From contig NC_008817.1 of the NCBI RefSeq assembly GCF_000015665.1, forward strand, positions 1,178,001-1,242,000: DNA of 64,000 bases, in the 5' to 3' direction. Below, piece by piece: positions 1 to 64,000 of this stretch; within the stretch, counting starts at the first letter, position 1; each line of letters begins with the position of its first letter. The stretch comes from Prochlorococcus marinus str. MIT 9515. Lineage in GTDB: Bacteria > Cyanobacteriota > Cyanobacteriia > PCC-6307 > Cyanobiaceae. The notes beneath the pieces were generated by a model. The model had not been told where the DNA came from and ran no database searches. It saw nothing but the letters and a program-made list of their open reading frames with translations. A program made the position numbers and the translations under genes.

Positions 1-114
1 AATTACTATTTACAGAGAAAACGCATTTACCTGAATAGCCTCCAAAGTCAGGATTCCAAGTGTACCTTTTTTCATAAGCTTTTTGAAAAATTTCTTTGCA
101 ATCTAATTCCGACA
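1..114 (-). CDS. N-terminal part of a DUF3386-type protein (cut by window edge)
   Basis: Reading the minus strand from an ATG at 114 gives 38 codons that stay open to the edge, beginning MSELDCKEIFQKAYEKRYTW and continuing with NPDFGGYS. The YEKRYTWNPDFGGYSGK pattern resembles the start of the cyanobacterial DUF3386 family, whose function is unknown. The gene runs in the same direction as the pcb and isiB genes to its right but is separated from pcb by a strong terminator, so it is probably a separate transcript. The family call rests on recognition of a short N-terminus and is tentative; only the start lies in the window. Confidence 0.55.
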
Positions 115-149
115 TTATAAAAAAAAAGCAAGTTTAATTATGATATTAC

Positions 150-180
150 AAAAAAAAACCCTCTATTAAAAATAGAGGGG
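150..180 (-). terminator. Rho-independent terminator after pcb
   Basis: An 8-bp perfect stem (CCCTCTAT at 159-166 with ATAGAGGG at 172-179) with a 5-base loop. Read on the minus strand it is followed by nine T residues (the A run at 150-158). It lies about 20 bases past the pcb stop codon and before the next minus-strand gene, as expected for a transcript end. In this very A+T-rich DNA its G+C-rich stem stands out. Confidence 0.85.
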
Positions 181-200
181 AATTAATTTAGTTAATAAAA

Positions 201-1259
201 CTAATTTTGTGTAATTTTTGTATTTTCCATATTGTCAAACGCTTGACCAATTTTCTTGAAATCAAATCCCATAGCTCTTAAAGCATGCCATAAATGTCCT
301 TGTAAGAAAAAGAATCCTAAATAGAAGTGAGTATTGGCAAGCCATGCTCTTGAACTATATGCTCCGGATCCTAAATCAACAGTGTCAGTAAAATAAGGAG
401 CAAATTCAAATGAAAGCTTTAAAGGTTCCCCATAAAGATCTACTGGATAAATAGTAGTGTTTGAAGCACACCAGAAAGCTGCTACAAATGCCATATAAGA
501 AACTCCAACTACTGAGTAAGAAAGAATAGCCTCAGCACCTAATAATCCTTTACCCTTGAATTCTGTATATTCTCCAAATTGTTTTGTACAAATATGGAAA
601 ACTCCTCCAATAATTTCTAGGAATGCTAAGAAAGCATGACCACCCATAATATCTTCTAGACTATCAATTTTAAGGAAATCAAACTGATGATTCCAAATAG
701 CAGCGATATCTAAATTGTAGACAACTTGTCGTGTTGAACCAATAGCAGGATCGTAAATACCATGAATACGAGCCCATTCAACAAACATTATTGCTCCAAG
801 GCCCAAGAAAATAAGATGATGACCAAGTATGAAAGTCAACTTATCAGGATCATCCCACTCAAAGTCAAATTTTTGAGGCTTACTATTCTCTGGATAATCA
901 CCAAGATCACCTGCAAATTTATTGGAATGAAGTAATCCACCAGCACCTAATACTGCTGAGAAGATTAGATGCAATGTGCAAATTACAACAATACCGTATG
1001 GTTCTGTAATAACTCCATTTTCAATTCCTCCAATCCCAATACCCGCTAGATGTGGTAATACAATTGCTTTTTGAGCACCCATAGGAATGCTGGCGTCATA
1101 ACGAGCTAATTCAAATAATCCAAAAGCCCCTGCCCAGAACATCATTAGTCCTGCATGAGCAGCATGAGCAGCTATGAATTTACCTGAACGGCCAACAACA
1201 CCAGAATTTCCTGCGTACCAGTCATAGGTAACATCAGATTTTCCGTAGTTTTGTAACAC
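201..1259 (-). CDS. pcb: Pcb chlorophyll a/b-binding antenna protein
   Basis: This is a prochlorophyte light-harvesting protein of the CP43/IsiA/Pcb family, a thylakoid membrane protein that binds divinyl chlorophylls around a photosystem. The 352 residues fit the family (about 350) and give six hydrophobic helices; the large lumenal loop of CP43 is absent. The conserved N-terminal TYDWYAGNSG and SGKFIAAHAAHAGL blocks are present, with chlorophyll-ligand histidines such as His32 and His35, LGHHLIF in the middle, and THFYLGFF plus QGHLWHALRAMGFDF at the C-terminus. The start is GTG at 1259, giving the family N-terminus; no good ribosome site is visible. It lies 143 bases downstream of flavodoxin on the same strand, an arrangement associated with iron-stress antenna genes. 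It is clearly Pcb; which paralogue class (constitutive or iron-induced) cannot be settled without alignment. Confidence 0.93.
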   Translation of the reverse strand: MLQNYGKSDVTYDWYAGNSGVVGRSGKFIAAHAAHAGLMMFWAGAFGLFELARYDASIPMGAQKAIVLPHLAGIGIGGIENGVITEPYGIVVICTLHLIFSAVLGAGGLLHSNKFAGDLGDYPENSKPQKFDFEWDDPDKLTFILGHHLIFLGLGAIMFVEWARIHGIYDPAIGSTRQVVYNLDIAAIWNHQFDFLKIDSLEDIMGGHAFLAFLEIIGGVFHICTKQFGEYTEFKGKGLLGAEAILSYSVVGVSYMAFVAAFWCASNTTIYPVDLYGEPLKLSFEFAPYFTDTVDLGSGAYSSRAWLANTHFYLGFFFLQGHLWHALRAMGFDFKKIGQAFDNMENTKITQN

Positions 1260-1342
1260 TTGATTTAAATAAACAGCAAATTGAGCTTATTGCCAATTCG
1301 GCTATTTTTTACAAGATCTTTACAGGTCTTAATTATTTATGT

Positions 1343-1373
1343 AAAAAAAACATGCTTCGAAAGAACAAATGTT
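1343..1373 (-). terminator. weak terminator-like hairpin between isiB and pcb
   Basis: On the minus strand AACAT (1373-1369) can pair with ATGTT (1353-1349), with an imperfect inner TTC/GAA stem, followed by a run of T. The stem is short and interrupted, so it could at most reduce read-through from isiB into pcb. Recorded as a possibility only. Confidence 0.25.
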
Positions 1374-1402
1374 ACAAAAAAAAAGGAAATATCTTTAAAG
1401 TT

Positions 1403-1927
1403 TTACCCCAGAGAAGGGATTTCACCTTTTAATTGAGAAGCCCATGTTTCTAGGCGAGAATCTGTTAAATCAGATTCACTATCTTCGTCAAGTGGCAAGC
1501 CACAAAAGCTTTCACCTATTACACTCTTTGACTCATCAAATGTATAGGAAGACTTGTCAACGTAGCCAACCATATCAGCACCTGCTTTTGTGAAATAGCT
1601 ATGAAGTTCTTCCATTGCATCGCAATAGTTTTCAGTGTAGGTAGATGAATCTCCTAAGCCAAAAATAGCTACTTTCTTACCAGACAAACTTAGCTCTCCA
1701 ATATCCTCAAGTATTGAATCCCAAGCAGTTCCGGATCTTTCCTCATCGGCTCCGGTATTCCATGTAGGGATACCGCAAATGATCCCATCAAGCCCTTCAA
1801 ATTCTGAAAGGTCATCAACATCAGATACATCCTTAGGTGATTCTGCTGAAGAAATAAAGTTGTGAAGACGATCAGCTACGTCTTCTGTTTTTCCAGTTGT
1901 AGTTGCGTAATAAATTCCTACAGTCAT
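1403..1927 (-). CDS. isiB: flavodoxin (iron-stress electron carrier)
   Basis: A 174-residue long-chain flavodoxin, a soluble FMN protein that replaces ferredoxin between photosystem I and ferredoxin-NADP reductase when iron is scarce. The FMN phosphate loop is TTTGKT at residues 9-14. The flavin is normally flanked by a Trp and a Tyr: Trp56 in the IPTWNTGADEE loop and Tyr97 in GLGDSSTYTENYCDA fit. Length and the acidic surface match cyanobacterial flavodoxins. The start is ATG at 1927. It is the upstream gene of a minus-strand pair with pcb. The 141-base divergent spacer to the next gene should hold its promoter; I could not identify a convincing Fur box by eye. Confidence 0.95.
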   Translation of the reverse strand: MTVGIYYATTTGKTEDVADRLHNFISSAESPKDVSDVDDLSEFEGLDGIICGIPTWNTGADEERSGTAWDSILEDIGELSLSGKKVAIFGLGDSSTYTENYCDAMEELHSYFTKAGADMVGYVDKSSYTFDESKSVIGESFCGLPLDEDSESDLTDSRLETWASQLKGEIPSLG

Positions 1928-2068
1928 AACTTCAAATTGTTTACCTTAAAATAATAAAATCAAAATACGTTAAATTAATTTTTTTACAAACTTTTTCATG
2001 TAAAATTTTATACAAATTTACGTATGAAATAGTTTCTACCAGAAATTGAACTCGTTCCGCTCCTAAGC

Positions 2069-2803
2069 ATGATTAATAAAAATCAAAAAAACATTCTTAA
2101 TAAGCTAATTGAAGATTTTAATTTTTCCAGCTCAAAAAAATATAAATTAATTTCAATATTTGGACTTTTAGGCGATTTTGATAGTTTTGAATATGCAATT
2201 AATTTAAAAAATTTTATAGACGATAATCAAAATACAGATGTAGATATTTTTGCAATCGCAATTGGAAATAATATTGGGAAAGAAAAATTTTGCAAATTCA
2301 CAGGATTTCCAAATAATAATTTAGCAGTTGTCAATGATAATAAACTTCACCAAGATCTTATGGTTTCAAAAGGGGTTGATATAGGTTTAGGAGGTTGGAT
2401 TAATATGTTAATTATGTTATCTGGAATAAATTCACTAAAAACCATTAAGGAGGTTATTAGGGGGTACACAGGTGATAAAAATGCAAAGCAAATTTTTTCT
2501 GATGAAGACCAAATAAACTTATTAAATTTAATCAAATTTTCTGGAGTTTTTTTTAAATATACTTTTGGAAACGGTTATTTAAGACCTTTTGAATTAGCTA
2601 CATATAGATTAAATAACATGATAGAAATTCTTAAGAACTGGAATGACTATATTATTGATAATAAGTATTTACCTCAAAGGGGCGCTTCATTTCTTTTAAA
2701 TGATCAAGATCAAATTTTATATACATATTTTTCAAATGATGTACTCGGTTATTCTTCTAAAATGGAAGACCCAATTGCTTTTTTAACTGAGAAATGTAGA
2801 TAA
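2069..2803 (+). CDS. AhpC/TSA-like (PRXL2-type) thioredoxin-fold protein
   Basis: A 244-residue protein resembling the cyanobacterial branch of the AhpC/TSA_2 (peroxiredoxin-like 2) family. Recognisable blocks are FGLLGDFDSFEYA at the first strand, an alternating strand ending in AIAIGN, a TGFPNNN segment, and the C-terminal RGASFLLNDQDQILYTYFSND, which matches the family's last strands. Only two cysteines are present, in KFCKF and in the final EKCR, and neither sits where a peroxiredoxin active-site Cys is expected, so peroxidase activity is doubtful. The stop codon overlaps the ATG of the next gene by one base (TAATG), so the two are translationally coupled. Role unknown, possibly redox or lipid related. 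Confidence 0.65.
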   Translation: MINKNQKNILNKLIEDFNFSSSKKYKLISIFGLLGDFDSFEYAINLKNFIDDNQNTDVDIFAIAIGNNIGKEKFCKFTGFPNNNLAVVNDNKLHQDLMVSKGVDIGLGGWINMLIMLSGINSLKTIKEVIRGYTGDKNAKQIFSDEDQINLLNLIKFSGVFFKYTFGNGYLRPFELATYRLNNMIEILKNWNDYIIDNKYLPQRGASFLLNDQDQILYTYFSNDVLGYSSKMEDPIAFLTEKCR

Positions 2804-3069
2804 TGAACTCTTTGAATATTGAATTTTTCGGATATTTTGCAGCAATTTTAACCACTGCTGCATTTTTACCTCAATTAATTAAAACCCTAAAGACAAAAAA
2901 AGCAGAGGATGTTTCTTTAATTACTTTAATAATGTTTATTACTGGAGTAGTTTCTTGGATTATATATGGATATAAGATTTCATCATCACCAATTCTTATT
3001 GCAAATATAATTACTCTTATACTTAATTTACTTATCTTGATTTCAAAAATCTATTATTCTAAAAAATAA
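2803..3069 (+). CDS. SemiSWEET family transporter (PQ-loop)
   Basis: An 88-residue membrane protein with three predicted helices, the size of a bacterial SemiSWEET half-transporter, which dimerises to move small sugars across the membrane. The PQ-loop signature is present as FLPQLIKTLKTKKAEDVSL with Pro23-Gln24 at the end of helix 1; helices 2 (MFITGVVSWIIYGY) and 3 (ANIITLILNLLILI) follow. The ATG overlaps the preceding stop by one base. The substrate is unknown; no sugar-metabolism gene lies next to it. Confidence 0.8.
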   Translation: MNSLNIEFFGYFAAILTTAAFLPQLIKTLKTKKAEDVSLITLIMFITGVVSWIIYGYKISSSPILIANIITLILNLLILISKIYYSKK

Positions 3070-3160
3070 GTAGGTAGTAATAATTAATCAATCCAAAAGT
3101 ATGAATTTACTCGAATAATCCATAAATAAAGCGTATTATAAAAATAACGATAATTTAATT

Positions 3161-3385
3161 TTGAAATCTTCAAAATGCTGGGTTTGGTTTAAGGGAAGTC
3201 TAAATGAAGGTGGCTTTTGGAAGGAAGGTTTCAGTTGCACTTTTGATGAAAAGCCCGGAATATTGATAGAAAGCCCTGCATACGTAACCTGTAGAGTTCC
3301 AAATTGGCGAGTTCTTACAAAAGAACCTGAAGATTTAAAGAAAACTCCTTTGATTCCAGATAATGCTATTTGGAAAATAATTTAA
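3161..3385 (+). CDS. small conserved hypothetical protein
   Basis: A 74-residue soluble protein rich in Trp, Gly and Pro (CWVWFKGSLNEGGFWKEGF near the N-terminus, VTCRVPNWRV in the middle). No ATG is available in frame; TTG at 3161 is the likeliest start, and ATT just before it cannot be excluded. The composition, with five tryptophans and low hydrophobicity, looks like a real folded protein and not noise. I do not recognise a family with a known function. It stands alone, with over 90 bases on either side before its neighbours. Confidence 0.6.
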   Translation: MKSSKCWVWFKGSLNEGGFWKEGFSCTFDEKPGILIESPAYVTCRVPNWRVLTKEPEDLKKTPLIPDNAIWKII

Positions 3386-3457
3386 ATTTTATTCCAAAAA
3401 AAGCATTACATTACTCTATAAAAGCTAACATTACTTTAATAAAAATAAACTAATACT

Positions 3458-4369
3458 ATTTACGATCTTTTTATAAATATTATTCCTTTCTTATTTTTTG
3501 GTTTTTTTATTGGAAAAAGGAAACCAAAACTTTCAGAAACTATTTCTTTACCACTTATTAAATATGGTATTCCTCTGAGCGTAATGGGACTCTTATTAAA
3601 AGAGGGAATTGATTTTGATTTAATTAAAACTGCTTTGATTGCTTTTTTTGCAATTGGATTTTTAATAATTCTAATTAATTATTTTTCAATTACTAAAACC
3701 ATACTTCCTAACTACTCTTTACAATTAGCTGGCTTAATAGGTAATACTTCATTTCTTGGGATCCCTATTGCGCTAGCGCTTCTTCCAACAAGTACTATTA
3801 ACTTTACTATAGGTTTTGACTTGGGAACAACATTATTTGCTTGGATATTTGGGCCCTACTTATTACAAAAAAAAACTAATAACAATACCGTCCTAAATTT
3901 AAAAAAACTTTTAAATGCAATACTAAACAGTCCTGCCTCAAGAGGCATAGTTGGTGTCTTGATTGTATATCTTTTTGGGTTGGAAAACATATTGGGAGAT
4001 TATCTATGGATTCCAGCAAGAATAGTAATTGTTTTAGCAATAGTTGTTGTTGGAACAAGATTAGGAATAATCACAAATAGCAAAACTAAATTTTTTAATT
4101 TGAATAAAGATATTAAATATTCAATAATTTTGAAATTAATTATTTTGCCTCTAATTATATTTATTCTTAGCAAAATACTTAGCTTTAGCTCAAATGAGGT
4201 TTCAGCAATGGTTCTTCAGGCAGGAACGCCATCTGCTGTATCAACTATCTTAATGGCTGAAGCTTACAAAAAAAATCAAAAAATTGCAGCCACAATTCTT
4301 TTTACAACAACATTAATTTCAATTATTACAATACCCATTTTGGCAAGTTTGATGAGTTTTTCTCAATAA
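3458..4369 (+). CDS. AEC (auxin efflux carrier)-type permease
   Basis: A multi-helix inner-membrane permease of the AEC/Mem_trans family, which exports or imports small organic anions. The first ATG is at 3584, but the frame is open upstream to a stop at 3446-3448 and the upstream codons read FINIIPFLFFGFFIGKRKPKL, then SETISLPLIKYGIPLS, which is the family's first helix and loop. I therefore place the start upstream at a non-ATG codon, tentatively ATT at 3458 (303 residues, near the usual 300-310). Family features include the Asn/Gly-rich LAGLIGNTSFLGIPIALALLP and, near the end, VLQAGTPSAVSTILMAE. The substrate is unknown and the exact start uncertain. Confidence 0.75.
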   Translation: MYDLFINIIPFLFFGFFIGKRKPKLSETISLPLIKYGIPLSVMGLLLKEGIDFDLIKTALIAFFAIGFLIILINYFSITKTILPNYSLQLAGLIGNTSFLGIPIALALLPTSTINFTIGFDLGTTLFAWIFGPYLLQKKTNNNTVLNLKKLLNAILNSPASRGIVGVLIVYLFGLENILGDYLWIPARIVIVLAIVVVGTRLGIITNSKTKFFNLNKDIKYSIILKLIILPLIIFILSKILSFSSNEVSAMVLQAGTPSAVSTILMAEAYKKNQKIAATILFTTTLISIITIPILASLMSFSQ

Positions 4370-4481
4370 ATCAGAAATAAGGTCTCATAAATAAGCAGAT
4401 ATATTCATTGCCAACAACATATTTACTGATTATTGTAAACAATATGTCCGGATAATTACATAATGTCTTAAGATTTAAATT

Positions 4482-4733
4482 ATGAAGTCAGTAAATCCTA
4501 AAAATGAATATATCCCCCTAGATCTTAAAATCTCCGTAAGAAGGGACACCTTAAGACTCATTTCAGAAATGGCTCGTGATATGGGGATCAGTATCAATGA
4601 GGTTTTCAGTTTTTTAGCTGAAGACTCTGTCGTAGACCTAGAGTTATTAGATAATTTAAACAATGTAGAAATTCCAAATAAATGTAGTTTGAAAGACCTT
4701 AAGAATGAAATGCTTAAAAAAAAGCTTTGTTAA
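4482..4733 (+). CDS. small hypothetical protein, possible ribbon-helix-helix type
   Basis: An 83-residue charged protein with ATG start. The segment DLKISVRRDTLRLISEMARD followed by MGISINEVFSFL reads like a beta strand plus two helices, as in CopG/Arc-type DNA-binding domains, but the match is weak. Its end overlaps the end of the convergent ArnT-like gene by four bases. No operon partner. The function is unknown; a DNA-binding role is inference from pattern only. Confidence 0.55.
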   Translation: MKSVNPKNEYIPLDLKISVRRDTLRLISEMARDMGISINEVFSFLAEDSVVDLELLDNLNNVEIPNKCSLKDLKNEMLKKKLC

Positions 4734-6559
4734 AATTTTTCGACTCGTTTTTTTCTCCAGTTAGCCTCAAAACCATCATTTAGCAAATCTATTGATTGAG
4801 CATTCAATTCACTTTTTTTGATCCTCCATAGATGATAAATTCCATGAGAACCTAATTTTTGATGTTTCATATTTGACCAATGCTCTTTTTTAGCTGAATA
4901 TTTATCTATTACAACCAAAAAGTATTCATGTTCATAGTTTGGTTTATCTTGAAAATTAGTCCTTCTTTCAAATTTAAATCTCTCGAACAAATTAATTACT
5001 CCCTCCGCAGCACTAGATTCATAAAAAACAATCTGTTTAGTGTAGAAATGCAATGAGGGTTTTCTAATTCCAATCATTGCAAGAGTTTCACCTTCCTCAC
5101 GAGAATTTAGAATTTGTTTAGAAATATTTCGTAAGGGTAATTGCCTAGAGGTGTCTCCTAATTTCCTAATTGGTGGCATTAAAAAGGCTTGCCCTATAAA
5201 GAATATTATTTGAAGATAAATAAGAGTCTTTGGAGATCTTAAGACAAACAAAACAATTCCAATAATTGTAAAGGCAACGAAAAACAATCTTGCCTTAAGT
5301 ATTATTCCAGTACTCAATAAATTTGAAGCAAGATTTGGCATCTCAGGATCATTTATTGCATCCAACCAAATATTTGATAGAAAGAAGGCTATTGATAACC
5401 CAAGCAGAATTAGAAGATTAATAATCCACAAAGATGAAAATACTTTTTTTTGATTTTGAATTTTCGTGTAACTATTACTTACCAAAATTGCCGCTGCTGG
5501 AATTGCAGGGAGCCAGTAGCTAGGAAGTTTTGTTGCAGAAATGCTGAAAAAAACAAATACTGAACCTAACCAACATAAACAATAAATAAATAAACTTTCT
5601 GAAGGTATGCAACCTTTTTTTAAACTAGTTATTAAGTCTTTATAAGCCTCTAATATTCCGTGAAATAAAAAAGGAGTAAAAGGTAATGATCCTACAACCA
5701 TTATGTATAAAAAAAACCAAATAGGTTCTGAATGATTATTAACTACTGATGTATATCTCTGGAAATTATGATATCCAAAAAAACTATCCCAAAACGGTTT
5801 ACCTTCCTTTATCAGCTCTAAAACATACCAAGGTAAACTTATCAAAACTGTAACTAAAACTCCTTTTTTAAGGTTTATTTTGTCAAGCAACTTCTTCCAA
5901 TTCTTTTGAGTGAACAAAAAAGATGAAATAGTCAAAGTGGCAAGAACAAAAGCTACTGGTCCTTTGGTTAAAATCGCGAGCCCCATAAAAACCCAAGGAG
6001 ATATACAATTATCTTTTTTATTACTAGCCATTCTTCTCCAAAACAAAAGAAGGCTTATCCCTAAAGTTCCACATAATAAAGCATCACTTACAGCAGTTCT
6101 GCTCCAAACGATTATTAATGGAGACAAGGCAAATCCTAAAGAGGCCACTATCGGAGTTGATGATTTTCTTACACCCTTTTGAGGCCAACAATAAATTGTA
6201 TCCCCAATTATTAGCATCAAAAATAATGAAGCCAATGCTGAAGGAAGTCTTGCTGCAATTGTTCCAAAGCTATCCCATAATTCGTTTTTGGGTAGTGAAT
6301 AGAACAAGCCCATTAGCCAATATATAAGGGGTGGCTTATCAAAACGTAAAATCCCATTTACTTTTGGGGTTAACCAATCACCTGATTCGCTCATTGCTTT
6401 CCCGGCCGCTGCAAAAAGAGGAGGGGTTTCATCCACTAATCCGGTAGAGCCTAAACCGAAAAGAAAAATTATTATTCCAAATACCAAAATTATTAAAAAA
6501 GTAAATAACCTTTTTTTAGAGTTAATAAATAATCTTTTTTCAGACTTTAAAAGTATCAT
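4730..6559 (-). CDS. ArnT/PMT-type lipid-linked sugar glycosyltransferase
   Basis: A 609-residue integral membrane glycosyltransferase of the GT-C fold (PMT_2/ArnT family), which moves a sugar from a polyprenyl-phosphate carrier to a lipid or protein acceptor on the outer face of the inner membrane. After the first helix comes the family's catalytic acidic loop, GLVDETPPLFAAAGKAMSE, followed by LTPKVNGILRFDKPPLIYWL, which matches the conserved D-E, F-x-K-P-P pattern. About a dozen hydrophobic helices follow and then a soluble C-terminal part. The ATG overlaps the stop of the upstream GT4 gene by one base, so the two are coupled and probably act on the same glycan. The sugar (aminoarabinose, mannose or other) is not determined. 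Confidence 0.85.
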   Translation of the reverse strand: MILLKSEKRLFINSKKRLFTFLIILVFGIIIFLFGLGSTGLVDETPPLFAAAGKAMSESGDWLTPKVNGILRFDKPPLIYWLMGLFYSLPKNELWDSFGTIAARLPSALASLFLMLIIGDTIYCWPQKGVRKSSTPIVASLGFALSPLIIVWSRTAVSDALLCGTLGISLLLFWRRMASNKKDNCISPWVFMGLAILTKGPVAFVLATLTISSFLFTQKNWKKLLDKINLKKGVLVTVLISLPWYVLELIKEGKPFWDSFFGYHNFQRYTSVVNNHSEPIWFFLYIMVVGSLPFTPFLFHGILEAYKDLITSLKKGCIPSESLFIYCLCWLGSVFVFFSISATKLPSYWLPAIPAAAILVSNSYTKIQNQKKVFSSLWIINLLILLGLSIAFFLSNIWLDAINDPEMPNLASNLLSTGIILKARLFFVAFTIIGIVLFVLRSPKTLIYLQIIFFIGQAFLMPPIRKLGDTSRQLPLRNISKQILNSREEGETLAMIGIRKPSLHFYTKQIVFYESSAAEGVINLFERFKFERRTNFQDKPNYEHEYFLVVIDKYSAKKEHWSNMKHQKLGSHGIYHLWRIKKSELNAQSIDLLNDGFEANWRKKRVEKF

Positions 6560-7650
6560 TAAATATGATTTTTAAATTGATATTCTTTAATAACTGTATT
6601 TAGCCAGTTCACAACTTTACTTGTAAATATATTTGAGGAAGCATTATCCTCAACCCATTTTCTACAATTTTTTCTATCAATCTTATCGATAATATTCAGA
6701 TAAGAGAGAAGGCTTTCTTTATCATCGGGCTTAGTGAGATAACCTGTTTTGCCATGCTGAATAATTTCACTCGGTCCTCCCCTTTTATAAGTTACGACAG
6801 GCACTCCGCAAGCCAATGCCTCAACAACTACATTTCCGTAAGCCTCGTTCCATTTAGGGGTATTAAGTAAAGCTCTGCAAGTACCAAGTTCTTTTTGTAG
6901 CTGTTCCGTTTCTAAAAAACCTCTCCATTCTATAGTTCCTTGAGAAAATAATTCCTCAATTTTCTTTGCATATGACTCATCTTGAACTATTCCCCAAACA
7001 TTAAGTTTTTCACCAATTGCATTTGCTACATAAGCTGCATCCTCTAAACCCTTTTCAGGAGCAACCCTTCCTACCCAGCCCAAAGGGCCGTCCTTACAAT
7101 CTTGAAAAATATAATTGTCTAATTTAAATCCGTTTCCAATAATAATTGGATTTTTAATAAAAGGATAATCAGAGGCTTGTATCTTTGAATGAAAAGCAAA
7201 GTTACGAGGATATTTAGAGTAAACATTTGATATTAAATTACTTATCACAGAACTTTCAGAACCCATACTAATAATATGTGCGATTGGAATATTTATATTT
7301 AGAGTCATCCAAATAGGTAACCAATCGTAAGAAAAATTCAAAATTATATCTGATTTCTTTGCAATAGCTATTGCTTTTTCAATCATCCCTGATAAGAGTG
7401 AATTATCTGGTATGCATACCGCAGAATAATAATCACGATGTTGCCAACTTTTTTGCTCTTCTCCTTCTACAAAATGTATGTTTGCTTTTTTACTAGTTTC
7501 TAACAATTTAGAATTTTTGGGGGCAACTACATCTACGGTATGACCTTTTGCCAGCAGACCACTCACTAATGAATTAAGAGTAAGTTCAACTCCTCCACCT
7601 TTCCCACTTCCCAAAAACCCAATAGGAGTACTGATTAAAACTATATTCAT
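6559..7650 (-). CDS. GT4-family glycosyltransferase
   Basis: A 363-residue GT-B glycosyltransferase. The N-terminal acceptor domain begins MNIVLISTPIGFLGSGKGGG with the glycine-rich loop. The donor domain carries GWVGRVAPEKGLEDA and the E-x7-E type motif in EAYGNVVVEALACGVPVV, followed by GPSEIIQHGKTGYL. These are hallmarks of retaining GT4 enzymes that use nucleotide sugars at the cytoplasmic face. It is the first gene of a two-gene unit with the ArnT-like gene. It lies outside the large polysaccharide island and may serve a conserved cell-envelope glycan. Donor and acceptor unknown. Confidence 0.88.
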   Translation of the reverse strand: MNIVLISTPIGFLGSGKGGGVELTLNSLVSGLLAKGHTVDVVAPKNSKLLETSKKANIHFVEGEEQKSWQHRDYYSAVCIPDNSLLSGMIEKAIAIAKKSDIILNFSYDWLPIWMTLNINIPIAHIISMGSESSVISNLISNVYSKYPRNFAFHSKIQASDYPFIKNPIIIGNGFKLDNYIFQDCKDGPLGWVGRVAPEKGLEDAAYVANAIGEKLNVWGIVQDESYAKKIEELFSQGTIEWRGFLETEQLQKELGTCRALLNTPKWNEAYGNVVVEALACGVPVVTYKRGGPSEIIQHGKTGYLTKPDDKESLLSYLNIIDKIDRKNCRKWVEDNASSNIFTSKVVNWLNTVIKEYQFKNHI

Positions 7651-7679
7651 TATTAAAATCTATTATCTTGTATCACTTT

Positions 7680-8621
7680 CTAAATATTAGTCTTTGTATT
7701 GGAAAGTTCCCACAAAGACTTTCTCTGGCTTACAAAGAAAACTGAAATCAGAACAAATGCGACTCCTATCCATTGAATGATTGTTAATCTTTCATTTAGA
7801 TAGAAACCACCACTTAGGAGTGCAAATATCGGAGTTAAAAAAGCAAGAGTGCTAAATCCTGTTATTTCTTTATTATTTGCAAAATAGAAGAATAATCCAT
7901 ATGCCAACGCCCCTCCAAAGATACTTGCAAATGACATTAATCCCCAATCAAGTATTGACCAATTCGGTATTAATTCAAAATTTGTTTGCAAACAATGTTT
8001 AATAATCAAAGGAACACTACCTAAAACCATATGCCATCCAGTTACTGCAACTGGATCACTTTTAGTACAAGTAAATCTAATCAAAATTGTTCCTAAGGCC
8101 ATTGCGAAGGCAGCTCCAAGCATCCACAATTCTCCAACATTAAATGCAATATCGTTAATACTCTTATCAGACATTAACCACCAACTTTCCAAAAGTTCTT
8201 TTGGAACTCCTAAAAATATAATTCCACCTAAACCAAAAAGTAATCCTAGCCATCCAATTGGATTAATTAAATTACCAAAAATTGCTCTTGCCAATAGGGC
8301 TACCAACAAGGGTTGAGAATCAATCAAAACAGATCCAAGACCAGCCCCTGTCTTTGAGATCCCATATGTTAAAAATAATTGAAAAAAAGTCGCATCTACT
8401 ATTGTAAAAACCAAGAACCATTTCAAATCGCACTTATAAATTTTTAAATCTCTTTTAGTTAAATATGTTGTAATAAGAACAAGAATCCCTGCAGGCAGCA
8501 ATCTTAATGACGCGACTAAATCAGCTCCCCCACTAGAAACTAAGGGGGTCATAGCTGCCATTGATGTCCCCCAAAGTGCAAAAGGGAGTATCATTAAAAA
8601 CCAATTTAGGATTGAATTCAT
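7680..8621 (-). CDS. EamA/DMT-family permease
   Basis: A 313-residue inner-membrane transporter of the drug/metabolite superfamily with ten predicted helices formed by two EamA repeats: the first about residues 1-135, the second about 160-305 starting with NVGELWMLGAAFAMALGTIL. Typical family stretches are LPFALWGTSMAAMTPL at the start and STLAFLTPIFALLSGGFYLNERLT near the end. It is on the minus strand upstream of the GT4 gene with a 29-base spacer and diverges from sppA. The substrate cannot be told from sequence. Confidence 0.88.
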   Translation of the reverse strand: MNSILNWFLMILPFALWGTSMAAMTPLVSSGGADLVASLRLLPAGILVLITTYLTKRDLKIYKCDLKWFLVFTIVDATFFQLFLTYGISKTGAGLGSVLIDSQPLLVALLARAIFGNLINPIGWLGLLFGLGGIIFLGVPKELLESWWLMSDKSINDIAFNVGELWMLGAAFAMALGTILIRFTCTKSDPVAVTGWHMVLGSVPLIIKHCLQTNFELIPNWSILDWGLMSFASIFGGALAYGLFFYFANNKEITGFSTLAFLTPIFALLSGGFYLNERLTIIQWIGVAFVLISVFFVSQRKSLWELSNTKTNI

Positions 8622-8674
8622 TATGTCTGCTGATAGTCTTTTTAGAGTAGATTTATGATTTGTACCTTAAAAAC

Positions 8675-9484
8675 ATGATTTGGCCTTTTAGACGAAAGTC
8701 AAAAAAAAGAATGGCTCGCATAGTAATTGATGAGCCAATCACAAGTTCAACCAGAGTTTCTGTCATCAAAGCTTTAAAACAGATTGAAGATAGAGAATTT
8801 CCAGCATTAATTCTAAGAATTGACTCTCCAGGAGGTACCGTTGGAGATAGCCAAGAAATATACTCTGCTATTAAACGTCTAAGAGAGAAAGGATGTAAGG
8901 TAGTTGCTAGTTTTGGAAACATATCTGCTTCTGGTGGTGTTTACATCGGAGTTGCTTCAAACAAAATTGTAGCTAACCCAGGTACAATTACGGGCTCAAT
9001 TGGTGTAATAATAAGAGGAAATAATTTATCTGAACTATTGAATAAAATAGGTATCAAGTTTGAAACTGTAAAAAGTGGTATCTATAAAGATATTCTTTCG
9101 CCAGATAAACCTTTAAGTGATGAAGGAAGAGAAATCTTACAAGGATTAATAGATGAAAGTTACAAACAATTTACTGAGGCCGTAGCAGAAGGAAGGGATT
9201 TACCGGTAGAAGATGTAAAGAAATTTGCCGATGGAAGAATCTTTACTGGAACTCAAGCTAAAAAACTTGGTTTAGTTGATGAAATTGGTGATGAATTTAC
9301 CGCGAGAGAGCTTGCAGCAGAAATGGTGAAAATCGATCCCAAAATACAACCTGTAACTTTTGGTAAGAAAAAAAAGAAAATACTAGGACTTATCCCTGGT
9401 AGTAAAATTATTGAGAAAATTATTCAAAATATATTTTTTGAAGTAAATTCAACTAATAAAATTCTTTGGTTATATAAACCTTAA
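8675..9484 (+). CDS. sppA: signal peptide peptidase SppA (short form)
   Basis: A membrane-associated serine protease that degrades cleaved signal peptides. An upstream TTG at 8660 also keeps the frame open, but ATG at 8675 gives MIWPFRRKSKKRMARIVIDE, the usual short N-terminus, and is preferred (269 residues). The Ser-Lys dyad is visible: Ser86 in NISASGGVY and Lys138 in KSGIYKDIL, with the RIDSPGG strand-turn and TITGSIGVI between. It is a single-domain form, about half of the E. coli protein and like bacterial 36-kDa SppA. It diverges from the EamA gene and is 7 bases upstream of aroH. Confidence 0.93.
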   Translation: MIWPFRRKSKKRMARIVIDEPITSSTRVSVIKALKQIEDREFPALILRIDSPGGTVGDSQEIYSAIKRLREKGCKVVASFGNISASGGVYIGVASNKIVANPGTITGSIGVIIRGNNLSELLNKIGIKFETVKSGIYKDILSPDKPLSDEGREILQGLIDESYKQFTEAVAEGRDLPVEDVKKFADGRIFTGTQAKKLGLVDEIGDEFTARELAAEMVKIDPKIQPVTFGKKKKKILGLIPGSKIIEKIIQNIFFEVNSTNKILWLYKP

Positions 9485-9491
9485 TTTAAAT

Positions 9492-9875
9492 ATGAATAAG
9501 GATTATCTTGACAGTGAAAATATTACTGCTCTCAGAGGAGCAACAACTTCAAGTGGAAATTCGATAAAAGAGATTGAAAACGCAGTAGTAGAGCTTATTG
9601 ATGAATTAATTTTGAGAAATAGTTTAGATACAGAAAAGATTTTATCAATAACTTTTACTGTAACTAAAGACTTAAATGCATGTTTTCCAGCTTCTATTGC
9701 GAGGAAACGTTTTGGCTTTGACAAAGTTGCATTTTTAGATTGCCAACAAATGTATCTTCCTAATGATGTTGATTTCTGTATTAGGCTAATGGCATTAGTC
9801 ATTTTACCGACTGGTTCCTCAATAAAACATCCTTACTTGCGAGGAGCTTCGAATTTGAGGACAGATAGATGTTAA
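9492..9875 (+). CDS. aroH: chorismate mutase, AroH class
   Basis: A 127-residue monofunctional chorismate mutase that converts chorismate to prephenate for phenylalanine and tyrosine synthesis. AroH features are the opening ALRGATTSSGNS with active-site Arg15 (Bacillus Arg7), the FTVTKDLNACFPASIAR stretch, and CIRLM with Arg98 (Bacillus Arg90). At the place of the catalytic Bacillus Glu78 this protein reads CQQM, so a Gln86 appears instead; this needs a proper alignment. The gene follows sppA by 7 bases and is probably cotranscribed with it. Confidence 0.88.
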   Translation: MNKDYLDSENITALRGATTSSGNSIKEIENAVVELIDELILRNSLDTEKILSITFTVTKDLNACFPASIARKRFGFDKVAFLDCQQMYLPNDVDFCIRLMALVILPTGSSIKHPYLRGASNLRTDRC

Positions 9876-9941
9876 TCTTTTTAAAAAGTTTTAATGTAAA
9901 CTTTAAGCAATAAAAAAACAACCCTTTACCCCCGAAAGACA

Positions 9942-10490
9942 ATGAAGAATAAATTCAAAATTTTTAAATTTTTACTACTCACTCCATTCTTTATTTCAAT
10001 TCCATTTTTGAATAACAGTAAAGTTAATGCAGGATTGGAGTTTCAATGGGATCAAGATTCAGGTTATAGAAGATTAAAATGGCTTCAAAAAGATGGCGAA
10101 AGTAGAGCAAGGAATACAATATTTTTCTTTTTAAGACCCACTGATAGAAGAGCGGATCTTTTAAAAATAACCATGACAATACCTAAAAGATTTAAATCAA
10201 CCATTAAAGAAGAAAAAATAAGTCTTTGCAAAGTAAAAATAGGTGGCTACGATACTCGTACCAAATGTATTACTGAAATACCAGCAGATTTCGAACTTAA
10301 AGAAGACAATACTTCACTAGATATTTTTCCGTACAATCCAATACCTAGTAATAAGGACAGTTACGCAATAGTATTTAAAGTATTTAATCCCAAAAGGACT
10401 GGTCTTTACCAATTTCATTCTTATGGGCAGTATTTTGGGAAGGATACCGTTTCAAGTTATTTAGGGAGCTCAACTATAGTGATCGATTAA
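9942..10490 (+). CDS. exported DUF2808 protein
   Basis: A 182-residue protein with a clear N-terminal signal peptide (basic start, hydrophobic core about residues 10-24, probable cleavage after NSKVNA). The mature part matches DUF2808, a cyanobacterial periplasmic or envelope family of unknown function: FFFLRPTDRRADLLKITMTI, PKRFKSTI, and the C-terminal FKVFNPKRTGLYQFHSYGQY. It lies just upstream of rpmH on the same strand, 31 bases away, a neighbourhood that appears conserved in marine picocyanobacteria. Confidence 0.85.
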   Translation: MKNKFKIFKFLLLTPFFISIPFLNNSKVNAGLEFQWDQDSGYRRLKWLQKDGESRARNTIFFFLRPTDRRADLLKITMTIPKRFKSTIKEEKISLCKVKIGGYDTRTKCITEIPADFELKEDNTSLDIFPYNPIPSNKDSYAIVFKVFNPKRTGLYQFHSYGQYFGKDTVSSYLGSSTIVID

Positions 10491-10521
10491 ATGATAAATT
10501 GTTAAAGAGCACAAAAAAATA

Positions 10522-10659
10522 ATGACTAAAAGAACATTTGGTGGAACATCAAGAAAAAGAAAGCGTGTATCTGGCTTTAGAGTAAGAATGCGTTCTCACA
10601 CTGGAAGAAGAGTTATTAAGAGCAGAAGAAAAAGAGGGAGAGATAGAATAGCCGTTTAA
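10522..10659 (+). CDS. rpmH: 50S ribosomal protein L34
   Basis: A 45-codon gene: ATG at 10522, TAA at 10657-10659. Translation begins [20 protein letters not shown] and ends with [11 protein letters not shown]. The family signature is seen as [20 protein letters not shown] in the second half. L34 is a small basic protein of the large ribosomal subunit. It is directly followed by rnpA after 14 bases, the almost universal bacterial rpmH-rnpA-yidC order, which confirms the call. Confidence 0.97.
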
Positions 10660-10673
10660 TAAAAATAACCATA

Positions 10674-11063
10674 ATGGCCTTGCCCAAAGCTATGCGTTTA
10701 AAAGGTCATAGGACTTTTGATTACATTCATAAAAACTCTGAAAAATATTACGGTAAATTAATGACTTTTAAAATAGCGAGGTCAAATCCAAAAATTCTTA
10801 TTTCTCATAAAAATTTTAATAGTTTAAATAATTTTAAAATTGCAATCGCTATAAGTAAGAAAGTTTCAAAAAAAGCAGTTGTAAGAAACAAAATCAGGAG
10901 ACTATTGCAGGATTACTTTTTAAAAAACTTTAGAAAAGATAAGAACCACAAACCTTATTGGTTACTTGTTAACCTTAAGTCAAGTGACTCTTGCAACTAT
11001 GAATCCAAACTACTGCAAGAATTTCAACACCTAATTTTTAAGTCAGGTCTTTTAAATGATTAA
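10674..11063 (+). CDS. rnpA: RNase P protein component
   Basis: A 129-residue basic protein that assists the RNase P ribozyme in maturing tRNA 5' ends. The start MALPKAMRLKGHRTFDYIHK and the RNR-type motif VVRNKIRRLLQDYF, preceded by AIAISKKVSKKA, are characteristic. It sits between rpmH and a PH-domain gene, and its end overlaps the next ATG by eight bases, so the cluster is translated as a unit. Confidence 0.95.
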   Translation: MALPKAMRLKGHRTFDYIHKNSEKYYGKLMTFKIARSNPKILISHKNFNSLNNFKIAIAISKKVSKKAVVRNKIRRLLQDYFLKNFRKDKNHKPYWLLVNLKSSDSCNYESKLLQEFQHLIFKSGLLND

Positions 11064-11469
11064 CATAAATGAAGAATCCTTTTATGAAGGTGGTCCCGCC
11101 AAAAGTGATTTAATAATAAATCTATTTGCTGGTTTAACCCTTCTTGGCCTTCCTTTTACTTTTGCAGCGATAGTTAGAGCCTTGTGGTTGAGATATAAAA
11201 TCACAAATAAAAGAATAACTATTGATGGCGGCTGGTTTGGGAAAAATAAAACACAAGTATCTTTAAGTAATATTGAAGAGATAAGATCTATCCCTAGAGG
11301 TTTTGGATCCTATGGAGATATGGTTCTAATACTTAACGATGGTTCTAAGGTTGAGATGAAATCTTTACCTTTATTCAGAGAAAAACAAAAGTTTATTGAG
11401 GAAAATATGATAAAAAGATCACAAACATTGAATCTCAATGAGGTTGAAGGATTTGCTACGAAATCTTGA
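11056..11469 (+). CDS. membrane-anchored bacterial PH-domain protein
   Basis: A 137-residue protein with a hydrophobic hairpin (about residues 20-45) followed by a bacterial PH (DUF304-like) domain: WLRYKITNKRITIDGGWFGK, then QVSLSNIEEIRSIPRGFGSYGDM and a final strand VEMKSLPLFREKQKFI. Its start overlaps rnpA and yidC follows, a placement seen in cyanobacteria, which suggests a link to membrane-protein insertion, but no activity is known. The start ATG at 11056 is chosen because it preserves the overlap and gives a complete N-terminus. Confidence 0.8.
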   Translation: MININEESFYEGGPAKSDLIINLFAGLTLLGLPFTFAAIVRALWLRYKITNKRITIDGGWFGKNKTQVSLSNIEEIRSIPRGFGSYGDMVLILNDGSKVEMKSLPLFREKQKFIEENMIKRSQTLNLNEVEGFATKS

Positions 11470-11541
11470 AAATTTTAATTACAAAAGTGTTTTTATCCTG
11501 TAAGATAAAGTTTCAAATAAAATTTTAATTGTCTTAGTATT

Positions 11542-12681
11542 GTGATCGGGTTCATTTCAGAAAAACTACTAATCCCGATTCTAGATTTTTTCTATGGATT
11601 AGTTCCAAGTTACGGATTAGCAATTGTTGCACTAACTGTTGTAATTAGAATTGCGCTATTCCCTCTCAGCGCAGGATCTATAAGAAGCGCTAGAAGAATG
11701 AAAATAGCTCAACCTGTAATGCAAAAGAGGCAAGCGGAGATTAAATCAAAATTTTCAGGTGATCCAAAAAAACAACAAGAAGAACTTGGTAAATTAATGA
11801 ATGAATTTGGTAGCCCTCTTGCAGGTTGTTTACCTTTAATAGTTCAAATGCCTGTTTTATTTGCCTTATTCGCGACACTAAGAGGTTCACCATTTGCAGA
11901 TGTTCCTTATAATATAAATCTAAAAGTTTTACCCCAAGAACAAATAGCAGCTATTGATCCAAAACCCTATAAATCCCCAAGACATTCTATATTTGTAACA
12001 GAAAAGTCCCATTTCCCTGTTGTAGCGACATTACCTAACGGCACAAAACTAGGTTCTGAAGAGTCAGTAAAGATAAACTTGCAGACAACTAATGGTAATA
12101 GTTATTCTGAAGTCCTTTCAAAATATGATAATGGCTCAAAATTTCTTCCTACTTGGACAGTTTCAAAAGGTTCAGAAAACATCAAGGTTTCTCAAGATGG
12201 TTTAGTTACGGCTATCAAACCTGGTGATGCAACTATAGAAGCTAAAATTCCTGGCCTCGCTGCAAAAAGTGGATTTTTGTTTATAAAAGCTCTTGGTCAG
12301 GTTGGATTCTATGTGGATGGTTCAATAAACTGGGATATAGCTACATTAGTTGGGGCTTTCGGATTAACCTTGCTTCTATCACAGGTTTTATCTAGTCAAG
12401 GGATGCCTTCAAACGCTCAACAATCTACTGCAAACAAAATTACTCCAGTAATGATTACTGGAATGTTCTTATTTTTCCCTTTACCTGCAGGTGTATTGCT
12501 ATATATGGTTGTAGCGAACATTTTCCAAGCTTTTCAAACTTTTCTTCTTAATAAAGAAGCTCTTCCATCAAACTTACAAAAAATTCTGGATGAACAATTA
12601 ATAAATAAAAATAAAGTAATTCCTTCTACTGCCAATGTCTCAGATAAAAGATTACCATTTGAACCTAACAACAAAAAATAA
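11542..12681 (+). CDS. yidC: membrane protein insertase YidC/Oxa1/Alb3
   Basis: A 379-residue insertase for the plasma and thylakoid membranes. It begins at GTG. The conserved core helices are present: [20 protein letters not shown] with the arginine-containing [11 protein letters not shown], then [21 protein letters not shown], and C-terminal helices at about 265-285 and 300-335 ([19 protein letters not shown]). Between the second and third core helices is an insertion of about 130 residues; its part around 200-240 ([18 protein letters not shown], then [13 protein letters not shown]) resembles a bacterial Ig-like (Big_2) repeat. The neighbourhood rpmH-rnpA-PH-yidC confirms identity. Confidence 0.94.
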
Positions 12682-12702
12682 TCATATCTCTTATCAAAAA
12701 TA

Positions 12703-14169
12703 ATGGATTCTTGGAGTAAAAATTTAGAATTACTTATCAAATCAAGAACTCCTTTAATTTGGATAAGAACGAAAGAAGAAGAAAGACTATATAAAATTCT
12801 CAATGAATCTTTTAAAAAATTAAACATAAAGAGATTCGTATCATGGGATTGTGTTAATGGAATCAAAGGTTTACTCAATGAAAATGGTAAATTTTCAAAC
12901 AATCCGCTAGGAGCTCTTAATTGGATAAAAGAACAAACCTCTGAATTACCAACAATATTATTGGTTAAAGACTTTCATAAATTTTATGATGATCCATCTA
13001 TCAGTAGAACAATAAAAGAATTATCTTTTTCACTTCGAGAAACGAGCAACAACTTAATACTTAGTTCTCATATATTACCCTCATCAGAAGAGCTTGATGA
13101 TTTAATTACAATAATAAATTTACCTTTACCTGATCTCAATGAATTGACCTATCTTATAAAAAAAATAGCTTTCAATACAGATTCAGATTTAAGCGAACAA
13201 GACTTGAACGAACTTGCAATAGCATCAAGTGGTTTAAGTGAAACAAAACTGAAGCAAGTAACTGCTAAAGCTCTTACTCAAAGAGGAAAAATAAGTAAAG
13301 ATGATATTAAGGACATTCTTGAAGAGAAAAAACAAGTTATTGCCCGAAGCGAAATTTTAGAGTTTTTTGAAAGCAATTCAACCCAAAATGAAGTTGGAGG
13401 ATTAAAAGTATTAAAGGTCTGGCTTAAACAAAGATATAGAGCTTTTTCAAAAGAGGCCAGAGACTACGGACTTCCAATTCCTAAAGGAGTCTTACTAGTT
13501 GGACCTCAAGGGACAGGAAAATCATTAACTGCCAAATCTATTTCTCAAAGTTGGTCAATGCCTCTTCTTAGACTTGATGTGGGAAGATTATTTTCAAGTC
13601 TTGTTGGATCAAGTGAAGCAAGAACAAGAGAAACAATTTTAAGAGCAGAAGCCATGTCACCTTGCATTCTTTGGATTGATGAAATAGATAAGGGATTTGG
13701 GGGAGATGCGAGAAGTGATGGAGGAACGAGTCAAAGAGTTTTAGCTAGTTTGTTAACTTGGATGGCCGAGAAAGAATCGGCCGTATTCGTTATTGCGACC
13801 GCTAATGCAATTGATAAGCTCCCAGCAGAGTTATTAAGGAAAGGTAGATTTGATGAAATATTTTTTCTTGATTTACCGAATTCTGAAGAGAGATTGAGTA
13901 TCCTTGATTTACATTTAAAAAAAAGAAGACCAAGTTATAATTTTCCCCTTTCAACAATAATTGATCGCACAGAAGGTTATTCTGGAGCGGAACTTGAACA
14001 AGCAGTTATTGAAGCTATGCACTTTTCATTTGATGAAAAAAGAGAATTAATGGAAAAAGACTTAATTAAGGCTGTTTCTGAGTTAGTCCCGCTATCAAGA
14101 ACAGCTAAAGAGCAAATTGATTTCTTGAAACAATGGTCTTCCACAGGGAGAGCACGTTCTGCCTCATAA
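12703..14169 (+). CDS. Ycf46-like AAA+ ATPase
   Basis: A 488-residue protein of the cyanobacterial/plastid Ycf46 type. The N-terminal half (to about 225) is the family-specific domain starting WSKNLELLIKSRTPLIWIRT. The C-terminal half is an AAA+ ATPase with Walker A GPQGTGKS, Walker B ILWIDEIDKGF, an arginine-finger region (LLRKGRFDEIFFLDLP) and the sensor-2 helix GYSGAELEQAVIEAMHF. It lacks the membrane anchor and Zn-protease domain of FtsH, so it is not FtsH. Ycf46 has been linked to photosynthesis and CO2 regulation in cyanobacteria, but its action is not settled. The gene is 21 bases after yidC. Confidence 0.9.
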   Translation: MDSWSKNLELLIKSRTPLIWIRTKEEERLYKILNESFKKLNIKRFVSWDCVNGIKGLLNENGKFSNNPLGALNWIKEQTSELPTILLVKDFHKFYDDPSISRTIKELSFSLRETSNNLILSSHILPSSEELDDLITIINLPLPDLNELTYLIKKIAFNTDSDLSEQDLNELAIASSGLSETKLKQVTAKALTQRGKISKDDIKDILEEKKQVIARSEILEFFESNSTQNEVGGLKVLKVWLKQRYRAFSKEARDYGLPIPKGVLLVGPQGTGKSLTAKSISQSWSMPLLRLDVGRLFSSLVGSSEARTRETILRAEAMSPCILWIDEIDKGFGGDARSDGGTSQRVLASLLTWMAEKESAVFVIATANAIDKLPAELLRKGRFDEIFFLDLPNSEERLSILDLHLKKRRPSYNFPLSTIIDRTEGYSGAELEQAVIEAMHFSFDEKRELMEKDLIKAVSELVPLSRTAKEQIDFLKQWSSTGRARSAS

Positions 14170-14295
14170 TTTATTTTTAATTTGAAAAATACAAACAAAG
14201 TTAGTAATCCCTTACTTAATTAATTTTTCAGCAAAAAGCTCTGATAATTATTTGAGATAAACTATCTTATTAAGAAATAAAAGATTAAAAAAAGA

Positions 14296-15573
14296 GTGTT
14301 AGATCAAAAATTAATAAGAGAAAATCCAACATTTGTGGAAAATAATTTATCCTTAAGAGGTAAATTTTATGATATTCATTCCATACATAAGATTACTGTA
14401 GAAAGAAAGGAAATTGATATCAAAATATCAAGCCTACAATCAGAGAGTAAAAAATTAAGCAAAATAATTGGCCAAGAGATAAGAAATCCCAATAATGCTA
14501 ATTCTCAAGAACTCAATAAATTAAAAGAACAAGGAAATAAATACAGAATAAAAGTTTCAGAATTTGAAGAAAAAAAAAGAATACTAGATCAACAAATCCG
14601 AGATGAAATATTAAAACTACCTAATTTCCCAAGTAAAGATGCACCATTTGGAGAAAACGAAAGTAATAATATTCAAATAAAAGAATGGGGAGATCCGCTA
14701 AAAAAAGATAATCTTAAAACTCATTGGGAAATAGGTGAAAATTTAAAGCTATTTGATTCCATAAAATCAACAAAAATTGCAAAAAGTCGTTTTATTACTC
14801 TTTCAGGCAATGGCGCAAGGCTGGAGAGAGCTTTAATTAATTTTATGCTAGATGTTCATTCAAATAATGGTTATTTAGAGTTAATGCCTCCAGCGTTAGT
14901 TAATTCAGAAAGTCTTCAAGGATCAGGTCAACTACCTAAATTTTCAAATGAGAGTTTTAAGTGTGCTAATGATGACTTATGGCTCTCTCCAACAGCAGAA
15001 GTACCTCTGACTGCCTTTCATAAAAATGAGATTATTGATCCAAAACTTTTGCCTTTAAAATACGTAGCTTATAGTCCTTGTTTTAGGAGAGAAGCTGGTA
15101 GTTATGGAAGGGATACAAAAGGGTTAATAAGACTTCATCAATTTAATAAGGTTGAATTATATTGGTTTAGTGATCCAAATAAATCTTTAGAGGCTCATAA
15201 AGAAATAACTGCGGACGCAGAGAGTATTTTAAAAAAACTAAATTTACCATACAGATTAGTAGATATTTGCACTGGAGATTTAGGTTTTTCTTCTAGCAGA
15301 ACTTTTGATCTTGAGGTTTGGTTACCTAGCAATAAATGTTACAGAGAAATATCTAGTTGCAGTAATTGTCGAGACTTTCAGGCTCGTAGATCATCAATAA
15401 GAACAAAAATTGATAAGAAAACTTCATATATCCACACTCTAAATGGAAGTGGTTTAGCTATAGGAAGAACAATGGCAGCAATTCTTGAGAATGGCCAGAG
15501 ACCTGATGGAAGTGTAAAAATTCCTGATGTTCTTGTTCCATACTTTGGATCATCTTTAATAAAAACTAACTAA
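14296..15573 (+). CDS. serS: seryl-tRNA synthetase
   Basis: A 425-residue class II aminoacyl-tRNA synthetase that charges tRNA-Ser. The start is GTG at 14296 after a purine-rich AAAAAAAGA. The N-terminal tRNA-binding coiled coil covers about residues 30-105. Catalytic motifs are present: [10 protein letters not shown], motif 2 around [15 protein letters not shown] and [11 protein letters not shown], and motif 3 [16 protein letters not shown] near the C-terminus. The length is usual. It precedes rseP by nine bases on the same strand. Confidence 0.97.
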
Positions 15574-15582
15574 AATATAATA

Positions 15583-16662
15583 ATGAATGTTTTAACCTCA
15601 ATAACAGTATTAGGATTTCTCATTTTTTTTCACGAAATGGGTCATTTTCTTGCGGCAATATTCCAAGGGATATACGTTGATGGGTTTTCTATCGGATTTG
15701 GGCCTTCAATAATACAAAAAAAATATAAGGGCATTACTTACTCATTTAGAGCCTTTCCCCTTGGGGGATTTGTTTCTTTTCCAGACGAAGAAATCAATAA
15801 CATTGATCCAGAGGATCCAAATCTTTTAAAAAATAGGCCAATAACTCAAAGAGTAATAGTTATATCTGCTGGAGTGTTTGCTAACTTACTTCTTGCTTAT
15901 ACAATTCTAATAATAAACGTAACTTCTATTGGAATTCCATACGAGCCAGATCCAGGAATTTTAGTTTTAGCAATTCAACCAGAGAAAGCTGCTTTTAAAG
16001 CGGGTTTAGAACCTGGCGATAAAATTTTAAAAATTGATGGAAATGTATTAGGTATTGGCGATCAAGCTGTTTCTACTTTAGTGAGTAAAATTCAAAGTTC
16101 ATCAGAAGAATCAATATCAATTGAAATTGAGAGAGAAAACTCTAATCAAAGCCTAATTTTGATTCCTCAAAGCATTGAAGGGAAAGGCACAATTGGAGCG
16201 CAATTACAGCCAAACATTAAAAAAGAAACAAAAAAAACTAAAAATATCAAAGAACTTTTTCAATATACCAACAAAGAGTTTTCTTCACTATTAATCAAAA
16301 CAATACAAGGTTATAAGGGATTAATTACAAATTTCTCATCAACAGCTCAACAATTAAGTGGCCCAGTAAAAATTGTGGAAATTGGAGCACAATTATCTGA
16401 GCAAGGTGGTACTGGAATATTATTATTTGCTGCCTTGATATCTATAAATTTAGCCGTTTTGAATTCTCTTCCATTACCACTACTTGATGGAGGTCAGCTA
16501 GTTTTTACCCTTATTGAAGGATTAAGAGGTAAACCCGTTCCAGTTAAAATCCAAATGGCTGTAACTCAATCAAGTTTTTTTCTTTTGGTAGGACTAAGCG
16601 TATTATTAATAATAAGGGATACCAGCCAACTACTAATAGTACAGAGACTGCTAAATCAATAA
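15583..16662 (+). CDS. rseP: RseP-type site-2 zinc metalloprotease
   Basis: A 359-residue intramembrane protease of family M50B, which cleaves membrane-bound regulators such as anti-sigma factors. The zinc-binding HEMGH is at residues 17-21 in the first helix and the second metal-ligand motif is LPLPLLDGGQL near residue 300. A single PDZ domain lies between (ILVLAIQPEKAAFKAGLEPG, then DKILKIDGN). Four membrane helices fit the family. It is tightly spaced behind serS and in front of rpsN. Confidence 0.94.
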   Translation: MNVLTSITVLGFLIFFHEMGHFLAAIFQGIYVDGFSIGFGPSIIQKKYKGITYSFRAFPLGGFVSFPDEEINNIDPEDPNLLKNRPITQRVIVISAGVFANLLLAYTILIINVTSIGIPYEPDPGILVLAIQPEKAAFKAGLEPGDKILKIDGNVLGIGDQAVSTLVSKIQSSSEESISIEIERENSNQSLILIPQSIEGKGTIGAQLQPNIKKETKKTKNIKELFQYTNKEFSSLLIKTIQGYKGLITNFSSTAQQLSGPVKIVEIGAQLSEQGGTGILLFAALISINLAVLNSLPLPLLDGGQLVFTLIEGLRGKPVPVKIQMAVTQSSFFLLVGLSVLLIIRDTSQLLIVQRLLNQ

Positions 16663-16726
16663 TTTTTTTAATTTTGTTAGCTTAGCTGTTAATATAAATA
16701 AATAAATAAATTTAATCAAAAATTTA

Positions 16727-17029
16727 ATGGCAAAAAAATCAATGATTGCTAGAGAGGTAAAACGTAAAAAACTAGTAAAAAAATATGCTGTCAAGAGAAA
16801 ATCGTTATTAGATGAATTTAATGCTGCAAAAGATCCTATGGAAAGATTAGAAATACATAGAAAAATACAAGGGCTTCCAAGGAACTCAGCTCCTACAAGA
16901 ATTAGGAATAGATGTTGGGCGACTGGTAAACCAAGAGGTGTTTACAGAGATTTTGGGTTATGCAGAAACCAATTAAGGCTTAGAGCTCATAATGGAGAAT
17001 TGCCGGGTGTTGTAAAATCTAGCTGGTGA
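16727..17029 (+). CDS. rpsN: 30S ribosomal protein S14
   Basis: A 100-residue basic ribosomal protein of the long, zinc-free S14 type: [20 protein letters not shown] at the N-terminus, and the conserved C-terminal [20 protein letters not shown] and [20 protein letters not shown]. The length matches plastid and cyanobacterial S14. It lies between rseP and pnp, not in the main ribosomal protein operon, as is usual in cyanobacteria. Confidence 0.97.
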
Positions 17030-17112
17030 TTATAGAAAATTTATAAATTTTGAAAAATTTTTTTTAATTTTTAATTTTGCTTAAAAACAAGTATTACCAA
17101 CTGATTAAGATT

Positions 17113-17127
17113 ATTACCACGGGTAAT
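17113..17127 (+). promoter_or_regulatory. small hairpin in the pnp leader
   Basis: A 6-bp perfect stem (ATTACC at 17113-17118 with GGTAAT at 17122-17127) and a three-base loop in the 192-base spacer between rpsN and pnp. It has no U run, so it is not a convincing terminator. pnp genes in other bacteria are controlled through a leader hairpin; whether this one does that is pure inference. Confidence 0.25.
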
Positions 17128-17221
17128 CAAAAAATTATTTTAAAACCTTATCTAAATAATTTACTCAATATGTCCCTACGAGATGTAAGAATAAATTGTG
17201 TATAGATTTATAATTTAAAAA

Positions 17222-19387
17222 GTGGAAGGAAAAAATACGTCGATCACGTTTGACGGACGAGAGATACGACTAACTACAGGACTATATGCTCCTCAAGCAA
17301 ATGGAGCCGTAATGATTGAATGTGGTGACACATCTTTATTAGTTACTGCAACAAAAACAAATAAGAAAGAAGCTGCAGACTTTCTCCCTCTAATATGTGA
17401 TTACGAGGAGAAATTATATGCTGCAGGAAGAATTCCTGGTGGTTTCATGAGAAGAGAAGGCAGGCCTCCTGAAAGAGCCACTTTAATAGCAAGATTAATA
17501 GATAGGCCAATGAGGCCCCTTTTTCCAATATGGATGAGAGATGAGATACAAATAGTTGCTTCTTGCCTTTCACTTGATGAAAGAGTACCTGCTGATGTAT
17601 TAGCGGTGACTGGAGCATCTCTAGCAACATTATTAGGAGAAATCCCATTTTACGGACCAATGGCTGCCGTGAGAGTTGGATTATTAGGAGATGATTTCAT
17701 CTTAAATCCAAGTTATAGAGAAATCGAGAAAGGTGATCTTGATATTATTGTCGCAGGGTCCCCTGAAGGAATTGTGATGATTGAAGCAGGTGCAAATCAA
17801 CTTTCAGAGCAGGATACGATCGAAGCAATAGATTTCGGATACGAGGCAGTAACCGAACTTATCAAAGCTCAAGAAAATCTTCTTAAGGACTTAGGTATTA
17901 AACAAGTTAAACCTTCAGAACCAGAAGTAGATAATACTTTAGCTGCATATTTAGAGAAAAACTGCACAAAACCTATTGATTTAGTTTTAAAGAAATTTGA
18001 TCAATCTAAAGAAGAAAGAGATTTGGAATTAGAAAAAATAAAGCTTGAAGTTCATAGCAAAATCGATTCCCTTAAAGATGACAATCAATTAAAGGTTCTA
18101 ACTTCAGAAAATGAAAAATTAATTCATTCTGATTTTAAAAAACTAACCAAAAAGTTAATGAGGTCTCAAATCATTAATGATGGTAAAAGAGTCGATGGAA
18201 GAGATCTTGACGAAGTTAGAAAGATATCGGCAAAAGCAGGAATACTCCCTAAAAGAGTTCATGGATCTGCCGTATTCCAAAGAGGTCTTACTCAAGTTTT
18301 ATCAACTACTACACTTGGAACTCCAAGTGACGCACAAGAAATGGATGATTTAAATCCTAGTACTGAGAAAACCTATTTACATCACTACAATTTTCCACCT
18401 TACTCCGTTGGAGAAACGAGACCTATGAGAACCCCTGGGAGAAGAGAGATCGGCCATGGGGCTTTAGCAGAAAGAGCAATAATTCCAGTACTCCCAGGGA
18501 AGGAAACATTCCCGTATGTTTTAAGAGTAGTTAGCGAAGTATTAAGCTCTAATGGTTCAACCTCAATGGGATCTGTTTGCGGCAGTACACTTTCGTTATT
18601 AGATGCTGGTGTTCCATTGAAAGCTCCCGTAAGTGGAACTGCTATGGGTTTAATTAAAGAAGGTAAAGAAGTTCGGATACTTACTGATATTCAGGGAATT
18701 GAAGATTTTCTTGGAGATATGGATTTCAAAGTTGCTGGAACTGAAAAAGGAATCACTGCATTACAAATGGATATGAAAATTACAGGATTACCAGTTTCTA
18801 TAATTTCCGATGCAATAAAAAAAGCTCGCCCAGCAAGACTGCATATTTTAGAAAAAATGCAAGATGCAATTGATAAACCTCAAGAATCATTATCACCTCA
18901 TGCTCCAAGACTTTTAAGTTTCAGGATTGATCCCGAGCTTATCGGAACAGTTATTGGACCGGGAGGTAGAACTATCAAAGGTATTACTGAAAGGACTAAT
19001 ACCAAAATAGATATTGAAGATGGAGGAATTGTAACTATTGCTTCTCATGATGGAGCGGCTGCTGAAGAAGCTCAAAAAATAATAGAGGGCTTAACACGAA
19101 AAGTCCATGAAGGAGAGATCTTCTCAGGAGTAGTAACCAGAATTATTCCAATAGGAGCATTTGTAGAAATTCTTCCTGGGAAAGAAGGCATGGTTCACAT
19201 TTCGCAATTATCTGAGGCTAGAGTTGAAAGAGTTGAAGATGTTGTAAGGCAAGGAGATGAAGTAACTGTCAGAGTAAGAGAAATTGATAGCAGAGGTAGA
19301 ATTAACCTTACATTAAGAGGGGTTGCACAAAATGGCGGGATGTCTTACCCAGAACCGACTCCTACTCCAGTAGCTCCACTTAACTAA
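17222..19387 (+). CDS. pnp: polyribonucleotide nucleotidyltransferase (PNPase)
   Basis: A 721-residue phosphorolytic 3'-5' exoribonuclease and RNA tailing enzyme. Domains in order: first RNase PH domain (about 1-140, with [18 protein letters not shown]), helical linker (about 215-315), second and catalytic RNase PH domain (about 320-545, with [19 protein letters not shown]-like [17 protein letters not shown], and [10 protein letters not shown]), KH domain with the [14 protein letters not shown] loop, and S1 domain ([20 protein letters not shown]). The start is GTG. Its last four bases overlap the end of convergent cysQ. Confidence 0.97.
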
Positions 19388-20292
19388 GTTATAAAAGGGT
19401 AAATATCATATTTTTTAATTATTTCTTTTATCTGAAAACAAATTTTTGAGTGCATATTTTTATTATTTGAGGCAATAATTATACCTGCCTGATCAAAATT
19501 TGCTTTTTCATAACAAAGTTCCTCATTTTCTAAGTTCGTAACAGCTCCACCAGCTGTTTTTAAAATGACCTCTGGAGCGGCAAAATCCCAATCCTTTGGG
19601 GAACTTTTGTCTGGCAAGCTTAAAGAGATATAAATATCACTTTCACCTCTAATTATTGAAGCAATTTTGCAACCAATGCTTCCCATAGTTACAACATTCT
19701 TAAAGCAAATTTTATCAATTAAATTCATCAGGGTTGGATTACTATGATTTTTACTTGTTACCAAAGTCATCTCACAAAGACTTTTATTGGGAAATGAATT
19801 TAGTTTTAGATTTATATGCTGTCTTCTATCGCACCAAACATTCACACCATTTGATATCCATAATTCGTCTCTTTCTGGAATTAGGACAACTCCCAGAAAA
19901 GGTTTATTTTTAAAGTTAAGGGCAAAGTGCATTGCATAATTATCTGTTCCTTGTAGAAAGTCTTTTGTACCATCTAGCGGATCAAGTATCCAAACCCAGT
20001 CAGAATTGATATCGCAATTATTAGGATCAGCCTTTGCATTTTCTTCACTTAAATATTTCCAACCGATACTTGGATATTTAGATTGCATTCTTTTAAGAAT
20101 TAAATCATTTACGTCTAAATCAGCTTTTGTTACAGGATCTTTCTCGTTTCCATTTTTAAGGATATTCTTCTTGTAGTCTGATTTCTTAAGAATTTGCGAA
20201 TATTGAAGCAAAATATCTGCAGCCTCCCAGCTGAAAATTCTCAGATCATCGATAAGATTATTAATATCAACACCTTCTGGTAATTTAACCAC
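19384..20292 (-). CDS. cysQ: 3'(2'),5'-bisphosphate nucleotidase (CysQ/IMPase family)
   Basis: A 302-residue Mg2+-dependent phosphatase that hydrolyses PAP from sulfate assimilation. The two family motifs are present: [15 protein letters not shown] for metal binding and [19 protein letters not shown] near the C-terminus, with [12 protein letters not shown] upstream. It starts with GTG at 20292; the N-terminal [14 protein letters not shown] looks conserved, so this start is retained. The gene diverges from rsmI with only three bases between the start codons and converges on pnp with a four-base overlap. An inositol monophosphatase activity cannot be ruled out. Confidence 0.9.
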
Positions 20293-20295
20293 TTA

Positions 20296-21159
20296 ATGAA
20301 TAATAAATTCTCATTATCGCACAGAAATCAAGAACCAGAAAATGGTGTTTTATATTTAGTTGGAACACCGATAGGTAATTTAAACGATCTCTCATTAAGA
20401 GCTATAGATATTCTAAAAAATGTTTGTTTAATTGCCTGTGAAGATACAAGGCAAACAAAAAAGATAATGAGTAAATTTGGAATCAAAAATCATCTTATTA
20501 GCTTTAATAAAGATAATTCTTTTAAAAAAATTCCTTCTTTAATAAGTGATCTGATTGCAGGAAAATCTATCGCTGTAGTTAGTGATGCTGGGATGCCAAG
20601 TATTTGTGATCCAGGAGAAGATTTAGTTAGCAAAGCGAAGTCCCTTGGAATAGATGTTGTTTGTGTACCTGGTCCATGTGCAGCAATAGCCGCGCTTGTT
20701 TCGAGTGGATTGCCATCATCTAAATTCATCTTTGAAGGTTTTCTACCCAAAAAACAAAGTGATAGAAAAAAAATTCTCTTAGAAATTAGTAATAATGAAA
20801 AGACCACAATATTATTTGAATCTCCTAAAAGACTTAATAAACTTTTGAGAGAATTAAAAGAGTTCTGCGGAGGTGAAAGAGAGATTCAAGTTTCAAGAGA
20901 ATTAACGAAGAAATTTGAGGAGCATATAGGAAAAAATATCAATATGGTTTTAGAGTTTTTTGAAGGGAAAACAATTGTCGGGGAAATAACCATTGTTATA
21001 AAAGGCATTAATAAAACAAAAAAACTAAACTTTGATGAATCACTTATAAAAAAAGAACTTTATGCATTAATTGATGCAGGTCTAAGTTTGCCAGCAGCTT
21101 CAAAATACCTAGCAAAAAAAGAAAATCTTACTCGAAAGATAATTTATAATTTATATTAA
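20296..21159 (+). CDS. rsmI: 16S rRNA (cytidine1402-2'-O)-methyltransferase
   Basis: A 287-residue SAM-dependent methyltransferase of the tetrapyrrole-methylase fold that modifies C1402 of 16S rRNA. Family signatures are LYLVGTPIGNLNDLSLRAID, IACEDTRQTKKI, SDAGMPSICDPGEDLV with VPGPCAAIAAL, and FEGFLPKK. The C-terminal helical region ends LSLPAASKYLAKKENLTRK, as usual. ATG at 20296 is the only in-frame start near the conserved core. Confidence 0.94.
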   Translation: MNNKFSLSHRNQEPENGVLYLVGTPIGNLNDLSLRAIDILKNVCLIACEDTRQTKKIMSKFGIKNHLISFNKDNSFKKIPSLISDLIAGKSIAVVSDAGMPSICDPGEDLVSKAKSLGIDVVCVPGPCAAIAALVSSGLPSSKFIFEGFLPKKQSDRKKILLEISNNEKTTILFESPKRLNKLLRELKEFCGGEREIQVSRELTKKFEEHIGKNINMVLEFFEGKTIVGEITIVIKGINKTKKLNFDESLIKKELYALIDAGLSLPAASKYLAKKENLTRKIIYNLY

Positions 21160-21187
21160 TATCATAAGAATAAATAATTATGATCAA

Positions 21188-21412
21188 ATGCATAACTTAG
21201 TAAAAAAAATATTTTTTTTAGCTACTTTCAATTCTTGTCTTTTTATTATATTAGTTACTGGAATACAAAATAGTAGCAATACCAGTAAGGTTGATTTATT
21301 AATAGATAAAACTATATCCTTACCAATTGGATTTATAACTGGAACAAGCTTTATAACTGGTTCTCTTTTTGGAAACCTCCTCACAGTAAATTTTTATAAA
21401 AAAAGGAAATAA
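21188..21412 (+). CDS. small membrane protein, possibly LapA-like
   Basis: A 74-residue protein with two hydrophobic segments (about 7-26 and 46-64) and a basic tail NFYKKRK. The second segment, SLPIGFITGTSFITGSLFGNLL, resembles the end of LapA/DUF1049 envelope proteins, where a proline-leucine turn is followed by a glycine-rich helix. The match is suggestive only. It follows rsmI by 28 bases and converges with the HTH protein gene nine bases away. Confidence 0.55.
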   Translation: MHNLVKKIFFLATFNSCLFIILVTGIQNSSNTSKVDLLIDKTISLPIGFITGTSFITGSLFGNLLTVNFYKKRK

Positions 21413-21421
21413 TAATTTACC

Positions 21422-22105
21422 TTATAATGATATTAGTGTATTAGAAGAAACTATCCTTGTAATTCCTCTAGATATCAAAAGTGGTGCGACAATTCTGAAA
21501 ACATCAGTATTTGGGACTTTAATAACTTTTTGTTCTTTTGAACAAGAGCGTTTTGCAATTTTTAAATCATAAAATATTTCTATAGTTGTTCTTTTTAATT
21601 CCTCTTTAGAAAGGAATTGCCAATCAGGATAATCATTAAGAAGTTTAGTTTGTAATTCAATTTTATTATCAACAATCATGAAAACAACTTTTGGGAAATC
21701 TATATCTGAAAGAGGTATTGATGATAAGTCCTTTTGAGTTATGTTATCAATTTCATAATTTAGAGGTGCAACCTCCACAAACTCATTAAAAGTAAAATCT
21801 GATTCATCATCCAGAGAAGTAATCTTATTTGCTTCTTCATGGGAAATATCTCTTTTTGAAACTTTCTTAGTAAGTAGATTTTTCTTTTCAATTGAAGATT
21901 TCTCTGACCCAATTAATAATCCTTTGGAGATTTTACTTTTATCTATCAAACCTTGATAAGTTTTTTCACCTAGATTTTTCTTTAAATATCTAGAGATTGT
22001 TAATTTAGTAGAACAAAATTCGTCTACTATATCATTGATATTCTTTCCATTAATAAATTCTTGGGTTAATTGTTCCTTTTGTTTATCTGAAAGCCTTTTA
22101 GCCAA
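21422..22105 (-). CDS. hypothetical protein with N-terminal helix-turn-helix
   Basis: A 227-residue protein starting at TTG. Its first 60 residues, with QKEQLTQEFINGKNINDIVD and EFCSTKLTISRYLKKNLGEK, read like a helix-turn-helix of the resolvase/transposase or sigma-like kind. A charged linker (about 60-110) follows, then a second domain with VEVAPLNYEIDNITQKDLSS and FPKVVFMIVDNKIELQ, DYPDWQFLSKEELKR and a final RIVAPLLISRGITRIVSSNT. It looks like a conserved picocyanobacterial protein and not a mobile-element remnant, since it ends with a well-formed domain. The function is unknown; DNA binding is inferred. Confidence 0.6.
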   Translation of the reverse strand: MAKRLSDKQKEQLTQEFINGKNINDIVDEFCSTKLTISRYLKKNLGEKTYQGLIDKSKISKGLLIGSEKSSIEKKNLLTKKVSKRDISHEEANKITSLDDESDFTFNEFVEVAPLNYEIDNITQKDLSSIPLSDIDFPKVVFMIVDNKIELQTKLLNDYPDWQFLSKEELKRTTIEIFYDLKIAKRSCSKEQKVIKVPNTDVFRIVAPLLISRGITRIVSSNTLISL

Positions 22106-22396
22106 AATGAATAAATTATTTTTTTTAATTCTATATATTAATTTAATATAAATTTATTTTTTCAAAAATGATTTAGGATAACTTTATAAATCGTGACTAT
22201 AGAAAATAACAGCGCATGGATTAAATATTAATAAAAAGAATTTTATATATAGTATTTAAATTTGAAAAATTACTGGTTGCAAGTGCGAGGCTGTATTAAG
22301 ATAATAAGGTTATAAATAAAGTTAATTTATTTCTGTTTTTCAAGATTTTGTTAACTGAGTGAAAAGCTGAGTAACTTAAAAACATGAGAAACATTA

Positions 22397-22470
<74 letters not shown>

Positions 22471-23439
22471 TGCAAAGATGCCGTAATGTAAAAAATATTT
22501 ATCTGAAGTTAATTTTTCAAAAACATTTATAAATTCTATTTATCTAAGCGTATTTTAAATAAATAGATTTATTACTCACAAAAGGAAAATAAAATTTCTC
22601 CAAATATAAATTATGTAAAATTTATGAGCATATATTTCAGGAATTATCTCTTTTATGAGATTAAAAAAAACCAATTATTTCTCTTCATAATATTGATTTT
22701 TTCATGATATATATTTCGTTTATTTCTTGGATATACTGTTTGATTATAAGTCTTAGAGAAATTTAAATAAAGTTCTTTATCCTTATGAACCATCAAATGA
22801 AATGGCTGTACATCTTAATGGGCTAATTAAATTGAAATAATTAATAGTATAAGTTTTGTTCAAATATAAATCTTGCAAATTTTGTTCTCAAGTGATTTTT
22901 AAATGCCTGAGAAATCATTTTAGAAAAGAAGCAAGATTAATGAATTAGAAAAAAGATTTTCTTTAATTCCAAGATGTTAATTTTACTCATCCCAAACAGG
23001 GAAAACGTAATATTACTCTTCAGCATCAACTCATCATTAAACGCTATTAGATATAGCTTCATCTCTTTAATTTAAAACTTTTTAAACTTATATTTGTATT
23101 CTTTTTTTGCCCTATAAAACAATTAATACTAAAAAAAGCATCAACTCAACCATACTAAATTAACAAATAACTTATTTTGCCTCTTAACTAAGATTTATCG
23201 TTTCACATTTATGTAGATATAAATAATTTAATGTAAGAATAAGTGTTTTTTGTTGAATAATACCAGCAGGATTAAATAAATTTTTAGTAGATAAAGAAGA
23301 TGGGAAAAAGATAGCTAGATAAATTAACTTTTTATTTAGATGAATACAAATCACTTTTATGAAGCTATATAATTAAACCTATATTAAATTCACAATGAAA
23401 TATGTATTTTGAAAAAGTATTAATAAATAAAATAAAATT
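22471..23439. other. 969-base region without a convincing gene
   Basis: Stop codons are dense in all frames. The best short frames are about 27 codons from ATG at 22624 (hydrophobic, MSIYFRNYLFYEIKKN...) and 34 codons from ATG at 22974 (MLILLIPNREN...); neither has supporting features. The stretch lies between the tRNA and the first island gene, where decayed integration remnants or small RNAs are plausible, and it must also hold the promoter for gmd. Confidence 0.5.
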
Positions 23440-24546
23440 ATGAATAAAAAAGCCTTAATTACTGGAGTTACCGGACAAGATGGGAGTTATCTAGTTGAAT
23501 TTCTTTTAAATAAAAAATACGAAGTACATGGAATAAAGAGGAGAAGTAGTAGCTTAAACACGCGAAGGGTAGATCATCTATATCAAGATCCACATGAAAA
23601 TAATCCAAGATTTTTTATGCATTATGGTGATCTAACTGACAGTACAAACTTAATAAGACTTATACAAGATATCTCCCCTGATGAAATTTATAATTTAGGT
23701 GCTCAAAGTCATGTAGCAGTTAGTTTTGAAACTCCCGAATATACTGCTAATTGCGATGCTTTAGGCACCTTAAGAATATTAGAGGCAGTTCGAGTATTAG
23801 GTCTCTCAAAAAAAACAAAAATATATCAAGCCAGCACTAGTGAATTATATGGTTTGGTTCAGGAAACACCTCAAAACGAAAAAACACCTTTCTATCCTAG
23901 AAGTCCATATGGTGTTGCAAAATTATATGCTTATTGGATTACGATTAATTATCGAGAAGCATATGGAATGTACGCATGTAACGGGATTCTTTTCAACCAT
24001 GAAAGCCCTAGGAGAGGAGAAACATTTATCACGAGAAAAATCACAAGAGGGCTTGCGAGAATAGATGCTGGCCTTGAAAAACTTCTTTTCTTGGGAAATC
24101 TTAATTCAAAAAGGGATTGGGGACACGCAAGAGACTATGTGGAAATGCAATGGCTAATGCTTCAACAAAAGGAACCAAAAGATTATGTCATATCAACTGG
24201 GAGAGCAGAAAGTATAAGAAAATTTGCTGAGATAAGTGCATCTTATCTTGGCTGGAGTGATAAAGGAAAACCTGGGATAATTTGGGAAGGAGAAGGTTTA
24301 AATGAAGTGGGAAGAAGAGCTGATACTATGGAAATAGTTATCAAAGTTGACCCCAGATACTTTAGACCAACTGAAGTTGAATTTCTTCTTGGTGAATCAA
24401 AAAAAGCATCTCTAGAATTAGGTTGGACTCCAAACACTTCATTAGAAGAATTAGTAAAAGAAATGATAGAATCTGATAAAGAAGAAGCTAGGAAAGACTC
24501 TCTATTGAAAAAATCAGGTTTTCAAATAAATAATTCCCAAGAATAA
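23440..24546 (+). CDS. gmd: GDP-mannose 4,6-dehydratase
   Basis: A 368-residue extended SDR enzyme that turns GDP-D-mannose into GDP-4-keto-6-deoxy-D-mannose, the branch point for fucose, colitose, rhamnose and perosamine. The cofactor loop is [10 protein letters not shown] at residues 9-18; the NADP-binding [15 protein letters not shown] follows. Active-site residues match the E. coli enzyme even in number: Thr133, Glu135, Tyr157 and Lys161 (STSELYG and SPYGVAK). It is the first gene of a plus-strand unit with fcl, 16 bases before it. Confidence 0.97.
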
Positions 24547-24562
24547 AGATGGTTCATATTAG

Positions 24563-25561
24563 ATGACACTAATAAATAAGGAAGAAAAAATATTTATAGC
24601 TGGGGGAAGTGGAATGGTTGGAAGTGCCATAATAAGAAAGTTGAATAATTTAGGATTTAAACATTTAATTTTCCCTAATAGTTCTGAACTTGATCTGAAA
24701 GATTCAAATTTAGTTTTTAATTGGTTTAAAAAAAATAAACCGGATATCGTAATTTTCGCGGCTGCTAAAGTTGGAGGAATATTTGCAAATAACACATATC
24801 CAGTTGACTTTTTATTAGATAACTTAAAGATTCAAAATAATGTTATTGAAAGTGCTTGGAAAAATAAAGTGAGGAGGTTACTTTTTCTTGGGAGTAGTTG
24901 TGTTTATCCAAAAAATTCAAGTCAACCCATAAATGAAGATGAATTACTAAAAAGTTCTCTTGAGAAAACGAACGAATGGTATGCATTAGCAAAGATTAGT
25001 GGAATTAAATTATGTCAGGCATTAAGAAAACAGTATGGATTTGATGCAATATCACTTATGCCAACGAATCTCTATGGTAAAGGTGACAATTATCATTCAT
25101 CTAATAGTCATGTTCTACCAGCTTTACTTGATAGATTCCATTCACACAAACTTGAGCAAAAAAACTATATTGAATGTTGGGGATCTGGAAATCCAAGGAG
25201 AGAATTTATGCATGTTGATGACTTGGCAGATGCTTCAATTTTCGCACTGGAAAATTGGGATCCCAATAAAAATGACGCACCTTTAGATCAATCAGGAGAG
25301 CCATTAAATTGGCTTAATGTTGGCACAGGAATTGATTTGAGTATAAAAGAGCTTGCCGAGATGATTGCTAGTATCACCTCATTCAAAGGGAAAATCATTT
25401 GGAACAAAGATAAACCCGATGGGACATTTAGGAAACTTTTAAACGTTTCAAAATTAGAAAAATTAGGTTGGAGATCAAAAATATCTTTGGAGGAAGGACT
25501 ACTAATTACGTATAAAGACTATAAAAAAGAATTAAAAGAGAACAAACTTAGAATTAAATAA
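24563..25561 (+). CDS. fcl: GDP-L-fucose synthase
   Basis: A 332-residue epimerase-reductase that makes GDP-L-fucose from the Gmd product with NADPH. Features: GGSGMVGSAI at the cofactor loop, AAAKVGGIFANN, GSSCVYP with catalytic Cys113, Tyr140-x3-Lys144 in WYALAK, PTNLYGKGDNY, and NSHVLPALLDRFH with His183. All catalytic residues of E. coli Fcl are there. Together with gmd it forms a canonical fucose module; the start at 24563 gives the usual N-terminus. A diverged second copy lies at 59333-60295. Confidence 0.96.
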   Translation: MTLINKEEKIFIAGGSGMVGSAIIRKLNNLGFKHLIFPNSSELDLKDSNLVFNWFKKNKPDIVIFAAAKVGGIFANNTYPVDFLLDNLKIQNNVIESAWKNKVRRLLFLGSSCVYPKNSSQPINEDELLKSSLEKTNEWYALAKISGIKLCQALRKQYGFDAISLMPTNLYGKGDNYHSSNSHVLPALLDRFHSHKLEQKNYIECWGSGNPRREFMHVDDLADASIFALENWDPNKNDAPLDQSGEPLNWLNVGTGIDLSIKELAEMIASITSFKGKIIWNKDKPDGTFRKLLNVSKLEKLGWRSKISLEEGLLITYKDYKKELKENKLRIK

Positions 25562-25837
25562 AAACAATTCCAATTTAACAGAGTTGGGAAATCATTATGA
25601 GCATTATTTTTAAAAATTTTTTTTGGAATAACTTTTATAATAATTTTCCAAATTTAAGTATTTTTTGATAGAAATATTTTAAAAGATTGATTCCTATAAA
25701 TCCTTTTTAAACAGCTATAAATACTGACTGACAAAAAAATTTGGTAACTATGCTGTAAACATTTAAAAATTAGATTTTTATTAATTGAGTTAATAAAAAT
25801 CTTTGTAGTAATATTTTAATAATGTAGTTTAATATTA

Positions 25838-27280
25838 ATGGAACAAAAAATAATTCCTATAATTTTATGTGGAGGGAAAGGAACTAGATTATGGCCGCTT
25901 TCTAGACAGAGTTATCCAAAACAATTTTTAGCTTTGCACGGAGATAAGAATAAGTCCCTTTTACAACAGACTCAGGAGAGAATATCTTTTTTAGAAGGTA
26001 TTACTGAGCCAATAATAATTTGTAATGAGGAGCATAGATTCTTAGTAGCAGAACAAATGAGAGATATAAATGTAAAACCAAAAGCAATAATACTTGAAAA
26101 TGAAGGTAAAAATACAGCCCCAGCAATTGCTCTTGGAGCTATAAAAGCTTTAGAAGAAGAGCAAGAAGATCCATTATTGTTAATATTATCTGCGGATCAT
26201 ATAATTAGAGATCTAAATGTTTTCTCAAAAGTTTTACAAAAAGGATGTAAGTCAGCATTAGAAAATAATTTAGTTACATTTGGAATAATTCCTAATCGCC
26301 CAGAAACAGGTTATGGATATATAGAAAGTGAATTCGTTCTTGATAAAAATAATATTAAAGGTAGTCGTATTAAAAGATTTATCGAGAAGCCAAACAAAGA
26401 ATTAGCTCAAAAACTTGTCAAGTCAAATAAATATACTTGGAATAGTGGAATGTTCGTTTTCAAAAATAGCTTAATTATTAAAGAACTCAATAAACATGCA
26501 CCCTTAGTTTTACGATATTGCAAAAAAGCAATAGGTAGTAGTGTTAGAGATCTTGATTTTATAAGAATTGATGGAGATTCTTTCTCTAAATCTCCTAATA
26601 TCCCAATAGATATTGCCGTTATGGAAAAAACTAATTTAGGTTTAGTTCTTCCCTTAGATGCAGGATGGAGTGATATTGGTAATTGGGAATCATTATGGGA
26701 TAACGAAAAGAAAGATTCTTTTGGCAATGTAATTAAAGGTAAAGTTTTTAATGAGGGATCAACTGACTGCTATATCAAAAGTGAGAATAGTCTTTTAGTT
26801 ACTCTGGGTTTAAAAGATTTAATACTTGTTGAGACTTCTGATGCAATACTTGCTGCTAACAAAAATGAATTAAATAAAATAAAAACAGTATTAAATAAAC
26901 TTGAAAAAAAAGGATACACGGAGGTCAATACACATAGAAAGATATATCGACCATGGGGTTCATATACTTCTTTAATAGAGAATGAAAAGTGGCTTGTTAA
27001 AAGTATTGAAGTCAATCCCGGATCAAAACTCTCCCTACAAATGCATCATCATAGGACTGAACATTGGATAGTAGTGAAAGGAACCGCACAAGTTGAATTA
27101 GACAATAGAAGTTTCGTTTTAAGTGAAAATCAAAGTACTTTCATCCCTTTAGGTTCAAAGCATAGATTAAGTAATCCTGGAAAAATTGATTTAACTCTAA
27201 TTGAAATTCAGAGTGGAGATTATATTGGAGAGGATGATATTGTAAGGTTCAAAGACGATTACGGTAGAATAAATGATTAA
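25838..27280 (+). CDS. manC: mannose-1-phosphate guanylyltransferase / mannose-6-phosphate isomerase
   Basis: A 480-residue bifunctional enzyme that provides GDP-mannose for gmd. The guanylyltransferase domain covers about 1-350 with the signature GGKGTRLWPLSRQSYPKQFL at the start, LSADHII, FIEKPNKE and WSDIGNWESLW. The C-terminal cupin (about 365-475) is the type II isomerase, with PWGSYTSLIENEKWLVK and LSLQMHHHRTEHWIVVKGTA carrying metal-ligand histidines. A 276-base spacer separates it from fcl, so it may have its own promoter; the next gene begins 12 bases after its stop. Confidence 0.97.
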   Translation: MEQKIIPIILCGGKGTRLWPLSRQSYPKQFLALHGDKNKSLLQQTQERISFLEGITEPIIICNEEHRFLVAEQMRDINVKPKAIILENEGKNTAPAIALGAIKALEEEQEDPLLLILSADHIIRDLNVFSKVLQKGCKSALENNLVTFGIIPNRPETGYGYIESEFVLDKNNIKGSRIKRFIEKPNKELAQKLVKSNKYTWNSGMFVFKNSLIIKELNKHAPLVLRYCKKAIGSSVRDLDFIRIDGDSFSKSPNIPIDIAVMEKTNLGLVLPLDAGWSDIGNWESLWDNEKKDSFGNVIKGKVFNEGSTDCYIKSENSLLVTLGLKDLILVETSDAILAANKNELNKIKTVLNKLEKKGYTEVNTHRKIYRPWGSYTSLIENEKWLVKSIEVNPGSKLSLQMHHHRTEHWIVVKGTAQVELDNRSFVLSENQSTFIPLGSKHRLSNPGKIDLTLIEIQSGDYIGEDDIVRFKDDYGRIND

Positions 27281-27292
27281 AATAAGATTTTT

Positions 27293-28330
27293 ATGGAAGA
27301 AAAAATATTAGTCACTGGTTGTGCAGGTTTTATAGGATTTCATGTATGTAAACAATTAATCAAAAAGGGGTTATTTGTTATTGGATTAGACAATCTTAAT
27401 AATTACTACGATATTAGTTTAAAGAGAGCCCGTTTAAAAGAAATAGAAAATTTTTCAAAAAATAATATTAAGGGAGAATTCTTATTTATAAAAGCAGATT
27501 TGAAGGATGAAAAAATTTTAAAAAACATTTCTAAAGTACACTTACCAAAAAAAGTTATTCACCTTGCCGCCCAAGCAGGTGTAAGACACTCAATAGAAAA
27601 TCCAAGAGCATATATTAATTCAAATTTGGTTGGGTTTGGTAATGTTCTTGAGTTCTGCAAGGATAACCAAGTTGATCACTTGATTTATGCAAGTAGCAGT
27701 TCTATTTATGGTGGTAATAAAAAAATTCCATTTTCTGAGAAGGATTTTGTTGACTATCCAGTAAGTCTCTATGCAGCAACAAAAAAATCTAATGAGCTAA
27801 TGGCCCATTCCTATAGTCATCTTTTTAAACTACCCTCTACTGGAATAAGACTTTTTACAGTTTATGGTCCTTGGGGTAGACCAGATATGGCTCCAATGAT
27901 CTTTACAAAATCAATTCTCTCCTCAAAGCCAATAAAAATTTTTAATAACGGCGAAATGTTTAGAGATTTTACCTACATTGATGATGTTAGTGAAGCAATA
28001 CTGAAGCTCCTTCACCTACCACCAAAATATTTAAATGATGACAAAAATTTAAACTCTTCAGAATTACCTGAATTAACTCCACATAGGATTATAAATATTG
28101 GAAGTAGTAATCCAATAAACCTATTAGAATTTATAGATATTCTCGAGAGCGAGATTAATATAAAAGCAATAAGAGTATTTGAAAAAATGCAATTAGGAGA
28201 CGTTAAAAAAACATATGCTGATACTTCTTATATAGAAGATTTAATTAACTACAAACCAAATACCTCATTAAAAAATGGAATAAGGGAATTTGTGAAATGG
28301 TATAAAAATTTTTATAAATTATTCTCTTAA
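27293..28330 (+). CDS. UDP-glucuronate 4-epimerase-like SDR
   Basis: A 345-residue nucleotide-sugar epimerase. GCAGFIGFHVCKQL gives the NAD loop, followed by the subfamily's LDNLNNYYDISLKRARL; further motifs are HLAAQAGVRHSIENP, SSSSIYGG, and YAATKKSNE with Tyr-x3-Lys, then RLFTVYGPWGRPDMA. This pattern is that of CapI/UDP-glucuronate 4-epimerases, which make UDP-galacturonate for capsules. Its 3' end overlaps the convergent WbpM-like gene by 12 bases. Substrate is inferred from the family. Confidence 0.88.
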   Translation: MEEKILVTGCAGFIGFHVCKQLIKKGLFVIGLDNLNNYYDISLKRARLKEIENFSKNNIKGEFLFIKADLKDEKILKNISKVHLPKKVIHLAAQAGVRHSIENPRAYINSNLVGFGNVLEFCKDNQVDHLIYASSSSIYGGNKKIPFSEKDFVDYPVSLYAATKKSNELMAHSYSHLFKLPSTGIRLFTVYGPWGRPDMAPMIFTKSILSSKPIKIFNNGEMFRDFTYIDDVSEAILKLLHLPPKYLNDDKNLNSSELPELTPHRIINIGSSNPINLLEFIDILESEINIKAIRVFEKMQLGDVKKTYADTSYIEDLINYKPNTSLKNGIREFVKWYKNFYKLFS

Positions 28331-30205
28331 CCATTCGGGGATAATTTCACAAAGAATTTCAATCATTTTTTTATTATCATTATTTTTTAAATGTATAAAT
28401 AAATTATCAAGTTTACCTTTTAAGTCATCGAAATCTAAAGATTTCTCAATTGCTTTAAAAATTAATGGATGATCTGTCTTTTGCGATTTCCCATCTATCA
28501 ATAATTCTTCGTAAAGTTTTTCACCAGAACCTAAACCTCTATAGACAATTTCAATATCACCATCAAGATTTTCTTCATTTTTAATTTTAAGACCATTTAA
28601 AAGTATCATTTGTTCTGCAAGCTTTTTTATTTGCATAGGTTTTCCCATATCTAATAGAAAAACTTCTCCTTCCCCTTTTGCTAAGACAGAAGATTGAATA
28701 ACCAAAGAAGCTGCTTCAGAAAGAGTCATAAAGTATCTTGTAACACTAGGATCTGTAACAGTTACTGGCCCTCCATCTTCTATCTGTTTTTGAAAAATAG
28801 GAACTACTGACCCAGATGAACCTAAAACATTCCCAAAACGTACCATAGAAAATACTAATTTTTCTTTATCTATTGAGTTTTTACATTTTTGCGCATAGCT
28901 ACTTACGATAAGTTCAGATATCCTTTTTGTAACTCCCATAATACTTGTAGGCCTTACTGCCTTATCGGAAGAAATTAAAATAAGTTTATTAGTATTAAAT
29001 TTATAAGCAAGTTTACAAACATTTAGAGTAGATTTTATGTTATTTTTAATAGCTTCTATTTGATTTTCTTCTAATAAAGTTACATGTTTGTAAGCAGAAG
29101 CATGAAACAATATATCAGGATTATGCTTTGTAAAAATATTTTGCATAAATTTATAGTCTGAAGTACTGCCTAATTCACAATAGATTTTTTTATTTTGAAA
29201 ATTATTTTTAATTAATATATTTTTAAGCTCAAAAAGATTAGGCTCACTAAAATCAACTACAACAAGTTTTGAGGGGTTTAACGAAAGTATTTGTAAACTT
29301 AGCTCTTTACCAATAGAACCAGCTGCACCAGTAACTAATGCAACCTTATCTTTAATTCCAGGACCAAGCAAATTTTCCTTAGGAGGAACGATTTTACGAA
29401 ATAATAGGTCTTCTAAAGATATAGGTTTTAAAAAATCTATTTTGTCTTTTCCATCTTCAATACTATTAATTGAAGGAATTTTCAATATTCTAATTCTAGG
29501 CTTTATTATTTTTATTTGTTTTAGAATATTCAACCATTGATTGGAATTAATAGATAAAGTTGAAACAAGTAATTGATCAAAATCTAAATTTGATATTTGC
29601 TTTAAAGATTTTACTTTAATCCCATTGATATCTCTGTTTTCTAACTCCGGATTCTCATCAATAAATGCAACAATATTATGCGATCCTGTTAAAAGAATTT
29701 GCTGACTTAGTAGAACTTCATTTTGTCCAGTTCCATAAATAGCAATTTTACTAACATTATTTCTAGGGGATATATTGAAAATAGTTATTAAATCCCTTAC
29801 TAAAACTCTTAATGCGATTGTAAAAGAAGAGCTTAAAAAACATAAAAGTAACCAAAATTTAAAAGTATAAGAATAAAAACCTAATAAATAAAATATGATT
29901 TGTATAGATATTATTAATAATGTATTCTTAATTGCTAATTTATAAAAGCCGACACTCGAAGAATATCTAGTAAGGTGCTTGTAATAATTTCCAAAAATCA
30001 AATAGATTGAAGTAAAAAAAAGAAAAAACAGAAAGTATTTATACCTAATATTGTAGCTTAAATCTAATAACCATAATGAGGATATATATGAAAAAGTCAA
30101 AAGTATAAGATCACTACATATGAAGTAAATTTTTCTATGCTTAATTTTTAAATTCAGTAAATACCTTAATAGGTAACTTATTTTTAAGAATAAAAATCTA
30201 TTCAT
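28319..30205 (-). CDS. WbpM/CapD-type UDP-GlcNAc 4,6-dehydratase (membrane)
   Basis: A 628-residue protein: four or five membrane helices (about 1-145), a first Rossmann domain (IYGTGQNEVLLSQQ), then a catalytic SDR domain beginning VTGAAGSIGKELSLQIL. The catalytic segment ISSDKAVRPTSIMGVTKR has Met at the usual Tyr position, the SMK-type arrangement of WbpM-like enzymes. They turn UDP-GlcNAc into UDP-4-keto-6-deoxy sugar, the precursor of FucNAc or QuiNAc. It is the last gene of a 12-gene minus-strand unit from 41642. Confidence 0.92.
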   Translation of the reverse strand: MNRFLFLKISYLLRYLLNLKIKHRKIYFICSDLILLTFSYISSLWLLDLSYNIRYKYFLFFLFFTSIYLIFGNYYKHLTRYSSSVGFYKLAIKNTLLIISIQIIFYLLGFYSYTFKFWLLLCFLSSSFTIALRVLVRDLITIFNISPRNNVSKIAIYGTGQNEVLLSQQILLTGSHNIVAFIDENPELENRDINGIKVKSLKQISNLDFDQLLVSTLSINSNQWLNILKQIKIIKPRIRILKIPSINSIEDGKDKIDFLKPISLEDLLFRKIVPPKENLLGPGIKDKVALVTGAAGSIGKELSLQILSLNPSKLVVVDFSEPNLFELKNILIKNNFQNKKIYCELGSTSDYKFMQNIFTKHNPDILFHASAYKHVTLLEENQIEAIKNNIKSTLNVCKLAYKFNTNKLILISSDKAVRPTSIMGVTKRISELIVSSYAQKCKNSIDKEKLVFSMVRFGNVLGSSGSVVPIFQKQIEDGGPVTVTDPSVTRYFMTLSEAASLVIQSSVLAKGEGEVFLLDMGKPMQIKKLAEQMILLNGLKIKNEENLDGDIEIVYRGLGSGEKLYEELLIDGKSQKTDHPLIFKAIEKSLDFDDLKGKLDNLFIHLKNNDNKKMIEILCEIIPEWLRE

Positions 30206-30220
30206 TTCAAAAGAAAAATT

Positions 30221-31207
30221 TCAAGTTAACTTATTATTCATCGCTTCCTCAAAGGACAAGGCATATTTTTTCTCTAAATAATACATTATAATTAGACAAG
30301 ACAAGATACTTACTATTTCGTAAACAAAATTTAATTTTATGTAAACAATGCCTATTATCGAAATTTGCAATATGTATATTAAAGCAACTTCTTGTTTTGA
30401 TAATTTTCCTAAATATAGTCTTTGGTAGAGATGTTGTCTATGAGCTTTAAATATGTTTTGCCTTGAAAAAAAGCGCCTGAATATAGTAATTAAAGCGTCT
30501 CCGAAAAAGGGGCTTGCAATTAATAATAAGCCTACAATTTCTTTTAAATCATTAAACTGAAGAATATTTGCAACAAAATATACTCCTAAAAAAGTACTTC
30601 CTATATCTCCCATAAAAATTTTTGCTGGATTCCAATTCCAATAAATAAAAGTTGCTAATGAGCCTAAAAGGACAATAAGGGATATGTTTGAATTTAATTT
30701 ATAATTTATTATTAGAAACAAAACAAACATACATCCAGCTACTAATCCATCTGAGCCATCCATAAAGTTCGTAAAATTAATTACTGCAGTAATAAAAATA
30801 AGAAGAAAAATTAAAATAAAAATATCTAATATTGGGTTTAATAAAAATAAACTAATATTACTGAATCCTAAAATAAGAAAAGAGGTTAATAATTGAAAAA
30901 GATATCTATATTTTGGCGAGACCTTTATTAAATCATCTAATAAACTTATAAATATGAGGGGTATACATAATAAAGATAATGAAACAATACCTTCAAAATT
31001 ATTAAATGAAGCGAATATTAAATCATAAATTATTAGAGGAACTATAAAAGATAAACCACCGGCACTGGGAATAGGTTTTATATGTAAGCTTCTTTTATTA
31101 GGATTATCTAGAAAAAATATTTCAAAAAATTTAATACCATTTTTTAAAATAATATAAGAGGTAAATACACCTAAAAAAAAATATCCTAAATAAATAATAT
31201 TTACCAT
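30221..31207 (-). CDS. WecA/WbpL-type undecaprenyl-phosphate sugar-1-P transferase
   Basis: A 328-residue polytopic enzyme (about ten helices) that starts repeat-unit synthesis by loading a HexNAc-1-phosphate on undecaprenyl phosphate. Catalytic motifs: NFTNFMDGSDGLVAG, KIFMGDIGSTFLGVYF, and the cytoplasmic HRQHLYQRL (His-rich nucleotide loop). The HxxHLYQR form resembles WbpL. It sits between the WbpV-like SDR (two bases upstream) and the WbpM-like dehydratase (15 bases downstream), so the three probably make and load the first sugar. Confidence 0.9.
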   Translation of the reverse strand: MVNIIYLGYFFLGVFTSYIILKNGIKFFEIFFLDNPNKRSLHIKPIPSAGGLSFIVPLIIYDLIFASFNNFEGIVSLSLLCIPLIFISLLDDLIKVSPKYRYLFQLLTSFLILGFSNISLFLLNPILDIFILIFLLIFITAVINFTNFMDGSDGLVAGCMFVLFLIINYKLNSNISLIVLLGSLATFIYWNWNPAKIFMGDIGSTFLGVYFVANILQFNDLKEIVGLLLIASPFFGDALITIFRRFFSRQNIFKAHRQHLYQRLYLGKLSKQEVALIYILQISIIGIVYIKLNFVYEIVSILSCLIIMYYLEKKYALSFEEAMNNKLT

Positions 31208-31209
31208 AT

Positions 31210-32100
31210 TTACTCGAAATCTTTTGAGAAAGGAAAACTTCTAGGTTTATTTCTCGTAATTTCACATGCCTTCTCGAAGCCAGATAAATCAGAACATATC
31301 CTAGATAATGCTGCAAAGGATTTCGGAGAAAAAATCATAACAGGAAGTATAGAAACTAAGAAAATTCTATTTGGGATTTTTAATATAATACATTTCCTAA
31401 TAGGATCATTTTTATCTGATGCATTCTTTAAAGATTCTAAAATTTCATGATAATTTAAAATAATATCCCCACCCAAATTAATTAAATTATTGCTTACTTT
31501 ACTTTTTTCTTTTAATAATTTAATCATTAAAAAATAAACAACTTCTGCCAATTGATATGCGTGAATAGGTTGTCTCGTTCCTGAATTAGATGGCAGACAA
31601 ACTATCTTTAATTTTCTCATTATTAATAAAATTTTTTGAATATTATTATCCTTAATTTTATTTAAAGAACCATAAATCAAAGTTGGTCTAATTATCTGAC
31701 AATTTATATTAAGATTTTTAGCTATTGACATTACCTTATGTTCAGATCTTAATAACTTTTTTGCTAGATTTCTATCATAATCGTTAGATTCAAATCTCTT
31801 GGTTAATGCAGAAGAGGAAGAACAAATAATAATTCCTTTAAGGTTTACCAATTTAAAATTTTGATGATAAAACAAATAATTTAAAAAAGAAGCAAAATGC
31901 CATATAGGAGCAAAACTTATTAATATAAATTCTTCATTGTCTAAAGGAGAAAAAGAGTCTGGCTTTTTTAAGTCAAGTTTATAACCTCTTTTTTTGTCTC
32001 TGGAAAAAGAGTATATTTTATATTTTGAATTTTGAAAATTAAAGAATTTATAAAAAGCTTCACCTGATAAAGAGGTTTTACCAAATAGATAAATATTCAT
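31210..32100 (-). CDS. NAD-dependent epimerase/reductase-like protein (WbpV-type position)
   Basis: A 296-residue Rossmann-fold protein of the extended SDR kind. The N-terminus MNIYLFGKTSLSGEAFYKFF has a reduced glycine motif. The usual region after CSSSSALTKRF has no clear Tyr-x3-Lys, although IIRPTLIYGS and the RQPIHAYQLAE segment are typical of the family. By position it would reduce the 4-keto sugar from the WbpM-like enzyme to FucNAc or QuiNAc. This is an inference. Its start overlaps the upstream GT2 stop by four bases (ATGA). Confidence 0.72.
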   Translation of the reverse strand: MNIYLFGKTSLSGEAFYKFFNFQNSKYKIYSFSRDKKRGYKLDLKKPDSFSPLDNEEFILISFAPIWHFASFLNYLFYHQNFKLVNLKGIIICSSSSALTKRFESNDYDRNLAKKLLRSEHKVMSIAKNLNINCQIIRPTLIYGSLNKIKDNNIQKILLIMRKLKIVCLPSNSGTRQPIHAYQLAEVVYFLMIKLLKEKSKVSNNLINLGGDIILNYHEILESLKNASDKNDPIRKCIILKIPNRIFLVSILPVMIFSPKSFAALSRICSDLSGFEKACEITRNKPRSFPFSKDFE

Positions 32101-32897
32101 ACTTCATTAAATAATCTTGTTAAGATTCTTCGAATATATCTTAATATATAGGGTACAAAAAAACATATTCCAAATACATTTTTATAGCAATAAAATACTT
32201 CTTTCAGCCTTAAAATATTTTTTTGTGAGCTTATACCGTTTGTAGACATATTAACTAATTCTTTATTAAGAACTAATATTGAAATATTATCAATGCAACT
32301 AAACTTAAGAAAATAGTCCAAATCTGAAGCAAGTTGTAAATTCTCGGAAAAACTTGACAACTTCTCAAAAGCATTTGCATTAAAAAATGTAGCTTGATGG
32401 GGAGGAATCATTCCCAGAAAAAGACTTTTCCTAAATTTTTTTCTATCAAGGGATAATAAAAATTTATTTTCTAAAAAATATGATTTTCTTATTATCCCTT
32501 GAGTTTTAAAGTCTATATATTTTCCTCTGCAAATAAGAAGATCATATTTATTTTTATATGAATTTACTTCTGAAATAATATCTCCAAACGTACTTGGAGA
32601 TATAGCCCAATCATCAGAACCCCAAAAAAGTACTAATTCATTATCTTTTATAGTTTTAAAACCCTGATTCATAGCACCATAAATTCCTTTATGATTTTTC
32701 TCTTGTTTAATAACATTTATTCGAGAATCAGATAAACATGAAGTCTCAATCCAATTAAAATGTTTTTTAGTTGAATCTCCATCAATAAATAATAATTTCC
32801 AGTCTTTCCAAGTTTGAATTTTTAATGAATTTATCAACTTAGGTAGAATTAAATATGTATTTAAAGTTGGAACAATTATTTTAATTGAGGTTATCAT
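32097..32897 (-). CDS. GT2-family glycosyltransferase
   Basis: A 266-residue GT-A enzyme: KIIVPTLNTYLILPKLINSL at the N-terminus, LLFIDGDSTK for nucleotide binding, GIYGAMNQGFK, and the DxD-equivalent WGSDDWA. The C-terminal part ends in two short hydrophobic stretches that may contact the membrane. It probably adds a sugar to the lipid-linked repeat unit. Overlaps both neighbours (four bases with the SDR, 17 with the acetyltransferase), so it is translationally coupled. Confidence 0.88.
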   Translation of the reverse strand: MITSIKIIVPTLNTYLILPKLINSLKIQTWKDWKLLFIDGDSTKKHFNWIETSCLSDSRINVIKQEKNHKGIYGAMNQGFKTIKDNELVLFWGSDDWAISPSTFGDIISEVNSYKNKYDLLICRGKYIDFKTQGIIRKSYFLENKFLLSLDRKKFRKSLFLGMIPPHQATFFNANAFEKLSSFSENLQLASDLDYFLKFSCIDNISILVLNKELVNMSTNGISSQKNILRLKEVFYCYKNVFGICFFVPYILRYIRRILTRLFNEV

Positions 32898-33432
32898 CTT
32901 TTAATTTAAAAAGCTTAGCAGGGTTACCTTTATAAATTCCATCTTTTTCTAGTATACCTGAGACTAAAGAACCTAAACATGTCACAGAACCTCTTTTTAA
33001 AATAGCTCCTGGGGCAATAATTGATTTTGCAGCTATCCAGCAATCATCCTCAATAACAATTCTTTCCAAAATTAAATTAAATAAATCTTTTTTATAGTTA
33101 TGATTTCCAGTGCATAAATATACTCCTTGAGAAATACAAACTCTATTGCCAATTTTAACTAAAGCTAAATTATCTATCCATACATCTTCACCAATCCAAC
33201 AATGATCTCCTATTGATAAATTCCATGGTTCAGAAATTTTTATATTTGTTTTTATTTTTCCTCCTTTTCCAATTTTAGCTCTAAAAATTCTTAAAATTAA
33301 CTTCCTCCAATATGTTCCAGGAATGTAGCTAGAAAAAAGAGGTTTGCCAAAAAAATCCCAAATTAATTTAACTATTATTATTGAAATACTATTTTTTTTC
33401 TTTTCATATAAATTTAAATTTTGAAGTCGCAT
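32881..33432 (-). CDS. WcaF-like hexapeptide acetyltransferase
   Basis: A left-handed beta-helix O-acetyltransferase that would decorate a sugar of the polysaccharide with acetyl groups from acetyl-CoA. A TTG at 33438 opens the frame but ATG at 33432 (MRLQNLNLYEKKKNS) is preferred, giving 183 residues, the family size. Typical stretches are PGTYWRKLILRIFRAKIGKG, WIGEDVWIDNLALVKIGNRV, SQGVYLCTGNHNYKK, and IEDDCWIAAKSIIAPGAIL. His in TGNHNY is the likely catalytic base. Confidence 0.9.
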   Translation of the reverse strand: MRLQNLNLYEKKKNSISIIIVKLIWDFFGKPLFSSYIPGTYWRKLILRIFRAKIGKGGKIKTNIKISEPWNLSIGDHCWIGEDVWIDNLALVKIGNRVCISQGVYLCTGNHNYKKDLFNLILERIVIEDDCWIAAKSIIAPGAILKRGSVTCLGSLVSGILEKDGIYKGNPAKLFKLKDDNLN

Positions 33433-33497
33433 TATCAATAATTTCCTTATTTTAAATTTATATTAAACATCTTTAATTATTTTAAATATTTACAATT

Positions 33498-34577
33498 TCA
33501 TAAGATATCTTCACAAACTGATCTATATAAATCATTTAATTGGGATGTTAAATTAGACCAATTATGATTTATAGAAACATAATTATAGGCAAGTTTTGAA
33601 ATCTTTTTTTTCTCATTATCATCCATTTTTATTAAATATTTTAAAGATTTAATGATTTCATTTACTGATGGATTAGTTTTTATTGCAGCACCAATATTTA
33701 GAGTTTCAGAAAGATTACAATTTTCACTTATTAAGCATGGAATCCCATAAGACATAGCCTCCAAAGCAGCCATAGGTAATCCTTCTGAAAATGAACTTAG
33801 AATAAAAGCAGAAGAATTTCGAAATACTTTTTCTTTTTCTAAATCAAAAACTGGTTTTGAAACAATAATTCTTTTTATTAACGATTTATTATCAAATTTT
33901 TTAAGTATCTTCAAATTTCCAGAACCCGCAAAGCAAATCCACCAATTTTTGCTATATGAATATTTTGATACAATCTCCCATGCTTTGATTAACTCATTAA
34001 TACCCTTTTTTTTATGAAATCTGCCTAAAAAAAGTAATACATTTGAATTTCTAGGAATTTTATCTTCCCAAGATTTAGGATATTCATTTAACTTCAATTC
34101 TTTCTTTTGAGGCATAAATATACCATTTGAAATTAGATGACATTTCCATGCAGAATTTATTTTTTTTATAGCTTCAAATTCTCCAGATGAAAGTACTTGA
34201 ATAAATGAACTATTATTTAATGCTTTTTTTTCCCATAAATACCAAGATATTATTTTCTTTAATTGTGATTGATTTAAAGCCCATTTATCCAACATTCCAT
34301 GTGGAGTAATAACATATGGGATATCTGCTTTTAATAAATCATTAGTAATTCTTGTATGAACTCTCCAAAGACCATGTAAATGAACAATTGTTGGATTGAT
34401 TTTTAAAATTTCTTTGATTAATTTTTTACGTTTAAAAGGACTTAGAAAAAGATTACTTGCTAACCATTCAACTTTTATTTTAGTTTTTTTTTGTTCTCTT
34501 ATTAATTGTTCAACAACAGTTGTTATGCCGCCATCTTTGAAGTCATAAGAATAAGATATATGTAAAACTTTCATCAT
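33498..34577 (-). CDS. GT4-family glycosyltransferase
   Basis: A 359-residue GT-B enzyme. The acceptor side starts MMKVLHISYSYDFKDGGITT and contains IVHLHGLWRVH and TPHGMLDKWAL. The donor side has LLFLGRFHKKKGINELIKAW and the E-x7-E motif in EGLPMAALEAMSYGIPCLIS. A retaining transferase working at the cytoplasmic face is expected. It follows the Wzy gene with an ATGA overlap. The double Met at the start leaves a one-residue uncertainty. Confidence 0.9.
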   Translation of the reverse strand: MMKVLHISYSYDFKDGGITTVVEQLIREQKKTKIKVEWLASNLFLSPFKRKKLIKEILKINPTIVHLHGLWRVHTRITNDLLKADIPYVITPHGMLDKWALNQSQLKKIISWYLWEKKALNNSSFIQVLSSGEFEAIKKINSAWKCHLISNGIFMPQKKELKLNEYPKSWEDKIPRNSNVLLFLGRFHKKKGINELIKAWEIVSKYSYSKNWWICFAGSGNLKILKKFDNKSLIKRIIVSKPVFDLEKEKVFRNSSAFILSSFSEGLPMAALEAMSYGIPCLISENCNLSETLNIGAAIKTNPSVNEIIKSLKYLIKMDDNEKKKISKLAYNYVSINHNWSNLTSQLNDLYRSVCEDIL

Positions 34578-35944
34578 CTATATCTTTTATTCCAAATATT
34601 AGAAAAATAATGGAAAGGAATAAAAATTGTAAAATATAAAAAAGTCAATTGAAGTAAATATCCTCTAGTAAACACTATAAACATAAAACTTAGATATAGA
34701 CTATATTTAATTTGAGCTATTGGATCATTAAAATTTAATAAAAACTCGTTCCATAATTTCTTAAAATAAAGCCCAAGAAAAAAGTTAATTGTTATTAATG
34801 CAATCCATCCACCAGCTAAATAATATTCTGCAAATCCAAGATTAGCTGCACCAACCTCCCACAAGAAACCGTCATAAATTGTTCTATAAGCTGTAATCAA
34901 ATATTCTCCCTTCGGTTTATTTTGCCATAATATTCTCGGGATAGGAAGTGTTAAGGTATTTATAATAGGTTTTATACCTGAATAATTAATTTCCTCAGGT
35001 GTTTTATAAATTATTGCAGCAGAAGTATGGAAAACATTAGTATCGAAGGTTGCAGACTTTAATACAAATTCCAAAACTGATTGTTCTGTTACTGAATACT
35101 TCCTCGAAAAAAGTTCATAATTCAAACCCGTTCCATAATTTCTAGAAATCTGGATAAATCCAAAAATAAGCAAAGTCGATAAAATTAAACTCAGTAATAA
35201 TGTAATATCAGGTTTTATTTTTTTATAAAAAAAATAAATTAAAATTAAAGGCAATAATAATAAAAATAATCTATATCTGAAGCCCAAGCTCACATAAAGA
35301 CTAATTGTTGTTAACAAGTAAAAAACAAATTTAGTTCTTTCTTTAATGCCGTTCAATAAGCATATAAATAATAAAACTATGCCAACTATCAAGAAATTTA
35401 CTGTTGATGAAATCCAACTAGAAGCAAAACCTCCACCGCCCCCTCCACTAGAAATTTCAGCCAATGTATACAAATTAAGAGCCCTAGAAAGTAAACTTGT
35501 TCCATAATTAATAAATTGCAAGAATAGTGAAAATAATATAATTCTTTCCCCCCATTTATGAATAAATAAATAATCTTTAGTTCCAAGTTGATAACCTTTT
35601 AATTTATTGATACCAAATTTTTCTTTCTTGAAATATTTTTTAAAATTGAAACCTAATTGAAAAGATAAATACGTTAGTAGAGCTCCTATTAATCCAATTT
35701 CATAAAACTCCCTATGATCTACTCCACGATATGAAATTGATCCATCTTGTTGTCCAGATGTAATAATAGGGCCAACCAAACAATAAAAAATTACTAAGGC
35801 CCCGAAAAGTGTAGTTGGCTTAAAAAAATTAAACCATTTTTTATCATTATAGTTTTTCAATAATTCCCAGATACAAATTATAAACAGGACTATTAAATAA
35901 AATATTTCTGAAGAGTTTAAACTAAAAAGAAAATCTATGAACAT
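34574..35944 (-). CDS. wzy: Wzy-like O-antigen/oligosaccharide polymerase
   Basis: A 456-residue protein with about eleven hydrophobic helices and large loops. It has no single signature, which is normal for Wzy, but its length, topology, position amid glycosyltransferases and the presence of Wzx in the island support the role of joining repeat units at the periplasmic face. A glycine hexamer (SSGGGGGGFASSW) lies in a loop after the fourth helix, encoded by a striking G+C patch. RNYGTGLNYE and KPKGEYLITAYRTIYDGF are the longest periplasmic-type loops, rich in charged residues. Confidence 0.78.
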   Translation of the reverse strand: MFIDFLFSLNSSEIFYLIVLFIICIWELLKNYNDKKWFNFFKPTTLFGALVIFYCLVGPIITSGQQDGSISYRGVDHREFYEIGLIGALLTYLSFQLGFNFKKYFKKEKFGINKLKGYQLGTKDYLFIHKWGERIILFSLFLQFINYGTSLLSRALNLYTLAEISSGGGGGGFASSWISSTVNFLIVGIVLLFICLLNGIKERTKFVFYLLTTISLYVSLGFRYRLFLLLLPLILIYFFYKKIKPDITLLLSLILSTLLIFGFIQISRNYGTGLNYELFSRKYSVTEQSVLEFVLKSATFDTNVFHTSAAIIYKTPEEINYSGIKPIINTLTLPIPRILWQNKPKGEYLITAYRTIYDGFLWEVGAANLGFAEYYLAGGWIALITINFFLGLYFKKLWNEFLLNFNDPIAQIKYSLYLSFMFIVFTRGYLLQLTFLYFTIFIPFHYFSNIWNKRYR

Positions 35945-37104
35945 ATATTAGAAACTAATCTCAATAGTAATGATGAAAAAAGTGATTTCCTAGGATTATT
36001 TATTGAAAAAACTATAGATTTTTTTAAGTTCTTTGAGAAAGTATCTAAATCATAATTTTTTAAATTAGTTCTAGCAAGAGAGATCATTTTAAATTGTTCA
36101 TCTTTTGTTAAATTTTCTACCTTTTTCATATAATTTTGCAATTCGTAGTTGTTGCTTGGATTAAATACAAAACCTGTTTCATTATTTTTTATTAAATCTA
36201 CTGCACATCCACAATTTTGGCTAACAATGCAAGGTAATCCAGAAGAAATAGCTTCGTTTACAACTAATCCCCAATTATCAAAATAACTTGGGAGTATAAA
36301 TGCTGAGGCATTTTTATAATATTGAACTAAATCGTTTATCTGTAACCAATTTATGATTTGAATTTTTTCTTGATTTGTTAAACATTCTGCATATTCTTTT
36401 AACTTTAAATAAAGATTTCCAGACCCTATTATTTTCAATCCCCAAAGCCCGCCCTCTTTTTGATAATTTGAAAAGCTTTTTATAAGATTAAAAAGATTTT
36501 TTCTTTCTAAAAGACGACTTACACATAAAAAATATTTATATTCATTTTGTTTTGATTTTGAAGTTAATTTTTCAAAAAAACAATTATCAACTACATCCCA
36601 AGGTTGAAAGATCATTTGATCTTCAATCCCAAGCTTTATTAGATACTCTCTACTTTCTTTTCCTGCTACAAAAGCTGCACTATAACCTCTCAAAATTATT
36701 TTTTTTATAATCTCTTTAAGTAAAAATCTTCTTGAATTTCTTTCTGTTTTGATTATTGAATCACTTACAATTATACAAGGTATTTTTTTAGAGTTAGAAT
36801 ACAACAATAATCTTTGATAGCTGCGATCAGCCCATCCTACTGAAATAATTGCATCTGGATTAATTAAAGATATATTTTTTTTATAAAAATAATCTATCTC
36901 TTTATTTGAAATATCTTTTTCTGGAAAAATAGATTTTGGAAATTTGATTACTTGATATTTAGGACTATTTGATGGGCTCCATAAATATTCTTTGGATTCA
37001 GGTCTTGTCTCAAATACATATAAATCCAAATTATCATTTGCTAGTGATTCAAATCTGGATTGGTGATAGGGTCCAATATTTCTTAAAACTATTATTATTT
37101 TCAT
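35935..37104 (-). CDS. GT4-family glycosyltransferase
   Basis: A 389-residue GT-B enzyme. The N-terminus MKIIIVLRNIGPYHQSRFES is unusual for GT4 but fits acceptor domains; the donor domain is clear: YFLCVSRLLERKNLFNLIKS, IIGSGNLYLKL, and DNWGLVVNEAISSGLPCIVS with an E-x7 pattern (one Glu replaced by Asn-Trp-Gly context). It overlaps the start of wzy by ten bases. Specific sugar unknown. Confidence 0.87.
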   Translation of the reverse strand: MKIIIVLRNIGPYHQSRFESLANDNLDLYVFETRPESKEYLWSPSNSPKYQVIKFPKSIFPEKDISNKEIDYFYKKNISLINPDAIISVGWADRSYQRLLLYSNSKKIPCIIVSDSIIKTERNSRRFLLKEIIKKIILRGYSAAFVAGKESREYLIKLGIEDQMIFQPWDVVDNCFFEKLTSKSKQNEYKYFLCVSRLLERKNLFNLIKSFSNYQKEGGLWGLKIIGSGNLYLKLKEYAECLTNQEKIQIINWLQINDLVQYYKNASAFILPSYFDNWGLVVNEAISSGLPCIVSQNCGCAVDLIKNNETGFVFNPSNNYELQNYMKKVENLTKDEQFKMISLARTNLKNYDLDTFSKNLKKSIVFSINNPRKSLFSSLLLRLVSNICS

Positions 37105-38192
37105 TCTTTAAAAAGTTTCAACCATTTAGTTTTTACAATTTTTGAATCATATTTTTTTAAATTTTGAGCAGACTTTTCAATATAGTAATCTCTTTTAGTA
37201 GAAGAGCTAATTATTTCATTCAGTGAGTTAATCCACAAGTCAACTCTCCCCTTAGGTATGAGAATTCCAGCTTTCCCATCATCCAAAACTTCTCTACAAG
37301 CAGGTACATCCGTCGCAATAATAGGTAGTCTGGCTGCCATTGCTTCAATTAAAGCTATACCAAATCCCTCTGATAAGGTTGTTGAAAATGCAAAAATATC
37401 TGCCTCAGCTAACATGGCTGGAATATCTAACTTTGAACCTACAAAGATTTTTTTAATATCTAGTCCTAGTTCAGAGGCAATACCTTCAAGGTATGCTCTT
37501 TTATTACCATCTCCAACTAAAATCAAATTACATTTTTTATTTATCTTTGCATAGGCTCTTAATAAAGTTTCTTGATCCTTTATTTCATCTAATCTTGCTA
37601 CCATCATTATAGTTATAGGTGAGTTTATTTTTCTAAATTTGATATTTTTCTGAACTTCATTTTGAAAACTTTTTACATTGATACAGTTTGGTATTACATT
37701 AGAAAATATAATATTTTTATTGAAATTTAAAAAAGAATTTTTTATAGCATATGAACATGGAACAAGTTTTACATTTAACATATTAAAAATGCGCATTAAA
37801 AAAATTAATTTTAAATTTTTAATAGAAAAGCTCTCAATTAAATTTTGAACACAAATTGCTAAATTATTTACTCCTGCAATTTTTGCTCCTAAAACAACCC
37901 AAAGAGAAGTAATGTTATTGAAATAAATAATTACATTATGGGCTTTATTTTTAGAAAATAATTTTATCAAGAAAGCAATAAATAAAATACCCCTCCTCCT
38001 TTCAAATGAGATTATATTCAAATTTTTATATTTATTTTTAGTAGAAATATCATTAGAGAAATTATTAATGTTTTTATTCAAATTAATCAAATAATTTTTT
38101 TCCATAGGCATTCCCTCTCTAGACATTGTCAAAGCGAGATTTTCTATACCTCCAATTTTAATACCATCTAAAATATGAAAATTTATTGTCAT
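37101..38192 (-). CDS. GT4-family glycosyltransferase (paralogue of next gene)
   Basis: A 363-residue GT-B enzyme with TIMMVARLDEIKDQETLLRA, LVGDGNKRAYLEGIASELGL and the catalytic EGFGIALIEAMAARLPIIAT, then GKAGILIPKG. The donor half is strikingly similar to that of the upstream gene at 38189 (GDGxKRxxLE, xDIPxMLxxADIFxFS, EGFGIAL), which points to a tandem duplication. The N-terminal acceptor halves differ, so acceptors probably differ. ATGA overlaps at both ends. Confidence 0.9.
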   Translation of the reverse strand: MTINFHILDGIKIGGIENLALTMSREGMPMEKNYLINLNKNINNFSNDISTKNKYKNLNIISFERRRGILFIAFLIKLFSKNKAHNVIIYFNNITSLWVVLGAKIAGVNNLAICVQNLIESFSIKNLKLIFLMRIFNMLNVKLVPCSYAIKNSFLNFNKNIIFSNVIPNCINVKSFQNEVQKNIKFRKINSPITIMMVARLDEIKDQETLLRAYAKINKKCNLILVGDGNKRAYLEGIASELGLDIKKIFVGSKLDIPAMLAEADIFAFSTTLSEGFGIALIEAMAARLPIIATDVPACREVLDDGKAGILIPKGRVDLWINSLNEIISSSTKRDYYIEKSAQNLKKYDSKIVKTKWLKLFKE

Positions 38193-39313
38193 AACATCAA
38201 ATAATAAAAATAAGCTTCAGCCATTTTTTCTATAGAAAAATTATCAATAGCATATTTTCTTGCTTTTAAACTTTTTTCATAAATACTTTTTGAATCATGA
38301 GTCATTTCTGAAACTTTTATTGCTAAATCTTTTGGATCGCCCTCTTTAAAGAAATTTCCATACTTGCCATTTCCTAAGATCTCAAGGCATGAACCAACAT
38401 TTGAGGCTAATATCGGAATACCAGCTACCATTGCCTCAGCTAGAGCTATTCCAAAGCCCTCATCCTGTTTTGCAGAAAAAACAAAAATGTCTAATTGGGA
38501 TATTATTTTAGGAATATCTCTTCTTGCTCCCAAAAATTTTATCATTGAATCTATTCCAAGATCTTTTGAAAGTTTTTCTAATTCTTTTCTTTTTGATCCA
38601 TCTCCGATAATACTTAAAATCACTTTTAATCCATTCTTTTTCATTTCAAATATAGATCTAATTAACGTTTCATGATCTTTATGTTTCTCTAATCTAGCTA
38701 CCATCCCTAAGTTAATAGTTTTATCAGGTTTAATCTCAAATTTATTTTTTGAATCATAAAATTTATTTAAATCACAACAGTTATAAACTCTGCAAAGGGC
38801 TTTATTGGGTAAATAAAAGTGTTTTCTACTAGCTTGCATAATATAATCTGAACAACAAATACATTTTTTAGTGAAAAATCTTCCTAGATGAACAAGTACT
38901 CTAAATTTTTGAATTGATTTTTCATAAATCGGTGGATAATTTCCTATATGAGTGCAAATACTCCTAACTCCTGCAAATTTTGCCCCTATCGCTATGAACG
39001 CATGCCATCCAAAAGGGAAGCAAAGTATAGCCTTTGGCTTTAATTTAATACATATTTTATAAGTATAGTATGTTAGAAAAAAGTACCTGAAGAATTTATT
39101 TTTAAAATCTTTATAAAAATGAACATCAATACTTATTTCTTCAAATTCCTTGAATATCTCTAGAGGATCTTTATCAAAACAAATTATTTCAATTTTTTTT
39201 TTCTTTGAGGTCCAATACTCTGCCAAGTTTAAAGCAAGTTGCGGGCAACCTTCAGCAACTAAGGAATTTAGAACTATTAAAATATCACAACTTTTTATTT
39301 TACTTTTATCCAT
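38189..39313 (-). CDS. GT4-family glycosyltransferase (tandem paralogue)
   Basis: A GT-B enzyme. A TTG at 39355 opens the frame, but ATG at 39313 gives MDKSKIKSCDILIVLNSLVA, the usual beginning of the first strand, and is preferred (374 residues). Donor-domain motifs: NLGMVARLEKHKDHETLIRS, IIGDGSKRKELEKLSKDLG, and QDEGFGIALAEAMVAGIPIL. Its donor half resembles the gene just downstream at 37101. It is probably also a retaining hexosyltransferase acting on the same lipid-linked chain. Confidence 0.9.
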   Translation of the reverse strand: MDKSKIKSCDILIVLNSLVAEGCPQLALNLAEYWTSKKKKIEIICFDKDPLEIFKEFEEISIDVHFYKDFKNKFFRYFFLTYYTYKICIKLKPKAILCFPFGWHAFIAIGAKFAGVRSICTHIGNYPPIYEKSIQKFRVLVHLGRFFTKKCICCSDYIMQASRKHFYLPNKALCRVYNCCDLNKFYDSKNKFEIKPDKTINLGMVARLEKHKDHETLIRSIFEMKKNGLKVILSIIGDGSKRKELEKLSKDLGIDSMIKFLGARRDIPKIISQLDIFVFSAKQDEGFGIALAEAMVAGIPILASNVGSCLEILGNGKYGNFFKEGDPKDLAIKVSEMTHDSKSIYEKSLKARKYAIDNFSIEKMAEAYFYYLML

Positions 39314-39396
39314 ACAAATTATTGTATTAATCCTTTTTATATAATTATAAATCAATATTATTTCAATAATTTAATTACTTATATCTTATTTATATC

Positions 39397-40725
39397 TCAA
39401 ATGTCTAAACTATCTTTTTTTATATATTTTTTTAAAATCAATCTTTCAAAATCACTTTCAATATCATAAAAAGTTCTAATTTTTGGAGGTCTAAATTCAG
39501 ACAAAATAACCTTATTGTTTAGTAAATTTGAGAATAAATTTTTCCAATCAATTGGATCAGAAGGCAAAAGAAAGCATCCTAATTGATTATCTAATAATTC
39601 CTTAATTCCTCCTAAATTTGTCCCTGCTATAGGTAATCCAGCGGCAAAAGCCTCAAGAATAGTCAAAGGTCCTGTTTCCATCCATATTGAAGGCACAACT
39701 CCTAAATCATAATATTGCAATTTATTTAAGAGTTCTTGTTGAGGTATATTACCTAAATAATTAATTCTAAGATCGTTCTTGATTTTTTTTATTAAATTTA
39801 TAGAATAATTATCCTCCCCCCAGTAAGGGCCATATATATCCAATTTAACGGGTAAATCTTTATTAAGCATTAATATTGCCTCTATTACAATTTCAAGTCC
39901 TTTCTCAGGATTACATCTACCCCAAAATACTAATTTCAAAACATCATCTTCCATTGGCAACCTTTTTTTATTACTTAATTTCTGAGGGCCTGCAGTCCTA
40001 ATAAGATTAATTTTATTTGAACTTATTTTTTGTTTTATAAGCATATTTTTGCACCAATCTGATAAAACATGAATATTATCAGCTTGATTCATTAAATTGA
40101 TCCACGAAATATGCATATTTGAAGTTAATTTTCTTGAAGTTAATAAACGAGAAATTATATTTTTATAATTTGGAGAGAAAGGCCAACCATTTTGATATGA
40201 AATTAATTTTGCTAATAAATATGGTATTCCTTTTGATTTTAATCTGAGAAAAGTACATCTTCTGTCAATTAAATCTCCTGTACAAATATCATGTGATGCA
40301 TTTAATAAATTACCCATACAACTACATGGTGGGGTATGTAATGAAAATATTAATTTTGCACCAAAAGCTTTTATTACTTCTACATGATTTATCGTTGTTT
40401 TACTTCCAAAAGAATGTATATGAACAACATCAGGTTTAAATCTTTTTAGTAGCTCATAAAATCCTGGAACTTCTTTAACAATAAATGAAAACGTATTTAA
40501 TCTATTATCTTGTAATACGGGATCTAAGAAAATCTTATAATTTTCTAAATTATTTGATTTAAATTTATACCTGTTATTAGATTTATGGCATGCCCATATA
40601 ACTTCATATTTTTCAGGAAGACTAATTTGTACATTAATTAGTTGTTGGATAAATATTTCAGTTCCTCCTGTCATAAGAGGATAAAAATTATCTGATAAGT
40701 GAAGATACCTTATTTTTTGTTTCAT
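39397..40725 (-). CDS. GT4-family glycosyltransferase
   Basis: A 442-residue GT-B enzyme, longer than its neighbours because of an insertion in the N-terminal domain (HTPPCSCMGNLLNASHDICT, then DRRCTFLRLKSKG), which is cysteine-rich for this genome (four cysteines within about 25 residues) and could bind a metal. The donor half reads KLVFWGRCNPEKGLEIVIEA, LDIYGPYWGEDNY and METGPLTILEAFAAGLPIAG. It begins MKQKIRYLHLSDNFYPLMTG with the GG-type loop. It sits 8 bases downstream of the GT2 gene at 40734. Confidence 0.9.
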   Translation of the reverse strand: MKQKIRYLHLSDNFYPLMTGGTEIFIQQLINVQISLPEKYEVIWACHKSNNRYKFKSNNLENYKIFLDPVLQDNRLNTFSFIVKEVPGFYELLKRFKPDVVHIHSFGSKTTINHVEVIKAFGAKLIFSLHTPPCSCMGNLLNASHDICTGDLIDRRCTFLRLKSKGIPYLLAKLISYQNGWPFSPNYKNIISRLLTSRKLTSNMHISWINLMNQADNIHVLSDWCKNMLIKQKISSNKINLIRTAGPQKLSNKKRLPMEDDVLKLVFWGRCNPEKGLEIVIEAILMLNKDLPVKLDIYGPYWGEDNYSINLIKKIKNDLRINYLGNIPQQELLNKLQYYDLGVVPSIWMETGPLTILEAFAAGLPIAGTNLGGIKELLDNQLGCFLLPSDPIDWKNLFSNLLNNKVILSEFRPPKIRTFYDIESDFERLILKKYIKKDSLDI

Positions 40726-40733
40726 AAAAATAA

Positions 40734-41642
40734 TTACATTACAAGTAACTTTATTGATTTTTTTAAGTATCCAAAGAAAAACAGATCTCTTTTTTTAAAG
40801 GGGGATTTAATAAATATAATTAGCATCTCTAAAAAAAACTTTATTTTTATTGTTAGTTTCTTGCAAGCCAACATATCAGAATAAGTCTTATGCATTTTTA
40901 TTTTTAAATCTAATCTTTTAATTTCTAATTTTATTTTGTTTTTTTGATATTTATTATCTGAAAGTTCTGCATATTCCAATCCTATTTTTTTTCTCTCATC
41001 AAACAATATTTTTTCGAATTTTGAGGTTTTTGAATTTCCATGAATTCTAAAAAATGCTCCTGTAATATTTAAATAGTTTGGTTTACCAAAATTTTTATAT
41101 AAATTTATAAAAAACTTATGGTCCATAACATACATTAAGTTTTCATCAAACCAAGGCTTTTTCAAAGAATTGTTCTCCCAAAATACTCCTTGTTGGGCGA
41201 TAGTCTGGATAGCACAAAACTCCTCAAATGATGAAATTCTTCTTTCAAAATATGTACTATTTTTAATTGAATTTCCAAATAAAACATCAGTATAAATCCA
41301 TTTAAATTTATTTTTTTTATATTGTTCTGCAATTTTCCAGAGAATATTGTCAATATAAGTGTCATCACTATTTAAATATGAACATATTTGGCCTGAAGCC
41401 ATTTTAAAACCTTTATTCAAAGCATGAGCTTGTCCATTATCTTTTTCGCTTACAAAGTAATTTATTTTGTTGAAGTATTTTTTTATTATCTTCAAAGTAC
41501 TATCTGTACTTAATGCATCAATAATGATTAATTCTAAATTTGGATATTTTTGATTAATTATTGATAAAATTGTTTCTTCAATAAACGAACCTTGATTAAA
41601 GGAGGGAATAACGACTGAAATTTTAGGATATATATTTTCCAT
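40734..41642 (-). CDS. GT2-family glycosyltransferase
   Basis: A 302-residue GT-A enzyme, the first gene of the 12-gene minus-strand unit. Motifs: KISVVIPSFNQGSFIEETIL, LELIIIDALSTDSTL, DNGQAHALNKGFKMASG and the DxD-type YLNSDDTY, then GVFWENNSL. The nucleotide-binding segment is DALSTDST with Asp-Ala, a common variation of DGxSTDxT. Its C-terminal region is basic and amphipathic. The promoter for the whole operon must lie upstream, in the 472-base divergent spacer. Confidence 0.9.
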   Translation of the reverse strand: MENIYPKISVVIPSFNQGSFIEETILSIINQKYPNLELIIIDALSTDSTLKIIKKYFNKINYFVSEKDNGQAHALNKGFKMASGQICSYLNSDDTYIDNILWKIAEQYKKNKFKWIYTDVLFGNSIKNSTYFERRISSFEEFCAIQTIAQQGVFWENNSLKKPWFDENLMYVMDHKFFINLYKNFGKPNYLNITGAFFRIHGNSKTSKFEKILFDERKKIGLEYAELSDNKYQKNKIKLEIKRLDLKIKMHKTYSDMLACKKLTIKIKFFLEMLIIFIKSPFKKRDLFFFGYLKKSIKLLVM

Positions 41643-42114
41643 TAAAAAATTATCTCATTATTTTATTATTCATTTAAATCTAAGATTATAAACATTATTA
41701 AATTTTTAACAAAAGTTTTTTTGAATCCCATTTTTTTATGGCTTTAATCCTTGATTGCATAGAGAGAGTTTTATTTATATCTTTGAATTATAATCAAGTT
41801 TGAAATAACCTATTGATATTTATTAAAATCAACTTATAAATATTATTTTTTATTTTTAACAATATAAAATAAAGCATGTTTTATTTTAGATATTTACGAG
41901 GTTGCAAATTATAAATTGTATTCATAAGTCATTATTAAAAAAAGTATCATGTATAAGATTTAGTTTAATTAAAGCTTATTCAAAATAAATACTATTATAA
42001 TAAAAAATAATGAATTCAAAAATAAGGAAATATCTTTCTAAATAAAAATTTAGAATTTATTATTTCTTATATTTATATTTCTACTATAATTATCAAATAA
42101 GAAATTGAATTTAA
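41643..42114. other. 472-base divergent spacer without a gene
   Basis: A very A+T-rich stretch between two divergent glycosyltransferase genes. All frames are broken by frequent stops; the longest are about a dozen codons. It should contain promoters for the minus-strand operon (41642 to 28319) and for the plus-strand gene at 42115, but no promoter can be singled out by eye in DNA of this composition. Confidence 0.5.
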
Positions 42115-43059
42115 ATGGATATTAAATATTTCACAACTCCTATATTATTAATAGTATGGAGAAGGCCAAAAGAAACAATCGAAGTTATTGATTCTCTCCG
42201 TAAAATAAAACCAAAAAAATTATTTATCTCTTGTGATGGGCCTAGATTAGGGAATAGTCAGGAAGCTCTTAAGGTAAAGAAAACTCAAGAAGTATGTAAA
42301 GAATTCATAAACTGGGATTGTGAAGTCAAATGGCAAATTAGTGAGACAAATTTAGGTTGTAAAGTTGGAGTAGTTAGTGCAATTAATTGGTTTTTCAATA
42401 ATGTTCAAGAAGGAATAATACTGGAGGATGATAATGTAGCTCATCCTGATTTTTTTGTATTTTGCAATAATCTTCTTGAAAAATATAGATTAGATAAAAG
42501 AGTTTGGTGCATAAGCGGTAGTAATAATCAAGACAATATCATAAGAGGTGAAGGCAGTTACTATTTTGGTAAAATACCATTAATTTGGGGTTGGGCAACT
42601 TGGAAGAATAGATGGGATGAATACGATGTTGATATAAAAGATTGGCCTCATATTAAATCTACAAATATTCTTGAAAATACTTTTGAAGACAAAACAGAAA
42701 AGGATTATTGGACAAATATATGGGATGATTTTTATAAAACTGGCAATCCAGACACTTGGGATTATTCATGGGTTCTTACTTGTATAAAAAATAGCGCTTT
42801 AATAGCTATCCCAAATAAAAACCTAATTAATAATATTGGATTTAATAGTGAAGCTACCCATACTATATGGGAGAAAAAAAATAACACTATTATGAAAAGT
42901 TTAGGTGATCGAATAATACATCCAAAATTTTTAGTTTGTGATAAAAAAGCAGAAAAATATCAATTTGATTTTTACTTCGGAGGAAATGCTATTAGATTGA
43001 AAAAAAATTTAAGGATGAGAATAAAAAATAAATTAAAAAAATTATTGAAGTTTAAATGA
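42115..43059 (+). CDS. HlpA-like GT-A glycosyltransferase
   Basis: A 314-residue protein of the group often labelled hemolytic protein HlpA-like, which has a GT-A fold and is found in polysaccharide clusters. Features: PILLIVWRRPKETIEVIDSL, LFISCDGPR, the acidic metal-binding GIILEDDNVAHPDF (Glu104-Asp105-Asp106), and the diagnostic WGWATWKNRWDEYD at 158-171. It stands alone between two spacers, on the plus strand. The real reaction is probably glycosyl transfer; the hemolysin name has no support here. Confidence 0.85.
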   Translation: MDIKYFTTPILLIVWRRPKETIEVIDSLRKIKPKKLFISCDGPRLGNSQEALKVKKTQEVCKEFINWDCEVKWQISETNLGCKVGVVSAINWFFNNVQEGIILEDDNVAHPDFFVFCNNLLEKYRLDKRVWCISGSNNQDNIIRGEGSYYFGKIPLIWGWATWKNRWDEYDVDIKDWPHIKSTNILENTFEDKTEKDYWTNIWDDFYKTGNPDTWDYSWVLTCIKNSALIAIPNKNLINNIGFNSEATHTIWEKKNNTIMKSLGDRIIHPKFLVCDKKAEKYQFDFYFGGNAIRLKKNLRMRIKNKLKKLLKFK

Positions 43060-43307
43060 ATAATTTAAGACCATAATTTCTTAAGAATAAATAATTATTT
43101 AATATACTTATTGTTTATATTTATATAAACTGATAATATTTCAAAACTTATAGTAGGATTTTTCTAAAAATTATCTTAAATAAGATCTTCTTAAAAAGAA
43201 ATATAAATATTCTAGAGTTTAATTTCAAATTTAAAACAAAGTTGATAACTAGAATATAATCTTAAGATCTAAAATGTATCTAATCATTTATTTTAGTTAT
43301 TCAAATT

Positions 43308-44405
43308 TTAATCAATTATTTTAAATAAAGAATAAACAGTTACTACACTTGAAAGAGGTCTTGCAATGGAATCCAAAGAATCCGAGGCTTTAGTTATTAA
43401 ATTTCTTCTAACTCTTACTACATCTCCATTTTTTAGCAATGGATTACTTGGAGATATTCCCGATTTAAAGTCCAATTTGAACTTTTTATGAGAAGCAGTC
43501 CCATCTCTATTAACTCTAAACAAATCAACATTTGTTTTTGAGGATCTACTATTTATTGGTCCACCAGCCTCTAAAATTGATTGTAATAAAGGGGTATTTG
43601 AGTCTAACTGCAATCTCCCTGGATTTAATACTTCTCCAATTACACTTATCTTAATTTGATTTGGCGATAAATTATTATAAGTAATGGTTTCAATTCGCTT
43701 TGTAGGGTCTACTGTCGATTTTTTTAACTTGATAATATCTCCATCAAAAAGAAAAGGGTTATTATTTCTAGCTCCTTTAAAAATCAGATTAATCAGATTA
43801 AGTTTTGAAGTTTTATATTCATTCTTATTGCCAGGTAGCAATCTTGTTAATTCTACTTCTTTAAGATTTGCTGATTGAGTTATACCACCAGCTTTTTGAA
43901 TTGCCTTTATTAGAGTAGGCATTCCTGAAATACTTGAACCGGAGGAATCAATACCAGATGTAATTCCAGAAATATTTAAAGTATATATACCTGGCCTATC
44001 AACCTCACCCAGAACAAAAACCGTCATCGGCCTAGGCTTTATAATTTGAATAGAAACTTCCGGCTCTATTAGTTGTTTCTTAAGCCTTTGTTTAATTTCA
44101 GAATTTGCCTCTTTTATAGTTTTTCCTTTCAAAGAAACATCACCTGCCAAAGGAATGTTTATAGTTCCATCATTAAGAATGGTATATGCTCCAGATGATA
44201 TATCTGAATCCAAAACAGCAAGTCTCAATTCATCACCAGGGCCTAGAATATATGGATCCTCTTGTAAATTAATTTTTTCATTTATATTATCTTCAACTGA
44301 TTTATTTAATGTCTCACTATGCAAATTTTGTATAGGATTGAAAGGCAATATAGTAGTTATTAGACCTAACTTTAAAAAAAATAATTTTCTTAAAAATTTA
44401 TTCAT
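43308..44405 (-). CDS. wza: Wza-type polysaccharide export protein
   Basis: A 365-residue outer-membrane export protein. A signal peptide (about 1-29, hydrophobic core LGLITTILPF) is followed by the PES domain (YILGPGDELRLAVLD, then LNDGTINIPLAGDVSLKGKT) and two SLBB domains, one around VFVLGEVDRPGIYTLN and one around ISVIGEVLNPGRLQL. There is no lipobox cysteine, so unlike E. coli Wza it is not a lipoprotein. The start ATG is 81 bases from the divergent wzc start. Confidence 0.92.
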   Translation of the reverse strand: MNKFLRKLFFLKLGLITTILPFNPIQNLHSETLNKSVEDNINEKINLQEDPYILGPGDELRLAVLDSDISSGAYTILNDGTINIPLAGDVSLKGKTIKEANSEIKQRLKKQLIEPEVSIQIIKPRPMTVFVLGEVDRPGIYTLNISGITSGIDSSGSSISGMPTLIKAIQKAGGITQSANLKEVELTRLLPGNKNEYKTSKLNLINLIFKGARNNNPFLFDGDIIKLKKSTVDPTKRIETITYNNLSPNQIKISVIGEVLNPGRLQLDSNTPLLQSILEAGGPINSRSSKTNVDLFRVNRDGTASHKKFKLDFKSGISPSNPLLKNGDVVRVRRNLITKASDSLDSIARPLSSVVTVYSLFKIID

Positions 44406-44444
44406 TAATAAATATTTTAATGCTTATTTATAAGTAAACAAACC

Positions 44445-44461
44445 TATTATATGACATAATA
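44445..44461. promoter_or_regulatory. inverted repeat between wza and wzc, possible divergent -10 elements
   Basis: TATTAT (44445-44450) and ATAATA (44456-44461) form a perfect 6-bp inverted repeat around ATGAC. Read on each strand it gives TATTAT, a good -10-like hexamer pointing toward wzc on plus and wza on minus, with plausible 5' leaders of roughly 35-45 bases. In A+T-rich DNA such hexamers occur by chance, so this is a hypothesis. Confidence 0.3.
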
Positions 44462-44486
44462 AGCCTAATAAAAATCTTTTTTAGTT

Positions 44487-46829
44487 TTGAATAACACATC
44501 CAAAAATAATTCTAATGAAGAAATTAATCCTTCCCAAATACTTAATAATAACGAATCTGAAGAAAAAACTTCTCTTGAATTTCTACTAGACTTGATTTTA
44601 AGAAGAAAAAAAATTTTTTTATTAACTTTAATAATATTTTCATCTTTTTCCTTAATTAGAACAACCCGAGAAAAAATTTATAATCCTATATATAAGGGAG
44701 AATTTTCAATATTAATAAAGGACCCTATCAAACAAGCTTCATCTATTGCTGGTAGTTCTGAGGGAATGTTATTAGCTAAGAATTTCATGGGTGCTACTAA
44801 TACAGATCTAGAACAAGATATCCCAACCCTAAGAGAGCTTTTGCTGAGTGAATTAGTTTTATATGATATATCTAAGAAATATAAACTAGATACAAAATCC
44901 TTATCACAAAGAATAAATATAAAAAGAGACCCAAGAGCTAAAGGTATTTTAGAATTTAGTTTGACTAGTAAGGATCCTAAAAAAGATAAGTTATTACTAG
45001 AGGATCTTAGTGATTTATATGTAAACTATGCTTCATTAAGAACTCAAAAAAAATTATCTAGTGGTTTAGCTTTTCTAAGTAATCAAGAACCAGCAATAAA
45101 AATTAAAAACTCTCAATTATTAGAAAAATTAGAAAACTTCAGGAGAAAAAATAATTATGTTGACCCTATTAATCAAGGGGATAGCTTAAAGGTTGATATT
45201 AACGAAATTAACCAAGATATTACTCAATTACAACGGAATATTGAAAGATTAAAAAATGTAAAAGAAGACATCGCAAAAGGAAAAGTTGATTCTTCTAGTT
45301 ATAGAGAATTAGTAGGAGATTCCAAAAGAGGTGCAGCTACTGTAGAAATAACAAACCCAGAAGAAAAATTAAATCTTCAAGTTAAAGAATTAAATGAACA
45401 ACTTGGGAATGCCCTTCGGGTTTACACTCCAAATTCATCAGTTGTAAGAAATATAAAGGCTAGATTAGATCAATTAAAACCTAAAGTTAAGGAAAAACAA
45501 TTAAGAGGAGTTGATATTGCTATTCAATCTGCTCAAGATAATATTAAACTTAAAAAATCGACATTATCTGATTTGAATTCTAAATTTGATAATTTACTTA
45601 CTGAAATTAATGATTATTCTGAAATAATTTTTGAATTAGAAAGCTCGACAGCTAATCTTGGAGGAATAATTTCTGCTAAAGAACAACTTCAGTTAGAGCT
45701 TGCACAAGATAGTTCTCCTTGGACTGTAATAAAACCTCCGACTTTTTTAGCAGCTCGAATATACCCTAGTTATTCTCAGGAATTATCTAAATCTTTATTA
45801 ATAGCGATTTTTGTTGGTTTAGGATTGGCTCTTTTAAGAGATAAATTTGATAATGTTTATCACTCGGCTGAGGAGGTTAGAAATGAATTAAAATATCCAT
45901 TTTTGGGACATGTTCCTTATGTAGACTATTTTAGCGATATAAGAGAGGAACAAAAATCGATAATCAACGATATTTCCCTAATTAATAATAATGAAAATAT
46001 AGAATCTTATGATAGATTTTTTTATCAAGAGTCTTTAAGAAATATATATACATCTCTTAGGTTTCTGAATAGTGATAATCCAATAAAAGTTATTACTATG
46101 ACAAGTTCTATTCCTAAAGAGGGAAAGTCATTAATCAATATATTGTTATCAAAGACTTTAAGTGAAATGGATCTAAAAATATTGCAAATTGATGCTGATT
46201 TAAGAAGACCTCAGATTCATTCTCGCTTAGGCTTGAATAACCTTACTGGGTTATCCAATATACTTACAAATCCATCCTTAACACTTGAAGATGTAATACA
46301 ATCAGTTCCAGGTTTTAAGAACTGGGACGTGATAACTTCAGGCACTAAACCTCCAGATCCTACAAGACTTTTGAATTCGGAAAAAATGAGAACTTTTATC
46401 AAGGACATCAAAGAAAGTGATAAATATGATTTAATAGTTTTTGATACACCTCCAGTAATTGGTCTTGCTGATTCATTATTAGTATCTGAAAAATCCGATG
46501 GCTTGATTTTATTAGTAAGTACTAATTCAGTAAATAAAAGCTTACCAAAAGAATCTATTAGTAGATCAATAAAAAGTGGCACACACTTTTTAGGCATTAT
46601 TACTAATGCCATCAAAAAGGAATCTAAAAATGTATTGAAGAACGGCTATGAGGATTATGCATATGCCGCTTATAGTACCTACGGAATTGATCTTAATAAC
46701 GAAAATTCAGAAAAAACAGAGCAAATATCAAATCTTAATGACAATGATCAATTCAATAAATTAAAAGAACTAATTTTTAAAAATCTAAGAATTATTTTTG
46801 ATAAAAGCATGAAATGGCTAGATGATTAG
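44487..46829 (+). CDS. wzc: Wzc-type chain-length regulator and tyrosine autokinase
   Basis: A 780-residue inner-membrane protein that governs chain length and export through tyrosine phosphorylation. TTG start. A Wzz domain with a first helix at about 38-60, a long coiled coil (about 200-410), a second helix around KSLLIAIFVGLGLALL, then the BY-kinase: Walker A SSIPKEGKS, Walker A' ILQIDADLRRP, Walker B DLIVFDTPPVIGLA. A tyrosine cluster follows (GYEDYAYAAYSTYG, five Tyr), then an additional charged tail. It diverges from wza and is two bases before a phosphatase gene. Confidence 0.95.
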   Translation: MNNTSKNNSNEEINPSQILNNNESEEKTSLEFLLDLILRRKKIFLLTLIIFSSFSLIRTTREKIYNPIYKGEFSILIKDPIKQASSIAGSSEGMLLAKNFMGATNTDLEQDIPTLRELLLSELVLYDISKKYKLDTKSLSQRINIKRDPRAKGILEFSLTSKDPKKDKLLLEDLSDLYVNYASLRTQKKLSSGLAFLSNQEPAIKIKNSQLLEKLENFRRKNNYVDPINQGDSLKVDINEINQDITQLQRNIERLKNVKEDIAKGKVDSSSYRELVGDSKRGAATVEITNPEEKLNLQVKELNEQLGNALRVYTPNSSVVRNIKARLDQLKPKVKEKQLRGVDIAIQSAQDNIKLKKSTLSDLNSKFDNLLTEINDYSEIIFELESSTANLGGIISAKEQLQLELAQDSSPWTVIKPPTFLAARIYPSYSQELSKSLLIAIFVGLGLALLRDKFDNVYHSAEEVRNELKYPFLGHVPYVDYFSDIREEQKSIINDISLINNNENIESYDRFFYQESLRNIYTSLRFLNSDNPIKVITMTSSIPKEGKSLINILLSKTLSEMDLKILQIDADLRRPQIHSRLGLNNLTGLSNILTNPSLTLEDVIQSVPGFKNWDVITSGTKPPDPTRLLNSEKMRTFIKDIKESDKYDLIVFDTPPVIGLADSLLVSEKSDGLILLVSTNSVNKSLPKESISRSIKSGTHFLGIITNAIKKESKNVLKNGYEDYAYAAYSTYGIDLNNENSEKTEQISNLNDNDQFNKLKELIFKNLRIIFDKSMKWLDD

Positions 46830-46831
46830 AA

Positions 46832-47278
46832 ATGAAAAAAAGATTTAAATTAGACTGGGTTCTAAGTAATGAATTAGCCGTTGGGCCTGCCCCTTTAAAA
46901 AAATCTCATTTTGAATATTTAGCTGATAAAAATATAAAATCTATTTTAAATCTATGTAACGAAGAAGAAGCTCCAATCAATGAAGATTTTAAATCCATTT
47001 TTAATTTCAAAAGATTCACATTGCCCGATCACAAAGTAAATAAAGAAATTGAAATCCATGAAATAAAAGAAATTATTAACATAATAGAATCATTAAAGAC
47101 CACTGGTGCAGTATATGTGCACTGTTTCGCAGGTGTTGAGAGATCTCCTCTTATATGTATGGCTTGGCTGATATCAAAGCATAAATTATCACCTCAAAGA
47201 TCCTTAGATTATTTAATGGAAGTTCATAAAGGTAGTAATCCACTTCCATCACAATATAAATTACTTAGTGATATTTGA
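46832..47278 (+). CDS. dual-specificity-type protein phosphatase
   Basis: A 148-residue phosphatase with the cysteine-loop signature HCFAGVERS at 97-105 (catalytic Cys98, Arg104) and a likely general acid Asp66 in TLPDHKV. It belongs to the DSP/tyrosine phosphatase superfamily and not to the low-molecular-weight Wzb type. It starts two bases after wzc, so it very probably dephosphorylates the Wzc tyrosine tail in this strain, replacing Wzb. Function inferred from context. Confidence 0.88.
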   Translation: MKKRFKLDWVLSNELAVGPAPLKKSHFEYLADKNIKSILNLCNEEEAPINEDFKSIFNFKRFTLPDHKVNKEIEIHEIKEIINIIESLKTTGAVYVHCFAGVERSPLICMAWLISKHKLSPQRSLDYLMEVHKGSNPLPSQYKLLSDI

Positions 47279-47505
47279 TTATCAAATTAATAATTAATCC
47301 CTTCAGAAAGATATTTTAAGATAAATTTTGAGCCTTGATTATTTAAAAGAAAAAATTTTTTTTAAAAACTTATTATTCATTGATATTTAAAAGATAAATA
47401 AAAAATAAGTTCTTATTAATGCAAAATATTATTTATTAGAAATTTTTAAATTGAAATGCTAATATTATTTAAAAGTAAACAAAATTAAAATTTATATTAA
47501 ACTAA

Positions 47506-48639
47506 TTGAAAATATTATTTTTAACAGAATCATTAAGTACCTCTATGGGAGGTCTTGCGACTGGAATTATTACTTTAGCAATTGGATTAGCAAAGCATAT
47601 TCCTAACGAAAAACATTTAATACTTGTTCAAGAAGATAATCAAAACTCAAGTTTTGAAGAAGAATATACATTACCAAAAAATCTATCAGTTCTAAAACTT
47701 AAAAAATTTGGGCCCAAATTATATCCTTTTGCTTTAGATATGCAAAAAAATATAAATAAGTTCAATCCTGATGTCATATATCTAAAAGGTCTATGGAGGC
47801 AAACAAGTTTAGAGGCTTATTATTGGAAGAAAAAAAATCCATCTAAAATTCTAATAATATCTCCTGCAGGTATGTTACAACCATTACCATTAAAAAATAA
47901 AAAATTTTTAAAAAAATTAAGCTGGTTTTTAATAGAAAAAAGACTTTTAAAAATAAGTAATGCAATACATTCAGTATCTAAAATCGAAAGAGACTCAATA
48001 TTAAAAAGTAAAATTCCTGTTAAAAAAAATATTTATATCCCTGAAGGTATGATTATAAATAATAGTAATTTAGATAAAAAAAATATTCTATCAAAGAAAC
48101 TAGTTTCAATTTCAAGAATAGACCCTATTAAAGGGTTAGAAACTTTGCTTGAATCATGCAAAAATTTAGATTTTAAAGAATGGAAATTTTTTATCTATGG
48201 GAATGGAGATATGAAATATATAAACAAAATTAAAAATTTAATTACCAAATATAAATTAGAAGATAAGGTAATTTTAAATGATGCAATATTTGGAATAAAC
48301 AAAGAAATTGTTCTAAATGATGCATCTGCCTTTATTTTGCCTTCATTTTCAGAATCATTTGGTATTGCAATTGCAGAAGCAATGTCTTTTGGTATACCTG
48401 TTTTAACTACAACAAAAACTCCTTGGCAGGTAATTAAAAAAAAGAAATTAGGTTGGTACGTTGAGCCTGAGATTTCAAGCCTAAGAAAAGCGCTTAAAGA
48501 TCTTTTCAAATGCTCACAAAAAGAATTAGAAGAAATAGGTGCAAGATCAAAATTATATATATCTAAAAGATATGATTACATGACAACATCAAATCAAATG
48601 AAAGAAGAAATATTAGCCTTAAGTAAAACTAAATTCTAA
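47506..48639 (+). CDS. GT4-family glycosyltransferase
   Basis: A 377-residue GT-B enzyme that starts at TTG, giving MKILFLTESLSTSMGGLATG with the acceptor-side glycine loop. GLWRQTSLEAYYW and SPAGMLQPLPLKNKKF are like the neighbouring GT4 gene at 33498. Donor motifs: LVSISRIDPIKGLETLLES, FIYGNGDMKYIN and SFSESFGIAIAEAMSFGIPVL. It opens a plus-strand run of four genes after a 227-base spacer, so it may have its own promoter. Confidence 0.9.
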   Translation: MKILFLTESLSTSMGGLATGIITLAIGLAKHIPNEKHLILVQEDNQNSSFEEEYTLPKNLSVLKLKKFGPKLYPFALDMQKNINKFNPDVIYLKGLWRQTSLEAYYWKKKNPSKILIISPAGMLQPLPLKNKKFLKKLSWFLIEKRLLKISNAIHSVSKIERDSILKSKIPVKKNIYIPEGMIINNSNLDKKNILSKKLVSISRIDPIKGLETLLESCKNLDFKEWKFFIYGNGDMKYINKIKNLITKYKLEDKVILNDAIFGINKEIVLNDASAFILPSFSESFGIAIAEAMSFGIPVLTTTKTPWQVIKKKKLGWYVEPEISSLRKALKDLFKCSQKELEEIGARSKLYISKRYDYMTTSNQMKEEILALSKTKF

Positions 48640-48659
48640 ATTTTATAATTTTAAATTTT

Positions 48660-49658
48660 ATGAGCAATATAAAAATCAGCATATTAATGCCAGCTTATAA
48701 TTCAGAGGAATTTATATCTAGATCTATTGAAAGTGTTATAAAGCAAAGTTTTTTAAATTTTGAATTAATTATAGTTGATGATGGGAGTAGAGATGCAACA
48801 AAAGAAATTGTTAATATGTACAAACACAATAATAACAAAATTAAGCTTTTCACTAAATCCAACTCTGGTATCACAGAAACATTAAATTTTGGCTTAAAAA
48901 AATGTAAAGGAGAATGGATTGCGAGATTAGATAGTGATGATTTATCAAGATTTGATCGATTGGAAAAACAACTTTTAATTGCTGAATCTAATAGAAATAC
49001 TGGCTTAGTAGGTTCAGACGCCATTTTTATTGATAGCCTTGATAATAATTTATATTCTTTTTCATATCCTTCCACACATAAAGAATTAACAAATAACTTA
49101 TTATCATGTAAAAAGTTTTTTCCTCACTCAAGTGCCTTTTTTAATCGTGAATTAGTTGAATCAATAGGAGCTTATAGGCAGAGAGCAGGCATTAGTGAAG
49201 ATTGGGATCTTTGGCTAAGGTTAGCTAGTAAAAGCAAAATAATTAATATCAAAAAACCTCTTTTAAAAATTAGAATTCATGAAAATCGAATCTCAAATAA
49301 AAACTCTTTAAAGCAATCATTTGATACGAGATTTGTAATTGTTGCTAATTTACTTAGCACTAAAAAAAATTATGATCCATTAGATTTATTAAGTGATGAA
49401 GAATTTATAAATTATAAAAATTATATTGAAATATTTCTCGAGAAATTAGGATTCAGTGATTACCTAAAATTCATCTCATTTTTAAAAAATCCGATTTTAA
49501 AAAGAATTATTTTACCAACTTTTTTCTTAAGAAACATCACAAGACCCTTCTATATTTATTCATTTATAAAATTAAAATTCTTTTCTAAAAGTATTCAAAT
49601 TAAAATTGCCAAAAGTTACTATGATAGATTTATTAGAAATAGCAAATTAATCAAATAA
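48660..49658 (+). CDS. GT2-family glycosyltransferase
   Basis: A 332-residue GT-A enzyme: KISILMPAYNSEEFISRSIE, FELIIVDDGSRDATKEI, a GITETLNFGLKKCKGEW segment, and the metal-binding ARLDSDDLS. ISEDWDLWLRLASKSK carries the catalytic ED motif of inverting GT2 enzymes. The basic C-terminal tail may touch the membrane. It lies 20 bases after the GT4 gene on the same strand. Confidence 0.92.
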   Translation: MSNIKISILMPAYNSEEFISRSIESVIKQSFLNFELIIVDDGSRDATKEIVNMYKHNNNKIKLFTKSNSGITETLNFGLKKCKGEWIARLDSDDLSRFDRLEKQLLIAESNRNTGLVGSDAIFIDSLDNNLYSFSYPSTHKELTNNLLSCKKFFPHSSAFFNRELVESIGAYRQRAGISEDWDLWLRLASKSKIINIKKPLLKIRIHENRISNKNSLKQSFDTRFVIVANLLSTKKNYDPLDLLSDEEFINYKNYIEIFLEKLGFSDYLKFISFLKNPILKRIILPTFFLRNITRPFYIYSFIKLKFFSKSIQIKIAKSYYDRFIRNSKLIK

Positions 49659-49754
49659 ATATAATATATCATCTTTAATATGTTTTTATTAAGCCAATAC
49701 AAATTGAAATTGTACGGATATTTAAATCAATCATCCTAAAGTAAATAAATAATT

Positions 49755-50621
49755 ATGAAAAAAAAACTATTGCATAATCCAATAAAAGAAAGAGTCTTAC
49801 TAACTATCTCTGATAATAGTTGTGATTATATTCCAAAAGTTTCAAACGCAGGAAAAATAATTAATGGGTATCAAATTATGCACAACGGATTAAAAATAAT
49901 TGCTGAAAGTTATAACGGGGAATGGATGGGTGAAATCATAAAAAACCTAAAGGGTCATCATGAACCACAGGAGGAAAAAGCATTTTACGAAATTCTTAAA
50001 GATTTAAAAGATGGTTCCAGTATGTTGGAATTAGGATCTAACTGGAGTTATTATTCAATGTGGTTTGCAAAAGAAATAAAGAATTCAATAAATTTAATGT
50101 TGGAGCCAGACCAAGAAAAACTACAAAAAGGCCTTAAACATTTTAAGATGAATAATCTAAATTCATTTGCATTTATACAGGGTACTGTCGGTAAGAATTT
50201 TGAACATGCAAAAGACTTTCTAGGCACAACATTAGTTCAATATACGGTAGATTACATATTGAACTTCTATAAAATAAAAAAGCTTTCTATTTTACATTCA
50301 GATATTCAAGGTGCTGAATTAAATATGCTTAGGGGAGCTAAAAATTCTCTTAAAAATAAGTCTATTGAATATTTATTTATATCAACCCATCATGATGCCA
50401 TTCATTTATTGTGTAAAGAATTCCTGAAGGAGATGGGTTATTACATAATATGTGAACATTCTTTAAATGAGAGTTCTTCAGCTGATGGACTAATAGTTGC
50501 ATCAAGCAATAAAAGAGATCAAATAAATATTTTTAAAGTGAAATCCTCAAGTGCATCACTAGTAAAAAAAACTAAGAATTTAATAAGATATTATCAATAC
50601 AAATTTTTTTCTATAGAGTAA
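49755..50621 (+). CDS. FkbM-like methyltransferase
   Basis: A 288-residue protein. The SAM-binding first strand is SSMLELGSNWSYYSMWFAKE, followed by NLMLEPDQEKL and the FkbM-type SILHSDIQGAELNMLRGAKN (Asp-x-x-Gly-x-Glu). It likely methylates a sugar hydroxyl of the polysaccharide. The N-terminal 70 residues before the SAM motif are unusual and may bind the substrate. It lies just before a second FkbM gene with a different sequence, so the two probably modify different positions. Confidence 0.85.
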   Translation: MKKKLLHNPIKERVLLTISDNSCDYIPKVSNAGKIINGYQIMHNGLKIIAESYNGEWMGEIIKNLKGHHEPQEEKAFYEILKDLKDGSSMLELGSNWSYYSMWFAKEIKNSINLMLEPDQEKLQKGLKHFKMNNLNSFAFIQGTVGKNFEHAKDFLGTTLVQYTVDYILNFYKIKKLSILHSDIQGAELNMLRGAKNSLKNKSIEYLFISTHHDAIHLLCKEFLKEMGYYIICEHSLNESSSADGLIVASSNKRDQINIFKVKSSSASLVKKTKNLIRYYQYKFFSIE

Positions 50622-50627
50622 TACTTG

Positions 50628-51422
50628 ATGTTTTTAAAAAAAATAAAGAAAAATTTTCCTTTTAGGATAATTTCAAAAAATAAGTTTGATTTTACAGATA
50701 GAGGTGGGAAATTCAAGAAATATGAAATATACAATTTATTTAATAAAAAAGAAAAAGAAATCCTATCTAATGAGTTTATAAATTACTCATTTTCTCAGTT
50801 AGGTCAAGACTTAATTGCAATAGTATTAGCAGAAGGAAAACAAGAAGGATATTTTGTAGAATTTGGAGCCTGCGATGGTATAAGACATAGTAATACTTTT
50901 GCTTTAGAAAAAATATTTAACTGGAATGGTATACTCGCCGAACCTTCAAAAGTTTGGCATGATTCTTTAATAAAGAACAGAAATTGTTTAATTGATAAAA
51001 GATGTGTTTATTCAGAAAGTGATCTTCTAATGCCATTTTTTGAAGTGCAAAAAAACAAAAATATTTCTCATGGTGCATCATCTCTTTCCAGATTTGCAAA
51101 TAATGGGGACTGGGCAAGTAAATTAAGATTAGAAAATTATATAGAATATGAAGTTAAAACTATTTCTTTAAATGATCTTTTAGAAGAAAACAATGCACCA
51201 AATAAAATTGATTTCATGTCTATAGATACTGAGGGAAGTGAGTTAGAAATAATAAAGAATTTCAATTTTAATAAATATAAAATAAAATTTCTATGTATTG
51301 AACATAATTTTGTAAATAAAACTAGGAAAGAAATAAATCAAATACTTACATTGAATGGTTATAAACAAATATATAAAAAATTATCAGAATTTGATGATTG
51401 GTATATATATATAAATTTCTAA
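50628..51422 (+). CDS. FkbM-family methyltransferase
   Basis: A SAM-dependent O-methyltransferase of 264 residues from ATG at 50628 (a TTG one codon upstream is also possible). Motifs: GYFVEFGACDGIRHSNTFAL, WNGILAEPSKVWHDSL, and IDFMSIDTEGSELEIIKNFN, the FkbM hallmark. The gene begins six bases after the preceding methyltransferase. It is closer to the classical FkbM pattern than its neighbour. Probably methylates a repeat-unit sugar; the acceptor is unknown. Confidence 0.92.
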   Translation: MFLKKIKKNFPFRIISKNKFDFTDRGGKFKKYEIYNLFNKKEKEILSNEFINYSFSQLGQDLIAIVLAEGKQEGYFVEFGACDGIRHSNTFALEKIFNWNGILAEPSKVWHDSLIKNRNCLIDKRCVYSESDLLMPFFEVQKNKNISHGASSLSRFANNGDWASKLRLENYIEYEVKTISLNDLLEENNAPNKIDFMSIDTEGSELEIIKNFNFNKYKIKFLCIEHNFVNKTRKEINQILTLNGYKQIYKKLSEFDDWYIYINF

Positions 51423-51435
51423 ATTATTCATATTA

Positions 51436-52452
51436 CTAAGATTTTTTGTTATTAAAACTATCAACTAGACATATACATTTTTGACAAATATAATTTGCCC
51501 ATACCTGATCATAATGGGTTGTTTTTATATATTTATAATAAAATTCAATTATTTTTTTAATCCTAAATAAATATTCTTTTTTAGTCATAGAATTTAAATA
51601 TAAGTAAAGTTCTTTATAACTTGAAAAATCACTTTTATTTATAAATGTATAAGGATCTATTTCTTGCGTTATATTTGGACAACCTAAATATACTGGAATA
51701 CATCCAGCAAACATACTATCAAATATCTTTTCAGTTATGTAACCATTATGCGAACAATTTTCAAAGCATAAAGAAAATTTATAATTAATAAAAGTTTTTA
51801 ACTTCTTTTCCACAGTTCCTTTATAAAACTGAGGTGTTTTATATAAAAACTTTTTTGCTAAAGGTATTTTATTTAAAGGCCTATATATGCCTCTAAATTG
51901 TCTTAAATCCCATCCATATCCATATAAGTCAATTCCTAAATTAGTTTTTTTAAAAAATTCCATTGCTTCCTCCCTTTCCTTATAAAGAGAATATTTATTA
52001 TTTGAATACTTTTTACTGATTATTGAACAAATATTACCTGATTTTCTCTTATAAATAAGGTTTAAATCTTTCGCATATAACTCTGAACTATTTCCATAAC
52101 CTATCCAGAATATTTTTTTTTGATCACACAATTCTCGGTTCCAAGTCATCACCAAATCGAATTGATCTAAATAGTATTTAGAGTTGTTCAATTTATTTAT
52201 AATTGGAGATTCTCTTGCTATAAGAATATTAATTGGAGATCTTTTCTGAGAAAGAGCTTTTTTGTTGACGTCAAAGTAAATAGAAAAAATTGATTCTTCT
52301 TGTGAATTGATATCATAAGTTTCTAAAAAAATATTATTTTCTTCTAATTTTTTCTTTAAAATAATGTATTTTTTGGATGTATCATCTCTTTTATTAGAGT
52401 CAAAAATCCTATTATTTAGTGCATTATCATAAGTAACTAAAGAAGCCTTCAT
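51436..52452 (-). CDS. GT10 alpha-1,3/4-fucosyltransferase
   Basis: A 338-residue inverting glycosyltransferase of family GT10, which uses GDP-L-fucose. The donor-binding core is unmistakable: FSLCFEN at 226-232, GYITEKIFD at 237-245, GCIPVYLG at 250-257, then a D-P-Y-T-F segment. The N-terminal domain includes RESPIINKL and WNRELCD. It matches the local gmd-fcl pathway, so at least one fucose (or a related GDP-sugar such as colitose) is attached. It is on the minus strand after wzx with a 41-base gap. Confidence 0.94.
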   Translation of the reverse strand: MKASLVTYDNALNNRIFDSNKRDDTSKKYIILKKKLEENNIFLETYDINSQEESIFSIYFDVNKKALSQKRSPINILIARESPIINKLNNSKYYLDQFDLVMTWNRELCDQKKIFWIGYGNSSELYAKDLNLIYKRKSGNICSIISKKYSNNKYSLYKEREEAMEFFKKTNLGIDLYGYGWDLRQFRGIYRPLNKIPLAKKFLYKTPQFYKGTVEKKLKTFINYKFSLCFENCSHNGYITEKIFDSMFAGCIPVYLGCPNITQEIDPYTFINKSDFSSYKELYLYLNSMTKKEYLFRIKKIIEFYYKYIKTTHYDQVWANYICQKCICLVDSFNNKKS

Positions 52453-52493
52453 TAGGAAATATTTTTAAGTAATAATTTTTAAAATAAAAAAAT

Positions 52494-53789
52494 TCATCTA
52501 TACTCTATCTTCTTATAATGGTTTATAGATAAATATGAAAATAAGATAAATTTTATTGAAGAATTTAAAAGAGAGGCCATAACTACACCATAAAGGCCAT
52601 AAAAGTATGCTCCAAAGATAGCAAATACTATACCTGATGCATATATATATGAATTAGGCAAAAGCAAAGCTTTTGTCTCTTTTTTTGTTTGAATTAATAA
52701 GGTTACAAAACTCGTACTTTCATTGAGAAGTGCCGACATCATCATTGGAACTATTAAATAAGAAACACTTTTATACTTTTCATCTAAAATTATTTGAAAT
52801 ATTTTTTCTCTATAAGTAAACACAATAAATAGTAAAAATAATAAAAATAAAAATATAATTACAAAAATTTTCAGTCCAAGAAAATAAGTTGATTTTAACC
52901 TTTTTTGATTATCTCCTGCTTTATCAAAGTAGATAGGTCTTAAATAAGTTGCTAATAGATTTACTAATAAAGAAATTGGTATATATCCAAATTGATAAAT
53001 TATTGAATAAAATCCTACAGCTTCATCATAATTTGTAAAAAATACAAGTCCCCACTTCTCTACTGCAATTCTTAACCAATTTAATAGTCCTATAGAAATC
53101 AAAGGTAATGTAAAAGAACTAATTTTTGATTGCCAATCTATTTTACTTATTTTGTATCTTTCATTAATAAGATAACCTCTCAAAGTTGGAGCTAGAAAAT
53201 ATAATTGAACAATTAAAGTAAAAAGTAAACCAATTAACTGGCCAGAAATTGCCACTGTACTAGAAGGACCAAAAATATTTATAAATATTACAGCTACAAA
53301 AAACCTTAAAAAAGTCATTAAACCTTGATGCATTGATACAAGAATTCTCTTCCTAGAAGCATTTTGTAACCCGTTAATAATATTATTAAAGCTATATATA
53401 AATCCAAAAGAAATTGATGCTAACACAATAAAAATCGAATTTACATTACCAGAAAAAACTATAAAAATAATTATGGAAAGTGAAATTAAACCTATAAAAC
53501 TAAAACCTTTAATAATTATGTTTAATACATTAAATAAATAAAAACTTAATTCTTTTTTATCCTTAGCTACTGGGAAAAACCTTGTTATACCATTTGTTAA
53601 AGGACCAAAAAAAACACTATAAATGAAACCTCCCATTGTTATTCCTAAAGAAAGTTCACCATATTGACTAGGTGTCAAATATGCAGTTAATATTCTTACT
53701 CCTAAAAGTCCGCCTAAAGCAGTAAATAAATACCCTATGCTTATTGAAGATAATTCTTTAATTGAATTATGTATTTTATAAATAATCAT
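52494..53789 (-). CDS. wzx: Wzx-type oligosaccharide flippase
   Basis: A 431-residue polytopic protein with about twelve helices, of the MOP (PST/MVF) superfamily. TAYLTPSQYGELSLGITMGG with the following NGITRFFPVAKDK is typical of Wzx starts, with two large symmetric halves. It moves the undecaprenyl-linked repeat unit to the periplasmic face for Wzy. It begins a two-gene minus-strand unit with the GT10 gene. Confidence 0.9.
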   Translation of the reverse strand: MIIYKIHNSIKELSSISIGYLFTALGGLLGVRILTAYLTPSQYGELSLGITMGGFIYSVFFGPLTNGITRFFPVAKDKKELSFYLFNVLNIIIKGFSFIGLISLSIIIFIVFSGNVNSIFIVLASISFGFIYSFNNIINGLQNASRKRILVSMHQGLMTFLRFFVAVIFINIFGPSSTVAISGQLIGLLFTLIVQLYFLAPTLRGYLINERYKISKIDWQSKISSFTLPLISIGLLNWLRIAVEKWGLVFFTNYDEAVGFYSIIYQFGYIPISLLVNLLATYLRPIYFDKAGDNQKRLKSTYFLGLKIFVIIFLFLLFLLFIVFTYREKIFQIILDEKYKSVSYLIVPMMMSALLNESTSFVTLLIQTKKETKALLLPNSYIYASGIVFAIFGAYFYGLYGVVMASLLNSSIKFILFSYLSINHYKKIEYR

Positions 53790-54483
53790 TTCTTAATCAT
53801 ATTTATAAATTCAAAACTAATTTATCTGAAAATATTGTCAATTTCAGATGATTTTCCTTAATACTACTATATATTTAGTTTAATTTAACCCTTGGAAAAA
53901 TCTTTGTTTTTTATTATTAAATAAATTTTTAAATAAGATTTTATAATTTTAGCTCAAGGTGAATTGCCTTTATTTTTATTTTTTATTCTTCTAATAGTTA
54001 ATATTTGTAAATCTAATAGTGAACTTATTTATAAAAAAATTCATTTAAAAAGTTAAAGGTCATAGAAACTTCGAAAATAATGATAAAATTTATTTCGAGT
54101 ATATTTGTTTTTTATATTAAAAGTAAACTTATTAAAGGCATATTATAAAAATAAAAAAAAATATGTAAATATATAAAATAACTGACTGTTTTCAAACTTC
54201 TTAATGATTTGATAACTTCAATTTACTTAATTAAAAAAAAGGGGGAGGGAAATAGTGGTTTTATTCAAAAAAGAAATGATAAATTTAATTCCATAAATAC
54301 ACTTGATTATTCGATTATTATAAACTTAAATATAAATATCTTTATGAATAATGATTTAAACAAAATTATTAGAAATTTTGAGGAATCATTAATAAAAAAT
54401 GAACACCGACTTTTATTTAAGTGACCAATTATCCCCATGTTGAGGTCATCTTTTAATAATAAAATGATTTAAAAACGAATTTT
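53790..54483. other. 694-base spacer, no confident gene
   Basis: The segment between the divergent wzx and the CgeB-like gene is dense in stops. One 71-codon frame (54209-54424, TTG start) exists, but its composition (Asn/Ile/Lys-rich) is what random A+T-rich DNA gives and no family is recognised. A GGGGGAGGG-like purine tract near 54240 would be a strong ribosome site but leads only to a 13-codon frame from GTG. The spacer must hold the promoters of both flanking units. Confidence 0.45.
53824..53849. repeat. 8-bp perfect inverted repeat upstream of wzx
   Basis: ATCTGAAA (53824-53831) and TTTCAGAT (53842-53849) with a 10-base loop, 35 bases ahead of the wzx start codon on the minus strand. 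No U run follows on either strand, so it is not a terminator. It could be an operator or a leader hairpin, or chance. Confidence 0.3.
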
Positions 54484-55492
54484 ATGATAAAAAAGATTCT
54501 TATTGTAGCTTTGAAATATAGTTATGGTAATAAAAATTTTGGACCATCTATTAACAAAGGTGCGTTAGAGGATAGTTTAAAAAAAATAGGAATGGTAACA
54601 AAAACCATATGGATTGATCAACACAAAAAAGATATTTTAAATAAATTGATAATCCATGAAGCTGAAACATTTAAACCTGATCTGGTTTTTTTTAAATTAT
54701 TTAAAGACGAGGTTTATGCCAATACATTATTAAAATTAAAAAAAAGATTTAAAACAGTAAATTGGTTTGGAGATGATCCATGGAGATTCGAATCTTTTGC
54801 TAAGTATTATGCAAATAAATTTAGTTATGTCATAACTACAGATAAATATAGTACTAATCTTTACAAGAAAATTGGACAAAATAAAGTAATAATTAGTCAA
54901 CATGCCTCATTCCCTTCAGACATACCATATAAAAAGGTGACTTATCAATATGATGTTTCATTTGTAGGGACAAAAAGTGCTTATAGAGATTGGTTTTGTA
55001 AAAAAATTAAGAAATAAAGGAATTAATTGTGAGTGTTTTGGAAAAGGCTGGGAAAATGGTTTGGTTAGCTATAAAAAAATGCAAAATATTTTTAATACTT
55101 CAAAAGTTAATTTGAATATTAATAACAGTGTAAATTATGATTTAAGAGTTAATTTTAATAATCCCAAAAATTTAATTGAAGTATTTAAATCATTAATAAT
55201 TAAAAATAGAAAAATTCATAGTCAAATAAAGGCTAGGAATTTTGAGATACCTTTACATGGAGGTTTTCAGCTTACAGATTATGTTCCTGGTATTGAAGAT
55301 TATTTTAAAATCGGAGAAGAAATTCTATGTTATAAGGATTTTGAAGATGCATTATCCTTAATTAAATATTTATTAATAAATAAAAAAGAAAGAGAAATAA
55401 TTAAAAATAATTCTGTTATGAGATCAAGAAAAGAGCATACTTATACCTGTAGAATGAAAAAAATTATTGAGAATATTGCTTCCTATAAATAG
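54484..55492 (+). pseudogene. CgeB-like glycosyltransferase split by a one-base frameshift
   Basis: Two overlapping frames together encode one protein of about 335 residues. The first (54484-55017) begins MIKKILIVALKYSYGNKNFG and includes VNWFGDDPWRFESFAKYYAN and YQYDVSFVGTKSAYRDWF; the second continues VKKLRNKGINCECFGKGWEN, then the C-terminal RNFEIPLHGGFQLTDYVPG typical of CgeB/glycosyltransferase-like proteins. The shift lies in TTTTGTAAAAAAA (54994-55006): removing one A of A7 or one T of T4 restores DWF(C/V)KKLRNKG. It may be a sequencing slip, a real inactivation, or a phase-variable switch. Everything else in the frame is intact. Confidence 0.8.
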
Positions 55493-55505
55493 AAATAATT
55501 GGATT

Positions 55506-56708
55506 ATGAATAGTAATTTAATAAAGAATTTTAAAAAGATTAAATATGAGCCTTTAAATAAAAACTATTTTAATCACAATCTACATAATGACTTTCATTT
55601 AATTGCTATGCCTGTGGAAAATAAAAATAAATTAATAATTGAACAAAGAAAATGGAATATAATCAAGTCATTTACCATAGATTGGCAAAATCTAGAACAT
55701 CATAAAAGAGTATTTGAGATAACTTTTGCAAAAAATTTAATTCTTTATTTAGTTAAAGACCCTAAACCCAAATATGAAGCTGATAATAAAAATTATTCAG
55801 AAATTTTTGTAAATAAAAAATCGAAAGAATTTCAAGAAAAATATAAAAGTAACTTTAAAAACTTTTATATCACAAGTAACCCTAGAGATTTTATCGAGAA
55901 ATTCTTATTAATATTTGGATTTAATGCATTAAAATTTTTAGATATAAAGGAACAAAAATTAGTTAAATTAAAACCCTTAAATAAACCTCTAGGAACTTTC
56001 GGATGGAAAAGTTTTAAAGAATTTATATTATTTGCTAATATTTCTTGTGACTGGATAGTACTAAGAAACTTTGAATTTTTACCATTAAATTTTTTTAATA
56101 ATGATAAAGATATAGATATATTATGCAGAGATAAAGAAAATTTTGCAAATAAATTAAATCTAAAAAAAAGGTCTTGGGGCATATCCTCATATCAAACAAT
56201 TATAGAGGATAAAATAATACCGGTAGATTTAAGATTTATTGGTGATGAATATTTGGATAAATTATGGCAAAGTAATATTTTAAAAAATAAAATATATCAA
56301 AGTAATTTAATACCAAGACCATGTGATTTAGACTATTTTTATAGCTTAATCTATCATTGTAAATTACAAAAGCGCGAAGTCAAAAATATCTATTTGCAAA
56401 GACTATATAAACTAAAAAATAAATTAGAAATGAATAATTTAAACAATTCATTTATTTCAAATGACTCAATCACATCAAAATTACTTTCCGAATTCTTAAA
56501 TAAAAACAAATATACAATAACTAAACCATTTGATATAAATGTAAAAATCAATAAAAGATTTTATAAAATTATAAAAATTTTAATAGAGAAAAGTATTCCC
56601 CCAAAGCTACCTATATTTACAAGATTAAGAATTTTATTACCAATTCCTCTTAAAAGTTTTATAGTTAAAATTAAAGACAAGATAAGTTTTAACACAAATA
56701 ATTTATAA
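55506..56708 (+). CDS. uncharacterised protein with nucleotidyltransferase-like core
   Basis: I do not know this family. A TTG at 55467 opens the frame inside the preceding gene, but ATG at 55506 is preferred (400 residues). The first 110 residues are Asn/Lys-rich without a clear fold. The centre carries DWIVLRNFEFLP followed by NNDKDIDILCRDKENF and, about 35 residues later, IIPVDLRFIGD: the Asp-x-Asp plus third Asp layout of nucleotidyltransferase-fold enzymes. The C-terminal part is helical and basic. It sits 14 bases after the CgeB-like gene and 28 bases before another unknown, forming a three-gene unit. A role in attaching a phosphate-linked group to the polysaccharide is conceivable but unproved. 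Confidence 0.7.
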   Translation: MNSNLIKNFKKIKYEPLNKNYFNHNLHNDFHLIAMPVENKNKLIIEQRKWNIIKSFTIDWQNLEHHKRVFEITFAKNLILYLVKDPKPKYEADNKNYSEIFVNKKSKEFQEKYKSNFKNFYITSNPRDFIEKFLLIFGFNALKFLDIKEQKLVKLKPLNKPLGTFGWKSFKEFILFANISCDWIVLRNFEFLPLNFFNNDKDIDILCRDKENFANKLNLKKRSWGISSYQTIIEDKIIPVDLRFIGDEYLDKLWQSNILKNKIYQSNLIPRPCDLDYFYSLIYHCKLQKREVKNIYLQRLYKLKNKLEMNNLNNSFISNDSITSKLLSEFLNKNKYTITKPFDINVKINKRFYKIIKILIEKSIPPKLPIFTRLRILLPIPLKSFIVKIKDKISFNTNNL

Positions 56709-56736
56709 TTAAATTTAAAAGATAAATATATTAATA

Positions 56737-58164
56737 ATGAAAAAATTAAAAAGAAATCATTTCAAAAATCTAATTGAACCATTTCTGTATGACCAAATGG
56801 ATAAAGATTATTATGAATTGTTAGAGATAGAAGCTAAAGATTTAATTACATATAATAGGTTAGATATCATATATAAGCTTGTATATCTAAGAGGTATCAA
56901 TAATAATAATTATTATTTTACTAAATATTATCTAGATCACATTAAATCTTTTAATTTTGGGAAATTTATTGAGTTTGATAATCCAAATAAAAATAGTAGC
57001 TCTAAATTCATAAACGTATTTAAAAATATAGATAAAAATATTCATGAGAACGGTTTTGATGAAAACTTATCTATAATTCCGCTCTCAATGATGGTTCGAT
57101 TTAATGGATCTCATAGAGTCGCAAGCAGTATTTTTAGGAATAGAAAAGTAAAGTGCATTAAACTATCCTGTAAACCTTTTTCCTATAATTATGAGTTTTT
57201 TACGAATCATTTAGTAAATCAAGCCTGGTTAGAAGATATTGTTTTAAATTACATAACTGAAAGTAAAAATTTCTCAGTTGCTTTGATTTGGCCAAGAGCT
57301 GATTTAGAAAATAGAATAATAAAAAAATATTTTAATAAAATAATTTATTTTAAAGAAATTAAATTAAGTTTCAGCGCATTAGATCAAGTAGTAAAATCTG
57401 TCTACCTAAATGAAAAATGGTTAGGTAGTAAAGAAAAAAACTTTAATGGGTCTATTTTAAAAACAATTCAATGTTATAAAAGGAATAAATCACTTAAATT
57501 AATAATATTTGAGAAAAAAAATAATGAAGATATATTCAGAATTAAATCTGAAATTAGAAATCTTTGTAATATTGATAATCATTCAATTCACACTTTAGAT
57601 ACTAAAGAAGAAGCAATTATTATTTCTAGATTATTGTTAAATATAAATTCCATAAAACTTTTAAATAATTACGTTTTCAATAAAGAAAATTACCAATATC
57701 TCAATAATTTAGAAAAATCAATTAATAAGATAAATTTATCTAGTAATGATTTCATCATTTCAGATAAATCATCACTCTTTATATATGGGATTAATAAAAA
57801 TCATACAAAAACCTTATTAGAAATATATGGTCATAAATTAAAAGTAAATGATAAAGCTAATAATGTTATTTTTAAAAAATTAAAAAGTAATTTGAATGAT
57901 GAAATAATTTATAATCCTGAAAATTATTTCTGGTTTAATAATATAAAATTTATATCAATTAATGGGATTTTCACTCTTTATAAGAACGGAATTTTAGACC
58001 TTGATAAAAGAACCCTTTTAAAACTAAGAAGAAAAAATATCAATTCTATTTTTTATTTCTCTCAAAAATCAATAATTTTAACATCTTTCTTAATAGGTAT
58101 TTTAAAATTTAAAATTGTAAAAATAAGAAATTTTTTAAAACAATTATTGTCTATTAAAATCTAA
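56737..58164 (+). CDS. uncharacterised protein with NGSHR and HSIHxxDT motifs
   Basis: A 475-residue protein not assigned to a known family. Residues 112-134 (IIPLSMMVRFNGSHRVASSI) resemble the strand-loop-helix of ParB/sulfiredoxin-like domains, where a D/N-G-x-H-R loop binds phosphate or nucleotide. A second domain has VALIWPRADLENRIIKKYF, ALDQVVKSVYLNEKWLG, and NIDNHSIHTLDTKEEA at 278-292, whose His-Ser-x-His and Asp-Thr look functional. The C-terminal 150 residues may form another small domain. Its last four bases overlap the ColD-type gene on the opposite strand. Partner of the preceding unknown. Confidence 0.7.
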   Translation: MKKLKRNHFKNLIEPFLYDQMDKDYYELLEIEAKDLITYNRLDIIYKLVYLRGINNNNYYFTKYYLDHIKSFNFGKFIEFDNPNKNSSSKFINVFKNIDKNIHENGFDENLSIIPLSMMVRFNGSHRVASSIFRNRKVKCIKLSCKPFSYNYEFFTNHLVNQAWLEDIVLNYITESKNFSVALIWPRADLENRIIKKYFNKIIYFKEIKLSFSALDQVVKSVYLNEKWLGSKEKNFNGSILKTIQCYKRNKSLKLIIFEKKNNEDIFRIKSEIRNLCNIDNHSIHTLDTKEEAIIISRLLLNINSIKLLNNYVFNKENYQYLNNLEKSINKINLSSNDFIISDKSSLFIYGINKNHTKTLLEIYGHKLKVNDKANNVIFKKLKSNLNDEIIYNPENYFWFNNIKFISINGIFTLYKNGILDLDKRTLLKLRRKNINSIFYFSQKSIILTSFLIGILKFKIVKIRNFLKQLLSIKI

Positions 58165-59336
58165 TATTTCTTTAGACAATTTTTAATAATTTCCAAATCT
58201 GAAGTTGATAATCCAGGATAATTACCACAATAGAAACTATTTGAAGTTAAAAAATCTGCACCAGGACAAGAGGTTGAATATTTAGAGTATTTTTTATAGA
58301 AAGGCTGAAATTGAATATTTCCTGCAATCATTGGTCTTATTTCTACTCCAGCTCCAGAAAATTGGTTAAAGTAAAAATTTTTTATTTCAGCTGATTTGCA
58401 AACAACGGGAAAGGCGAATGGAGAAAGAAAATCTTGATGATCGTAATTAATGCTTTGTAAATCTGTATTATCAACAACAACAGAATTAAGGACTAAGTGA
58501 TTTGAATTTCTTTTTTTGATATTTTCATTTAAATATTTTAATTGATTTAAACCCAAAAAACCTGTTATTTCTGTAGGTCTTAAATTATATCCTAAATCAT
58601 AAAAACTATACTTAGAGTCAAATTCACTAAGTATATTGTGAGTTTTTCTAATTTTGAACTTTTGATCAGAATTAAGATTACGATCCCAACCATTAGATCT
58701 AACCATCCTTAACATTTCTTCTAAATCATTATCATCTGTCGTAACCATGCCACCCTCAATTGTGGACATATGATGAGCCACAAAAAAGGAGAAGGTTGAC
58801 GCTAAGCCATAATTTCCAGATTTTTTACCAGATACAATACTTCCAAGTGCTTCACAATTATCTTCAATTAAAATAATATTTCTTGCATCACAAATTTCTT
58901 TAATCTTATCAAGATCTCCTGTAAAGCCTAAAACATTGGTTAAAAAAATTGCATCTAAATTTAAATTATCAATAACATCTATTATATTTTTAGACATGAC
59001 ATTAAGTGTTTTGGGATCGCAATCTAAAGCTATAGGTTCCATTCCTAATTGAATTATTGGCATTACATTAGTAGACCAAGTAAGAGCCGAGAAACCAACT
59101 TTAGAGTTATTTTTTAAGCGCCCTAAATTTTTCAAAGACTGAAGCAGAGCCAAATTAGCACTCCCGCCACTATTAAATAGAATAGAATCTTTTCTACCTT
59201 GATATATAGAAAACTCTTTCTCAAATTCAGAGCATTTTATTCCCATACTTAGCTTATTGGAAGATAATATGAATTCAGATAAAGCTAACTTTGTTTTATA
59301 TTCTTCTATAAATGTATCTTTCATAAGAGGAATCAT
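58161..59336 (-). CDS. colD: ColD-type GDP-4-keto-6-deoxy-D-mannose 3-dehydratase
   Basis: A 391-residue member of the DegT/DnrJ/EryC1/StrS PLP fold. The segment where aminotransferases carry the PLP lysine reads [20 protein letters not shown], with His188 in the lysine position. E. coli ColD (388 residues) uses His188 at this place and removes the 3-hydroxyl, so this enzyme should be a dehydratase and not an aminotransferase. [22 protein letters not shown] and [19 protein letters not shown] are family motifs. It overlaps the Fcl/ColC-like gene by four bases (ATGA), and the substrate is made by gmd in the same island. RfbH-like activity on a CDP-sugar is the main alternative. Confidence 0.85.
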
Positions 59337-60295
59337 TGCTTCTTATTATTAATTTCTTCATTTAATTTTAAAGCTTTATATGAATTTATGGTGGAAACTA
59401 ATCCATCATCCAGATTGATTTTAGGTTTGAAACCAAGTTTTGAAATTTTTGAAACGTCCAGTAATTTGTGCGGTGTTCCATCAGGTTTAGATTCGTCCCA
59501 AATAATTTCACCTTCAAACCCAGTAAGACCTGCGATCTTTGATGCAAGTTCACATATCTTGATTTCTTCACCAGAACCAACATTAATATGATCATTTGAT
59601 TTATATTTTTCTAAAAGCAAAATTATTGCATCTACTGCATCCTCTACATTTAAAAACTCTCTGAAAACTTCACCGCTTCCCCATAATTCTACTTTTCCTA
59701 TTGAGTTATCAACCGCATCGACAAATTTCCGAACGAGAGAAGACAAGACATGTGAATTTATTAAATCAAAATTATCATTATTCCCATATAGATTGCAAAA
59801 CATAGGACAAATACATTGTATGTTATATTTTTCTGCATAAAGCTTAGCTAATTTTAAACCTACAATTTTTGCTAACGCATATGGTTCATTTGTAGGTTCT
59901 AATAATCCAGTCAAAAGGTAATTCTCCTTTATTGGTTGTTCAGATTCTCTAGGGTAAATGCATGAACTTCCAATAAAAACTAAAGTTTTAGTATTATTTT
60001 TAGCAGCAGCATCAATTATATTAGTTTGAATCATAAGGTTGTCATATAGAAATTCGCATTTAAAATTTTGGTTAGCTTGAATCCCTCCAACTTTTGCTGC
60101 AGAAAGAATAATTTTATCAGGTTTATGGATACCTATAAAATTATTAACATCAATTTGATTCCTTAAATCGAGATCTTTTTTATCTACCGTAATAACTTCA
60201 TATATATTTTGATCTTTAAATTTCCTAAGTAATGATGAACCAAGCATTCCATTATGACCGGCAATAAAAATTTTAGTCTTTTGTTTTATAAGCAT
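59333..60295 (-). CDS. Fcl/ColC-like GDP-sugar epimerase-reductase
   Basis: A 320-residue [36 protein letters not shown] with Cys112, Tyr139-x3-Lys143 in PYALAK, and [14 protein letters not shown] with His182. All residues needed for 3,5-epimerisation and 4-reduction are there, equal to E. coli Fcl with an offset of three. It is a second copy beside fcl at 24563 and diverges from it. The tight coupling to the ColD-type dehydratase makes GDP-L-colitose synthase (ColC) the best guess; plain GDP-L-fucose synthase remains possible. Probably transcribed from a promoter in the 451-base upstream spacer. Confidence 0.85.
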
Positions 60296-60746
60296 ATTTA
60301 GTTTAAATATTTCTTTAATAATTTTAATGATAATGTAGCATTTTAAAAATATTTAATATAGTTAATCAAGTATTTATTTCGTAATATATTTGGATAAATT
60401 TAAACTTATCATATATAAAGTAACTTTAAAATTTAAACATATATAATAAGCATTTAATTTAAGAGATTTATAGCAAGAAATAAAAATAAGAAATTTTTGG
60501 TATCTATTCTTACTTAGAAATTAAAATTTGATGATTAAAAAAACTAATATAATTAATTTAAATCCTAAAGATTAATTTAAAAGTAAATTCATAATATAAA
60601 TGAATATGTAAAATAGTTCTAAATAAAGTATTATAATATTTTCAAATAAATTAAATATAAATTTTTATTTTCAAATTTTTATAAATTTTAAAAACTTAAT
60701 AACTACCAATATAATATAATCATTGTGAATATATAAGATTTTAAAT
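60296..60746. other. 451-base divergent spacer without a gene
   Basis: Extremely A+T-rich with stop codons in all frames. It separates the minus-strand colitose-type pair from the plus-strand aldolase unit and should hold both promoters. No repeat, hairpin or small gene stands out. Confidence 0.5.
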
Positions 60747-61751
60747 TTGGAAATATCAAAATCTTTTATCGATATAACAGAAAAGATAGGTAAAGATATA
60801 AATCTTGTCCAAGGTCCAGGAGGTAACATATCATTTAAAAGTAATGGCTTTATGTACATAAAAGCATCTGGAGAAAAAATGTCTGATGCTAAAAATAAAA
60901 ATATTTTTGTTAAAACAGATCATAAGAAAATACTATCATCTCTTAAAAATAATGACCCAGATCCAATTAAAAATTGTTGGGATAAGAATTCTCTAATGCG
61001 TCCATCAATTGAGACAACTATGCATGCATTAATGCCTCATAAATATGTACTTCATGTTCACTGCGTAAATACTCTTAGCTGGGTAACACAGAAAAATTAC
61101 CAAAAAAAAATAAAAAACTTTTTACATGGAATTAATTGGAAATCAGTTCCCTATATAAAACCTGGTATTAATTTATCTAATGAAATAAATAAAATCATAA
61201 GAGAGTCAATAGTAGATGTAATTTTCTTAGGCAATCATGGGATAGTTGCAGGTGCAGAATCTGCTGAAAGTGTTTTTGAAATAGTTAAAAAAATTTCAGA
61301 AAAATTATATATATCTGAATTAGAAAAAATGGAAATTGATTTAAAAAAGTTTAATAAATATCTTTTATGCAGAGAATATAAGTTACCAAAAAATGAATAT
61401 GTTCATCAAATTGCCTTTTCAAAGATTCATTCTTTAATAGCAACAAAAGGAGATTTATTCCCAGATCAAACTGTTTTTCTAGAAAATGGATTAATCATAA
61501 TAAATTCCCTTGAGGAACTTACTATGTTATCTAAATCAAGAACTAATAAATTACCTGTTGTATTGATTCCAAATGTAGGGATACTAGTTCCAAGAATATT
61601 CAAAGATGTTAATGAAGATACTTTAGTTGGTTTATCAATGATAATTTCAAGATTACCAAAAGATGTCTTGCTAAATTATTTAACAAAGGAAGAAAGAAAT
61701 GAATTAATTAATTGGGATTTAGAGATTCATAGAAAAACACTCAATAATTAA
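60747..61751 (+). CDS. class II aldolase/adducin-family protein
   Basis: A 334-residue protein starting at TTG, giving MEISKSFIDITEKIGKDINL. The class II aldolase fold is clear: GPGGNISFKS (phosphate loop), KASGEKMSD, IETTMHALM with Glu89, HVHCVNTL with zinc ligands His103 and His105, and LGNHGIVAGAESAES with His164. Such enzymes cleave or form sugar-phosphate C-C bonds; RhaD-like relatives are larger. The C-terminal 130 residues are an additional domain seen in the longer members. It is followed after five bases by a double nucleotidyltransferase gene, so the two probably make an activated sugar. Substrate unknown. Confidence 0.85.
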   Translation: MEISKSFIDITEKIGKDINLVQGPGGNISFKSNGFMYIKASGEKMSDAKNKNIFVKTDHKKILSSLKNNDPDPIKNCWDKNSLMRPSIETTMHALMPHKYVLHVHCVNTLSWVTQKNYQKKIKNFLHGINWKSVPYIKPGINLSNEINKIIRESIVDVIFLGNHGIVAGAESAESVFEIVKKISEKLYISELEKMEIDLKKFNKYLLCREYKLPKNEYVHQIAFSKIHSLIATKGDLFPDQTVFLENGLIIINSLEELTMLSKSRTNKLPVVLIPNVGILVPRIFKDVNEDTLVGLSMIISRLPKDVLLNYLTKEERNELINWDLEIHRKTLNN

Positions 61752-61756
61752 AAATC

Positions 61757-63346
61757 ATGAAAATACAGCTAGTTATTCCAATGTCCGGTATTGGTAAAAG
61801 ATTTAAAGATGCAGGTTATACTACCCCAAAACCACTTATAAAAATAAGAGGCAAAGAGATAATAAATCATGTAGTTAATATGTTTGGGGAAATAGAAAGA
61901 GTTATTTTCATTTGTAATGAAGAGCATCTTCATGATAAGAAATTAAACCTAAGCAAAATATTAAGTAATCTACATCCAAAAACAACTGTTGTTTCTATTA
62001 AGCCGCATAAGAAAGGTCCAATTCATGCTGTTTTAGAAGCCGAATCAATTTTGGAATCCTTGAAACCTACAATAGTTAATTATTGTGATTTCAATTCTTT
62101 TTTTAATTTTCCAAATTTTATAAATCATTTAAAAAAAGATCAGCCAGATGGATGTGTTTTTACCTACACAGGTTTTCATCCACATATGTTAAAGAACACA
62201 AATTATGCTTATGTGAAAAAATACAAGAATTCCGTTGTTGATATTCAAGAGAAAAAGCCTTTTACTGAAAACCCAATGAATGAAGAAGTCTCAAGCGGGA
62301 CTTATTACTTTAAATCAGCTAAATTGATGCTTAAATATTTTAAAAAAGCGATTTTATTAGATCTTAAAGTAAATGGAGAGTTTTATGTTTCTATGGCATA
62401 TAAACCCATGATTAAAGATGGTCTAAAAATAAAAACTTTTCTAATTAATTATTTTATGCAATGGGGAACTCCTTCAGATTTGGAAGATTTCAAATGGTAT
62501 TCAAATGTTTTCAAAAATATAATTAAAAAAAAGAATAATCATAAAAATATATATGAAGGATGTTTATTAATGCCAATGGCTGGAGAAGGTTCTAGATTTA
62601 GAGAAAAAGGATATAAAATCCCTAAACCATTTATTAAAATTTCAGGTTCTGAAATGTATATAAAAGCAATTAAAGATTTACCAAGAATGGAAAATATAAA
62701 AATAGTTACAACAGAAAAATTAATTAAAAATAAAAAGCCTTTTTTTAATATTAAAGATAAAAAATTAAATATAAGTATAAAATCTTTAAAAACAAAACCT
62801 GAAGGTCAAGCTTGTACTTCTCTAAAAGCTTTTGAAGATAATAGTATCAATTTAGAAAAGCCTTTAATAATAAGTGCTTGTGATATGGGAATTATTTTTG
62901 ATGAAAAAAAATATCAAAAACTTATCGCCTTACAAGATATAGATATTTTAGTATGGGGATGTAAAGGTTACCCAGGTGCACAACAAAAACCTAATATGTA
63001 TAGCTGGATATATAAAAATAAAAATGAAAATTATATTTCTAATATTTCAGTAAAGAAAAACCTTTTCAATCCAAGAGAAGATTATGTTTTGATTGGTACA
63101 TTTACATTTAAGAAAGCGAAGTATTTTGTGCAGTCGGCAGAACTTAGTATTGCTTGTGGAGAAAAAGTAAATGGTGAATATTATGTAGATAATGTAATTA
63201 ATAAATCTATAGAAATAGGATTAAAAGTAGCAATATTTGAAGTTGATTACTTCATATGTTGGGGGACCCCTAATGAATTAGAAACTTACAATTATTGGGA
63301 ATCATGTTTTAAAAAATGGACAGATCATCCTTATATGAAAAGATAA
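61757..63346 (+). CDS. protein with two fused sugar-nucleotidyltransferase domains
   Basis: A 529-residue protein made of two tandem NTP_transferase domains, about 1-255 and 266-529. Each starts with a pyrophosphorylase signature: PMSGIGKRFKDAGYTTPKPL and PMAGEGSRFREKGYKIPKPF. Each has a metal-binding Asp after the fourth strand (NYCDFN and SACDMG) and each ends in a WGTP motif followed by an acidic helix (WGTPSDLEDF, WGTPNELETY). Both halves keep the catalytic Arg and Lys, so both may be active. It follows the class II aldolase by five bases. Two enzymes acting on one pathway, or a gene duplication-fusion, are both possible. Confidence 0.88.
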   Translation: MKIQLVIPMSGIGKRFKDAGYTTPKPLIKIRGKEIINHVVNMFGEIERVIFICNEEHLHDKKLNLSKILSNLHPKTTVVSIKPHKKGPIHAVLEAESILESLKPTIVNYCDFNSFFNFPNFINHLKKDQPDGCVFTYTGFHPHMLKNTNYAYVKKYKNSVVDIQEKKPFTENPMNEEVSSGTYYFKSAKLMLKYFKKAILLDLKVNGEFYVSMAYKPMIKDGLKIKTFLINYFMQWGTPSDLEDFKWYSNVFKNIIKKKNNHKNIYEGCLLMPMAGEGSRFREKGYKIPKPFIKISGSEMYIKAIKDLPRMENIKIVTTEKLIKNKKPFFNIKDKKLNISIKSLKTKPEGQACTSLKAFEDNSINLEKPLIISACDMGIIFDEKKYQKLIALQDIDILVWGCKGYPGAQQKPNMYSWIYKNKNENYISNISVKKNLFNPREDYVLIGTFTFKKAKYFVQSAELSIACGEKVNGEYYVDNVINKSIEIGLKVAIFEVDYFICWGTPNELETYNYWESCFKKWTDHPYMKR

Positions 63347-63557
63347 ACTAATTTAATATTTCTAATTATAAAAATCTTAAAAATATAAAAAAAAATTTAA
63401 CTAATTAAAAATATTTTAATTATTTTTTATAGAAAAAATTATTTTAATCATTTTAAATAATTATTTAAATAATATGTTTTGTTTATAGCTGTACCTAGAT
63501 TTTTGCTATATTTGAAAACCATATAACGAGTCTATTAGTTTCTATCGAAATTTAATA

Positions 63558-64000
63558 ATGAAATATTCCATTGTAATACCTTGCTTTAATGAAGAAGGAA
63601 CAATTGAACTAATACTTGAAAGAACAAAAAATATTTTTATAAAAAATAAAATTGAATTAATTCTTGTCAATAATGGTTCAACAGATAATACAGAAGATAT
63701 AATATCCAAAATAATAGGAAATTATCCTCATGCAAAATATATTAATTTAGAAAAAAACCTTGGATACGGAGGCGGTATTTTAAAAGGATTAAGCCATTGT
63801 AAAGGTGAAATAATTGGTTGGACACATGCTGATCTTCAAACAGATCCACTTGATTGTATAAAAGCATTTAAAGAATATGAAAAAACATCAAAGATACAAA
63901 ATACTTTTATTAAAGGTAATAGAAAAAATAGACCTATTAGTGACAAATTTTTTACTTTTGGAATGAGTTTATTTGAAACATTATTACTCGGAAAGTTAAT
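63558..64000 (+). CDS. GT2-family glycosyltransferase, N-terminal part (cut by window edge)
   Basis: The frame opens with ATG at 63558 and runs to the edge (147 codons). MKYSIVIPCFNEEGTIELIL, ELILVNNGSTDNTEDI, NLGYGGGILKGLSHCKGEII and THADLQTDP with the DxD-type Asp match dolichol-phosphate-mannose-synthase-like GT2 enzymes, which often load a polyprenyl-phosphate carrier. It follows the double nucleotidyltransferase after 211 bases on the same strand and may use the sugar made by that unit. The C-terminus is outside the window. Confidence 0.92.
   Translation, partial: MKYSIVIPCFNEEGTIELILERTKNIFIKNKIELILVNNGSTDNTEDIISKIIGNYPHAKYINLEKNLGYGGGILKGLSHCKGEIIGWTHADLQTDPLDCIKAFKEYEKTSKIQNTFIKGNRKNRPISDKFFTFGMSLFETLLLGKL

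Follow-up and report, generated by a model that had tools for sequence, protein, structure and literature searches.

Colitose is a rare surface sugar that is best known from gut bacteria. The closest described system is the gene pair of E. coli O55, in which ColC precedes the dehydrase ColD and the two genes overlap by 4 bp. For the mechanism of ColD we rely on a review, which also names the cysteines of a [2Fe-2S] cluster as the distinction between E1/SpnQ and ColD (PMC8987622). A second comparison is with E1/RfbH, a CDP-4-keto-6-deoxyglucose 3-dehydrase that has the DegT fold and an active-site histidine in common with the enzyme described here. A third is the pathway of Campylobacter jejuni HS:5, where a ColD-type dehydrase, a C5 epimerisation and a C4 reduction act on a GDP sugar; it differs in that the substrate is a heptose and that the epimerase and the reductase are separate enzymes (PMC10440746).

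The locus discussed here lies in Prochlorococcus marinus str. MIT 9515, in a window, by which we mean the whole stretch of 64,000 nucleotides analysed. A low-GC island in this window holds a dehydrase and a short-chain reductase (SDR), together with gmd, manC and an fcl of its own (Table 1). The dehydrase and SDR frames overlap by 4 bp and have the gene order of the E. coli O55 pair. The genes gmd and manC, with the separate fcl between them, lie 31-35 kb from the pair (gmd 34 kb) on the opposite strand. Our best reading of the locus is a variant of the ColD/ColC pathway with a recruited Fcl.

Table 1. Features of the window discussed in the text
Feature	Positions	Strand	Basis
Putative ColD-sister nucleotide-sugar 3-dehydratase, PLP/PMP-dependent, 391 aa	58161-59336	-	phmmer vs PDB, trees, predicted fold
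His188 codon (replaces PLP lysine)	58773-58775	-	alignment
Fcl-like SDR, 320 aa, proposed C5-epimerase/C4-reductase, GDP-colitose synthase by function	59333-60295	-	NF047922, tree, catalytic residues
gmd, GDP-mannose 4,6-dehydratase (supplies GDP-4-keto-6-deoxymannose)	23440-24546	+	TIGR01472 570.5 bits, cut-off 415
Second, ordinary fcl (GDP-L-fucose synthase type), without adjoining dehydrase	24563-25561	+	NF047922 438.7 bits, cut-off 500
manC, mannose-1-phosphate guanylyltransferase/mannose-6-phosphate isomerase	25838-27280	+	TIGR01479 646.9 bits, cut-off 372.95
GT10-family (fucosyltransferase type) glycosyltransferase	51436-52452	-	PF00852 59.8 bits, cut-off 23.9

The dehydrase and its relation to ColD

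The sequence-only reading described a DegT-fold enzyme with a histidine in place of the PLP lysine and, as in ColD, a length of 391 residues. Our alignment bears out the histidine. His188 occupies the PLP-lysine column in the window dehydrase and also in E. coli ColD, the column reads His in 28/28 subfamily, 6/6 ColD and 5/5 RfbH rows and Lys in 20/20 aminotransferases, and there is no PLP lysine nearby. The length is right for the window protein, whereas E. coli O55 ColD has 388 residues. Eight residues of E. coli ColD (PDB 2gms, 3b8x, 2r0t and 3gr9), namely Trp88, Asn134, Glu162, Trp217, Arg219, Arg250, Pro332 and Asn371 in ColD numbers, are conserved in all 28 subfamily rows. In a phmmer search against the PDB the top matches are all ColD, and a structure prediction gives a model whose best match is again ColD (Z 45.8-47.0).

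That said, the two enzymes are also distinct. They share 30% identity, as compared with 31% between ColD and RfbH, and the position of ColD Ser187 is Ala or Gly in 27 of the 28 subfamily members. The E. coli ColD clade comprises seven rows (support 100/97) and the window dehydrase falls outside it, in a sister clade of its own (100/99). The sister placement is supported at 100/92 in a tree of 81 rows, which omits matches below 57 bits, fragments (L009_1, two L023 pieces and L024) and the duplicate L001, and at 99/91 in a tree of 61 rows from which a further 20 long-branch or redundant rows were removed. By phylogeny the dehydrase is thus a member of a sister clade of ColD, apart from RfbH/E1 and the aminotransferases, and we dropped the idea of a plain ColD orthologue because the tree puts it outside the ColD clade.

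Two other assignments of this enzyme were considered and rejected. The first is an E1/RfbH-type dehydrase that acts on a CDP- or dTDP-sugar with an iron-sulphur cluster. It has the same histidine and RfbH is the top NCBIfam match of the window protein, at 209.6 bits, but this is far under the RfbH cut-off of 423. Like ColD, the window dehydrase is without the E1-type cysteine set: three of the four conserved cysteines are absent and the counterpart of C193 alone is kept. The linkage to gmd and fcl also speaks against this assignment, as does an AU test that rejects grouping of the dehydrase clade with RfbH (p 0.0027), so that we regard it as very improbable. The second is an aminotransferase which manages without a lysine at this position and yields an amino sugar. 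Perosamine synthase does share the fold, at Z 42, but ColD and E1 both outscore it, the lysine is missing in 28/28 relatives and grouping with the lysine-bearing aminotransferases is rejected as well (p 0.006); we consider this very improbable. Both p values come from a second and fairer test, since an earlier one lacked the closest rows outside the clade and was too severe; the groups were named only after the tree had been seen.

Individual alignment columns have to be chosen with some care for this comparison. Among 143 columns that are invariant in ColD the window dehydrase shares 74, and Salmonella RfbH also shares 74, therefore sharing over all columns fails to separate them and only discriminating columns do so. 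The window dehydrase matches 17/43 columns specific to ColD (invariant in ColD rows and absent from RfbH rows) and 4/27 specific to RfbH, figures that rest on just six ColD and five RfbH rows.

The reductase and its pairing with the dehydrase

The overlapping Fcl-like enzyme was said to have complete catalytic residues, and this is what we find. Ser110, Cys112, Tyr139, Lys143 and His182 of the SDR are the counterparts of the catalytic residues Ser107, Cys109, Tyr136, Lys140 and His179 of E. coli Fcl. ColC shares these residues, but it belongs to another clade and, at 37% identity, is more distant from the SDR than E. coli Fcl is (44%). On the GDP-L-fucose synthase profile NF047922 the SDR scores 401 bits against a cut-off of 500, and the island's ordinary fcl is under the cut-off too.

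The SDR sits in a clade of 17 rows that is separate from the ColC clade and from ordinary Fcl, both in a 71-row tree (without L024_1678, ORFs of up to 250 aa, hence L047, and identical rows) and in a 56-row tree that combines 38 of these rows with 18 new ones. The ColC clade has 14 rows in the former; the window SDR lies outside it in both trees, and a plain ColC was therefore dropped as an assignment. The paired SDR clade and an Fcl clade of the same family join with moderate support (89/85 and 89/97). This Fcl clade contains the island's ordinary fcl among its 25 rows, of which 24 have no dehydrase next to them in the stretch examined, mostly about 4 kb. As far as the tree can tell, SDRs linked to a dehydrase seem to have had more than one origin. 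A comparison of ColC and the paired SDRs with ordinary Fcl for convergence yields two columns only, numbered 135 and 280 in E. coli Fcl. The window SDR deviates at both: it has Pro138 where 15/17 clade rows have Gly, and Thr274 where 16/17 have Met, and these are the residues of E. coli Fcl. At a third position the window SDR has Cys167, which is found in 14/14 ColC, 6/17 paired and 1/30 Fcl rows. We give no weight to this comparison.

All 17 SDRs of the clade are paired with a dehydrase. This is partly built in, because the loci were mostly found via the dehydrase, and therefore searches were made with the SDR alone and the 56-row tree was built. They bear out the pairing. In 266 Prochlorococcus genomes three SDRs score 393-707 bits, all within three dehydrase-bearing genomes, and the next scores 322 bits. 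In 150 Flavobacterium genomes four SDRs score 470-707 bits, in exactly the four genomes with a dehydrase and adjoining it, and the next scores 372 bits. Seventeen weaker Flavobacterium SDRs, sampled from 63 genomes without the dehydrase, all lie beside gmd with no ColD-type neighbour and fall outside the paired clade in the 56-row tree. Thus the paired SDR clade was not found outside dehydrase-bearing genomes in either set.

Relatives of the dehydrase (48-67% identity) are spread over many phyla, and one or more large viruses have them too. Of 25 subfamily loci, 22 have an Fcl-like ORF no more than 1.1 kb from the dehydrase and 24 have one somewhere in the locus, and gmd is present in 16. The same neighbour count for the control loci L059-L067, several of which end at contig edges, gives 0/9 and 1/9. 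The SDR at the 25 loci belongs to the window clade in 15 cases, to ColC in two and elsewhere in the tree in six, with two unplaced. In Elusimicrobia the partner of a dehydrase from this clade is a true ColC, and in an archaeal locus (L053) a single ORF fuses SDR, dehydrase and Gmd. Directly 3' of the dehydrase, 9/25 loci carry a fucosyltransferase-family GT11 gene (four by Pfam on the neighbour, five from coordinate arithmetic), and a GT11 gene is also present in the E. coli O55 cluster.

These observations bear on a rival in which the dehydrase acts as proposed but the SDR yields another stereoisomer (for instance a D-sugar such as GDP-tyvelose, or a C4 epimer) or is an unrelated GDP-L-fucose synthase. 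In its favour the SDR is closer to Fcl than to ColC, it keeps Pro138 and Thr274 as in E. coli Fcl where its clade mostly has Gly and Met, and the L053 fusion shares just 25% identity with Fcl in its SDR part. However, the clade has been seen only beside the dehydrase, also where the dehydrase played no part in the selection, an ordinary fcl already stands beside gmd in the island, the SDR has the full set of epimerase and reductase residues, and there are the nine fucosyltransferase-family neighbours. We consider this rival unlikely.

A proposed route to GDP-L-colitose

The sequence-only reading proposed a GDP-L-colitose pathway supplied by gmd and manC. Both genes are present, with scores above the cut-offs of their profiles. 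Gene order, gmd linkage and the predicted model favour a GDP-3,6-dideoxyhexose route, whereas membership of the ColD and ColC clades did not hold. To our knowledge no member of the dehydrase clade or of the paired SDR clade has been assayed, and we infer substrate and product, as well as the transferase and the location of the sugar. The pair probably makes GDP-L-colitose or a very close GDP-3,6-dideoxyhexose.

In this route ManC and Gmd would provide GDP-4-keto-6-deoxy-D-mannose. With glutamate as the amino donor, the 391-residue enzyme would bring its cofactor into the PMP form, which would hold the C4 ketone of the substrate as a ketimine, with His188 as the base/acid that expels the C3 hydroxyl. 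Hydrolysis of the enamine would then give GDP-4-keto-3,6-dideoxymannose without an iron-sulphur partner, by ColD-like chemistry. The SDR, as a recruited Fcl, would invert C5 by means of Cys112/His182 and reduce C4 with NADPH by means of Tyr139/Lys143. Colitose is 3-deoxy-L-fucose, so a GDP-fucose synthase acting behind a 3-dehydratase would need no new stereochemistry. There is a precedent in the C. jejuni work, where a C3/C5-epimerase gave the C5-epimerase product from a 3-deoxy substrate (PMC10440746). Finally, a fucosyltransferase-type enzyme would put the sugar onto a surface polysaccharide. This is perhaps the GT10 enzyme of Table 1, the sole GT10 match to the Pfam profile across the genome and a candidate user of GDP-L-colitose or GDP-L-fucose.

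Membership of the clade does not settle the substrate, since enzymes of C. jejuni that share 62-67% identity with ColD use GDP-6-deoxy-4-keto-heptose (PMC10440746). A GDP-heptose substrate as in HS:5, leading to a 3,6-dideoxy-heptose, was nevertheless rejected and is in our view highly unlikely, as gmd and manC are in the island and an HddA-type GHMP kinase was not found in the genome. The only two GHMP-kinase matches across the genome look like IspE and ThrB from their sequence and neighbours.

Possible spread of the cassette and its meaning

Colitose in Prochlorococcus had been presented as a novelty. This was overstated, because classical ColC/ColD genes are found in another Prochlorococcus genome and have been reported outside the enterics, e.g. 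in a verrucomicrobial endosymbiont (PMC8204192), and the LPS of Anabaena cylindrica is reported to contain a 3,6-dideoxyhexose (PMC4515613). A search of non-subscription papers found none on colitose in Prochlorococcus, and of the two found for colitose and cyanobacteria neither dealt, by title and abstract opening, with cyanobacterial colitose. Genes of this kind are labelled aminotransferase and GDP-L-fucose synthase in public records, hence colitose may be undercounted.

A cyanophage also has a gmd-fcl-colD-like module. Taken together, we suggest only tentatively that there is a second, independently assembled GDP-colitose route, made of the ColD sister clade and an SDR derived from GDP-fucose synthase rather than ColC. 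It would form a small cassette spread through Prochlorococcus, Bacteroidota, Spirochaetota, Elusimicrobia, candidate phyla, an archaeon and a megaphage, with a related gmd-fcl-dehydrase module in cyanophages. Hence 3-deoxy-L-fucose may be a surface sugar that is exchanged in the contest between marine picocyanobacteria and their phages.

In summary, the pair most likely makes activated colitose, with enzymes from separate branches of the known families, and these branches are also met in widely different microbes. If the pair does make GDP-colitose it is a clean case of enzyme recruitment, and Prochlorococcus strains with and without the cassette would be set apart by a rare sugar on polysaccharides that their variable island encodes, a likely place of contact with phages.

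The gene pair and its island

The sequence-only reading had described a DegT-fold enzyme overlapped by an Fcl-like SDR, in an island that also hosts gmd and manC, and this gene anatomy is real. The two ORFs share 4 bp and therefore look like one small operon; in E. coli O55, ColC and ColD stand in the same order, also with a 4-bp overlap. The genome is a single contig of 1,704,176 bp, and its low-GC island starts near a tRNA-Arg at 22397. The GC content is 0.257 for positions 22500-64000, compared with 0.319 for 1-22400, and 0.293 for the pair. Glycosyltransferases are numerous in the island, which also encodes sugar-nucleotide enzymes and two methyltransferases of the FkbM type.

Some features of the surroundings are listed in the table. 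At the island edge the tRNA-Arg is followed by a gmd-fcl-manC run with a GC content of 0.312, near that of the core and unlike that of the island. Adjoining the pair are genes for a class II aldolase/adducin-like protein and then a protein of 529 aa whose two halves both resemble nucleotidyltransferases. One glycosyltransferase gene is seemingly split; its homologue in subfamily locus L037 (12188-13282) is a single 365-aa ORF, matched in two frames by tblastn, and the split is either a frameshift in this strain or a sequencing error.

Coordinates of the SDR-dehydrase pair, its surroundings and related loci
Feature	Record	Position	Strand	Remarks
SDR, first gene of pair	window	59333-60295	-	320 aa
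Dehydrase, second gene of pair	window	58161-59336	-	391 aa
tRNA-Arg and gmd-fcl-manC run	window	22397-28330		island edge
Aldolase/adducin-like and 529-aa proteins	window	60747-63346	+	adjoining the pair
Split glycosyltransferase	window	54484-55492	+	overlapping frames 54484-55017 and 54977-55492
GT10 gene	window	51436-52452		candidate transferase
gmd, Fcl-like SDR and His-type dehydrase in a row	L070, NC_026927	6047-9164		Synechococcus phage ACG-2014f
SDR-dehydrase pair	L071, LR756502.1	7071-9167		642-kb uncultured phage; dehydrase 61% identical to that of the window
Second dehydrase, RfbH-like	L071, LR756502.1	15559
Classical ColC/ColD pair	L079 (G259, same genus)	5214 onward		ColD 56% identical to E. 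coli; ordinary fcl nearby
SDR-dehydrase-Gmd fusion ORF	L053	7089-10268	+	Pacearchaeota contig
DegT protein	L059	5499		Coxiella sp. MAG

The dehydrase and its relationship to ColD

Position 188 of the dehydrase is His, the same as in ColD. The claim that this residue replaces the PLP lysine is borne out by our alignment, where the lysine position is His in 28/28 members of the window dehydrase's subfamily and Lys in 20/20 aminotransferase rows. In the PDB, ColD ranks first with its four sequences (190.6 bits at most), ahead of E1 (145) and perosamine synthase (102), and the score against the RfbH model, 209.6 bits, is under the cut-off of 423. According to a review, four cysteines bind a [2Fe-2S] cluster in E1 and SpnQ, whereas ColD is without a cluster (PMC8987622). 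The Salmonella RfbH residues C193, C251, C253 and C261, conserved in five RfbH rows, are aligned in the window dehydrase with Cys, Arg, Leu and an alignment gap, and ColD likewise lacks this set. Structure prediction points the same way: an AlphaFold model (24-row alignment, pLDDT 91.7) has ColD as its best match with VIA-align (Z of 45.8-47.0, with E1 at 44.0-44.2 and perosamine synthase at about 42) and with Foldseek, although fold likeness by itself is no proof of function.

Phylogeny had been proposed as a means of placing this protein with ColD, RfbH or the aminotransferases. In an 81-row tree it lies in a 28-row clade (100/99), nested in a 36-row clade (100/99) that is the sister of the ColD clade (7 rows, 100/97); RfbH types and lysine aminotransferases fall outside the joint node (100/92; 99/91 in a reduced tree of 61 rows). 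AU tests on the 61 rows, with groups named only after inspection of the tree, reject a placement of the window clade with RfbH (p 0.0027) or with aminotransferases (p 0.006). The protein is nevertheless outside the ColD clade proper and so is not a strict ColD orthologue, although its nearest assayed kin among the sampled families is ColD. The sister relation is not visible from pairwise identity alone (30% to ColD, 29% to RfbH, and 31% between ColD and RfbH).

The partner SDR and the likely substrate

A single search through a collection of 84,980 species genomes returned 34 loci. Of these, 25 (L034-L058) belong to the subfamily at 48-67% identity. These come from Prochlorococcus, Leptospiraceae, Elusimicrobia, a deltaproteobacterium, Flavobacterium, Cytophagales, Cloacimonadota, Nitrospinota, Lentisphaerae, several candidate phyla and an archaeon. 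An Fcl-like ORF lies on the same strand within 1.1 kb of the dehydrase in 22/25 loci and anywhere in the locus in 24/25, and a gmd homologue is present in 16/25, several loci being shortened by contig ends; for nine distant DegT loci from the same scan the counts are 0/9 and 1/9. In the one exception to the 24, L053, an SDR (25% identical to Fcl), a dehydrase (53%) and Gmd (60%) are fused in a single ORF of 1060 aa. The distant locus L059 encodes a DegT protein in which His takes the place of the lysine and is followed by Ile; a gmd homologue lies 1.9 kb off, and this is perhaps another GDP-linked deoxysugar route.

A GT11 glycosyltransferase is the next gene in 9/25 loci (by Pfam in L036, L038, L046 and L052; from coordinates in L040, L043, L044, L050 and L051), but these are not independent, since six of the nine are from flavobacteria or a close relative. 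Six of ten ORFs scanned with Pfam near subfamily dehydrases are not GT11. The E. coli O55 cluster also has a GT11 gene, annotated as an alpha-1,2-fucosyltransferase. A search of the whole genome found no GT11 near the window pair, the only one being elsewhere; the GT10 gene is a candidate for its transferase.

In a 71-row SDR tree, built without L047 (a fragment) and L053 (a fusion), the window SDR lies in a 17-row clade (100/99), which joins with moderate support (89/85) a 25-row Fcl clade of the window's bacterial family, including the island's other fcl. The separate ColC clade comprises 14 rows, among them that of E. coli O55, and does not include the window SDR, which is thus no ColC in the strict sense. 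A dehydrase lies within 1.1 kb in 17/17 rows of the paired SDR clade, partly by construction because most loci were found via the dehydrase. Two selection-free searches bear out this tie. Among 266 genomes of the genus, three SDRs stand out against the window SDR (707, 398 and 393 bits; next 322), in exactly the three dehydrase-bearing genomes. Among 150 Flavobacterium genomes, four stand out against the SDR of locus L052 (707, 599, 542 and 470 bits; next 372), in exactly the four dehydrase-bearing genomes and each immediately upstream of the dehydrase. A further tree took in 17 of the lower-scoring Flavobacterium SDRs, all of them with a gmd gene no more than about 1 kb away: none belongs to the paired clade (15 rows, 100/98), whereas the one added SDR from a dehydrase genome does. 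The stretches examined around these 17 hold no ColD-type dehydrase, and 4/17 have a weak DegT match further off (115-132 bits to RfbH). Counting against the colitose reading, the window SDR carries E. coli Fcl residues (Pro138 and Thr274) at the only two columns that ColC and the 17-row clade share in contrast to ordinary Fcl, and the SDR of this strain may have undergone some specificity change.

Across the 25 subfamily dehydrases, 15 partners come from the window SDR clade, two are true ColC (in Elusimicrobia, beside dehydrases 61% identical to that of the window) and six (L041, L045, L046, L054, L055 and L056) fall elsewhere in the tree. As one dehydrase clade stands beside at least two separate SDR clades, ColC included, it fits best that these SDRs share a 3-deoxy substrate. 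Since colitose is 3-deoxy-L-fucose, it would be the outcome if an Fcl acted on the product of the dehydrase. The clustering of gmd, fcl and manC in the island makes both the precursor and a GDP-L-fucose route available. In C. jejuni a C3/C5-epimerase gave, from a 3-deoxy substrate, the same product as a dedicated C5-epimerase (PMC10440746). The ColD-clade enzymes of that organism act on GDP-heptose (PMC10440746), but that this is also the substrate here is highly improbable: no heptose kinase was found in this genome, as its only two GHMP-kinase matches look like ispE and thrB. We consider a GDP-L-colitose-type pathway quite probable, and more so than any other function. The colitose proposal therefore stands in part: the pair most likely works like ColC/ColD, yet neither protein is in the strict ColC or ColD clade.

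Distribution and novelty

The subfamily dehydrase occurs in 3/266 genomes of the genus: the window (100%), G552 (67%) and G313 (65%), the latter two with dehydrases identical in sequence to the ones in L034 and L058 and therefore counted once. Matches at E 1e-40 or better occur in 19/266 genomes and are a mixture by best score. Among them, dehydrases of G259 and G318 are 56-60% identical to E. coli ColD, with a ColC-clade SDR adjoining that of G259, and other genera of the family also have ColD-clade members (L011, L012 and L015). In G552 and G313 the pair is near genes that flank the window island but at another position, which suggests a moving cassette.

Phages have similar genes. One cyanophage record was read (NC_026927); in it gmd (TIGR01472, 555 bits), an Fcl-like SDR and a dehydrase of the His type follow one another. 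The dehydrase lacks the cysteine set of E1 and is 33% identical to that of the window, and glycosyltransferases and a methyltransferase lie downstream. This dehydrase matches 81 phage records, 45 at 95% identity or more, of which the ones listed are ACG-2014f, and four at 60-80% (three are S-CAM7). In the ACG-2014f rows among the matches listed, an epimerase-named gene overlaps the dehydrase. Cyanophage gmd and fcl are already published for S-SCSM1 (PMC9602691). The uncultured phage LR756502.1 has four GT11 matches elsewhere in the record.

We found no report in the open-access literature of colitose in Prochlorococcus or, judged on titles and the start of abstracts, of cyanobacterial colitose. 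The sequence-only reading had expected colitose in Prochlorococcus to change ideas, and this is too strong. A 3,6-dideoxyhexose is already known chemically from one cyanobacterial LPS (PMC4515613), and a remark in a genome survey that L-colitose is absent from one archaeal group implies that the pathway is found in others (PMC7725333). Given these precedents, the window pair is an interesting variant of the ColC/ColD route rather than an upset.
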